A DNA stretch of 38,922 nucleotides from a virus, in the IMG/VR virus record IMGVR_UViG_3300032092_000089, positions 1 to 38,922 of that record; one strand, written 5' to 3'. Shown piece by piece: positions 1 to 38,922 of the stretch (within the stretch, counting starts at the first letter, position 1; every line of letters starts with the position of its first letter). A program made the position numbers and the translations under genes. Below the pieces are notes generated by a model. It saw only the letters and a program-made list of their open reading frames with translations, searched no databases and was not told where the DNA came from.

Positions 1-1
1 C

Positions 2-64
2 GAGCGTTATAGCTTCGGCTGGTCCGATCCACTCGGCATGTACGGTTCCGAAGGCGCTGCCTAA
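2..64 (+). CDS. C-terminal end of probable major capsid protein (partial)
   Basis: Only the last 20 codons are present, and the start lies upstream of the window. The visible C-terminus reads ERYSFGWSDPLGMYGSEGAA and then TAA. An ending with a W-(S/T)-D-P core followed by a Tyr-Gly-Ser stretch resembles the tails of major capsid proteins annotated as N4-gp56/P22-coat-like in environmental phages; this is recall, not a search. Context agrees: the gene is followed at once by a very strong terminator, as is usual for highly expressed capsid genes, and then by small head-type proteins. It could be another abundant virion protein. Confidence 0.5.
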   Translation, partial: ERYSFGWSDPLGMYGSEGAA

Positions 65-75
65 GGAAACAGGGG

Positions 76-112
76 GAGGGGGAGTAGGAAACTGCTTCCC
101 CTCTTTTCTTTT
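76..112 (+). terminator. Rho-independent terminator with GAAA tetraloop
   Basis: Bases 76-87 (GAGGGGGAGTAG) pair with 92-103 (CTGCTTCCCCTC) in a 12-bp stem containing two G-T wobbles. The stem closes on a GAAA tetraloop at 88-91 and is followed by TTTTCTTTT at 104-112. The hairpin sits 11 bases after the capsid stop codon. It should end or reduce transcription from the capsid gene into the genes downstream. Confidence 0.9.
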
Positions 113-212
113 AGGTGCTATACCTATCGCACTAGGTGATTAATTCGTACCGACTGCCCTAGCAGACATAGTAGAGACGGTACGTGCGAGTGCTACTACA
201 CGGAGATTTTTA
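113..212 (+). promoter_or_regulatory. Structured intergenic leader upstream of the small head gene
   Basis: This 100-base gap follows the terminator, so genes downstream need readthrough or a promoter here. No convincing sigma-70 pair was found. The transcript can fold: CGTACCG at 146-152 is the exact inverted complement of CGGTACG at 178-184. Between them CTGC (154-157) and GCAG (162-165) form a second hairpin with a 4-base loop. The ribosome binding site CGGAG lies at 200-204, eight bases before the ATG. A role as phage promoter, processing site or mRNA-stability element is inference. Confidence 0.35.
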
Positions 213-581
213 ATGGCTAACACAACTTTCAATGGTCCAGTCCGTTCGGAAAACGGCTTCCAGAGCATCTCTATCGACGCCACGACCGGTGCGGTAACTG
301 TTAACGCTACATTCGGCGCAGCTACCCAAGTAACTAGCTTGGCCGCTACCGGTAACGTCACTGCTGACAGCGCTTCGGCTCTCGTCGCTGGCGGTGCTTC
401 TGCGTTTATCGCAACCAACACGGCTGCTGGCATGGGTATCTACGTTGGTTCGGGCGCTCCGACTGTGGCTGCTGCTAAGGGTTCGCTCTACCTGCGTAGC
501 GATGGTTCTGGCATTGCCGACCGTGCGTACATCAATACGAACGGTTCGACCACGTGGACGGCGCTTTCGACCGCTGCTTAA
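213..581 (+). CDS. Small virion-type protein (probable head decoration or fibre)
   Basis: This 122-residue protein is rich in Ala, Thr, Gly and Ser and strongly beta-like, with no signal peptide or membrane segment. The second half has the pattern GSGAP-T-AAAKGSLYLRSDG, then Y-N-NGSTTWT-L. That pattern is common in phage fibre and head-associated proteins, where it forms a beta fold ending in a Trp-containing strand. The first half alternates short NVTADS/AVTVNAT strands. It is the first gene after the capsid terminator and leader, and another small beta protein follows, which suggests a decoration or head-fibre subunit. That role is inferred from composition and position; I do not recognise a named family. 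Confidence 0.6.
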   Translation: MANTTFNGPVRSENGFQSISIDATTGAVTVNATFGAATQVTSLAATGNVTADSASALVAGGASAFIATNTAAGMGIYVGSGAPTVAAAKGSLYLRSDGSGIADRAYINTNGSTTWTALSTAA

Positions 582-609
582 TCGGTAACCTCTAAGAAGG
601 AGAAATCCG

Positions 610-918
610 ATGGCAATGCAAACTGACGTCAAATCTACCAAGCCGCTTGCGGCTACTGGCGTATTCAAGACTCAGTCGGACGCCGACTGCACCTTCCGGA
701 CTCGTATCAAGGGCGTTTACGCCGTGTGCGGTACTTCGGCTGGTTCGGTCGTCATTACAGACGGTGATGGCGGTAATACGCTTTTGACGGTTAATACCCC
801 GACTGTTGCGAACGCTGGTTCGGTATATTTTCTTGTGCCGGATCAGGGCATCCTTGCAGAAAACGGTTTATACGCTACTGTGACAAACACGGCGTCTACC
901 GTCATTTTCTATGGGTGA
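610..918 (+). CDS. Small beta-rich virion-type protein
   Basis: This is a 102-residue protein preceded by a clear ribosome binding site (AAGGAG at 597-602, eight bases before the ATG). After about 15 residues the sequence alternates hydrophobic strands with Gly/Thr/Asn turns, including GSVVITDGDGG and GSVYFLVPDQGI. There is no membrane segment. Small proteins of this look directly after the capsid gene are usually head decoration or head-completion proteins. I cannot place it in a named family, so the function is inference from position and composition. The next gene begins three bases after its stop. Confidence 0.55.
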   Translation: MAMQTDVKSTKPLAATGVFKTQSDADCTFRTRIKGVYAVCGTSAGSVVITDGDGGNTLLTVNTPTVANAGSVYFLVPDQGILAENGLYATVTNTASTVIFYG

Positions 919-921
919 TAT

Positions 922-1659
922 ATGCAAGCACAAAAAGGTTACGATTTAGCCGGTAAGAGCATCTTCATTGCTCTGCCAGCCTACGACTTCAAGGTCTCCT
1001 TGAAGCTGGCGATTTCATTGGCTCGGTTCACGCAAGTGGCCGGTCAACACGGCGTTGCGGTCCAGATTGGTTCAATCTGCGGCTGCTCTGTTGTCTCTCG
1101 CGCTCGTAACCTGCTTGTACAAGACCTGCTGGAATCCACCTGCGACTATTTGCTCTTTATCGACAGCGACATCAACTTTGAGCCAGAGCATATCTTCCGT
1201 CTTATGGCTTGGGGTAGCGACCCGAAGAAGGGCATCGTCGCAGGTGTCCCCCGCACACGTAGCGAAAACAAGGTCTATATCGCTGACCTTGACTATGACG
1301 AGAACCATGAGCTTACCATGAATGGTATGGGTCTGGTCCGTGGTAAACGCGTTGCGACCGCTTTCATGCTGGTTCGCCGCGAAGTATTCGAGCAGATGGC
1401 TGCTGCTCACCCTGATTGGGTTTATAAGGATCAGCGCTCAGACCGCATGATCCCCTGCCTCTTTGATTTCAAACTCACCGACGAGGGCTACATGGGCGAG
1501 GACTTCCTGTTCTGCGACCGTGCCCGCGAGATCGGTTTTGAAGTTTGGATCGACCCCAGCATTCAACTTGGTCACATGGGCGTACAAGAATACGAAGGCT
1601 GCTTCGGCACCGACGTTCTCTATCCAATGCTCGCCCCAACACAGAAGGAAGCAGCATAA
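922..1659 (+). CDS. Glycosyltransferase, GT-A fold (family 2-like)
   Basis: This 245-residue cytoplasmic protein probably transfers a sugar from a nucleotide-sugar donor. Its start fits the family: a first strand (SIFIALPAYD, residues 13-22), a SRARNLLV segment at 59-66, and a DSD metal and nucleotide-binding motif at 81-83 after the strand YLLFI. Later a GED at 192-194 supplies the expected acidic catalytic pair, and His218 lies in QLGHMG. The length matches short phage GT-A enzymes. It is placed among structural genes rather than with nucleotide metabolism genes, so its acceptor may be a virion protein or host surface glycan, but nothing visible identifies it. Its TAA overlaps the next ATG by one base. 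Confidence 0.8.
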   Translation: MQAQKGYDLAGKSIFIALPAYDFKVSLKLAISLARFTQVAGQHGVAVQIGSICGCSVVSRARNLLVQDLLESTCDYLLFIDSDINFEPEHIFRLMAWGSDPKKGIVAGVPRTRSENKVYIADLDYDENHELTMNGMGLVRGKRVATAFMLVRREVFEQMAAAHPDWVYKDQRSDRMIPCLFDFKLTDEGYMGEDFLFCDRAREIGFEVWIDPSIQLGHMGVQEYEGCFGTDVLYPMLAPTQKEAA

Positions 1660-2099
1660 TGGGTATTAAACTAGGTGACATCTCACCCGTGGCAGGTGCC
1701 ATAAGTGGTAAGGGTTTGTTCGGTAAAGGACTGGCCAAATTGGGTAATGCCATGGGTCCAATGGGAGGTCTCATGCCAATGCTAGCTGCTAGTCAACGCA
1801 AGAAACTCCTCGCCCGCGAGGCAGCTAAAGGAAGCGGTATGCGCCGTCGTCCTATGGCGGAAGAAGTCATGGTGGCAGAGGAAGTTCCCGCAGGCGCACC
1901 GATGATGCGTAAGGGCGGTAAGGTCAAGAAGAGCGACATTAAACAAGACAAAGCTATGATCGCCTCCGCCGTGCACAAGCACGAGCGCGCCAAGCATAAA
2001 GGTCAGCCGCTGACCAAGATGGCCAAGGGTGGTTCAACTGCCTCCAAGCGCGCTGATGGCTGCGCTACCAAGGGTAAGACGAAAGGACGTTTTGTCTGA
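1659..2099 (+). CDS. Lysine-rich small protein with C-terminal KGKTKG tail
   Basis: This is a 146-residue basic protein. The start at 1659 was chosen because ATG overlaps the preceding TAA (TAATG), a coupled arrangement seen through this cluster; an in-frame extension to 1545 would run inside the glycosyltransferase gene. The N-terminal third is Gly/Ala/Leu-rich with a short hydrophobic run (about residues 10-45) and could be membrane-active. The rest is Lys/Arg-rich with two KGG segments, and the end is CATKGKTKGRFV. Nearly the same tail ends the protein at 2600-2920. I know no function for this family. A DNA-associated packaged protein or head-completion factor is possible but unproven. Confidence 0.65.
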   Translation: MGIKLGDISPVAGAISGKGLFGKGLAKLGNAMGPMGGLMPMLAASQRKKLLAREAAKGSGMRRRPMAEEVMVAEEVPAGAPMMRKGGKVKKSDIKQDKAMIASAVHKHERAKHKGQPLTKMAKGGSTASKRADGCATKGKTKGRFV

Positions 2100-2353
2100 T
2101 GGCTAAGACCCCTGCTTGGACACGTAAGGAAGGCAAGAACCCTAAGGGCGGCTTGAACGCCAAGGGTCGTGCGTCTTACAACAAAGCCAATCCGGGGAAG
2201 CCGGGGCTTAAGGCTCCGCAGCCCGAAGGCGGTCCACGTAAGAAGTCATTCTGCGCTCGGATGTCTGGGATGAAGAAAAAACTAACCAGTAAGAAGACTG
2301 CGAATGACCCCAACAGCCGCATCAACAAATCCCTCCGTGCTTGGAAGTGCTGA
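2099..2353 (+). CDS. Small basic conserved phage protein (DUF6321-like)
   Basis: This 84-residue protein has the features I associate with DUF6321: WTRKEGKNPKGGLNAKGR near the start, then a K-A-PQPEGG segment, SFCARMSGMKKKL, and NDPNSRINKSLR-W-C at the end. The family assignment is from memory. The protein is strongly basic, with two Cys (in SFCAR and at the C-terminus). Its ATG overlaps the preceding TGA (TGATG), so it is probably translated by coupling. Family members are widespread in phages and their function is unknown. Position in the head-tail interval suggests a virion or assembly role. Confidence 0.7.
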   Translation: MAKTPAWTRKEGKNPKGGLNAKGRASYNKANPGKPGLKAPQPEGGPRKKSFCARMSGMKKKLTSKKTANDPNSRINKSLRAWKC

Positions 2354-2354
2354 C

Positions 2355-2603
2355 ATGGAGATGATGATATGGAACATCGTTCTAACTGCTGTGGTGGGGA
2401 TTATGGGCTTCCTGTTTAAAGGTAAGTTCGATGAGTTGGATCGTCTCGGCATCTTGCTCAATAGGACCCGTGAGGAAGTGGCACGTGATCACGTCACACG
2501 CAGTGAAATGAACACGATGGTCGATAGGTTAGGAGACCGGTTTGACCGGGCTTTCGAGCGTCTTGAAGCTAAGGTAGAAGAGATAGGAAGGACAAAGTCA
2601 TGA
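2355..2603 (+). CDS. Small membrane protein with coiled-coil tail (holin/accessory candidate)
   Basis: The protein has 82 residues from ATG 2355, one base after the previous stop; ATG 2364 is an alternative. An upstream in-frame start at 2304 would overlap the DUF6321-like gene and is less likely. The N-terminus has one membrane segment (about residues 5-22, WNIVLTAVVGIMGFLFKG). A charged amphipathic helix with heptad-like spacing follows to the end. One membrane helix plus a coiled coil resembles hemolysin-XhlA-type and other phage accessory membrane proteins, although XhlA has the opposite order. It lies far from the lysis cassette. A role in lysis, superinfection exclusion or injection cannot be decided. 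Confidence 0.6.
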   Translation: MEMMIWNIVLTAVVGIMGFLFKGKFDELDRLGILLNRTREEVARDHVTRSEMNTMVDRLGDRFDRAFERLEAKVEEIGRTKS

Positions 2604-2920
2604 TGGATAAGAAGAAAAAGTCGATGCCCCCACAGCCATCCGCTGCTGATCGTGCGTCGGATGCTAAGTTCCGTAAGTCTGTAAAGGACCTTAAGGTTAC
2701 GCCCGAAAATGCTGCGGCTATCGGACGCGGAAACCGTTCTACGGGCTACAAGAAAGGTGGCAAAATGGCACCCAAGTTTGGCGCTGCAATGGTCAAGAAA
2801 TCGGCTGACACTAAGGGCCGTGCAATGATGAAGAAGGCCGGTGGCGGCAAATGCTACGCCAAGGGCGGTTCCATCGACGGTGTTGCCAAGAAGGGCAAGA
2901 CCAAAGGGAAAATGGTCTAA
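2600..2920 (+). CDS. Lysine-rich small protein with C-terminal KGKTKG tail
   Basis: This 106-residue protein is extremely basic, beginning MMDKKKKSMP. Its ATG overlaps the TGA of the gene before it (ATGA). The middle holds VTPENAAAIGRGNRSTGYKKGGK, low in hydrophobic residues. The end is VAKKGKTKGKMV, which matches the tail of the protein encoded at 1659-2099 (TKGKTKGRFV) in all but a few residues. The shared tail suggests a common sorting, binding or assembly signal, or common ancestry. No catalytic motif is visible. Confidence 0.6.
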   Translation: MMDKKKKSMPPQPSAADRASDAKFRKSVKDLKVTPENAAAIGRGNRSTGYKKGGKMAPKFGAAMVKKSADTKGRAMMKKAGGGKCYAKGGSIDGVAKKGKTKGKMV

Positions 2921-3210
2921 TGCGCCCGTCGCGGGGTATGGGCGACATGAAGGCGTCCAAGATGCCGGGTAAGAAGACGATCAAACGGAAGGACAATCCT
3001 GATGATGTCTCGATGTACGCAAAGGGGGGTAAAGCAAAGCTCGACATCTCCAAAGCGATCAAAAAACCCGGCGCACTCCGTGCGCAGCTTGGCACTCCTG
3101 CGGGTAAGAAAATCCCAGCAGGAAAGCTTGCCAAAGCCGCCAAGGCCCCCGGCAAGTTAGGCCAGCGTGCGCGGTTCGCGCAGATGCTGAAAGGCTTTAA
3201 GAAGAAGTAA
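2920..3210 (+). CDS. Small basic conserved phage protein
   Basis: From ATG 2920 the protein has 96 residues. This start overlaps the preceding TAA (TAATG) and is preferred over an upstream in-frame start inside the preceding gene. The first half is MGDMKASKMPGKKTIKRKD followed by a YAKGGKAKLD segment. The second half, GALRAQLG-P-GKKIPAGKLAKAAKAPGK, continues to RARFAQMLKGFKKK. I recognise this second half as a recurrent conserved sequence in environmental phages with no known function. The gene belongs to the coupled basic cluster, and its stop again overlaps the next start. Confidence 0.65.
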   Translation: MRPSRGMGDMKASKMPGKKTIKRKDNPDDVSMYAKGGKAKLDISKAIKKPGALRAQLGTPAGKKIPAGKLAKAAKAPGKLGQRARFAQMLKGFKKK

Positions 3211-3605
3211 TGGCACGGTCGGACGAACCTAAGTGGAAACGCATTGTCGCTAGTGTAAAAGCTGGCGACAAAGGCGGTAAGCCGGGTCAATGGTCCGCCC
3301 GTAAAGCCCAGCTTGCGACCCAGCGGTATAAGAAGTCAGGCGGCAGCTATAGCGGCCCGAAGACAGAAGCGCAGAAATCTTTGTCTAAATGGACCAAAGA
3401 GGATTGGGGAACCAAGTCAGGCAAGCCATCCACGCAGGGGGCGAAAGCAACTGGCGAACGATACCTTCCGAAGAAGGCACGTCAGGCGCTGACATCTTCT
3501 GAATATGCTGCTACAACCAAGGCGAAGCGTGAGGGCACAAAGGCGGGCAAACAGTTCGTCAAACAGCCTAAGAGCGTTGCCAAGAAGACAGCGAGATTTA
3601 GATGA
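3210..3605 (+). CDS. Basic protein, DUF5872-like
   Basis: This 131-residue basic protein carries segments I associate with DUF5872: KAGDKGGKPGQWSARKAQL at about residues 17-35, a Q-SLSKWTKEDWGTKSGKPS run in the middle, and ERYLPKKARQAL followed by S-EYAATTKAKREG near the end. The assignment is from memory. The family occurs in phages and in large eukaryotic viruses and has no established function. Start overlap (TAATG at 3208-3212) and end overlap (ATGA at 3602-3605) place it in the same coupled transcript as its neighbours. It is the last of the lysine-rich proteins before the tail adaptor. Confidence 0.7.
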   Translation: MARSDEPKWKRIVASVKAGDKGGKPGQWSARKAQLATQRYKKSGGSYSGPKTEAQKSLSKWTKEDWGTKSGKPSTQGAKATGERYLPKKARQALTSSEYAATTKAKREGTKAGKQFVKQPKSVAKKTARFR

Positions 3606-4312
3606 CCACATCCGGCACTACAGCATTTAACCTGAACCTTAACGAACTCGTTGAGGAAGCGTTCGAGCGCTGTGGTGCCGAGCTTCGGACGGGCTATGAC
3701 CTGCGCACGGCGCGGCGCAGCCTGAACTTGCTCACCATCGAGTGGGCAAACCGTGGCATAAACCTGTGGACAATCGAGCAGGGTTCGATCCCCATGGTGC
3801 AGGGGCAGATTACTTATGACCTACCTGCGGATACCATTGACCTCCTCGACCACGTAATTCGCACGCAGACTGGCCAAGGCCAGACGGATATTAACATTAC
3901 CCGTATCAGCGTAGACACATACTCGACCATCCCAAATAAGAACGCGCAGGGTCGGCCTATCCAAGTGTGGATTAACCGCCAGTCAGGTGCGAACTACCCG
4001 GTAGATGGCGTGGCTTATCCGAACATCAACGTCTGGCCTGCCCCAGAGCAGTCCAACTATTACACCTTCGTCTACTGGCGGCTTCGCCGTATTCAGGACG
4101 CTGGCAACGGTATCACGACGCAGGACATCCCGTTCCGCTTCTTGCCGTGCATGGTAGCTGGTTTGGCGTACCATCTGTCGAAGAAAATCCCCGGCGCGCT
4201 TGAGCGCAGCCAGATGCTTAAGATGGAATACGAAGAACTGTGGCAGCAGGCTGCTGACGAGGACCGTGAAAAGGCTGCGTTGCGCATCGCACCGCGCCAG
4301 ATGTTCTATTAA
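3602..4312 (+). CDS. Head-to-tail adaptor / tail accessory factor (P22 gp4- or SU10-adaptor-like)
   Basis: The protein has 236 residues. The helical N-terminus (LNELVEEAFERCGAEL, then LRTARRSLNLLTIEWANRG) followed by a beta region (GQITYDLPADTIDLLDHVIR) is typical of connector and adaptor proteins that bind under the portal. The later part has NVWPAPEQ--YYTFVYWRLRR and a final helical segment (ERSQMLKMEYEELWQQAADEDRE). A second protein with similar layout is encoded at 5031-5711. Family knowledge suggests both form ring layers between portal and tail. Which one contacts the portal is not determinable here. ATG overlaps the preceding stop (ATGA), and AAGGAG after it serves the next gene. Confidence 0.65.
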   Translation: MTTSGTTAFNLNLNELVEEAFERCGAELRTGYDLRTARRSLNLLTIEWANRGINLWTIEQGSIPMVQGQITYDLPADTIDLLDHVIRTQTGQGQTDINITRISVDTYSTIPNKNAQGRPIQVWINRQSGANYPVDGVAYPNINVWPAPEQSNYYTFVYWRLRRIQDAGNGITTQDIPFRFLPCMVAGLAYHLSKKIPGALERSQMLKMEYEELWQQAADEDREKAALRIAPRQMFY

Positions 4313-4321
4313 GGAGAAGCA

Positions 4322-4762
4322 ATGCCAAATAGGTTTGCCTCCGGTAAATGGGCAATCTCGCAGTGTGATCGCTGCGGGTTCCGCTATAAGCTCAAACAGC
4401 TTCGGCGTCTCGTCATCAAGACGAAGAACGTCAATATCCTCGTGTGCCCGTCATGCTGGGAACCAGATCAGCCTCAGTTGCAGCTTGGTATGTATCCGGT
4501 TGATGACCCTCAAGCGCTGCGTAATCCGCGTCCGGACACGACATACTACCAAGCAGGTCTGACCGGGCTGCGGATCGAGACCCAAGGTGAAGTGCCTAAT
4601 GACAACGTGCTGGACTCCGGTACACCGTCAGGCGGTAGCCGTGTAATCCAGTGGGGTTGGAATCCTGTTGGCCTAAATGATCCTTTGGGTTTATCTGGGC
4701 TTCCAAATACGCTATTAGGTAGTGGTCAAGTGGGGACCGTAACTGTTCAGACGGAGAATTAA
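4322..4762 (+). CDS. Zinc-ribbon protein of the head-tail module
   Basis: This 146-residue protein has a good ribosome binding site (AAGGAG, 4312-4317). Its N-terminal third contains two CxxC knuckles: Cys15-Cys18 (QCDRCGFRY) and Cys42-Cys45 (VCPSCWEP), separated by a basic strand region. This is a treble-clef or zinc-ribbon arrangement. The rest is Pro/Gly-rich and beta-like, with RNPRPDTTYY and a Gly/Leu-rich end, and resembles virion proteins more than regulators. The position between two adaptor genes argues for a structural or assembly role, such as a neck protein stabilised by zinc. I know no named family. Confidence 0.6.
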   Translation: MPNRFASGKWAISQCDRCGFRYKLKQLRRLVIKTKNVNILVCPSCWEPDQPQLQLGMYPVDDPQALRNPRPDTTYYQAGLTGLRIETQGEVPNDNVLDSGTPSGGSRVIQWGWNPVGLNDPLGLSGLPNTLLGSGQVGTVTVQTEN

Positions 4763-4763
4763 G

Positions 4764-4889
4764 ATGGCTAAAGGTGGTAAGACTAACAAGCAGATGTTGA
4801 GCATGGGCCGTAATCTTGCGAAGATTGCGAACCAGAAGAGCGGCAGCAAGCCGAAGAAGGACATGGGAAAGGTCAATAAAAATGGCTGA
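4764..4889 (+). CDS. Very small basic protein
   Basis: A 41-codon reading frame starts two bases after the previous stop and begins MAKGGKTNKQ. It continues with a helical basic stretch (GRNLAKIANQKSGSKPKKD) and ends VNKNG. The ribosome binding site is GGAGAA at 4753-4758. Its last bases overlap the next gene, whose ATG is at 4882. Tight packing, the same MAKGG-type start and the same lysine-rich composition as the 1.6-3.6 kb cluster favour a real gene. Function is unknown. Confidence 0.5.
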   Translation: MAKGGKTNKQMLSMGRNLAKIANQKSGSKPKKDMGKVNKNG

Positions 4890-5031
4890 ATATAAGCAAC
4901 CTAAGGTCTACACACAGGCCGACCTCGGCAATAACGGCTATCCTAACAAGATCGCTAACACTCAAACCGAACGTACTCGCGGTTGCAAAAACACGACGCG
5001 GGGCTACGGACATAGCAAGAAGATGGGCTGA
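4882..5031 (+). CDS. Small basic protein
   Basis: This 49-residue protein begins MAEYKQPKVYTQADLG and ends GYGHSKKMG, with a TERTRGCKNTTRG repeat-like segment in the middle. The start at 4882 overlaps the tiny gene before it by 8 bases; an in-frame start at 4816 would overlap that gene almost fully. The stop overlaps the next ATG (TGATG). The Lys/Arg/Gly-rich composition is like other small proteins of this module. Function is unknown. Confidence 0.55.
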   Translation: MAEYKQPKVYTQADLGNNGYPNKIANTQTERTRGCKNTTRGYGHSKKMG

Positions 5032-5711
5032 TGAACTACGCTCAACTGTTCGAAACGATCAAAGGGTACGTCGAAAACGATTTCCCCAACACCTCATGGA
5101 CCGGCTCTGACGGCTCCAGCACGGTGACGTTGACGTCTACCGAACAGATTAACACGTTCATCGAAGAGGCTGAGCAGCGTATTTTCAATACCGTTCAATT
5201 GCTGGACCTCCGTAAGAACGTGACGGGCAACTGCACGTCGGGGAATAAATACCTGTCCGTGCCTTCAGATTGGTTGGCTAACTTTTCGTTGGCCGTGATC
5301 GACGGGGATGGGAACTACGAATATCTGCTGAACAAGGATGTGAACTTCATCCGGCAGGCGTACCCCAACCCCAACGATCAGGGTCTTCCGTACTGCTACG
5401 CCTATTTTGACGAGAACTCATATATCCTTGGCCCAACGCCAGATAGCAATTACTCCGTCGAACTGCATTACTTCTACTACCCGCCTTCGATTGTGACGGC
5501 AGGTACATCGTGGTTGGGCGATAACTTCGATAGCGTTTTGCTTTACGGCTCCCTGCTGGAAGCCTATACCTTCATGAAGGGCGAGGCAGATATCATCGCA
5601 GGCTACCAGAAGCGGTACGATGAAGCGATGGCGATGCTTAAACAGCTTGGCGAAGGCAAAAACCGTCAGGATATGTATCGTTCTGGTCAAGTCCGGTATC
5701 CGGTGAGGTAA
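5031..5711 (+). CDS. Tail adaptor protein (SU10-type adaptor-like)
   Basis: The protein has 226 residues. The N-terminus (YAQLFETIKGYVEND, then EQINTFIEEAEQRIFNTV) is helical, followed by a beta segment (GNKYLSVPSDWLANFSLAV) and a conserved middle (AYFDENSYILGPTPDSNYSVELHYFYYPP). A helical C-terminus has YGSLLEAYTFMKGEADI and a K-YDEAMAML pair. This is the layout of the phage adaptor family that includes the SU10 adaptor. It shares the overall plan, though not obvious identity, with the 3602-4312 protein. Together they suggest two stacked neck rings of a short-tailed virion. The family call is from memory. Its ATG overlaps the preceding TGA. Confidence 0.7.
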   Translation: MNYAQLFETIKGYVENDFPNTSWTGSDGSSTVTLTSTEQINTFIEEAEQRIFNTVQLLDLRKNVTGNCTSGNKYLSVPSDWLANFSLAVIDGDGNYEYLLNKDVNFIRQAYPNPNDQGLPYCYAYFDENSYILGPTPDSNYSVELHYFYYPPSIVTAGTSWLGDNFDSVLLYGSLLEAYTFMKGEADIIAGYQKRYDEAMAMLKQLGEGKNRQDMYRSGQVRYPVR

Positions 5712-5712
5712 T

Positions 5713-5994
5713 ATGTTTAACGGTTCTAACGATGTCGGAAGTGTAATGGTCATGGCGACCGAGGGACGTGGTTTCACGCCTGAGGAAACGGCTGAGCGCG
5801 CTCTCGACAAAATCATCTACGTGGGTAGTCAGGCACATCCTGCTATCCGCGATCAGGCCGAAGCCTTCAAGGACAGCATCCGTCAGGTGCTCATCCACTA
5901 TATGCACGAGGCTGTGCGGTCCCATAACGTAACTCTGGTCAATAAATTCAAGCAGGCGGGTCATCCAGAGTTGATTCCGATCCTCGACGCATAA
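5713..5994 (+). CDS. Conserved small helical phage protein
   Basis: This 93-residue protein is almost all helical after residue 15: FTPEETAERALDKIIYVG, AHPAIRDQAEAFKDSIRQVL, and a basic helix leading to FKQAGHPELIPIL. The RALDKI-Y, HPAIRDQA-AFK and QAGHPEL blocks recur, in my memory, in a conserved phage family next to adaptor genes. Its role is unknown. The small size and helical hairpin recall other small phage helical proteins including anti-defence sponges, but the sequence pattern does not match the one I know for those. The gene starts one base after the adaptor stop. Confidence 0.65.
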   Translation: MFNGSNDVGSVMVMATEGRGFTPEETAERALDKIIYVGSQAHPAIRDQAEAFKDSIRQVLIHYMHEAVRSHNVTLVNKFKQAGHPELIPILDA

Positions 5995-6004
5995 GGAGGC
6001 CGCA

Positions 6005-6484
6005 ATGGCAATTACGCAAGCAATGTGCACCAGCTTTAAGGCCGAGCTTATGCTCGCGGTGCACGATTTCCGGGCTACCGGTGGTGACACTTTCAAGTTG
6101 TCGCTGTACACCTCATCCGCTTCTCTGGATGCCAACACAACGGCATATACATCCAGTCAGGAAGTTTCATCTTCGGGCACGAACTACACCGCTGGTGGTG
6201 GCACGTTGACACGCCTCGGGGTTGTGACGTCGAACAACTCGGCCTCTTCTGGTACGGGCTTCACTGATTTTGGCGACCTGACCTTTGCTAACGCGACGAT
6301 CACGGCACGTGGCGCGCTGATCTATAACACGACCCCTTCGGCTAACTCGAACGCGAACACCACGCTGACGAATGCTGCTGTGGCTGTGTTGGATTTTGGT
6401 TCGGATAAGACCTCGACGGATGGTGATTTTACGATTATCTTCCCGACGGCCACAAACACGACGGCCATTATTCGTATCGCGTAA
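6005..6484 (+). CDS. Beta-rich virion protein upstream of the tail fibre
   Basis: The protein has 159 residues, with ribosome binding site AAGGAGG at 5993-5999. The start MAITQAMCTSFKAELMLAVHDF leads to TFKLSLYTSSASLDANTTAY, then a GTNYTAGGGTL segment, ATITARGALIYN, and VAVLDFGSDKTS-DGDFTI-FP near the end. I recognise this succession as a very widespread phage protein found beside tail fibre genes. It is thought structural but has no assigned function. The Thr/Ser/Ala/Gly bias and strand pattern fit a trimeric or fibre-associated beta protein. It is followed by the large fibre gene after 9 bases. Confidence 0.7.
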   Translation: MAITQAMCTSFKAELMLAVHDFRATGGDTFKLSLYTSSASLDANTTAYTSSQEVSSSGTNYTAGGGTLTRLGVVTSNNSASSGTGFTDFGDLTFANATITARGALIYNTTPSANSNANTTLTNAAVAVLDFGSDKTSTDGDFTIIFPTATNTTAIIRIA

Positions 6485-6493
6485 GGAAAACTA

Positions 6494-9400
6494 ATGGCTC
6501 TTGTCCTCGCTGATCGCGTTAGGGATACCACTGCTACAACTGGTACGGGTACGGTAACGCTCAGCGGGACCGCGCCAACCGGGTATCAGAACTTTTCGGT
6601 AATCGGTAACGGTAACACGACGTACTACACGATTAATGGCGACACCCAGTGGGAAGTCGGCATCGGTACCTACACGTCTTCCGGTACGACCCTATCGCGT
6701 AATACGGTGTTAGCATCGAGCAATGGTGGTTCGCTTGTAGATTTTGCTGCGGGCACCAAGGACGTATTCGTCACTTACCCATCCGAAAAGGCTGTCACGG
6801 AAGACTATGGTAATGCGCTAGCCGCAACCACTGCGGCTAACCTAGCTGGCGGTGCAGCGGGTTCTATACCTTACCAGACTGCGGCTAACACCACAGCGAT
6901 GCTTGCAACGGGCACGGGCGTCCTGATTGGCGGCACAACTCCGTCATACACGGCGTCTCCGTCGCTCACGCAGGTTACTGTGGCTGCGGACCCAACTGCG
7001 AACCTACAAGTTGCGACCAAGCAGTATGTCGATGGTCTCGTCGCGTCAGGTATCACCTACCACGAGCCGGTCAAATATGAAGTCCCGAACAGCACGGGTA
7101 ACCTCAACGCTACATATAATCAGCCCGGTGGGGCGGGTGTTGGCGTTGGCGCAACCCTGACAAACGCAGGCACGCTAGCTGCCTTTGCGCCTGATGGCCC
7201 GACGGCGCAGATTGGCGACCGTATCTTGGTCTATAACCAGACCAGTGCGTTCCAGAATGGTATCTACACCGTCACGACGGTCGGCAGTGGCTCTGTGGCT
7301 TGGGTACTGACCCGTGCAACTGACGCTGATACCTACGGACTAAAAGACACTGAAGCTCTCGGTAACGGGGACTCGTTCTTCGTCTCGAGCGGCGACACGG
7401 GCGCTGGCGAGACCTATGTCTGCAATACCGCAGGCACAATCGTATTTGGCTCGACGGCAATCACCTTCGTTCAGGTCTCGGACGCTACGCTCTACACGGC
7501 AGGCAACGGCCTTCAGCTTACCAGCGGTACGGTATTTAGCCTTATTGCTCCGGTCACCACAGTTAATGGCGGCACGGGGCTGACGAGCTTCACATCTGGC
7601 GGTGCAGTCTATGCGACGTCTTCCAGTGCGCTAACCACAGGCACGCTACCTGCAACGGCAGGCGGTACGGGCAACAGCAGCTTCGTAGCAGGTGACCTGC
7701 TATATGCGACCTCATCTACGGCAATCGGCAGGCTGGCTGATGTAGCCACTGGCAACGCACTTATCTCAGGCGGCGTTGGCGCTGACCCTTCCTACGGCAA
7801 AATCGGTCTAACCACGCACATCAGCGGCACTCTGGCTGTCGGTAACGGTGGTACTGGTGCAACCACACTAACGGGCTATCTCGTCGGCAACGGCACCTCT
7901 GCGTTTACGGCTACGGCGACAATCCCGACCAGCGCCTTGTCGGGCACAATCAGCCTCACCACGCAGGTCAGTGGCACCCTTGGTGCAGGTAATGGCGGTA
8001 CTGGGATAAGCAGCTACACCGTTGGCGACATTCTCTACGCCTCTGCGACTACGACGCTAAGCTCTCTGGCTGATGTAGCTACAGGCAATGCGCTCATCTC
8101 TGGCGGTGTCAGCAACCCTCCATCATGGGGCAAGATCGGTCTCACAACGCATGTCAGCGGCACGCTGCCTGTCAGCAACGGTGGTAGCGGTGCGACCACA
8201 CTGACTGGTTACCTCAAGGGCAACGGCACTTCGGCTTTCACTGCGTCGGCTACGATACCAAGTGGTGATATCACTGGCGCGGCCCTGACCAAGGCAGACG
8301 ACACTAACGTCACCTTGACGCTGGGCGGAAGCCCATCGACTGCGCTTCTTGCGGCAACATCCATCACTGCTGGCTGGTCAGGCCAGCTTGCTGTCTCACG
8401 CGGAGGCACGGGTAACTCTACCTTGGCCTCCGGCTATCTCCTCAAGGGTAACGGCGTCTCGCCCACCAGCGCGTCGGTTATATACGACGACGGTACGAAC
8501 GTCGGGATTGGTAACGCGGCCATACCCTATGTCACAAGTGGGCGCACAGTACTTAATGTCAACGGCACTAGCTCGGCTTTGATTAGTGTGCAGAGCGCGG
8601 GCACAAACCGTGGTTATTTCTACGGGGACGGCGCAATAGTTGCCCTCGAAGCTGAAAGCCCCTGCACCTTGAAGCTCAACGCCATCGGTGCGCAACCTAT
8701 GACGTTCTTCACCAGCAACACAGAACGTCTAACCATCAACAGCAGCGGCAACGTCACGGCCAACGTCGATTTCCGTGCGCCTATCTTCTACGATAGCGCA
8801 AACACGAGCTATTATCTCGATCCTACTGGTTCGACCTCATTAAACACCGCTGGCAATCTTATCACATCAGGTAATCTAACGTTGAGTAACGGCGCGAACC
8901 GCTATGTGCGTATCGGCTCTGCGACTAACTATTCCTACGACTTGCAGACAACCGGCGATGATTTCCAGATTATTGAAGCTGGTGTAACGCCGCGCCTGAC
9001 TATTAAGTACCCAAGTGGGAATGTTGGGATTGGCACTACTTCACCACTGGCAAAGTTACATACAGTTGCGTCAACGCCGACAGGGATTGGCGCGCTCCCT
9101 TCTGGTGTAACCGGCATTCTTGATAGCTCTGGCAACAACTACCTCCTGTTCCGTCACACAGCGGATAACGCCACTTATTCTGGCATCGCTTTCCAAGACA
9201 ACAACATGGGTGGCTATGTTGTTTTTGGTAACTACGGCGCAAACCCTAGCGACCAACTTGCCATCGCGGGCTACAACGGTGGCATTCTGCAATACGGAAC
9301 GTCTGACACCATAAATCCCGCCCTTCGGACCACTGTCGCCTCGTGGAACAGCACTGGCCTCCAAATCAATAACGGGGACATGCGCGCCCCGATATACTAC

Positions 9401-11416
9401 GATAGCAACAACACTGCTTATTACGTCGATCCGAATAGCACATCAAGGATTGTACGTTTAGTTCTTGATAACGGCGATAACTTGTCGTGGGGTGGTGTCT
9501 ACGGGGCAGGCATACCGACCATTGCTGCTTCAACCAGTAATGGTTTATACTTTTACCCAACGGGTTCGACCGCTGGCAATACGTTCACGATGTTCAGTTC
9601 CTATGCAATCGCTACTGGTTCTATGCGTGCGCCTATCTTCTACGACAGCGACAACACCGCGTTCTTCGTAGACCCGAACAGCACCTCAGTGCTTTCCGTA
9701 GTTCGTGCAGCGACAATTCAACATTCATCTGGTAACAGGGCTATTACACTTAACGGCTCTACGTGGACGGAGTTCTGCGACCCGAACGGGGTAACCAAGC
9801 TGTGGCTTGGTCAGAGCGGCGACCCAAACAACTACTACAACGCTAATATCCACTACTTCCGGAACAACGGTAGCGGCACGACAATGACGATTGATAGTGC
9901 GGGAACCGTTATTGCCACAGCCGATATGCGTGCCCCCATCTTCTACGATAGCGGCAACACTGGCTATTACGTTGACCCAGCCAGTACATCAAATCTGAAC
10001 GTGCTGCAATTGCAGGGGTCAATAACTACAATCAATGGCTTCAGCCCTGCCAACTCCGCAATCCGCCTAACTCCTAACCTTCACCTGAATGCGACCGCTG
10101 GAAACGCTATCATTCTTAACTGGGACAACGGGACGACATCGGGCTTGACGTTCCGTATCGGCAACGGTGCTGGCAGCGACGTATTTACTACGTATGCCAA
10201 CGGGGCCGTGTACGCCTCAATCATATACGATATTAGCAACAGCGCATACTACGTTGACCCCGCCAGCACGACGGCCCTAAATGGCCTTACGGTTGGAGGT
10301 TACTTCGTCCTACGGTCTCCCGGCACAATCAACGGGAACATCGACAGCGACTACGGCGAAGGCTTCGTCACCTTCGATCCGGTGCCAGCAGGCACGCCGC
10401 CGATTTCCAGCCCTAACATCCGCACCATCAACGTCGGTAATAACTTCTCGCGGCGCACCCAGCTTGCCTATACCTACGACACTGACCGTGCTTGGTTCCG
10501 GCGTAGGAACGATGGCGGCTGGGGAGGCTGGTACGAGTTTGCTGTGTTCGGCAACCCTGCGAGTGCAGGGGCGCTATATGGCACCATCTATTATGACGGT
10601 AACAACACTGCGTATTACCTTGATCCGGGGTCAACCGGCATCAGCGGGATGATTAATGGTGAGATGCGGTTTGGCGGGGGCGGTAACAGTTCGGTTATCA
10701 CAACGGACGGGGATTTCTATTCTCGGCGTAAAAGCGCCACAACCACGGGCGTCTATTACTTTGCCGATGGAGGCACTAAGTATCTTTTCTGGGATGGGGG
10801 CCGGTATTTATTTGGTAGCGCTGGGCCAGTTGATAGCGACAGTAGCTTCCGTGCACCAATCTTCTACGACCTTAACGACACCTCTTATTACATGAACCTA
10901 AACGGCTACTCCCAAATCAACGGGAATGGTAGCGTCAATGGCTCTGCTGGTGTTGGGATGAGTATATTTTCGACTGGCGGTAACGGTGCCATCATGTCGT
11001 TCCATCGCAGCGGTTTATATGCCGTCAACATAGGACTTGATAGCGACAACGTAATTCGTATTGGTGGTTGGTCTGCTGCGGCTAACCGCTTGCAGATGGA
11101 TATGTCTGGCAACCTGACGATGGCTGGTAACGTCACGGCTTACTCGGATGCTCGCCTCAAGAAGGACGTTGAGACCATCGGTGACGCGCTTGGCCTTGTG
11201 CGTAAGATGCGCGGCGTCACATACACTCGGATAGACACAGACAAAGCTGGCGTCGGCGTCATTGCGCAAGAGATGCTTGAGGTTATGCCGCAGGCGGTCC
11301 AGCAAGGTATTGGCGACGACGACACGCTCTCTGTTGCCTATGGTAACCTTGTTGGTGTATTAATAGAAGCAATCAAGGAACTCGAAGCCCGCGTGGCCGA
11401 ACTGGAAGGAAAGTAA
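6494..11416 (+). CDS. Large tail fibre/spike with C-terminal S74 intramolecular chaperone
   Basis: This 1640-residue protein is probably a trimeric receptor-binding fibre. The N-terminal region (about 1-120) is beta-rich and likely anchors to the tail. Residues about 350-620 carry NGGTG-type repeats, including two copies of a 111-residue unit. From residue 760 on there are seven degenerate copies of a motif near MRAPIFYDSxNTxYYVDPxST, at about 760, 963, 1044, 1145, 1241, 1363 and 1452, spaced by variable segments. The last 90 residues are an S74 (endosialidase-type) chaperone: YSDARLKKDV at 1550-1559, GVIAQE and a final helix. In this family the chaperone helps trimer folding and cuts itself off just before the conserved Ser, here Ser1551. 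The receptor cannot be inferred. Confidence 0.92.
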   Translation: MALVLADRVRDTTATTGTGTVTLSGTAPTGYQNFSVIGNGNTTYYTINGDTQWEVGIGTYTSSGTTLSRNTVLASSNGGSLVDFAAGTKDVFVTYPSEKAVTEDYGNALAATTAANLAGGAAGSIPYQTAANTTAMLATGTGVLIGGTTPSYTASPSLTQVTVAADPTANLQVATKQYVDGLVASGITYHEPVKYEVPNSTGNLNATYNQPGGAGVGVGATLTNAGTLAAFAPDGPTAQIGDRILVYNQTSAFQNGIYTVTTVGSGSVAWVLTRATDADTYGLKDTEALGNGDSFFVSSGDTGAGETYVCNTAGTIVFGSTAITFVQVSDATLYTAGNGLQLTSGTVFSLIAPVTTVNGGTGLTSFTSGGAVYATSSSALTTGTLPATAGGTGNSSFVAGDLLYATSSTAIGRLADVATGNALISGGVGADPSYGKIGLTTHISGTLAVGNGGTGATTLTGYLVGNGTSAFTATATIPTSALSGTISLTTQVSGTLGAGNGGTGISSYTVGDILYASATTTLSSLADVATGNALISGGVSNPPSWGKIGLTTHVSGTLPVSNGGSGATTLTGYLKGNGTSAFTASATIPSGDITGAALTKADDTNVTLTLGGSPSTALLAATSITAGWSGQLAVSRGGTGNSTLASGYLLKGNGVSPTSASVIYDDGTNVGIGNAAIPYVTSGRTVLNVNGTSSALISVQSAGTNRGYFYGDGAIVALEAESPCTLKLNAIGAQPMTFFTSNTERLTINSSGNVTANVDFRAPIFYDSANTSYYLDPTGSTSLNTAGNLITSGNLTLSNGANRYVRIGSATNYSYDLQTTGDDFQIIEAGVTPRLTIKYPSGNVGIGTTSPLAKLHTVASTPTGIGALPSGVTGILDSSGNNYLLFRHTADNATYSGIAFQDNNMGGYVVFGNYGANPSDQLAIAGYNGGILQYGTSDTINPALRTTVASWNSTGLQINNGDMRAPIYYDSNNTAYYVDPNSTSRIVRLVLDNGDNLSWGGVYGAGIPTIAASTSNGLYFYPTGSTAGNTFTMFSSYAIATGSMRAPIFYDSDNTAFFVDPNSTSVLSVVRAATIQHSSGNRAITLNGSTWTEFCDPNGVTKLWLGQSGDPNNYYNANIHYFRNNGSGTTMTIDSAGTVIATADMRAPIFYDSGNTGYYVDPASTSNLNVLQLQGSITTINGFSPANSAIRLTPNLHLNATAGNAIILNWDNGTTSGLTFRIGNGAGSDVFTTYANGAVYASIIYDISNSAYYVDPASTTALNGLTVGGYFVLRSPGTINGNIDSDYGEGFVTFDPVPAGTPPISSPNIRTINVGNNFSRRTQLAYTYDTDRAWFRRRNDGGWGGWYEFAVFGNPASAGALYGTIYYDGNNTAYYLDPGSTGISGMINGEMRFGGGGNSSVITTDGDFYSRRKSATTTGVYYFADGGTKYLFWDGGRYLFGSAGPVDSDSSFRAPIFYDLNDTSYYMNLNGYSQINGNGSVNGSAGVGMSIFSTGGNGAIMSFHRSGLYAVNIGLDSDNVIRIGGWSAAANRLQMDMSGNLTMAGNVTAYSDARLKKDVETIGDALGLVRKMRGVTYTRIDTDKAGVGVIAQEMLEVMPQAVQQGIGDDDTLSVAYGNLVGVLIEAIKELEARVAELEGK
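7688..8265 (+). repeat. Tandem 333-nt duplication within the tail fibre gene
   Basis: The segment starting at 7688 and the one starting at 8021 are 333 bases apart and encode near-copies. The copies share LADVATGNALISGGV, KIGLTTH-SGTL and NGG-GATTLTGYL--GNGTSAFTA in the same order. The second copy is cut short near 8265. This is an in-frame internal duplication of a fibre-shaft unit. Confidence 0.8.
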
Positions 11417-11417
11417 T

Positions 11418-11798
11418 ATGGCACTTACGTACACTTGGGCGATCACGTCCCTCAAGAAAACCACGGATGTCGCACTCGACATCGACAACGTCGTCGTGCA
11501 ATCCACATGGACCTGCACCGGCACGGACGAAGATGGCGACAGCGGCACGTTCAACGGCGCTACGCCTTTCCCGCTTTCCAGCGTAGACCCCGCTACGTTC
11601 ATTCCTTATGAAGATTTGACCGAGGCTGACGTCCTTGGTTGGATACAAGCCGTTGTCGTGGGCGGCTATAAAGACCACGTTGATGCCCAAATCAACAAGC
11701 AGATTGCCCTAGAGAAAGACCCTGTAGTGGACGTTCCTGAAGGCGATTTCCCGTGGGACCCACCTGCGCCAACACCACCAACACCCCCTGTTACCTAA
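11418..11798 (+). CDS. Conserved phage protein (DUF7936-like), tail-fibre adjacent
   Basis: This 126-residue protein starts one base after the fibre stop. The sequence (LTYTWAITSLKKTTD, then VVQSTWTCTGTDEDGDSGTFNGATPF and FIPYEDLTEADVLGWIQAVV) matches a small family I know from environmental phages, possibly DUF7936; the number is from memory. A short Pro-rich tail (PPAPTPPTPPVT) ends it. The first half looks beta-rich, and the second half has a helix ending in a Gln/Lys-rich stretch (AQINKQIALEKDP). Position suggests a virion or tail-associated role. No enzyme motif is visible. Confidence 0.65.
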   Translation: MALTYTWAITSLKKTTDVALDIDNVVVQSTWTCTGTDEDGDSGTFNGATPFPLSSVDPATFIPYEDLTEADVLGWIQAVVVGGYKDHVDAQINKQIALEKDPVVDVPEGDFPWDPPAPTPPTPPVT

Positions 11799-11810
11799 AG
11801 GAAAAACCTA

Positions 11811-12002
11811 ATGAACCCTGAACTCGATAAGTATGACGTCAGCACCCAGACCCCACCAGAAGTCAAGCTGACCCTCAACGTCCAAGAGGTTAACACGGTC
11901 ATCGCGGCGCTGGCTGAACTGCCACATCGCGTGTCGGACGGCCTCATTCGTAAGGTCTTTACGCAGGCCAACGAACAGATACCGCAACAACAGGTGAACT
12001 AA
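11811..12002 (+). CDS. Small protein between fibre and lysis genes
   Basis: This 63-residue acidic protein (starting MNPELDKYDV) has a polar start followed by one amphipathic helix region (KLTLNVQEVNTVIAALAEL, then RVSDGLIRKVFTQANEQI). The ribosome binding site is AAAGGAAAAA at 11798-11807. It has no membrane segment. Its stop overlaps the lipoprotein start (TAATG). Function is unknown. It could be a tail-fibre assembly helper or a lysis accessory protein. Confidence 0.55.
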   Translation: MNPELDKYDVSTQTPPEVKLTLNVQEVNTVIAALAELPHRVSDGLIRKVFTQANEQIPQQQVN

Positions 12003-12190
12003 TGGGGCGCTTCGCATCCCTTATCGTGGCTTCGCTGCTGCTTTTGGGGTGCGAAGACCGCTATCGGTACGACTGCCAAGACCCTGAAAACTGGCAGGAG
12101 GAAATCTGCAAGAAGCCTAAGTGTGTAGCTATGGGCTACTGCACCGAGTGGTTGATAGATACAGGTGAAGAAGATGAAACCGAGAAGTGA
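12002..12190 (+). CDS. Small lipoprotein (outer-membrane spanin candidate)
   Basis: This 62-residue protein has an N-terminal lipoprotein signal: a basic residue, a hydrophobic run, and the lipobox LLGC with Cys17 as the predicted lipidated residue. The mature part is about 45 residues and rich in Cys, Asp and Glu (CQDPENWQEEICKKPKC--MGYC), so it may be disulfide-bonded in the periplasm. Its place directly before two small membrane proteins and the endolysin is where Rz1-type outer-membrane spanins occur, although it is not Pro-rich like Rz1. The role is inference. The last 17 bases overlap the next gene. Confidence 0.65.
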   Translation: MGRFASLIVASLLLLGCEDRYRYDCQDPENWQEEICKKPKCVAMGYCTEWLIDTGEEDETEK

Positions 12191-12452
12191 ATGGACGCCG
12201 GAGGAATTGCTGCGGTTCATCGTCGGTATCGTGCTTTCGCTGACGCTGACGTTTATTGTGGCTACTGTGCTATACTCACTGGTGTTTGTATCGCAGCCGA
12301 TGGAGGGGCAGTCCCCGAATGACGCAGAGTTTTTTAAGCTGATTAACCCTATTGCGACATTCATCGTGGGGGCATTGGCAGGACTTATGGCAGGGCAGGG
12401 CAGCGGCGCTATGCAAAAGAAGAAGGATGAAGATGATGAGCTTCCTGAATAG
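12174..12452 (+). CDS. Two-helix membrane protein, holin candidate
   Basis: From ATG 12174 this protein has 92 residues; an in-frame GTG at 12165 is possible but lacks a ribosome binding site, whereas AGGTG at 12163-12167 serves the ATG. Two membrane segments are clear: LLRFIVGIVLSLTLTFIVAT and then, after a GQSPNDAEFF loop, LINPIATFIVGALAGLMAGQ. The C-terminus is short and charged (QKKKDEDDELPE). Two helices with a charged tail, next to an endolysin, fit a class II holin. The next gene encodes a protein of similar build, so which one acts as the holin is open. Confidence 0.65.
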   Translation: MKPRSEWTPEELLRFIVGIVLSLTLTFIVATVLYSLVFVSQPMEGQSPNDAEFFKLINPIATFIVGALAGLMAGQGSGAMQKKKDEDDELPE

Positions 12453-12924
12453 TTTTGAAAGTAAGGCAGAGGGTACGAATGATACCATCGAGTTTGTTAT
12501 TCGCGTGGCTATTGTCACGCTGTCTGCGGTTATTCTCGTGGTCGTACTGGCGCTCGTTGTCGGTATGTTTGTGCCTAATGACGTAGTGGATAGCACTGCC
12601 GTCCTCGATATGATTAATCCTGCGTTCCAGACGATCATTGGTGCGTTTGTCGGTCTGCTTGGCGGTTTGAGCCTCAACGCTAATGCACGGGATAAAGAGC
12701 CTGAGCCAGAAATGCCACTCGAACTGGACATGCCTGCGCCAGAACCAGAAGCACCCAAGCCATACGACGATCCGCAGGGCACAGTCTTTATCGACGAACC
12801 TGAAGAGGACGACGACGATATGGAGCCTTGGGAGAAGTATCGCAACGACCTGCGCTATGACGCTAATGGCGACGGCGTGGTTGATGAAAACGACTTCCCA
12901 GATTGGCGGAGTGCTGGCAAATGA
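12433..12924 (+). CDS. Membrane protein with EF-hand-like C-terminus (lysis cassette)
   Basis: From ATG 12433 this protein has 163 residues, with AGGA at 12424-12427 as ribosome binding site; longer in-frame starts overlap the previous gene. A long hydrophobic helix (VIRVAIVTLSAVILVVVLAL) is followed by a second (FQTIIGAFVGLLGGLSL), matching the two-helix plan of the preceding protein; both have an INPxxxxIxGAxxG segment, which suggests duplication. An acidic Pro-rich linker follows, then YDANGDGVVDENDFPDW, an EF-hand-like calcium loop with Asp/Asn at the ligand positions. Calcium binding is inferred. It may be a second holin or an antiholin. Confidence 0.7.
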   Translation: MMSFLNSFESKAEGTNDTIEFVIRVAIVTLSAVILVVVLALVVGMFVPNDVVDSTAVLDMINPAFQTIIGAFVGLLGGLSLNANARDKEPEPEMPLELDMPAPEPEAPKPYDDPQGTVFIDEPEEDDDDMEPWEKYRNDLRYDANGDGVVDENDFPDWRSAGK

Positions 12925-13535
12925 GCATGATAGAACTTCAGAAGAAGATTGGCGTAACGGCTGACGGGGCTTTTGGCCCCGGCACGCTGAAAGCTGCTGC
13001 ATCCTACTTCAAACTAAACAAGAACCGCGCTGCCCACTTTTTCGCTCAGTGCGCGCATGAGTCGGGCAACTTCAAGGCGTTCAGCGAGAACCTGAACTAC
13101 AGTGCTAAGGGGCTGCGAACAACCTTCGGCAAATATTTCCAGACTGAAGGCATCGCTAAAAATTATGAGCGTCAGCCTCAGCGCATTGCCAACCGTGCTT
13201 ACGCCAATCGTATGGGCAATGGTGATGAAGCGTCAGGCGAGGGTTTTCTGTACAAAGGCCGAGGCCCCCTCCAATTGACGGGCAAGAATAATTACCGCGC
13301 ATTCGGCAAATACATCGGACGCGAACAGGAGGTGTTGGACAATCCAGACCTTGTGGCTACCGAATTGGGCTTTGAAAGCGCCCTGTGGTTCTTTGATGCA
13401 AACAAGCTTTGGTCGATCTGCGACCAAGGCATCAACGACGCTGCGATCCTTGCACTGACAAAGCGGATCAATGGCGGAACCCACGGTCTCGATGACCGTA
13501 AACTGAAGACCAAGAAGTACGCTGCTTGGTTGTAA
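12921..13535 (+). CDS. Endolysin, GH19 chitinase-like muramidase
   Basis: The protein has 204 residues from ATG 12921, which overlaps the previous stop (ATGA); an upstream in-frame start at 12903 lacks support. The N-terminus (about 6-32, LQKKIGVTADGAFGPGTLKAA) resembles a short peptidoglycan-binding repeat. The catalytic domain is GH19-type: AHESG with Glu47 as likely proton donor, Glu56 in SENLNYS as second acid, RGPLQLTGKNNY, and WFFDANKLW with RINGG near the end. Family enzymes cut the glycan backbone of peptidoglycan. No signal peptide is present, so export needs the holin candidates encoded upstream. Confidence in the fold is high. Confidence 0.93.
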   Translation: MSMIELQKKIGVTADGAFGPGTLKAAASYFKLNKNRAAHFFAQCAHESGNFKAFSENLNYSAKGLRTTFGKYFQTEGIAKNYERQPQRIANRAYANRMGNGDEASGEGFLYKGRGPLQLTGKNNYRAFGKYIGREQEVLDNPDLVATELGFESALWFFDANKLWSICDQGINDAAILALTKRINGGTHGLDDRKLKTKKYAAWL

Positions 13536-13546
13536 GGAGAAGAATG

Positions 13547-13729
13547 ATGGATTTAAAAAGCACACTGAAGAAGGAAGTCGAGAAGGCACTCCTTAAGAAA
13601 GCCGCAGATAAAATTCTGCCTATGGATGAAGCGCCAAAGCCCAAGTTGAGCAAGAAAGCCAAACTCGCCGCACTTCTTGGTGCAATCGCTGCTGTCGCCG
13701 CTGCCGGTGCACAGTATCTTGGTGGCTAA
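13547..13729 (+). CDS. Small basic helical protein with hydrophobic C-terminus
   Basis: This 60-residue protein starts at ATG 13547 (ATG 13544 is also possible), seven bases after AGGAG at 13535-13539. The first 45 residues are lysine-rich and helical (STLKKEVEKALLKKAADKI, later KPKLSKKAKLAA). The last 17 form a hydrophobic stretch (LLGAIAAVAAAGAQYLGG) that could insert in a membrane. Placement after the endolysin suggests a lysis helper, such as a small pore or spanin-like protein, but no family is recognised. Confidence 0.6.
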   Translation: MDLKSTLKKEVEKALLKKAADKILPMDEAPKPKLSKKAKLAALLGAIAAVAAAGAQYLGG

Positions 13730-13778
13730 TAACCTACCAATAACAAGCAACCCATAACGAAAGGAGGGAGGCAGAATT

Positions 13779-14741
13779 ATGTTCGGTTTCTCTCCTTTTG
13801 CGGCTTCCGCCTTTGCGGACCTCCTCGAAACTAACCGGGCCAACCAGAATGTAACTGGCGTTGAAGCCACGTGCTCTCTTGGTTCCGTTGCGGTCGCAGC
13901 CGCAGTTAATATCTCTGTCACTGGCGTTGAAGCCGTAGGAGACATCGGGCACGTTGATGCTCGGTCGATTGTTAGCATCTACGTAACAGGTGTTGAAGCT
14001 CTTGGCGAAGTCGGCACTGTTGCCGTATCTGCCGCTGCATCCACTGTTCTAACCGGTGTCGAAGCCCTTGGTGAAACCGGCACAGCTAACGCTACAGGCA
14101 CAGCCAATGTAATTACCACAGGCGTAGAAGCCTCAGGTGCAATCGGGACGGTGGCTACCAGCGCAGGCGCTGCGGTCTTCCTAACAGGCGTCGAAGCCCT
14201 TGGCGAAACTGGCACCGTCAATGTCGCAGCCTCCGGAAGCGTGGTTGTCACTGGCATTGAAGCTCTTGGCGAAACAGGCACGGTAAACGTCGCAGGTGCA
14301 GCCAATGTAATCCCCACAGGCGTAGAAGCCTTAGGTGCAGTCGGTACGGTCGAAACTTCGGGTAAAGCTGTTGTTTCCGTCACTGGCGTCAGCGCCACCG
14401 TTGATCTTGGCAGCGTCGTTGTCCGCATCCCAAAAGTCGTGCCTGTCACAGGCGTAGAGGCTTCTGGTGCTATTGGTACTGCTACTGTTGTAGGTGGTTC
14501 CAAAGTTTATCTTGTTGGTGTACAAGGGGTCGGTAGGGTTACCACTCCGCTGGTCTGGGGCGTTATTAACGACAACCAAGACGCGAACTGGCAGCCTATT
14601 GATGATGCGCAAACTGGTAGCTGGGCGGCGATAAATGACACTCAAACACCAAGCTGGCAGACGATTGATGATTCCCAAGCTGGGGATTGGGTACAAGTGG
14701 TAGACGGCAACACCGTTGTTTGGGTACAGATACCGACGTAA
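13779..14741 (+). CDS. Repeat-built virion protein (22-residue VTGVEALGETGTV repeats)
   Basis: This 320-residue protein has the strong ribosome binding site AAAGGAGGGAGG upstream. After a 24-residue start (MFGFSPFAASAFADLLE) there are ten 22-residue repeats at residues 25-244, each opening (V/L/P/T)TG(V/I)EA and containing GxxGTV. An eleventh is degenerate. The end has five 11-residue units of the form I-(N/D)-D-x-Q-x-x-x-W (INDNQDANWQP, IDDAQTGSWAA and so on). Such repeats suggest an elongated beta structure, probably a fibre or baseplate element. Both repeat types recur in phage proteins annotated only as structural. Confidence 0.75.
   Translation: MFGFSPFAASAFADLLETNRANQNVTGVEATCSLGSVAVAAAVNISVTGVEAVGDIGHVDARSIVSIYVTGVEALGEVGTVAVSAAASTVLTGVEALGETGTANATGTANVITTGVEASGAIGTVATSAGAAVFLTGVEALGETGTVNVAASGSVVVTGIEALGETGTVNVAGAANVIPTGVEALGAVGTVETSGKAVVSVTGVSATVDLGSVVVRIPKVVPVTGVEASGAIGTATVVGGSKVYLVGVQGVGRVTTPLVWGVINDNQDANWQPIDDAQTGSWAAINDTQTPSWQTIDDSQAGDWVQVVDGNTVVWVQIPT
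13851..14510 (+). repeat. Ten tandem 66-nt coding repeats
   Basis: Ten in-frame 66-base units encode the 22-residue repeats. Units 4, 6 and 7 are the most alike (all contain ALGETGT), which suggests recent unit duplication. Units 1 and 9 are the most diverged. Confidence 0.85.
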
Positions 14742-14750
14742 GGAACGAAG

Positions 14751-16607
14751 ATGGCAAGTACGTATAGCAATCTCAAAATCCAGTTAATGACCACGGGTGA
14801 GAACTCGACCACGTGGGGCGACGTTACAAACGTCAACCTTGGTACGGCACTTGAAGAGGCCATTGTTGGTTCTAGCGACGTTACGTTTTCCAGCGCCAAC
14901 GTCACGCTGTCCCTCTCCAACACCAACGCTTCACAGGCTGCGCGTAACGTGCGGTTGCGCTGCACCGGCACAACTGGTGGCTCGACCCGTAACCTCGTGG
15001 TTCCCAGCATCGAGAAGCCGTACATCGTCCTGAACGATTGCGCGGACAGCATCCTTGTTAAGACCTCTGCTGGTAACGGCATCACCGTCCCTGCGGGTAA
15101 GACCATGTGGGTTTATAGCAATGGCACGGATGTAGTGGATGTCACCACGCACCTCACGTCGCTCACGCTTGCCACGGCGCTTCCTGTTCTCTCAGGAGGC
15201 ACAGGCTCCAACACTGCTTCGGGTGCACGGACTAACCTTGGCCTCGGCACAATCGCCACGCAGAACGCTAACGCTGTTGCCATCACTGGCGGCTCGATCA
15301 CGGGTATCACCGACCTTGCTATCGCTGATGGCGGCACAGGTGCTTCGACTGCTGCGGATGCACGGACCAATCTGGGTCTCGGTTCACTGGCTGTCCTCTC
15401 GTCGATCAACAACTCGAACTGGTCTGGCACCGCTCTGGCGGTAGCCAATGGCGGCACAGGCGCAACCGATGCGGCGACTGCTCGGACTAACCTCGGCGCT
15501 GGCACGGTCACTTCGGTTGCTGGTGCAGGCACAGTCAACGGTCTCACGCTCACCGGCACAGTTACTTCGTCTGGCTCGATCACGCTTGGCGGCACGCTCT
15601 CCGGCGTCAGCCTGACTTCGCAAGTCTCCGGTACACTTCCGATTGCTAATGGTGGTACGAACGCCACGACTGCTGGGGGTGCGCGCACCTCGCTCGGCTC
15701 GACCACGCTGGGCGATAACCTCTTCACAATCACTAACCCAAGTGCGGTTACATTCCCACGCTTCAACGCGGACAACACTGTCTCTGCTTTGGATGCCGCG
15801 ACTTTCCGGAGTGCCATCGGTGCGGGTACTAGTTCGGCCTCAGGCACGGTCACCAGTGTTTCTGGTACGGGCAGCGTCAACGGCCTCACCCTTACGGGCA
15901 CCGTTACCTCTTCGGGTTCACTTACCCTTGGTGGTTCTCTATCCAACGTCAACCTGTCAACCCAGATCACGGGCACTCTTGCAATCGGTAATGGCGGTAC
16001 AGGCGCAACCGATGCGGGCACCGCACGGTCTAACCTCGGCGTCCCATCTACCACGGGTTCCGGCGCAACCGGCAACTGGGGCATCAACGTCACGGGTAGC
16101 TCTGGCTCTTGCACGGGTAACGCAGCGACAGCTACGTCGGCTACGACGGCAGGTTCAGCAACCACAGCTACAACGGCTGGCTCGGTCACCAATGCGGTAA
16201 CTTTTACCAACACGGGTGGCGCAGCGGCAGGTACGACGTTCAATGGTTCCGCAGCGCGCACGGTTGACTATAGCACGGTAGGTGCACCTAAAGCAGACGG
16301 CACGGGCGCATCAGGCACTTGGGGTATCAATATCTCAGGGAACGCCAACTACGCTACGACTGCTGGGTCGGCTACAACTGCTACGACGGCTACGTCAGCG
16401 ACAAACGCTACCAATGCGACGAACGCAACGAACGCTACCAATGCGACGAACGCCACAAACGCAGCCAATCTCATCACGACCAACTTCTCCATCGTGGAAA
16501 GCGGTGGCGTCCTGTACTTTAAGTATGGCGGCACCAATATCGCTAAGCTAGAAAGCAACGGTGCGTTTACCGCGCTTAACAACGTCACAGCCTACGGGAG
16601 CATCTAA
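14751..16607 (+). CDS. Second fibre-like virion protein with GGTGAT repeats
   Basis: The protein has 618 residues. The N-terminal domain (MASTYSNLKIQLMTTGENS then TTWGDVTN-NLG-ALEEAI) is a familiar attachment domain of phage fibres. The shaft carries repeats near GGTGATDAATARTNLG and (S/T)GTVTSVxGxGxVNGLTLTGTVTS. The C-terminal third becomes low-complexity (TAGSATTATTAGS) and includes a run of Asn-Ala-Thr triplets before a short final strand domain ending ALNNVTAYGSI. Unlike the large fibre it lacks an S74 chaperone. It may be a shorter side fibre or the connector that carries the large fibre. Its TAA overlaps the next ATG. Confidence 0.8.
   Translation: MASTYSNLKIQLMTTGENSTTWGDVTNVNLGTALEEAIVGSSDVTFSSANVTLSLSNTNASQAARNVRLRCTGTTGGSTRNLVVPSIEKPYIVLNDCADSILVKTSAGNGITVPAGKTMWVYSNGTDVVDVTTHLTSLTLATALPVLSGGTGSNTASGARTNLGLGTIATQNANAVAITGGSITGITDLAIADGGTGASTAADARTNLGLGSLAVLSSINNSNWSGTALAVANGGTGATDAATARTNLGAGTVTSVAGAGTVNGLTLTGTVTSSGSITLGGTLSGVSLTSQVSGTLPIANGGTNATTAGGARTSLGSTTLGDNLFTITNPSAVTFPRFNADNTVSALDAATFRSAIGAGTSSASGTVTSVSGTGSVNGLTLTGTVTSSGSLTLGGSLSNVNLSTQITGTLAIGNGGTGATDAGTARSNLGVPSTTGSGATGNWGINVTGSSGSCTGNAATATSATTAGSATTATTAGSVTNAVTFTNTGGAAAGTTFNGSAARTVDYSTVGAPKADGTGASGTWGINISGNANYATTAGSATTATTATSATNATNATNATNATNATNATNAANLITTNFSIVESGGVLYFKYGGTNIAKLESNGAFTALNNVTAYGSI
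16401..16469 (+). repeat. Asn-Ala-Thr triplet run with 27-nt repeats
   Basis: This tract encodes alternating T-N-A units (seven in a row, then AAN). At DNA level a 23-base string beginning AACGCTACCAATGCG occurs at 16404 and again at 16431, 27 bases later. The tract can gain or lose nine-base units by slippage without breaking the frame. Confidence 0.75.
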
Positions 16608-17176
16608 TGCCTCTTCCATCTAGTGGACCGCTATCGCTATCCGACATCCAAGGTGAGTTTGGTGGGTCGAACCCCATCTCGCTAAGTGAGTATTACGCTG
16701 GTGGTGCACTGGTGCCCGCAGGGACAACGGGTACCTATGGCGCTGTGCCTTCCTCTGGCACGATTAGTATCCGGAACTTTTACGGTACGAGTAACGTCGT
16801 CATAGCTTTTACCTCCACGGGCGTTGAGGACGTTGCAGTAGAGCCAGATAGCGCACTTGCTGGGTATCAGATTAACAGTAACGGGCGTGATTATGCTGTA
16901 AACGGCACGTCGCTTATAACCACTGAGATAGAGCAGTGGGTTACACCCACGAGCGCTGCCAGTCAGTACGAAGTGTACCCTACAGTCACGTCGGGGACGC
17001 TTACATTTGGCTTCATAAATGCTTGGCTGGTGTTAAACACCAGCTATACTTGGTACGTAGAGCAGGTATCTTCTGGTGTAAAAACGGCAAGTATGTCCTT
17101 CCAAGTACGCAAAACAGGTACCGCTACAGTCCTTGATACGTGGACTGTGGACCTAACTGCAACGCGGAGCGCATAA
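16607..17176 (+). CDS. Beta-rich virion protein
   Basis: This 189-residue protein has an N-terminal block (MPLPSSGPLSLSDIQGEFGG, then PISLSEYYAGG) that I know from phage virion proteins. It continues as GTYGAVPSSGTISIRNFYGT, a second half of the same duplicated pattern. The remaining 120 residues are alternating beta strands, with Trp/Tyr pairs and an end resembling fibronectin-type folds, though this is not certain. Start and stop both overlap neighbours (TAATG on each side), so it is coupled to the fibre gene before it and to the tail protein after it. Exact function unknown. Confidence 0.65.
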   Translation: MPLPSSGPLSLSDIQGEFGGSNPISLSEYYAGGALVPAGTTGTYGAVPSSGTISIRNFYGTSNVVIAFTSTGVEDVAVEPDSALAGYQINSNGRDYAVNGTSLITTEIEQWVTPTSAASQYEVYPTVTSGTLTFGFINAWLVLNTSYTWYVEQVSSGVKTASMSFQVRKTGTATVLDTWTVDLTATRSA

Positions 17177-19098
17177 TGGCATTCATCAAGCTCCAGTTTA
17201 AGCCCGGTGTGAACCGCGACCAGACCGACTACTCAAACGAGGGCGGCTGGTATGAGTGTGACAAGATACGGTTTCGCTCGGGTTATCCGGAGAAGATTGG
17301 CGGCTGGGTAAAGACCACTCCGACTGCGTTTGATGGCGTGTGCCGCCAGATGTGGAACTGGATCACGACGTTTAACGATAACTTGCTGGCGCTTGGGACT
17401 GACACCAAAGCCTATATCGAGAACGGTGGTTATTATTACGACATCACGCCGTTTGGCGAAGCGCTTGCTGGGTCCAATAGCTTCGCGGTGACTAACACCT
17501 TGGACATAGTCACGGTTACGACGACCACTGCGCTTCCATCTTGGCTGGTAACAGGTGAGCCTGTGCTTGTAGCTGGGTTTGTATCTGCGCTTGGCGGTAT
17601 CCCCATCATCGAACTGAACGCAGTTCAGACGATTACCAAAACTGGGGCAAATAGCTTTACCTTTACGGTAGCGACACCTGCATCTTCTACCACGTCCGTA
17701 ACTGGCACGGGCTACACGGTGCAGGCTGAGATTGAACCCGGTAACGCCATTACAACCGCAGGTCTTGGTTGGGGTGCAGGGACTTGGGGGCGTGACGCTT
17801 GGGGTCTGGGTGCTACCACGGGCGGTATCAACCTTCCACAGCGCGACTGGTGGTTTGACAACTTCGACAATGACCTTGTGCTGAATATCCGCAACGGTGC
17901 ACCTTATTGGTGGGTTCGCGGTCCAACAGACGACCCCCAGACTGCATTGGCTACGCACGCTATTACCCTACAAGATTACGCGTCAGGCGAAGGTTACACG
18001 GCTGCCTCCGTCCCTGTGCAGGTTATGCAGTTGCTGGTATCGCAGCAGGACAAGCATCTTATCGCTTTTGGCGCGGTGCCTTTTGGTTCGACGAGCACGG
18101 CTGACTTTGACCCGTTGCTGATCCGCTGGGCTGACCAAGATACTCCGGGCGACTGGACGCCATCCACAACCAACACTGCTGGTGACCTACGCGTCTCGCG
18201 TGGTTCGCGTATCGTGCGCGCACTGCCAACACGTCAGGAAATCTTGGTTTGGACTGATACCAACCTCTATACGCTTCAGTTCCTCGGCACGACCGACGTG
18301 TTTGGTTTGCAGGAATATGCGGACAATATCTCGGTTGCCTCGCCGCGCTCCATGGCGTCGGCTGCAAATATCACCTACTGGATGGGCCAAGATAAGTTCT
18401 ACGCTTACACCGGTCGCGTCGAGACGCTGCCTTGCACCCTGCGTAACCACGTGTTCAACAACATCAACTTCGACCAGTCCGACCAAATCATCTGCGGCAC
18501 CAACGAGCAGTGGAATGAAATCTGGTGGTTCTACCCAACGGCTGATAGCGACTATAACAACGCTTACGTCATCTATAACCACCTTGAACGCATCTGGTAT
18601 TACGGTACGCTTGACCGCACGGCTTGGCTCGATACGCCGATCCGCCAGTATCCGCAGGCTGCGAACACGCCAATTACAGTTGAGGGCAGCACAGTAACCA
18701 CTGGTGATGGCTTCCTTTATAACCACGAAGACGGCATCGACGACGATGTTGATCCGATGGACAGCTACATCCAGTCCTCGGACTTTGACCTCGATGACGG
18801 TGACAACTTCATGCTCACCCGGCGTATACTGCCCGATGTCGGCTTTGATGGCTCGACCGCTGCATCTCCCGAAGTCACGTTCACCGTACGCCCGCGCAAC
18901 TTCCCCGGTAGTACGTTCAGCGCAGACGCTGCTGATACACAGCGCGTCATCGAGACTTCAGTTGGCGTCTACACCGATCAGGTCTTCATGCGCGCCCGTG
19001 CTCGCCAGATGGCGCTTAAAATCAGGTCCGAGACTCTTGGTGTCCAATGGCAGCTTGGCGCACCCCGCCTTGATGCACGCCCTGACGGGAGACGCTGA
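17176..19098 (+). CDS. Tail hub/nozzle-type protein (P22 gp10-like role)
   Basis: From ATG 17176, which overlaps the previous TAA, this protein has 640 residues. The start MAFIKLQFKPGVNRDQTDYSN is followed by GGWYECDKIRFRSGYPEKIGGW, a signature I associate with a large conserved virion protein of short-tailed environmental phages. The rest is beta-rich with regularly spaced Trp/Tyr/Gly, such as WNWITTFNDNLLALGTDTKAY and ILVWTDTNLYTLQFLGTTDVFG, compatible with a beta-propeller. In P22-like and T7-like tails the hub or nozzle (gp10 and gp12) has this size and fold, so I infer the same role. A sequence link to those proteins is not visible by eye. Confidence 0.6.
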   Translation: MAFIKLQFKPGVNRDQTDYSNEGGWYECDKIRFRSGYPEKIGGWVKTTPTAFDGVCRQMWNWITTFNDNLLALGTDTKAYIENGGYYYDITPFGEALAGSNSFAVTNTLDIVTVTTTTALPSWLVTGEPVLVAGFVSALGGIPIIELNAVQTITKTGANSFTFTVATPASSTTSVTGTGYTVQAEIEPGNAITTAGLGWGAGTWGRDAWGLGATTGGINLPQRDWWFDNFDNDLVLNIRNGAPYWWVRGPTDDPQTALATHAITLQDYASGEGYTAASVPVQVMQLLVSQQDKHLIAFGAVPFGSTSTADFDPLLIRWADQDTPGDWTPSTTNTAGDLRVSRGSRIVRALPTRQEILVWTDTNLYTLQFLGTTDVFGLQEYADNISVASPRSMASAANITYWMGQDKFYAYTGRVETLPCTLRNHVFNNINFDQSDQIICGTNEQWNEIWWFYPTADSDYNNAYVIYNHLERIWYYGTLDRTAWLDTPIRQYPQAANTPITVEGSTVTTGDGFLYNHEDGIDDDVDPMDSYIQSSDFDLDDGDNFMLTRRILPDVGFDGSTAASPEVTFTVRPRNFPGSTFSADAADTQRVIETSVGVYTDQVFMRARARQMALKIRSETLGVQWQLGAPRLDARPDGRR

Positions 19099-20042
19099 TG
19101 GCTCTCGACAAGTTCAAAGCCGCACCACTACCCAACCCTCCGGCGCAGTACGACCCGCAGTATATGCGGCAGGTTATCCGCGTGTTGGAAACTTACTTCT
19201 CGCAGCTTGACTCCCGTACCCCTAACAATGCGCAGCAATACACTGCTGATGCTTTCATAGGTGGTAGCTTCAGCGGCACCTCGGTAAACTCAACCAGTGT
19301 TAACACAATCGCGCTCGATGCAGTAACAGCAGATATTGATACGCAGGTCTCTGACCGCATCTTTACCGACTACCTCAACACCTACGCGCATCGCAACGGC
19401 AGCCAGATTTCTGACCACATCATGGCGCAGGACGTCTACGCTGACTTCCTCTATGGGGATGGGCGCTACGTATCGACGCCGTACAACCAGCTATCGAGCG
19501 ACCAAGACCAGACCGCTGCTAGCGTGGCCGTTGCCTATGCTATTACTCTCAATACTGACGAGTTTCCCAACGGCATCTCCGTCGTCAGCAATTCACGCAT
19601 CACCTTCGCGCAGCAGGGCATCTATAACGTAGCCTACAGCATCCAGTTTAAAAACACGACTAATGACCAGCAGGACATCGACATCTGGCTGCGATATAAC
19701 GGGACTGACATCGCCAACTCCAACAGCCGGTTCACCATCCCTGCACGTAAATCTGCGGGAGACCCGTCGCACCTCATTGCTGTAACGCCCATCATGGTCG
19801 ATATCCCTGCGGACAATGGCTACGTCGAGATTATGTGGCGCGTCGAGAACACAGGCGTGTCGATTGAACACTTCCCAGCCGTTGCTGCTAGCCCCGGTGT
19901 AACCCCTGCAATACCGGCTACGCCGTCTGTGATTGTGGGTGTAACGCACGTTTCTGCACAATTTCCCCCAGTAACACGTGTAGCACCACTTCCGGTATTT
20001 GGTTTTGGTGAAATTGGCGCTATAAGCGTAGTCACAAGGTAG
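19098..20042 (+). CDS. Virion protein with C-terminal C1q-like jelly-roll
   Basis: The protein has 314 residues, and its ATG overlaps the preceding TGA. The N-terminus (AAPLPNPPAQYDPQYMRQVIRVLETY) with FSQLDS is a short conserved anchor seen in phage structural proteins. The middle is polar with several D/T/S-rich segments. Residues about 160-255 form a domain with ISVVSNSRITFAQQGIYNVA, paired strands and VEIMWRVENTGVSIEHF. This resembles the C1q/TNF-like jelly-roll found at fibre tips. The end is a Pro/Val-rich tail (PGVTPAIPATPSVIVGV). A receptor-binding or tail-tip role is plausible. The domain call rests on pattern only. Confidence 0.6.
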   Translation: MALDKFKAAPLPNPPAQYDPQYMRQVIRVLETYFSQLDSRTPNNAQQYTADAFIGGSFSGTSVNSTSVNTIALDAVTADIDTQVSDRIFTDYLNTYAHRNGSQISDHIMAQDVYADFLYGDGRYVSTPYNQLSSDQDQTAASVAVAYAITLNTDEFPNGISVVSNSRITFAQQGIYNVAYSIQFKNTTNDQQDIDIWLRYNGTDIANSNSRFTIPARKSAGDPSHLIAVTPIMVDIPADNGYVEIMWRVENTGVSIEHFPAVAASPGVTPAIPATPSVIVGVTHVSAQFPPVTRVAPLPVFGFGEIGAISVVTR

Positions 20043-20048
20043 GTAATT

Positions 20049-21671
20049 ATGATGGACATGCAGGCTGCTCCGCCAACATACGCAGAAATGAACACTGGGC
20101 GACCCCCAGTTGGTAACCCTCCCACGCTTGGACAGCAGGTTCCGGGCATGTCTGGTGGCCTGCCTTCGCAGGGTGGTCTCTCGGTTCTTGCTAACCCAAT
20201 GGCAAAGCAGCTTCAGAGCTTCGGACGTGGTGATGACTCCATGCTCGTCCACATGACACCGGGCGAGGTTAACAGCCTTCAAGGTCTGGCTATGGCTACA
20301 GGCGGCTCCCTCACCATCAACCCCCACACTGGCCTCCCAGAAGCTGGCTGGCTCGGCAAACTCCTCCCGACGATCCTTGGTGCAGCCCTAGCGGCTACTG
20401 GCGTCGGTGCTCCACTTGCTGCTGGTATCGTAGGCGCAGGTCAGTTTGCACGCACCGGTAGTTTGAAGAAAGGCTTGATGGCCGGTCTCGGTGCCTTCGG
20501 TGGTGCAGGTATGGCCGGTATGGCTGGTGTTGGTGGTAAGCTCGCAGGTGGTAATGCCTTTGGCCTGCTCAGCGATAAGGCAGGTATGTTTGGTGCTAAT
20601 ATGGGTCTTGGTGCTGCGGCTAACCCCATCGGGGCGTACATTAATAGCCCAGAGTTTGCGAAGCAGTTCGCTACAAAGTTTGGCGGTCAAGCCGCCGGAG
20701 CCGGGGCAAACACCGCTGCGGGCGTAGAAGCTATTTTGAAAAGCCCAGATATGTCTTCGCTAGGTGCGGGGGCAGCGGCCCCCACTGTGACTGCACCGAC
20801 CGTAGCTACACCGGCTTTAGCGGCACCTACGGCTCAAGTAGGTGGCGGCGCACAGTTCACAGGCGGCTTAGGTTCGCGCTTCGGCCAAGCCGTGCGTTCT
20901 GGCCTCCCTGCCGGTACTCCCGGTATGATTTCTAAAGCCGCGCCTATGATGGCAGGTATGGGCGTCCTAAACAACGTATCCAGCGCAACCGCTCCCTCAG
21001 GCGGCACCATGGGTTCGGATGGCGTTATAGATAACTCTTATGCCGGTCCGTATACTGCGCAGAAGCGTACGCCGAGCTTTGCTAAGGACACCAGTGAAAT
21101 CCTTGGTTCGTCTAAGGAGCGCCGCTACTTCGACATCGACATGCCTGAAGTTTACAACGTGCAGGGGCAAGTTGTGCAGCCGGGATCGTCCACTGCGCGA
21201 GGTACACCCATACTACAAAATGTCCTTAACCCCAATGCGAAGAAGGGCCAGAACCGGTACAACCAGATATTTACCCCATACATGATCGGCCCTGAGGAAG
21301 AAGGCTATGCCGATGGTGGTGAAGTCGAACTGGCCGATGGAGCCTTTGTGCTCGACGCTCGCACGGTGTCTGAGATGGGCAACGGCAGCAGCAACGCAGG
21401 TATGGAAGCTCTTCGTCGTATTGGTGGTAAGCCAATCAAAGGCCCGGGTGATGGAGTAAGTGATAGTATCCCTGCTCGTATTGGTCGCGACCAGCCTGCT
21501 CGGGTCGCTCGCGATGAAGTAGTTATCCCTGCTGAAGCAGTGCGTAGGATTGGTAAAGGTAACCAGAAGCGCGGTGCTGATAAACTCTATGCGCTTATGG
21601 ATAAGGCTCACAAAGCTCGGAAGAAAGCCAAGCGTGGGCAGGATACTAAACTTCGTCGGGGTCTCGTGTAA
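20049..21671 (+). CDS. Probable internal virion (ejection) protein
   Basis: The protein has 540 residues. After a Pro-rich start there is a central Gly/Ala-rich hydrophobic region (GKLLPTILGAALAATGVGAP and AGLGAFGGAGMAGMAGVGG), likely membrane-inserting. The C-terminal part has a block I recognise from phage internal proteins: YADGGEVELADGAFVLDART, VSEMGNGSSNAG, GPGDGVSDSIPARIG, ARVARDEVVIPAEAVRRIG, and a basic end (LMDKAHKARKKAKRGQDTK). It starts the block of large proteins after the tail hub. In P22- and T7-like phages this is where the proteins released with the DNA are encoded. An ejection role is therefore inferred. Its stop overlaps the next start. Confidence 0.65.
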   Translation: MMDMQAAPPTYAEMNTGRPPVGNPPTLGQQVPGMSGGLPSQGGLSVLANPMAKQLQSFGRGDDSMLVHMTPGEVNSLQGLAMATGGSLTINPHTGLPEAGWLGKLLPTILGAALAATGVGAPLAAGIVGAGQFARTGSLKKGLMAGLGAFGGAGMAGMAGVGGKLAGGNAFGLLSDKAGMFGANMGLGAAANPIGAYINSPEFAKQFATKFGGQAAGAGANTAAGVEAILKSPDMSSLGAGAAAPTVTAPTVATPALAAPTAQVGGGAQFTGGLGSRFGQAVRSGLPAGTPGMISKAAPMMAGMGVLNNVSSATAPSGGTMGSDGVIDNSYAGPYTAQKRTPSFAKDTSEILGSSKERRYFDIDMPEVYNVQGQVVQPGSSTARGTPILQNVLNPNAKKGQNRYNQIFTPYMIGPEEEGYADGGEVELADGAFVLDARTVSEMGNGSSNAGMEALRRIGGKPIKGPGDGVSDSIPARIGRDQPARVARDEVVIPAEAVRRIGKGNQKRGADKLYALMDKAHKARKKAKRGQDTKLRRGLV

Positions 21672-22111
21672 TGGAAGTAAGTCTGGTTCCTCCCCAGTTG
21701 GTTGAAGGGCTTTGGCCTCGCATCTTTCCGTACCTGAGCAGTGCTTCGGAATATACTTTCGGGCGTTACGAACCAGAGGACATCATTGAGACCGTACTTA
21801 ACGGTCAGGCGCATCTTTGGGTTGTGCTCGACGGGGACGATATTAAGGGGGTTACAATCACCCGCTTCTGGCAGTACCCACGCAAGAATTGCCTCGATTT
21901 GGTCTTTCTTGCTGGCGACGATGGGTTTAGTTGGAAAGACGAAATGCTGTCCACACTTCAGAATTGGGCACGTGATAGCGGATGTGATGTTATCGAAGCA
22001 TCAGGCAGGCTCGGGCTTGCACGTGCTTTTAAAGATGACGGATATCGTGTATTGTGGCAAGTGTTTGAATTACCCGTAGCTGAAGCGGGCTTTGGAGGTC
22101 AGAATGGCTAA
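21671..22111 (+). CDS. T7 gp13-like internal virion protein (GNAT fold)
   Basis: The protein has 146 residues. The layout fits a GNAT acyltransferase-like fold: an N-terminal helix pair (PQLVEGLWPRIFPYLSSAS), strands around LWVVLDGDDIKGVTITRFW, a helix (KDEMLSTLQNWARDSG) and a final strand-turn region (EASGRLGLARAFKDDGYRVLWQ). The size and fold resemble phage T7 gp13, an internal virion protein with a GNAT-like fold. The classical acetyl-CoA loop (Q/RxxGxG/A) is not obvious, so an enzymatic role is doubtful and a scaffold role inside the particle is more likely. Start overlaps the preceding TAA (TAATG). The call is by pattern and place between two ejection-type genes. Confidence 0.6.
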   Translation: MEVSLVPPQLVEGLWPRIFPYLSSASEYTFGRYEPEDIIETVLNGQAHLWVVLDGDDIKGVTITRFWQYPRKNCLDLVFLAGDDGFSWKDEMLSTLQNWARDSGCDVIEASGRLGLARAFKDDGYRVLWQVFELPVAEAGFGGQNG

Positions 22112-24116
22112 GGGTGGCAGCAGCAATCAACCAGTCAAGCAAGAGGTAACCCAGTCTAACCTCCCCGAATATGCACGCCCTTACTTTGAAGGGTTGATGA
22201 CGCGTGCGGGTACCGAACTGACCAAGGGTTACACACCCTACGGACAGGAGCGCATTGCTGGGTTCACACCTGAGCAACAGCAGCTTCAAAAAAATATTCT
22301 AAGCCAGCAGACTCCGGGTGAGTTCGGGCAAGCTGGTGATCTGGCTTCTGCTGCGGGCCTCGGTTCGTTGCAGGCTTCACAATATGACGCCGGTCAGTTT
22401 GGCGCACAGCAGATCGGTATGCCCAACCTTCAGCAATATAGCATGAGTGGGCCATCTAACGTACAAGCGCAGCAATACGGTTCGCCACAGATGCAAGCTG
22501 CTCAAACTGGCTTCAGCCCACAGGTGCAAGCCTACATGATGGGTGGCGCTCGTGATGTTGGTGCACAGGGTATCTCGGCGCAGGACATGCAGGCCGCGCG
22601 GTCGGGTTACCGTCCCGACCTTGAAGCATTCCAGATGGGTCCTGCCGAACGGATTGGTGGTTATGATGTAAATGCCCCCATGATGCAGGCTGCGCAGACA
22701 AGCTATGGTCAAGGTCCGCTTGAGCAGTTCCGTATGGAAGGGCCACAGGCTTTTGGTTTAGCGCAGGCCCAGCAGTATATGTCGCCATTTGCGGAAGCCG
22801 TAATGGAACCGCAGAAGCGCGAAGCTATCCGTAGCGCGAAGCAGTCGCAGCTTGTTCAAGACCTTGGCGCTGCACGTCAGGGCACTTATGGTGGGTCTCG
22901 CCAGCTTCTTGCTGGATTGGAGCGCGAACGCAACCTCGGTCAGCAGCTTGGTGATATCGAAGCCAAGGGTCGGCAGGCAGCGTACGAAAGTGCACAACAG
23001 CAGTTTGAGCGTGACCGCGCAGCGGGCCTCACCGCAGGGCAACAAAACCTCCAAGCAGCACTTCAACAGCAGCAGTTGGGCGTCAGCACCGGCTTGCAAG
23101 CATCCTTGGCTAACCTGTCCAACGAGCAGCAAGCCAACGTCAACAATCAGGCCATGCAGTTCCAAGCGCAGGGTATGTCTGCAGATAACGCCATGAAGGC
23201 GGCGCTGGCCAACCAGCAGGCTGGCCTCACCACGGGTCAACAGAACCTCGCGGCGCGTCTCGGTGTGCAGGAACTGGGTGCACAGCAAGGTCTTCAGGTT
23301 GCGATGCAGAACTTGTCGAACGAGCAGCAGGCTGCGGTTAATAACCAAGCCCAGCAGTTCCAAGCGCAAGGCATGAACGCCGACAACGCTCTACGTGCAG
23401 CACTGGCCAATCAGGGTGTGGACGTCACACGGGCACAGGCAAACCAGCAAGCCCAGATGCAGGCGCAGCAGCTTAGCACCCAGACGGGTATGCAGACGGC
23501 ACTGGCTAACCTCGACGCAGCCTCACAGGCTAATGTCCAGAACTTGGCAGCGCAGCTTCAGCAACAAGGTCTTAACCAGCAGCAAGCGCTGCAAGCTGCC
23601 TTGGCCAACCAGCAGGCGCAGCTTACGACGGGCCAGCAGAACCTTAGCGCCGCGCTGGATACTCAGCGTCTGGGTGCTCAAACAGGTCTTGCTGCGCTTC
23701 AGTCTAACCAGCAGGCGGACCTTGAGCGTCAGCGTATGCGTGAACAGTCCCGTCAGTTTGGAGCACAGCAGCGCCTCGCAGGTCTCGGGCAGGCAGGTCA
23801 GATGGGCCAGACCCTTACCAATATCGGTTCGGCTCGCTCTCAGGCGGACCTTGCGCGGTTTGGCCAACAGACACAGACTGCGGCGCAACAGCAAGCCCTT
23901 CAGCAGCAGTATCTCGACATGGCGTATCAGGACTTCATGCGCCAGCGTGACTACCCGATGGAGCAGTTACAGCAGTATAGCAGCTTGCTACGGGGCGTCC
24001 CGGTCACGCCGTCTTCGACGACCTCGACATACGCGCAACAGCCGGGTATTGGGCAGCAGCTTCTTGGTACGGGCCTCGGCGCGGCCAGCATCTATAAGAC
24101 TTTTGCGGGGGCATAA
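22104..24116 (+). CDS. Gln/Ala-rich coiled-coil internal virion protein
   Basis: From ATG 22104 this protein has 670 residues, with GGAGGT at 22094-22099 as ribosome binding site; an upstream TTG is less likely. Residues about 20-60 (LPEYARPYFEGLMTRAGTEL and FTPEQQQLQKNI) form a conserved start. The middle is dominated by Gln, Ala, Asn and Leu in degenerate repeats (AALANQQAGLTTGQQNLAA, NNQAQQFQAQGMNADNALRA and similar). They suggest long helices able to bundle. The C-terminal block AYQDFMRQRDYPMEQLQQY then SSLLRGVP is widespread in phage internal proteins. It may form the trans-envelope conduit or core with its neighbours. Function is inference from family-like features and position. Confidence 0.7.
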   Translation: MAKGGSSNQPVKQEVTQSNLPEYARPYFEGLMTRAGTELTKGYTPYGQERIAGFTPEQQQLQKNILSQQTPGEFGQAGDLASAAGLGSLQASQYDAGQFGAQQIGMPNLQQYSMSGPSNVQAQQYGSPQMQAAQTGFSPQVQAYMMGGARDVGAQGISAQDMQAARSGYRPDLEAFQMGPAERIGGYDVNAPMMQAAQTSYGQGPLEQFRMEGPQAFGLAQAQQYMSPFAEAVMEPQKREAIRSAKQSQLVQDLGAARQGTYGGSRQLLAGLERERNLGQQLGDIEAKGRQAAYESAQQQFERDRAAGLTAGQQNLQAALQQQQLGVSTGLQASLANLSNEQQANVNNQAMQFQAQGMSADNAMKAALANQQAGLTTGQQNLAARLGVQELGAQQGLQVAMQNLSNEQQAAVNNQAQQFQAQGMNADNALRAALANQGVDVTRAQANQQAQMQAQQLSTQTGMQTALANLDAASQANVQNLAAQLQQQGLNQQQALQAALANQQAQLTTGQQNLSAALDTQRLGAQTGLAALQSNQQADLERQRMREQSRQFGAQQRLAGLGQAGQMGQTLTNIGSARSQADLARFGQQTQTAAQQQALQQQYLDMAYQDFMRQRDYPMEQLQQYSSLLRGVPVTPSSTTSTYAQQPGIGQQLLGTGLGAASIYKTFAGA

Positions 24117-24118
24117 TC

Positions 24119-25378
24119 ATGGAAACCAAACCCTATAACCTCCAGTCCCCTGAGCAGATCGCCAAGGATTACGGTGGTAACAAGCAGAAGATTGCTGAAG
24201 CCATGCAGATGGGGATCATTGACCCTACGGCTGGCACGATGGCGGCTATGTTTATTGATCGTATGCGTGCCGCTGCCCAGATGGAAGCTGCTCCCCAGCA
24301 GACTGTAGCGCAGCAAGTATTTGCTCCTCCGGCTCCCGTTGCGCCGGGTCTTGGTGCTCCTCCGGTTCCTCCCGGTGCTGGCGCAATGCCTCCTGCTCCT
24401 CCCGCTGGTCTTGGCGCTACGCCAGAAGCCGCAGCTATGGCTCCGCAGATGCCACCAATGCCGCAAGGCGGTCCGGGTATGGCTGAAGGCGGTATGGTTC
24501 CTCCTTACGCTTCGGGCGGTGGTCTATCTGATATGCCGCTTCCCGATGGTATGTTCGACGAGCCTAGCAACGGTGGCTTTGGTGACGGCTATGCTGGCGG
24601 TGGAATCATTGCGTTTAATCCGGGTGGGGAAGTAGAAGACGAAATCGTCGTAGAAGGTCAGTTGGACCCAGAGTCCATCTATGGGTATTTTAAAGACCCC
24701 GAACTGAACCGGACGGAAGTGATCGACAAGCTTTACAAGCCGCAGACGAAATACAGCGATCAGCTCAGTAAGTTCTACGAAAGCGTCATGGACCCTGAGG
24801 AGCGGCGCAAGCGGCGCAAGGAAGACATGTGGATGACCCTTGGTGAGATTGGTGCGCGGATGGCGCAGTCGCCGGGTTCGATTTTCCAAGCTGCCTCCGC
24901 TGGTATCGGTGCAGCGCTGCCCGGAGCGAAAGAAGCCGCTAAAGAACGGCGCGCAGAACAACGTGACGCTATCAAGACGCTGGCACAGCAAGAAGGGTTC
25001 AACAACAAACAGTCCCTTGAACTGGCTAACGCTGCCATTGGTATGTCTGGTAAGTACGGCGAGTTCCGTGAAGGCGACCTTAACCGCAAACAAGAGAAAT
25101 TCCTCACGGAGTTCCGAGAAAAACAAGCCAACCTTCGGAACGCAGCAAGTATTGCGGGAGGTATCACCCAGTCGAATATCTCTGCTGGAGCAACCCGAGA
25201 CGCCGGGGCTTCGGCAAATCAACGGGAGATTATAGCCGCTACCCGTGAAGCTGGTCGGTATTACGATGCTTTGACCGAGGAAAGCCCCAAGCTTAAGAAT
25301 TTGAAGATGACCGACCCAGTGGGCTATACGAAGGCAAAAATGCAGTATATTCGGGATTATGTGTACGGACCTCAGTAA
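24119..25378 (+). CDS. Probable internal virion protein with Pro/Gly-rich middle
   Basis: The protein has 419 residues. The N-terminal 55 residues are helical (LQSPEQIAKDYGGNKQKIAE and MAAMFIDRMRAAAQ). A long Pro/Ala/Gly-rich linker follows, then two short AxGGGI/GGG motifs (GYAGGGIIAFNPGGE) and an acidic strand. The second half is helical and basic, with ERRKRRKEDMWMTLGEIGAR, SPGSIFQAASAGIGAALPGA and AKERRAEQRDAIKTLA. This plan, with an amphipathic segment between charged helices, matches internal proteins encoded just before giant ejection proteins in related phages, by memory. It starts two bases after its neighbour and is probably part of the same core complex. Confidence 0.65.
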   Translation: METKPYNLQSPEQIAKDYGGNKQKIAEAMQMGIIDPTAGTMAAMFIDRMRAAAQMEAAPQQTVAQQVFAPPAPVAPGLGAPPVPPGAGAMPPAPPAGLGATPEAAAMAPQMPPMPQGGPGMAEGGMVPPYASGGGLSDMPLPDGMFDEPSNGGFGDGYAGGGIIAFNPGGEVEDEIVVEGQLDPESIYGYFKDPELNRTEVIDKLYKPQTKYSDQLSKFYESVMDPEERRKRRKEDMWMTLGEIGARMAQSPGSIFQAASAGIGAALPGAKEAAKERRAEQRDAIKTLAQQEGFNNKQSLELANAAIGMSGKYGEFREGDLNRKQEKFLTEFREKQANLRNAASIAGGITQSNISAGATRDAGASANQREIIAATREAGRYYDALTEESPKLKNLKMTDPVGYTKAKMQYIRDYVYGPQ

Positions 25379-25393
25379 TAAGGGTACAAAATT

Positions 25394-28300
25394 ATGAGCA
25401 TCCTTGCTGATATTCGTCGTGAGTATCCAGAGTTTCGAGACCTGAGCGACCGTGAGCTATCAGAGGTACTCCGTAAAAAGTACTATTCCGGTGTGCCCAA
25501 GGACCAGTTCCAGAAGCAAATCTCTACCTCTGTCTCGTTTCCTACGGCTGCGAATATACCGCCACCGCCACCTGTCCGTGCGCCTGCCCCCGTGGTGGCT
25601 ACTCAGAAAAAAGCAGCGGCTGCACCGGAAGAGGAAGGATTTTTCTCGGCTATGGGTCGTGCAGTCGAGCGCGGCGTACCTACTCTACGTCGGGGTCTGG
25701 CGCAGATTGTGGAAGACTACCCCGAGATCGTCGGGTCTCTTTTTTCTACGTTATCTCCGGGTAACATGCAGTTTAATGATGTGGTATCGGCCCTTGGGAA
25801 GGCCGCAGCTAAATCGGAAACATACAAGGACCTCACAGGCGGGTTTGTGACCTCCGAACGTAAAGCCGCCGAAAAACAGATGGCTGACATCGGCCCTCGC
25901 AAGTACGGTGGTTTTTTCGAAGAAGAAGGTTTTGGGCGCAGCCTAGGCTCTCTAGCCGAAACAGTCGCGGAAAGTGCGCTGCCAGTAGGCGCTGGCGTTG
26001 CCACGGGTCTTGTCACACGTAGCCCTACAGCCGCCGGTCTTGTGATGGGCGCGGGAAGCGCCCCGTCTACCTATGGTGGTATCCGTGAGACCCAGAAAAC
26101 TGAAGGTATAGACGATGTGGGTCGCGCTGTGGCTGGTACTGCTGTGTCTTCCGCACTCGACTTGCTAACAGGTGTAGGCGGTAAAGTCCTTAGCGATACT
26201 GCGGCAATCGCAGCGCGTGAAATTTTAGAAGCAGGATTTAAGCAAGCTGCCATTCGTGTGGCCAAGTCAGGTGTCGAAGAAGCTGGCACGGAAATGCTTC
26301 AAAATGTTATTGAACAGGTAGCTGGGGGTACTAACCCAGCGACCAAACAGGCTATGTTGGCTACCCTTGAAGCAGGTCTTGCTGGCGCACTTGGCGGTAC
26401 AGTTTTTACGGGGACAACCGAAGCTATTGCAGCGCCTTTCCGACCTAAGGCTGGCAAAGCAGAAGCAGACCCTGCGGCTGTCATGGCAGAATTCCAACGT
26501 ATTGCAGCAGAAGAAGTCGCCAAGGTTATGGCGGCTAACCCCGGCATGAAGCAGAATGACGCTGTTAAGTTTGTCGAGGAAAATGCTGAAGCACTGTTTA
26601 ACCGTGCTACTGCTAACATAGTATCGGGAACTGAAGGAGTTCTAGATGTTGATACCGGAATGGATGTCGGCGGAGGAAGTGGAACAAGCACTACTCCTGA
26701 TCTCGGAACCACACCGCCCGTATCCGGTGTTGCAGACGTTGGAGAGACTGTCGGAGGAGGACTGGGGCGGTCTGTTCCTAGCGTACCAGTTCCTACAGAT
26801 GGCACGCCAACTGGAGAGCGTCCACTAATTGAGCCTACGGCTAAGCAAGTTAAAGCCACGGTACCTATTATTGAGCAGGCGTTCGAAGCCTCGGCTCTCG
26901 ACTTTGTAGAGCCTTACGGAAGCCTCCTCACCAAGGGCAATAAGCTAAACGCCGCCCAGAAGGTGCAGGCTGCACGGATCATTATCCAAAGCCCTGAAGT
27001 CGATCCGTACGATGCGATTGGCTCAGTGCTTGACCGTGGGTTGCGCCTGCGTGACGAGCAGGCTGCGGCTCCAAGGATGCCCAGACCCGGAGAAGTCCAA
27101 GGTATAATAGAGAAGTTAAACGAACTACGAGCTTCCAAGGGGCAACTGCCTATTGGTGAGGGGCCAAAATTCGTCATAGAACCGGTGCCGTCCACCCAAG
27201 CGCAACCCACACCCCCAGTGGTCGAACCCGCTGTACCCGAAGTTACTGCGCCCGAAGTTACTGCACCCGATGTAGCTGTACAGGAAACTGTACAGGAAGA
27301 AGCTCCGCTTAGCCGTGAAGAGAAACCGATTTATGACCCTGCGGATTGGACCCCGCAGGAAATCTACGACGACCTAACGCGTTTTGGTTACCGCGAAGCC
27401 GAGCGCCGTGGTTATATGACTAACACCGCCGAGTATGGCATGTTTGGTGAAGGTGTGCGGGAAGCAAAGAACCCCGATATCAAGCCCCTAACTGACGAAC
27501 AAGTTCTTGCCTTTGAGCGGGGTAGCCCCGAAGTACTCGCCGCTTACAAAGAAGGCCAGCAATGGGGGAAGGAACAGGTTGCATCCGCACAAGCTGCGCC
27601 AGTGGCCGAAGAAGCCGCACTTGAACCTGCGCCAGTGGCCGAAGAAGCCGCACTTGAACCTGCGCCAGTGGCCGAAGAAGCCGCACTTGAAGCTGCCCCG
27701 GTATCCGATGTTGCTCCTACTACGGTAGCTACATACGATGATGTCTTAGCAGAGGCTGAAACGCGGTTTAATGAAGGACGTATCACTCCTGCTGGGTTGG
27801 AATTAGTTCAAGAACGCGTGGGTCTGGGCCGCGAAGCCCAACAGAATGGTGAAGAAACGCGGTACACTCCTGAAGAAGTGGTGGCTGCGCTCGACCGAGT
27901 TACCACACAGGACTCCAAGGTGGAAATCTCTCCAGAGGGTAATCCTGAAGCCGAAGTCGAGTACATAACGGATGCAACGCGTGAAGCGGCGCAGACAATT
28001 CTGAATGACTTTATGGTGGGCGACCGCGTGCAGGTTGGCAGTGCGCCGGGTATTGTTGTTGGGCTTGATGGTGACTATATTCGGTTCCGCCCAGACAGCG
28101 CTACGTACGCCAAGGCGTACCACCGTGTCCCTAAAAGCAGCGCCACTTTGGTGGCGCGCCCGGATGATGCTACCACTGTTTCCGCCAGTAAGCTTGAAGG
28201 TCAGGATGCTAAGTTCGGTGAAGAAGCCGGACAACTTAACGCTGATATGGCGGGGCTAATCCAACTTCTGGGTGCCAACATGTACGCTGCAAACGTAGCG

Positions 28301-31300
28301 GATGTCTCCATCAAAGAATTGCTTCAGAACGCATTTGATGCCGTGAAGGGCGCAGTATCTGGCAAGCGGGCACCGTCGCTGTACAAAGATGGCAAGATTG
28401 AAATCATCCTAAACCGCACAGATCGTACGATTACCGTTAAGGATAATGCCCGAGGTATGACCCCCGAGATTGTACGGGACGCATTCTTCACGGTGGCTGG
28501 TTCCGATAAGTCGGACCTTGATCCTCAAGAGCGAAGCGGTGGTCTCGGCCTAGCTAAGATGGGCTTCATGATGGGGGCAGAGTCGATAAAGCTGGATACC
28601 GTGCGCGACGGAGTCCGGGTGAAGGTGGATGCTACCAGCAAGGAAATCGCAGGTAGTGACTTCAAGATCGTGAAGTCACCAGCCCCAGCGGGTGAGCATG
28701 GTACGGCTGTAACGGTTAAAATCCCTAAAACCTACACCGACCCCAAGACAGGAGACGAGAAGCCTATCTGGTTCCCACTCGGGAAGGATGGCGTCGCAAT
28801 CCTAGACAAACCGCTGATTGGTCCGGTGGAAATCAAGTTTACCTATAAAGGTGGCTACGACTCGGACGCCCCAGAGATACTACCGCTGGGTAAAAACTTC
28901 CCGTATGATAACTACCAGAAACTGGAAGCAAAATTTGATTGGGGTACCGTAGACATCTACTACGGGAAGGACCGTAAGAAATACCCAGCGCATCAAGTTC
29001 TATCGAGTGGCGTGTATCAGTTTACCGAGCGGTTTAAGCTGAATCAAAACGATACCATACCCTACGATATTATTGTTAACGTCAAGGCGGATGTCGAAGC
29101 CAAGCACCCAGACTACCCGTTTGAGAATAGCCGTGAGCGGTTCAAGGGGCGGTTGAAAGCTGATATAGACTCGCTGGGCCTCTACCTTGCCAAGATTGCG
29201 CGAGGGGCAGAAGCGGCTGACCTTAAAGATACGATGCAAAACGTCGTCTCACTCCCCCGCGTGGAAGCCGGAGAAGACCTAAAGGCGTTGGAGGGTAAGC
29301 TCAAAAAGTCATTTGAGAAGCCGGAAGGTTCCACCCGAACGCTACCGCAGCTTCCCACGCAGGTTACCATCACCGACCGAGGTGTTTTTGACACCCGTGG
29401 CCGTACTGTAGTGGATACGGTTAAGGAAGCCGAGAAGAAAAAGGAATCTACGTTCAAAGCTACGACGGAAGCGCCCACGCGGGATGATTTCATGATCGAG
29501 CTAGATCAGGACCCCCGTAACCCGATCTTCCATAACAATACTAGCTTTGATCCGATTGCAGTAGGCACCCCCTATGGCGACCCCGCCAAGTTCTTTGCTG
29601 AGCTTGGGTCGCTCTTTGTTGAGATGAAAGAGGCACTAGCTGCCAGTGGGCGCTGGAATTACGACCTGCTAACTCCAGAAAATATGTTCTACGCTGGTAT
29701 CGGTATCGACAAACAGTATGGCGGTCTCCACGCTAGGGTGCCGTATAAAGCACTACTCCTAAACCCGTTCTTTGATTGGGGGGCGCGTACGCTCAACGGT
29801 GTGCGTGGTAACATGCTGAACACGATGATTCACGAGATTGCCCACACGGGGAATATGGAACACGGTGTTGGCCACAATAACGAGATTATTAAAGTTGAGC
29901 AGTACCTTTACGACGAAGGGCTGTACGATTATTTCCGTGATGCCGTTATGGATATACTGTTACGGCACGAATCCACCTATACCGCGATGAGGGATGCATA
30001 TGGACAATCAACAACGCAAAACATTGCAAAGTCTCTTGAGGATTACGCCGAGGAGGGAGGGGCCAGTGCAAGCGCTGGACGAGATCAAGACGGCACTGGA
30101 GACACACCTGAAGCTGTACCAACAGGAGGGCGACAAGGAAGGGGCCGCAATTTATCAGCCGCTGCTTCAGCTAGCGCAGAAGGCCCAGAGTCTGGAGGAA
30201 CTGGAGGCGGCAGTGAGCCGTTAACTGATGCCAATGTTGAAAAAGCTGTTTCGGTTAAGCTGACTAAGGCGCAGATCAAACGCCTTGAAGCTGCGGCGGG
30301 TATCCGGGGCATGGAAGTCAGCAAGCTACAGAAGCGTATCATCCAGAGTCGTAGCGACAACGAGACCAAGGGGCTTATTAAGCGTCTTGTGGCGGCTATC
30401 AAAGACCCAGATGCCAATAGCGGTATCATAGCATCCCTTACTCAGAGTATGCCGGTAGAGGGTTATAAATTCATACTGGGCTTCCAGCAGATCGAGGACA
30501 TTTTCCGTCTAGCTAAGCTCGCCGGTATGAAGTCGATTGGTAAGATCGACACTATGATGCGGGAGGGGTATATCCCGTACGTCAACCGTATTGTGCGACG
30601 AGCAAGTGATATTGAAGAACAATGGACAGCGTTTGCCTCACGCAACCCAGAGGGTAATACAACGCTGGATGACACCATCATGTATTCAAACATGCTGGAT
30701 GCAGACCCAAGCTTGGCTGCGACTGCGGCGGAGTACATGCGTATCGACCCTAAACTCAAAGAGCTTGAGGGTAAGTTAGCTACGGAAGCCAACCCGAGTA
30801 AGCAGAAAAGCCTAAAGGGCCAGATCACCAACCGTAAAAACGATATCAAGCGGCTGTACTTCGGTGGCGAACTTAAGGATGAAGATGGCAATCCTGTCCT
30901 CGACGAGGATAAAAACCCGGTTGTCGTTCAAGGTTGGAACAAGTTGCCCCCAGAAGGTAGGAAAATCTTCAAGGCTGCTCGTGACTTCCACCGTGCCAAC
31001 TTCAATGAGCATTACCGCCTACTTATGCAGCGGATTGACGACGCCAAGTTCGACTCGAACGACGCTGTGAGGCTTAAGTCATCCATCGAGCAGATGTTTA
31101 ATAAGGCCCGGGAACGTACGATTTACTTCCCCGTCAAGCGGTTCGGAGAGTACTGGCTCAGCGTGGGTAGCGACTTCTACATGCGAGAGTCCGCCGCAGA
31201 ACTGAAAGCACTACAGCGTAGGTTGAAGAAGGAAGGCGAAACCCGTGCGATGGTAACGGGTACTAGCCGTGCGGACCTGCGCAACAAAGTCGCCAGCAAT

Positions 31301-33610
31301 GACGCCAGTGCGGCGCTCAAAGGTATTCTGGATGCTCTCGATGGTAGCAATAGCCCCAAGAGCAACGGAAAGCCTAGGCTTGAGAAGGACGACATGGATG
31401 GCTTGCGAGACCTCGTCTTTCAGATGTACCTGACGTCACTACCTGAAGCAGATATGCGTCGGCGTTTTGTCCACCGCCGGTTTGTAACTGGTTTCAGCAC
31501 CGACTCGCTCCGCACGTTTGCCGCTACGGCAGTAGCGTCAGCGAACCAACTTGGACGTCTAGCGTATAATTATAAATTTCAGAGTGCCCTCGAAGAAGCC
31601 AAAGAAGAATCCGAAAGCGATGAGCTAACTCCCTACCGCGATGCGCTCCGGCTTGAAATCGCAGACCGAGTGAAGAGCGCGGTAGCTCCGGATACGAATA
31701 GCGCTTTCCTTAATGCTGTTAACGCGCTCATAGCGTTCGGGTCAAAAGTTACGTTCTACCACCACCTGTCTTCAGCGGCATCTGCGGCAATTAACCTTAC
31801 CCAGCTACACACTTTGGGTCTTCCGGTCCTGTCGGGTGAATTTGGTGAAGCCAAGACGGCAGCTATGGCTGCTCGATATACGACTTCGTTCTTGGCTGGC
31901 CGGGAAATCCCTAACCCGTTCCGCGACGAAGATGGTAACCTTACGCTGCAAGCTCCAGATTTTAAGTTTGAAAACAGCGGCTACATGCGTAGCCTCAAAG
32001 AGAGCGATCCTGAACGTTACAAACAGACGCTGGGCGCATGGGAATACGCACAAGACCATGACGTCATTGAGAGCACTTTTGCTTCAAGTAGCCAGCTTTA
32101 TGAGCGCAGCAACACACCCACCGGAGATTTTAATTTCCGGCAGGCGGTACGCCGAGGTGAAGTATTGACCGCAGGCCAGCGAGCCGCTGCCAATACCATG
32201 AGTGCTATGGGCTTCCTGTTCCACACGACCGAAACAATCGGGCGCAGTGTCATGTATATGTCCACCTTTGACCTAGCCTACGAGCGGGCAATAGGTAAGG
32301 GTAAGACGCCGGAGGAAGCGGGTGTAGAAGCCCGCAAGTTAGCGACTGATCTAACAAATAAGGCTATGTTCGATTTCACGAACTGGAACAAGTCACGTTT
32401 CGCTCAGGCTCCTCTGACTCGGTTTGCGCTCCAGATGACTTCGTATATACATTCGCTGTCATCGTTAATGCTGCGTAGCTTTGTCGGTATGCTCCCGTAC
32501 TTCAACAAGGAAGGCAAAGCAGCCGCAGCCCGTGTGTTCTTCGGTTCCTCTGGTGTCACCGCACTCTACGGTGGTATGCAGGCCACCCTATTCTCCCCTC
32601 TAATTATGGGCGCGTACACCGTCGCTAAGTATGTCGAAAGTCTGCTTGAAGAGGATGACGAGGAAGAGGAAATTAAACAAGACTACCTCAATACAAGCAC
32701 GATTGAGGGTAAGTTGTTGAAATACGCTGACGAGAACAAAAACGAACTGGGGAAGAAGAATATGGATTACTATATCCGGGCGACCTTCATCCCGGAGACG
32801 TTTGGTAAAGGAAGCACCTTAGCCAACGCATTGGGCCTCAGCGACAAGGCAGCGGCCAATCTGGCGACCGCTGCGGATAGCGGCATACCAGCACTCTTCG
32901 GCGTAGATATATCTAACTCCGTTGCCATGGGTGACCTGCCGTTTATCTGGAGTAATGTGCAGGTGAAGGGCGATACACCTGAAGTCCGGGCCTATGAAGC
33001 CACGGCAAGGATGGCGCTTGGCCCATTTGGTAGCGTGGGTATTTCATACGTTAAGGCGGCTGACGCGTGGAACAATGGTGATATCCAGCAGGCCATGGAG
33101 TTGGCGGTTCCGGCGATCATCCGTAACCCCTTGAAAGCCCTACGCCTCCAAGAGGAAGGACTGAAGATCGGGAAAGACAAGGATATCCAGCTTAAGGACC
33201 CCAGCTACTACACCGGTGGTAAAGTTTTGTTGCAGTCCCTTGGCTTCAAAGACGCGGAGACAACGCGCAACATGGAGCTTGATATGATGGCAGGTGAGGT
33301 TGAGCGGGAAGTGGCAGCGCAGAAGACCGAGTTACTTGACCGTCGGTACCGCGCTATCCTCGCCTTCGAGAAAAACCCATCAAAGGAGAACGAGGATAAG
33401 TGGAACGCAGTTGAGCGCGACATGGACATCTACAACCTTGTCTACCCCTCGAACGCAATCACTTTGGAGACCAAGACAAAATCGATTGACGCCAAGCGGC
33501 GGGACGCCACCGATAAGGCGTACGGACTTACCGTTAATAAGGATATTCCGATACGGGAGGCCACACAGGAAGAGCGCCTCGAACAGTTTCTTCGAGACTC
33601 AGGACAATAA
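25394..33610 (+). CDS. Giant polyvalent ejection protein: GHKL ATPase, HExxH peptidase, PLxRFG segment
   Basis: The protein has 2738 residues. The N-terminus (ILADIRREYPEFRDLSDREL) is typical of phage ejection proteins. Low-complexity linkers follow, including three 11-residue repeats. Near residues 860-925 lies a small beta domain (VGDRVQVGSAPGIVVGL). A GHKL/Hsp90-type ATP-binding domain follows: N-box ELLQNAFDA (975-983), KDNARGM with Asp1017, and SGGLGLAKMGF from 1048. Then comes HEIAH (1480-1484), a zinc peptidase-type motif with His1490 or His1494 as possible third ligand. Residues 2340-2344 read PLTRF, the hallmark of the PLxRFG domain of polyvalent phage proteins. I infer that it enters the cell with the DNA and acts early, perhaps on host defences. 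Two nested reading frames overlap it. Confidence 0.85.
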   Translation: MSILADIRREYPEFRDLSDRELSEVLRKKYYSGVPKDQFQKQISTSVSFPTAANIPPPPPVRAPAPVVATQKKAAAAPEEEGFFSAMGRAVERGVPTLRRGLAQIVEDYPEIVGSLFSTLSPGNMQFNDVVSALGKAAAKSETYKDLTGGFVTSERKAAEKQMADIGPRKYGGFFEEEGFGRSLGSLAETVAESALPVGAGVATGLVTRSPTAAGLVMGAGSAPSTYGGIRETQKTEGIDDVGRAVAGTAVSSALDLLTGVGGKVLSDTAAIAAREILEAGFKQAAIRVAKSGVEEAGTEMLQNVIEQVAGGTNPATKQAMLATLEAGLAGALGGTVFTGTTEAIAAPFRPKAGKAEADPAAVMAEFQRIAAEEVAKVMAANPGMKQNDAVKFVEENAEALFNRATANIVSGTEGVLDVDTGMDVGGGSGTSTTPDLGTTPPVSGVADVGETVGGGLGRSVPSVPVPTDGTPTGERPLIEPTAKQVKATVPIIEQAFEASALDFVEPYGSLLTKGNKLNAAQKVQAARIIIQSPEVDPYDAIGSVLDRGLRLRDEQAAAPRMPRPGEVQGIIEKLNELRASKGQLPIGEGPKFVIEPVPSTQAQPTPPVVEPAVPEVTAPEVTAPDVAVQETVQEEAPLSREEKPIYDPADWTPQEIYDDLTRFGYREAERRGYMTNTAEYGMFGEGVREAKNPDIKPLTDEQVLAFERGSPEVLAAYKEGQQWGKEQVASAQAAPVAEEAALEPAPVAEEAALEPAPVAEEAALEAAPVSDVAPTTVATYDDVLAEAETRFNEGRITPAGLELVQERVGLGREAQQNGEETRYTPEEVVAALDRVTTQDSKVEISPEGNPEAEVEYITDATREAAQTILNDFMVGDRVQVGSAPGIVVGLDGDYIRFRPDSATYAKAYHRVPKSSATLVARPDDATTVSASKLEGQDAKFGEEAGQLNADMAGLIQLLGANMYAANVADVSIKELLQNAFDAVKGAVSGKRAPSLYKDGKIEIILNRTDRTITVKDNARGMTPEIVRDAFFTVAGSDKSDLDPQERSGGLGLAKMGFMMGAESIKLDTVRDGVRVKVDATSKEIAGSDFKIVKSPAPAGEHGTAVTVKIPKTYTDPKTGDEKPIWFPLGKDGVAILDKPLIGPVEIKFTYKGGYDSDAPEILPLGKNFPYDNYQKLEAKFDWGTVDIYYGKDRKKYPAHQVLSSGVYQFTERFKLNQNDTIPYDIIVNVKADVEAKHPDYPFENSRERFKGRLKADIDSLGLYLAKIARGAEAADLKDTMQNVVSLPRVEAGEDLKALEGKLKKSFEKPEGSTRTLPQLPTQVTITDRGVFDTRGRTVVDTVKEAEKKKESTFKATTEAPTRDDFMIELDQDPRNPIFHNNTSFDPIAVGTPYGDPAKFFAELGSLFVEMKEALAASGRWNYDLLTPENMFYAGIGIDKQYGGLHARVPYKALLLNPFFDWGARTLNGVRGNMLNTMIHEIAHTGNMEHGVGHNNEIIKVEQYLYDEGLYDYFRDAVMDILLRHESTYTAMRDAYGQSTTQNIAKSLEDYAEEGGASASAGRDQDGTGDTPEAVPTGGRQGRGRNLSAAASASAEGPESGGTGGGSEPLTDANVEKAVSVKLTKAQIKRLEAAAGIRGMEVSKLQKRIIQSRSDNETKGLIKRLVAAIKDPDANSGIIASLTQSMPVEGYKFILGFQQIEDIFRLAKLAGMKSIGKIDTMMREGYIPYVNRIVRRASDIEEQWTAFASRNPEGNTTLDDTIMYSNMLDADPSLAATAAEYMRIDPKLKELEGKLATEANPSKQKSLKGQITNRKNDIKRLYFGGELKDEDGNPVLDEDKNPVVVQGWNKLPPEGRKIFKAARDFHRANFNEHYRLLMQRIDDAKFDSNDAVRLKSSIEQMFNKARERTIYFPVKRFGEYWLSVGSDFYMRESAAELKALQRRLKKEGETRAMVTGTSRADLRNKVASNDASAALKGILDALDGSNSPKSNGKPRLEKDDMDGLRDLVFQMYLTSLPEADMRRRFVHRRFVTGFSTDSLRTFAATAVASANQLGRLAYNYKFQSALEEAKEESESDELTPYRDALRLEIADRVKSAVAPDTNSAFLNAVNALIAFGSKVTFYHHLSSAASAAINLTQLHTLGLPVLSGEFGEAKTAAMAARYTTSFLAGREIPNPFRDEDGNLTLQAPDFKFENSGYMRSLKESDPERYKQTLGAWEYAQDHDVIESTFASSSQLYERSNTPTGDFNFRQAVRRGEVLTAGQRAAANTMSAMGFLFHTTETIGRSVMYMSTFDLAYERAIGKGKTPEEAGVEARKLATDLTNKAMFDFTNWNKSRFAQAPLTRFALQMTSYIHSLSSLMLRSFVGMLPYFNKEGKAAAARVFFGSSGVTALYGGMQATLFSPLIMGAYTVAKYVESLLEEDDEEEEIKQDYLNTSTIEGKLLKYADENKNELGKKNMDYYIRATFIPETFGKGSTLANALGLSDKAAANLATAADSGIPALFGVDISNSVAMGDLPFIWSNVQVKGDTPEVRAYEATARMALGPFGSVGISYVKAADAWNNGDIQQAMELAVPAIIRNPLKALRLQEEGLKIGKDKDIQLKDPSYYTGGKVLLQSLGFKDAETTRNMELDMMAGEVEREVAAQKTELLDRRYRAILAFEKNPSKENEDKWNAVERDMDIYNLVYPSNAITLETKTKSIDAKRRDATDKAYGLTVNKDIPIREATQEERLEQFLRDSGQ
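26646..26828 (+). CDS. Nested overlapping small gene candidate A (inside the giant gene)
   Basis: A 60-codon frame, shifted +1 relative to the giant gene, starts at ATG 26646. AAGGAG lies at 26634-26639, six bases before it, a textbook ribosome binding site. The product looks protein-like and amphipathic (LIPEWMSAEEVEQALLLI, then LQTLERLSEEDWGGLFLAYQ). In the giant frame the same DNA gives a Gly/Thr/Pro linker (VGGGSGTSTTPDLGTTPP). By hand count the third codon base is G or C in about 44 of 60 codons in this frame and about 20 of 60 in the giant frame, where roughly half is usual. Function is unknown. It could be chance, but three signals agree. Confidence 0.55.
   Translation: MLIPEWMSAEEVEQALLLISEPHRPYPVLQTLERLSEEDWGGLFLAYQFLQMARQLESVH
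27596..27694 (+). repeat. Three tandem 33-nt repeats in the giant gene
   Basis: Three near-identical 33-base units start at 27596, 27629 and 27662 and encode APVAEEAALEP, APVAEEAALEP and APVAEEAALEA. The acidic Ala/Pro-rich segment is probably a flexible linker before the ATPase region. Copy number could vary by recombination or slippage. Confidence 0.9.
30000..30224 (+). CDS. Nested overlapping small gene candidate B (inside the giant gene)
   Basis: A second frame, shifted +1 like candidate A, runs from ATG 30000 (GAGGG at 29989-29993, six bases upstream) to 30224 and gives 74 residues. A GTG at 30066 behind a GGAGGGAGGGG tract could give 52. The product is a regular charged helix (VQALDEIKTALETHLKLYQ, AAIYQPLLQLAQKAQSLEEL). 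The giant frame here is low-complexity (GGRQGRGRNLSAAASASAEG). From 30066 on, by hand count, third bases are G or C in about 38 of 52 codons in this frame but only about 16 of 53 in the giant frame. It lies between the peptidase region and the PLxRFG part, so it may be a remnant of a once separate gene there. Confidence 0.55.
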   Translation: MDNQQRKTLQSLLRITPRREGPVQALDEIKTALETHLKLYQQEGDKEGAAIYQPLLQLAQKAQSLEELEAAVSR

Positions 33611-33641
33611 AAAACCCCCGGCTGAGTGAGCAACCGGGGGT
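33605..33641 (-). terminator. Terminator of the leftward replication operon
   Basis: ACCCCCGG at 33614-33621 pairs with CCGGGGGT at 33634-33641 in an 8-bp GC-rich stem. Read on the minus strand the stem is followed by TTTTTTATTG, a good U-tract. Read on the plus strand it is followed by CTAAGGG, with no U-tract. It therefore mainly ends leftward transcription at the convergent junction, right at the stop codon of the giant gene. Confidence 0.85.
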
Positions 33642-33694
33642 CTAAGGGAGTGATGCAAGCATCAGGAAGGAGCAAACTTCCGAGGGTCATATAC

Positions 33695-33889
33695 TTACAT
33701 CCGCCATACTCGTAAACCCCTAATCCCATTTTCAATAGAAGCCTTGACCAATATCTTGATGCGTAGGCGCTTCACGACCACCATTAGTTGTGCCCGAGCG
33801 CGTGACACATGGAGGCACGGGAAGAACAAAGAAGTACCCTTCTGGAATGCGCGCCAGTTAACTTCATAGTCTATGCCCTCAATGTTCAT
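33695..33889 (-). CDS. Small conserved phage protein
   Basis: From ATG 33889 this protein has 64 residues (MNIEGIDYEVNWRAFQKGTS, then LFFPCL and VVKRLRIKILVKASIENGIRG). ATG 33919 would add ten residues but overlaps the primase gene by 41 bases and lacks a ribosome binding site; AGAGGA lies 11 bases before 33889. The F-KGTS-FFPCL and KRLRIK blocks are familiar from a small phage family next to primase and replication genes. The family has no function known to me. It is the last gene of the leftward operon, about 50 bases before its terminator. Confidence 0.65.
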   Translation of the reverse strand: MNIEGIDYEVNWRAFQKGTSLFFPCLHVSRARAQLMVVVKRLRIKILVKASIENGIRGLRVWRM

Positions 33890-36722
33890 CGGTTGAGGTG
33901 TCCTCTTTAGCGTACTCATTAACGCTTACAAAGTCTGGGTCCAGCTTGAACCATAGGCAGTGGACGTTATCACCTGAGACAGCCATACCCTTGGACATAC
34001 GCTTGTTGTCGCGCTTCAGCAGCCGACCTTGCTTCTCCAGCTTGTCGAGGGTGTCGTTGTAGTTAATCTGGTATTTGACGCAGTATTCCCGAAACGGCTT
34101 GGCGATCAAAAACATCATGTTGGTATCCGGCTCGATACGAATCAGCAACTCACCCTTTGGTTCGCGGATAGGCGCGGATGGCAGCTTGGTGCGACGGTCT
34201 GACTTGTCGTTCACAACGAGAATGTTCTGCATATGGCGATACAGGTAGTCACCTATAACTTGTTCGACACCGTTAAGCGGTGCCTTGGTATCTTGGCGAA
34301 GCCGCTCGACCATGTCACAAGCGTGTATATAGATGCGCTTCATATCCCAGTCGATCAGCTTGCACTTCTTAGCGAGGATACCACCTTCGATATTGGCTGC
34401 TAACGTAGCTGACCAGAAGCGTTCTTTGGGCAGAAGCTGAAGTTCACGGTCAATCTTGTCCTGCATCTGGAGGCATTTACCCACCACATACTCCATGTTG
34501 TTCAGCACATAGCGGATGTAGATAGGTCCGGCGTGGCCGTAGTTAGCAAATAGCACCTTATCGAATAGCTCTTTGGCATGTGTGGTGTTTATGGATTCCA
34601 CCAGCCCGATAGGGTACTCGATCAGGCGCATCAGTTCGCCCTCTGGGTTATCCTTCAAGATCGATAGCTTCTCGACGAACGAAGAGTTTGACGTCGAGAC
34701 CGTGATGTTCTGCCATGTGGTATTGTTTTCGCGCAGTTCATTTGACCCCGCCAACATACGCTCTTTGCCCTTACCGTTGGACAGCGAGTACAAGAAGTCC
34801 GAATATTCCTTCGACGTGACGTTGGTAAGCTCGTCCATGGTGGCTGGCAGATTGTTGAGGACGCCGACCCACTGAAGCTTACCGTTCATGGTATCGATTT
34901 CTTTTAGGCGCAGTTGCTGGGGGTGCCCGTAGACGCTGTTCACCATGTTAAGGATGGTGGTCTTACCCGTACCAGAATGTGAGTTGAATAAGTTGATGAC
35001 CGCGCCTGTTTGGTTAAGGAACTTTAGCAGCGGCGACCCGAACGCGCTGAGCGCGGCAAACGCTTGAGCTTCCATACCCGGCTCACCGTACAGGCTCCAG
35101 ACCTCTTTCCATTTATCAATCGACCCAACAGGGCCGATGAACTTAGCCAGCTTGCCGGTTGCCTTAGATGGCGGAGAGTAGATATTACCATCGACGGTCA
35201 TCTCCTGATCGCCCAGAACAAAACGGCTGTTGCCGTCTACCCAACCAAATTGTTGCCTCATGATTTCTGCCTTCTGTCTATCTTGTAGGTTTTCGGCTGA
35301 CGCGAGTACGTACTCCATCAGCATGTCGAAACGCTTGCCATAGCTGTACACCCCGTTGGCGGAGAGAATCTTGCGAAGCTCATCCTTCTGGGTAACTTTG
35401 GACATAGCGACGGTAAATTCCCGCAACCCGTCTTGTGGTAGGTGTAACCGCATAAGCGCGGAATCGCCCTCGCCGGGGTCGTGCATACGCTTCACGACAT
35501 AGAAATCGTTTGCGTATACCATCTTCGGCTCGACTTCTTCAGTCGCATCCTTTGGTGGCTTCTTCCAAACCCCACCGCCATCGCCCCTATAGAACGGGAA
35601 CGGGTATTTGGGGATGTCAAGCTGCTCAACCACACCCTCTTCGGTCTCCACCACGATGAAGTCCTCGCGGGATTCTTTAACGACCTTACCCAATTCCTTG
35701 GGGCCGAGGATTTTATCAAGGTGCGGACACCCCTCACATATCTCTGGGTTGACGCTCTTGAACTTGGCGCAGCTAGTTGACTTGCGGATGGTCTCCACTT
35801 TTCTGTCTATGGTCTCTGGGTCATAGTCAGGGTGACCCTTCGACATCATGTGGACTGCCGTGTCGGCGTCCTCACACATAGCTGCCACCGACAGCGCGTA
35901 GAACCATTCGTAATAACCAAGGCTATCTTGGTGCGTGTACGCGTGTAGGAGTTGGTTACAGCCATCGCCCTTAGCGGTGCGCTGCATGATTTGTTTGAAG
36001 TTGTAGCCTATCCCGTTTGCCATCGCCAGTTGGCGTGGTGACGGCTGGTAATCATCGTCAAAGATCGTTGGCTGCGCCTTGACTCCAAAGATGGAACGCA
36101 TCTCCTCGAAAGAAGTTGGCTTGCCCACATGGAGAATTTCAACTGGACGCGGCTCTGCTTCTTTGAAGTTAAACGTACCGGGCACACGTAGGACACGCGC
36201 CACCTCGAACACCGCGTTATCGACGTAGAGGTTCTGGGCGCGGCACACTTCCTTGAAGCGCTCTGCCACAGGTTCCCAGTCCCGACGCGAAACCTCTTCC
36301 GTAAGCGCCCAGTAGGCGTGGATGCCACCGCCTGAGTTTACTAACGTAGGGCTAGGTAGCCCCACTGTCTTACAGAAAGTACGAAGCGCCGTTATGGCAG
36401 CACTTTGGTCTACGTAACCATCAGGCCGTCCGGTCTTCGGGTCGATTTCAGCTTTGGATGGGCCGCAATCCACATCGAGCCAGAACGACTTGAGACCAAG
36501 TACGTTCTCCTTCTTGCGGTTGTCACCGGTTGCATATTTGGCAACCCCAAAGAATACGTTTCGACCAGCAGCGACGAAGCGCTCTATTAAAGCATCTGCT
36601 TCTGTCCGTGTAGCTACAAGCTCCTGACGAACGTCGGCTTCTTTCCCCGTCCCTTTAATGCCTGTAATAGCGAACCAGCCCCCCGCTGGCTGCACGAGGC
36701 TCAAGAGATCATATTGTTGCAT
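33879..36722 (-). CDS. Primase-helicase: AEP (RepB-like) primase plus DUF927 helicase
   Basis: From ATG 36722 this protein has 947 residues, with GGTGAG seven bases upstream. An in-frame GTG at 36755 lies inside a hairpin and is less likely. The N-terminal third has archaeo-eukaryotic primase motifs: LDVDCG with Asp83 and Asp85 as metal ligands, GGGIHAYW with His135, and RVPGTFNFKE. A Cys group follows (CAKF-----EICEGCPHL), probably zinc-binding. The C-terminal half is a DUF927-type P-loop ATPase: NSHSGTGKTT with Lys587 and a Walker B at MDELTN. It should make primers and unwind DNA at the fork in the cytoplasm. The length fits a fused primase-helicase. Confidence 0.88.
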   Translation of the reverse strand: MQQYDLLSLVQPAGGWFAITGIKGTGKEADVRQELVATRTEADALIERFVAAGRNVFFGVAKYATGDNRKKENVLGLKSFWLDVDCGPSKAEIDPKTGRPDGYVDQSAAITALRTFCKTVGLPSPTLVNSGGGIHAYWALTEEVSRRDWEPVAERFKEVCRAQNLYVDNAVFEVARVLRVPGTFNFKEAEPRPVEILHVGKPTSFEEMRSIFGVKAQPTIFDDDYQPSPRQLAMANGIGYNFKQIMQRTAKGDGCNQLLHAYTHQDSLGYYEWFYALSVAAMCEDADTAVHMMSKGHPDYDPETIDRKVETIRKSTSCAKFKSVNPEICEGCPHLDKILGPKELGKVVKESREDFIVVETEEGVVEQLDIPKYPFPFYRGDGGGVWKKPPKDATEEVEPKMVYANDFYVVKRMHDPGEGDSALMRLHLPQDGLREFTVAMSKVTQKDELRKILSANGVYSYGKRFDMLMEYVLASAENLQDRQKAEIMRQQFGWVDGNSRFVLGDQEMTVDGNIYSPPSKATGKLAKFIGPVGSIDKWKEVWSLYGEPGMEAQAFAALSAFGSPLLKFLNQTGAVINLFNSHSGTGKTTILNMVNSVYGHPQQLRLKEIDTMNGKLQWVGVLNNLPATMDELTNVTSKEYSDFLYSLSNGKGKERMLAGSNELRENNTTWQNITVSTSNSSFVEKLSILKDNPEGELMRLIEYPIGLVESINTTHAKELFDKVLFANYGHAGPIYIRYVLNNMEYVVGKCLQMQDKIDRELQLLPKERFWSATLAANIEGGILAKKCKLIDWDMKRIYIHACDMVERLRQDTKAPLNGVEQVIGDYLYRHMQNILVVNDKSDRRTKLPSAPIREPKGELLIRIEPDTNMMFLIAKPFREYCVKYQINYNDTLDKLEKQGRLLKRDNKRMSKGMAVSGDNVHCLWFKLDPDFVSVNEYAKEDTSTDEH

Positions 36723-36738
36723 TGCATCACTCACCGTT

Positions 36739-36755
36739 GTGGGGAAAACCCCCAC
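36739..36755 (-). promoter_or_regulatory. GC-rich hairpin just upstream of the primase-helicase start
   Basis: On the minus strand GTGGGG, a GTTTT loop and CCCCAC form a perfect 6-bp hairpin, ending 16 bases before ATG 36722. The ribosome binding site GGTGAG starts just 3 bases after the hairpin. It could affect translation, mRNA processing or attenuation. No U-tract follows it, so it is not a standard terminator. Confidence 0.45.
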
Positions 36756-36779
36756 TTATCGTTTGCTCTTTGTGAAAGC

Positions 36780-37013
36780 TCAACCCAAATTAGCTAGGTA
36801 GGACCGGATGGCATCACATGATTTGCCCCTTGGCTCACTCAACCCAAGAAACCAGTGATAAACCGTTTGGCGTGTAATCCCGAGGGTCTTTGCCACTTCC
36901 GCGACAGGGATGTCTTGGGCAAGACACGCTCGCCCAAGTTGTACCCCAAGGAGGTTAATATCTGCCTCCCCAATAGCCTCAGCTACACGTACGCTGTAGC
37001 CACGCATACTCAT
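36780..37013 (-). CDS. Small HTH DNA-binding protein
   Basis: This 77-residue protein has a helix-turn-helix at residues 36-57 (PVAEVAKTLGITRQTVYHWF), with the usual A-xxx-G-xxx-xxVxxW spacing and a GLSEPRG stretch after it. The first 35 residues are helical and the last 15 carry RSYLANLG. Its ATG overlaps the stop of the preceding gene (ATGA), so the two are coupled. Small Cro/C1-type or Fis-like regulators of this size control phage promoters. Whether it acts as repressor, activator or a structural DNA-binding protein is not visible. Confidence 0.75.
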   Translation of the reverse strand: MSMRGYSVRVAEAIGEADINLLGVQLGRACLAQDIPVAEVAKTLGITRQTVYHWFLGLSEPRGKSCDAIRSYLANLG

Positions 37014-37957
37014 GCGAAATCATCCTCTTCCGAATCTTCTTCGTCGAGCCACGCGCCAAGCACGGATGCCAGCGCAGGTTTTGCGTCAGCAGTGGGCTTG
37101 GGCTTAGCGGCCCGTTTGACTGGTGTGGCTGGCGCTTCGTCTTCGGCTTCGTCTTCGTCATCCCCGAACGGATTAGCGCTCACAGTGGGTGCGGCGATAG
37201 CAGCAACAGGAGCCGGAGCAGCAATAGCCTTAGCAGAATCTACAGCGCCGACAGTCAGCATGGTGTAACGCTCGGTCTCGGGGTCATCCTGCGCTGCGTC
37301 CACAAGTGACGCTTCCATCGCGGTCAGATGGCGAATAGGTTTGAACCCGACCTTAACCGTGTCTGCTTCGGTATCATAGATGAGGCGTGTTACCACCGTG
37401 TCGAGGGCGTGTTTGCTGGCAAGCATAAACTTCTTGTAGCCCTCGAAGCCATAGACGTTTCCGTCATTGTCACTGAACAACGACGCAGCAGGGATAGCGA
37501 TTTGGTATACGTCACCGCTAGGGTCCCCAGCGACGAGGACAGCCAGACGGCGCTCGTAGCGGCAAGCCTTCTTATTGTTAGGCGCGGAACCCTTAACGTC
37601 CTTGGGGCAACCACGACAGGCATTGCTCTGTTTATTGCTGGCCCCTGCTTCTGGCGCAACACCATCGTTTGACCAGCAGTCGGGTAGGGTAGCCTTGGCG
37701 TCTTTGTCGTAAGCAGCCGCATAGAATTTACGCGAAGGCTCAACCAGCCAGTCTACGATGATGACGTCCAGCGTATCGCTAACGGCCTTACCGATTTGCT
37801 CACCGTTGATGACGCGCTTGAAAGTGCGGCCATTGCTAAGCTGGATACGGCGCATGGTGCTTCCACCGCCACCGCTGGACATGCGGTCCATACGGCGAGA
37901 CTCACGCTGCACTGTAGGAACACTAGATGGTTCTTCAAAAATGGTTATATTGCTCAT
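37010..37957 (-). CDS. Candidate single-stranded DNA-binding protein with acidic tail
   Basis: From ATG 37957 this protein has 315 residues; GTG 37969, overlapping the upstream stop, is the alternative. The first 210 residues form a probable beta-rich core with a Cys cluster (CWSNDG and later ACRGCPKD, then KKACRYERRL), likely a zinc site. The C-terminal 90 are Ala/Pro-rich and end in a strongly acidic tail with final residues EEDSEEDDFA. An acidic tip with Asp-Phe is typical of phage ssDNA-binding proteins such as T7 gp2.5, where it recruits replication partners. Its place between the coiled-coil protein and the primase agrees. The assignment is functional analogy, since no sequence match is seen. 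Confidence 0.55.
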   Translation of the reverse strand: MSNITIFEEPSSVPTVQRESRRMDRMSSGGGGSTMRRIQLSNGRTFKRVINGEQIGKAVSDTLDVIIVDWLVEPSRKFYAAAYDKDAKATLPDCWSNDGVAPEAGASNKQSNACRGCPKDVKGSAPNNKKACRYERRLAVLVAGDPSGDVYQIAIPAASLFSDNDGNVYGFEGYKKFMLASKHALDTVVTRLIYDTEADTVKVGFKPIRHLTAMEASLVDAAQDDPETERYTMLTVGAVDSAKAIAAPAPVAAIAAPTVSANPFGDDEDEAEDEAPATPVKRAAKPKPTADAKPALASVLGAWLDEEDSEEDDFA

Positions 37958-37965
37958 TGCTATTC

Positions 37966-38370
37966 TCACTTCTCGGTTGGTTTGCGGACTTGGATTACGT
38001 ACTTGTTATCGATCTGGAGACCGATAGGGAGGACGTCCGGATTTGCCTCCAGAAACTGCTTCATGTTACCGTTGTGGATACGCTTTTCTAGGACGAAAGG
38101 CACATCATTGTCTGCGATAAACTTGTACATCTCCTCCCAATCCGTAGTCCAGTATCGGGTTTGAATCCGGCGGGATAGGGTGCCTGCGGGAGTGCGGACG
38201 CTATCGAGGTTCTGTTCGTTGCAGAAGTTAAGAAGCTCAGTGGAAATGAGTTCCAACTGGTCCTTCAGTTCCTTAAGCTTGGCATCGTGGGCTTCTTCCT
38301 CCGCTGCAACCGCAGCACGGATGTTGCGATATGCAGCCACGAGGTCGTTAATTGATGCAGGTTCTTCCAT
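37966..38370 (-). CDS. Coiled-coil phage protein (Gam-like nuclease-inhibitor candidate)
   Basis: From ATG 38370 this protein has 134 residues, with a perfect AAGGAG six bases upstream; a GTG at 38403 lies before this signal and is not preferred. Residues 8-50 form a long charged helix (LVAAYRNIRAAVAAEEEAH, KLKELKDQLELISTELL). The rest, SVRTPAGTLSRRIQTRYWTT, and KRIHNGNMKQFLEANPDVLP plus a beta end, is a combination known to me from phages and sometimes labelled Gam-like. Gam proteins block host RecBCD-type nucleases at DNA ends. The helix plus small domain is consistent but the sequence link is not certain, so this is a candidate only. Confidence 0.6.
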   Translation of the reverse strand: MEEPASINDLVAAYRNIRAAVAAEEEAHDAKLKELKDQLELISTELLNFCNEQNLDSVRTPAGTLSRRIQTRYWTTDWEEMYKFIADNDVPFVLEKRIHNGNMKQFLEANPDVLPIGLQIDNKYVIQVRKPTEK

Positions 38371-38483
38371 ATTTTGCTCCTTCATTTGTGTGCCGGTCCC
38401 CACTTAACCTGTCTATTCGGGTCCGCCTTTTTTGTTCAGCGCCATCGCAAGGAAACCGACACACTTTTCTCCTAGACCCTGTA
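38371..38483 (-). promoter_or_regulatory. Intergenic leader with small inverted repeat
   Basis: This gap between two leftward genes holds AAGGAG for the coiled-coil gene. At its upstream end lies CTGTA-CTA-TACAG (38479-38491 on the plus strand), a perfect 5-bp inverted repeat with a 3-base spacer, beside TTGACA (38497-38492, minus strand) inside the end of the neighbouring gene. A matching -10 box at 17 bases is poor (TAGGAG). Operator or promoter function is speculative. Confidence 0.3.
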
Positions 38484-38753
38484 CTATACAGTGTCAATCT
38501 CTTTAAGATATTTTTCGTCAATATGCATCGTCCTAGCGTGGGGCGTTTCAACGAATGGTTTGCATAGGTATTCATGGGTATGTCTGTTGGGCGAAACTAT
38601 ATCCACTACCGTAAAACCCTCAGGGTAGGTTAGTTCGTACGCTTTCTTAGTGCAGCCAGTTGCCCTTAGGTGAAGTCGCGGCTTCACCTCGACACGGTCG
38701 CCCACCTTAAACTCAAATACTGGGGGGCGTTCAAACATTGTAGTCTCAGTCAT
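38484..38753 (-). CDS. Small SH3/KOW-like protein
   Basis: The protein has 89 residues. It has GGAGG as ribosome binding site about seven bases before ATG 38753, and its first eight bases overlap the end of the helicase gene. The sequence FKVGDRVEVKPRLHLRATGC and later YPEGFTVVDIVSP suggests a small beta barrel of KOW/SH3 type. The end, MHIDEKYLKEIDTV, is helical and acidic. Such proteins in phage replication operons often bind nucleic acid or host polymerase, but nothing specific is visible. Confidence 0.6.
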   Translation of the reverse strand: MTETTMFERPPVFEFKVGDRVEVKPRLHLRATGCTKKAYELTYPEGFTVVDIVSPNRHTHEYLCKPFVETPHARTMHIDEKYLKEIDTV

Positions 38754-38922
38754 TTTCTTCCTCCGTCATTTGTCTATATAAATCGATAATACGCTTATGG
38801 TTCTCGATGTTCCCACGCAGCATGTTGTAAAGGCGGTCTTCCACCTCGCTGCCTTTGATATGCACGATGGTCATGGCGTTCTTTTGGCCGGGGCGATCAA
38901 TACGGGCGTTGGCTTGGAGGTA
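38746..38922 (-). CDS. SNF2-family DNA helicase, C-terminal end (partial)
   Basis: The last 58 codons of a gene that begins beyond the window are visible. QANARIDRPGQK is helicase motif VI of SNF2-type (superfamily 2) ATPases, with the Arg that contacts ATP. It is followed by MTIVHIKGSEVEDRLYN, the usual segment after it. SNF2-like helicases of phages act in replication, recombination or remodelling. The end is a short charged helix (LYRQMTEEEND). Its stop overlaps the next gene. Confidence 0.85.
   Translation of the reverse strand, partial: YLQANARIDRPGQKNAMTIVHIKGSEVEDRLYNMLRGNIENHKRIIDLYRQMTEEEND

Follow-up and report, generated by a model that had tools for sequence, protein, structure and literature searches.

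Can a short open reading frame lying wholly inside a much longer phage gene be a gene in its own right, and what would its product do there? The question is raised by a 38,922-nucleotide stretch of viral DNA (IMG/VR record IMGVR_UViG_3300032092_000089, positions 1 to 38,922, called the window below), in which a first-pass annotation made from the letters alone had placed a second small nested gene, nested gene B, in the +1 frame relative to a giant ORF (25394-33610). The coordinates given for it, from ATG 30000 to TAA 30224, proved exact, and the product is conserved in 48 relatives (Table 1). By the definition of Iyer et al. (PMC5512222), the giant gene encodes a phage polyvalent protein. Its HATPase match is above the cut-off, the LPD39 match is below it in the window (19 vs 27 bits) and above it in the relatives L010 and L015, and the C-terminal part matches DarB-like and polyvalent PHROGs. 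From its family, the giant protein would be expected to be packaged in the virion and injected.

Table 1. Features of the giant gene and of the frame nested within it (window coordinates).
Feature	Coordinates	Strand	Basis and remarks
Giant host gene, 2738-aa polyvalent protein	25394..33610	+	HATPase_c, weak LPD39; DarB-like/polyvalent PHROGs
GHKL/HSP90-type ATPase domain	28304..28729	+	PF02518/PF13589; homologous modules resemble T4-type rIIA
Zincin-like metallopeptidase module	29549..29998	+	Alignment; HEIAH at 29831-29845, HExxH kept in relatives; directly upstream of nested gene
Putative ribosome-binding site GAGGG	29989..29993	+	Six bases 5' of ATG 30000; sequence and AGR codon bias
Nested gene B	30000..30224	+	74 codons plus TAA; predicted four-helix protein; start, frame and product conserved in 48 relatives; codon-position shift, null test, AF2 pLDDT 92.2, pTM 0.80
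Doubly constrained zone	30000..30053	+	Giant residues YGQSTTQNIAKSLEDYA and nested residues MDNQQRKTLQSLLRIT both conserved; giant third-position mismatch 0.30, down from about 0.57-0.60
Nested-frame-constrained zone	30054..30224	+	Giant frame a free Gly/Ser/Ala-rich linker; nested identity above giant
C-terminal polyvalent module	30202..33610	+	Exchanged separately from the peptidase-nested block; 85% DNA identity with L002 from 30202

From our analysis of the start region, the spacing reported between the GAGGG motif and ATG 30000 is exact, and a second in-frame ATG lies at 29994. The giant-frame Tyr codon that supplies the nested ATG is TAT in all 38 genomes compared (16 expected). Of the 28 relatives with a giant-frame Arg codon within the ribosome-binding site, 26 use AGR there and the remaining two read GGGAGG; AGR is usually the minority Arg codon in these giant genes (6-35% in nearly all). 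The third-base G+C counts of the first-pass annotation (38/52 in the nested frame when counted from the GTG, 16/53 in the giant frame) were also accurate. It had further pointed to GTG 30066, preceded by a purine tract, as an alternative start; the tract (GAGGAGGGAGGGG) is present, but this GTG is particular to the window, and since it is not kept in the alignment of relatives, we rejected it and regard ATG 30000 as the conserved start.

A first scan found a nested product in L001 that is 51% identical over 75 residues and lies in the same relative frame. Relatives were then collected from viral contigs by alignment of the peptidase alone, the nested ORF being kept out of the query to avoid bias. 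Each of the 48 close-peptidase contigs (peptidase identity 51-73%) has an ATG at this codon position, followed by an open nested frame, with ORF lengths of 66-84 codons (median 72) and products that align over their whole length and share the motif MDxQQxxTLQSLLRxT...PPQHRLE...LYxQExDxEGxxxYxPL...AxSVEELE. Across 38 dereplicated genomes, no other part of the giant gene's plus strand has an alternative frame that stays open in nearly every one. The nested gene is present as one copy per phage and, in the records searched, never away from the peptidase. The first-pass annotation had also looked to a stand-alone homologue of the 74-residue product, and none turned up in genome contigs, phages, plasmids, bacterial genomes or whole viral records; given the other evidence on the frame, this absence does not refute a nested gene. 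Searches for named-phage relatives of the peptidase module likewise found none.

We then applied the codon-phase test for overlapping-gene constraint that had been proposed for the locus, using 38 dereplicated genomes (703 pairs) for this and for the null tests. Upstream of the overlap, mismatches concentrate in the giant third codon position (0.51-0.64); over the first 18 overlap codons the mismatch at that position is down to 0.30, and past this doubly constrained zone variability peaks at the third position of the nested frame (0.54). The fast-evolving codon position shifts from the giant to the nested frame only at 30002-30241, and the normal pattern is found again after about 30241. Within 30054-30224, nested amino acid identity is 0.457 vs 0.286 for the giant frame, the nested value being higher in 693 of the 703 pairs; the giant frame is here the Gly/Ser/Ala-rich linker that the annotation had described as low-complexity. 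When giant-frame synonymous codons were redrawn, the nested identity fell to 0.150 ± 0.003, and at least 18 genomes would be expected to carry a stop in the nested frame, against 0 of 38 observed. The effect is large, with null z values of 48-98 that do not serve as probabilities because the genome pairs are not independent. An open frame by itself was rejected as weak evidence, as a median of 30% of the gene-wide synonymous-codon shuffles per genome leave the frame equally open. By these measures, the second frame is under purifying selection beyond that acting on the giant frame, and nested gene B is almost certainly a genuine protein-coding gene, its translation being read from sequence evolution.

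The regular helical product that had been anticipated from the letters is borne out by AlphaFold (AF2), which predicts a confident four-helix protein (pLDDT 92.2, pTM 0.80). Searches for a known family in Pfam, PHROGs, NCBIfam, PADLOC and PDB sequences gave only chance-level scores for this product, and Foldseek of the predicted structure returned nothing with E ≤ 0.001. The fold libraries yielded generic helical bundles only, with no match to an inhibitor or chaperone; the best VIA Z for the nested fold was 7.3, a value common among helical bundles.

Comparison with a sister phage, L002, locates the nested gene at the joint between giant-gene modules, as had been proposed. The HATPase-peptidase part is only 28% identical between the two phages and their nested genes differ, whereas open-frame residues 1611-2742 are 86% identical, and from position 30202, which is 20 bases before the nested stop, the two DNAs share 85% identity over 3.5 kb. 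The nested gene thus travels with the peptidase, the joint falling at the 3' end of the nested gene; peptidase and nested gene are passed on and exchanged between phages as one block, bounded at that end. The segments involved, 30202-33610 in the window and 5522-9023 in L002, mark a recent module swap inside the giant gene. The further idea that the giant gene arose by fusion, with a small gene retained between its formerly separate parts, is not supported. The sole split relative is L065, where the peptidase protein ends shortly past the nested gene and a separate ORF encodes the C-terminal module; even there the nested gene is contained entirely in the tail of the peptidase gene rather than standing between the two genes. 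Nested gene A (28005-28259), the companion proposed upstream, did not hold up as a conserved gene either, as the giant frame keeps its normal codon pattern there without any codon-position shift, the frame is not kept open in relatives, and the best tblastn match (E 0.002) came from one relative only.

Several other observations were made on the giant gene and its surroundings. The ATPase module of L075 matches rIIA genes (tblastn E 6e-7, 28.7% over about 170 aa), a resemblance that links rIIA-like ATPases to metallopeptidases in polyvalent proteins. Over the ATPase domain, an antisense -1 frame (28325-28637) is open in all 38 relatives with a median of about 130 codons; we rejected it as a gene, its openness being probably a matter of composition because variability at the giant third positions is normal there. 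In L057 (2-3118) and L069, an early stop or frameshift, real or an assembly error, interrupts the giant frame, which is intact in their respective close relatives L056 and L068. Elsewhere in the window, a 382-codon antisense ORF (15113-16261, minus strand) lies opposite a tail-fibre-like gene (14751-16607).

At greater distance, a +1 ORF of 57-84 codons occupies the equivalent place in L002 and alongside peptidases of 24-36% identity. When the main-group profile was compared with the distant nested proteins, L065 being held out of the main alignment, only the L065 product was clearly related (hmmsearch E 2.8e-9; 11 sequences searched). A second group (L071, L072, L074, L079, L082, and L083) encodes a nested product without clear sequence similarity to the main group; nevertheless, it shows the same codon-position shift, a nested identity of 0.70 vs 0.49 for the giant frame, and GGAG-type sites a few bases before a start codon at which ATG and GTG interchange exactly. 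Four helices in matching order are predicted for each group (pLDDT 92 in the main and 82 in the second group), and an hhalign comparison (E 0.0018, probability 15%) is only suggestive of kinship between them. In L066-L068, L070/L002, and L075/L076, the evidence for a nested ORF is mainly its position, in few sequences.

Independent initiation and a folded small protein are shown by their evolution, so far as these genomes can be read. Ribosomes would recognise a binding site lying within the conserved end of the metallopeptidase domain, begin at ATG 30000 and make a small four-helix protein, which purifying selection maintains. Along the overlap, the giant frame is left with the role of a flexible link from the peptidase to the following module, and this is why a second gene can be tolerated there. 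In our estimate, the best explanation, with a probability of about one half, is that the nested protein is a cognate partner of the ATPase-peptidase module; we infer this role because it is always encoded after the peptidase, in single copy, and is co-exchanged with it. Co-inheritance is itself weak evidence for a partnership, since physical overlap alone would produce it. Metallopeptidases have been proposed to process injected polyvalent proteins (PMC5512222). The small protein would most likely act as a regulator or chaperone: bound to the ATPase/peptidase part of the giant protein during virion production, it would keep that part inactive, or in its correct fold, up to delivery of the giant protein, and would so prevent premature self-processing or attack on host targets.

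A real nested gene could instead encode a small protein that acts alone, for example in host takeover or counter-defence, and has nothing to do with the peptidase; its location would then reflect the linker being the only giant-gene DNA free for a second code. Small stand-alone helical phage proteins are often aimed at host factors, the giant frame is indeed a free linker over the overlap, and the dissimilar nested sequences of the distant groups would fit turnover. Independent effectors usually move around, however, and here no free-standing copies turned up in phages, plasmids or bacterial genomes, and the nested frame keeps its place behind the peptidase even as peptidase identity ranges over 24-73%; we consider an independent effector possible but the less likely reading. 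Programmed frameshifting from the giant frame, which would append the four helices to a truncated HATPase-peptidase protein and need no independent start, seems improbable. It would suit a +1 frame on the same strand at the end of the peptidase domain, a combination of short and long product forms, and the nested frame being open for at least 12 codons upstream of the ATG in some relatives; against it, the upstream stop is only three codons from the ATG in most relatives, the ATG and ribosome-binding site appear selected at the codon level, the second group swaps start codons precisely at the start, and a shared slippery site was not apparent by eye. That the frame is functionless and open merely through the Gly/Ser/Ala-rich composition of the giant protein is hardly credible, as the shuffles that leave it open by chance are outweighed by product conservation, the codon-position shift, the codon choice at the start and ribosome-binding site, and the null test, which already refute it.

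Extending the preferred reading of a cognate partner to the distant groups, we speculate, with some doubt, that phage polyvalent genes carry an unrecognised and anciently conserved slot after the metallopeptidase, filled in the +1 frame by a group-specific helical partner and swapped as a cassette with the peptidase. Each group would fill the slot with a strongly diverged or unrelated protein matched to its own peptidase. Conceivably, this would resemble toxin-immunity pairs, in which the partner is also swapped as a cassette, with the difference that the phage partner is written inside the effector's own gene.

In lambda, the Rz/Rz1 pair is a case of a complete small gene nested in another frame, the product of which works with that of the host gene; it is a precedent only, as nested gene B has neither a lysis role nor a lipoprotein signal. 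Most overprinted genes described to date belong to small RNA or ssDNA viruses. The present case is like viral overprinted genes (PMC8227390) in that an older gene, low-complexity over the overlap, also encodes a small protein in a second frame; it differs in that a tailed phage's giant polyvalent protein is the host and the overlap sits in an inter-domain linker, its position kept across very divergent hosts. The DarB-like PHROGs, LPD39, HExxH and giant size liken the host gene to the zincin-like metallopeptidase-bearing polyvalent proteins of phages (PMC5512222), a paper in which a word search for overlap gave no hits. We found no description of a gene nested in such a protein, and our literature searches likewise found none of nested gene B. 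Nested overlapping genes are thus a known kind, and this one is unusual in being deeply conserved and in a setting for which we found no description. It offers a clean and heavily replicated functional gene-within-gene in tailed phages, which are not short of space, and it is invisible to standard annotation and absent from Pfam, PHROGs, NCBIfam, and PADLOC. In this light, the low-complexity linkers of giant phage proteins appear worth screening for a second code. Should the product control the adjoining peptidase, it would open a way to study how polyvalent proteins destined for injection stay inactive until they are delivered.
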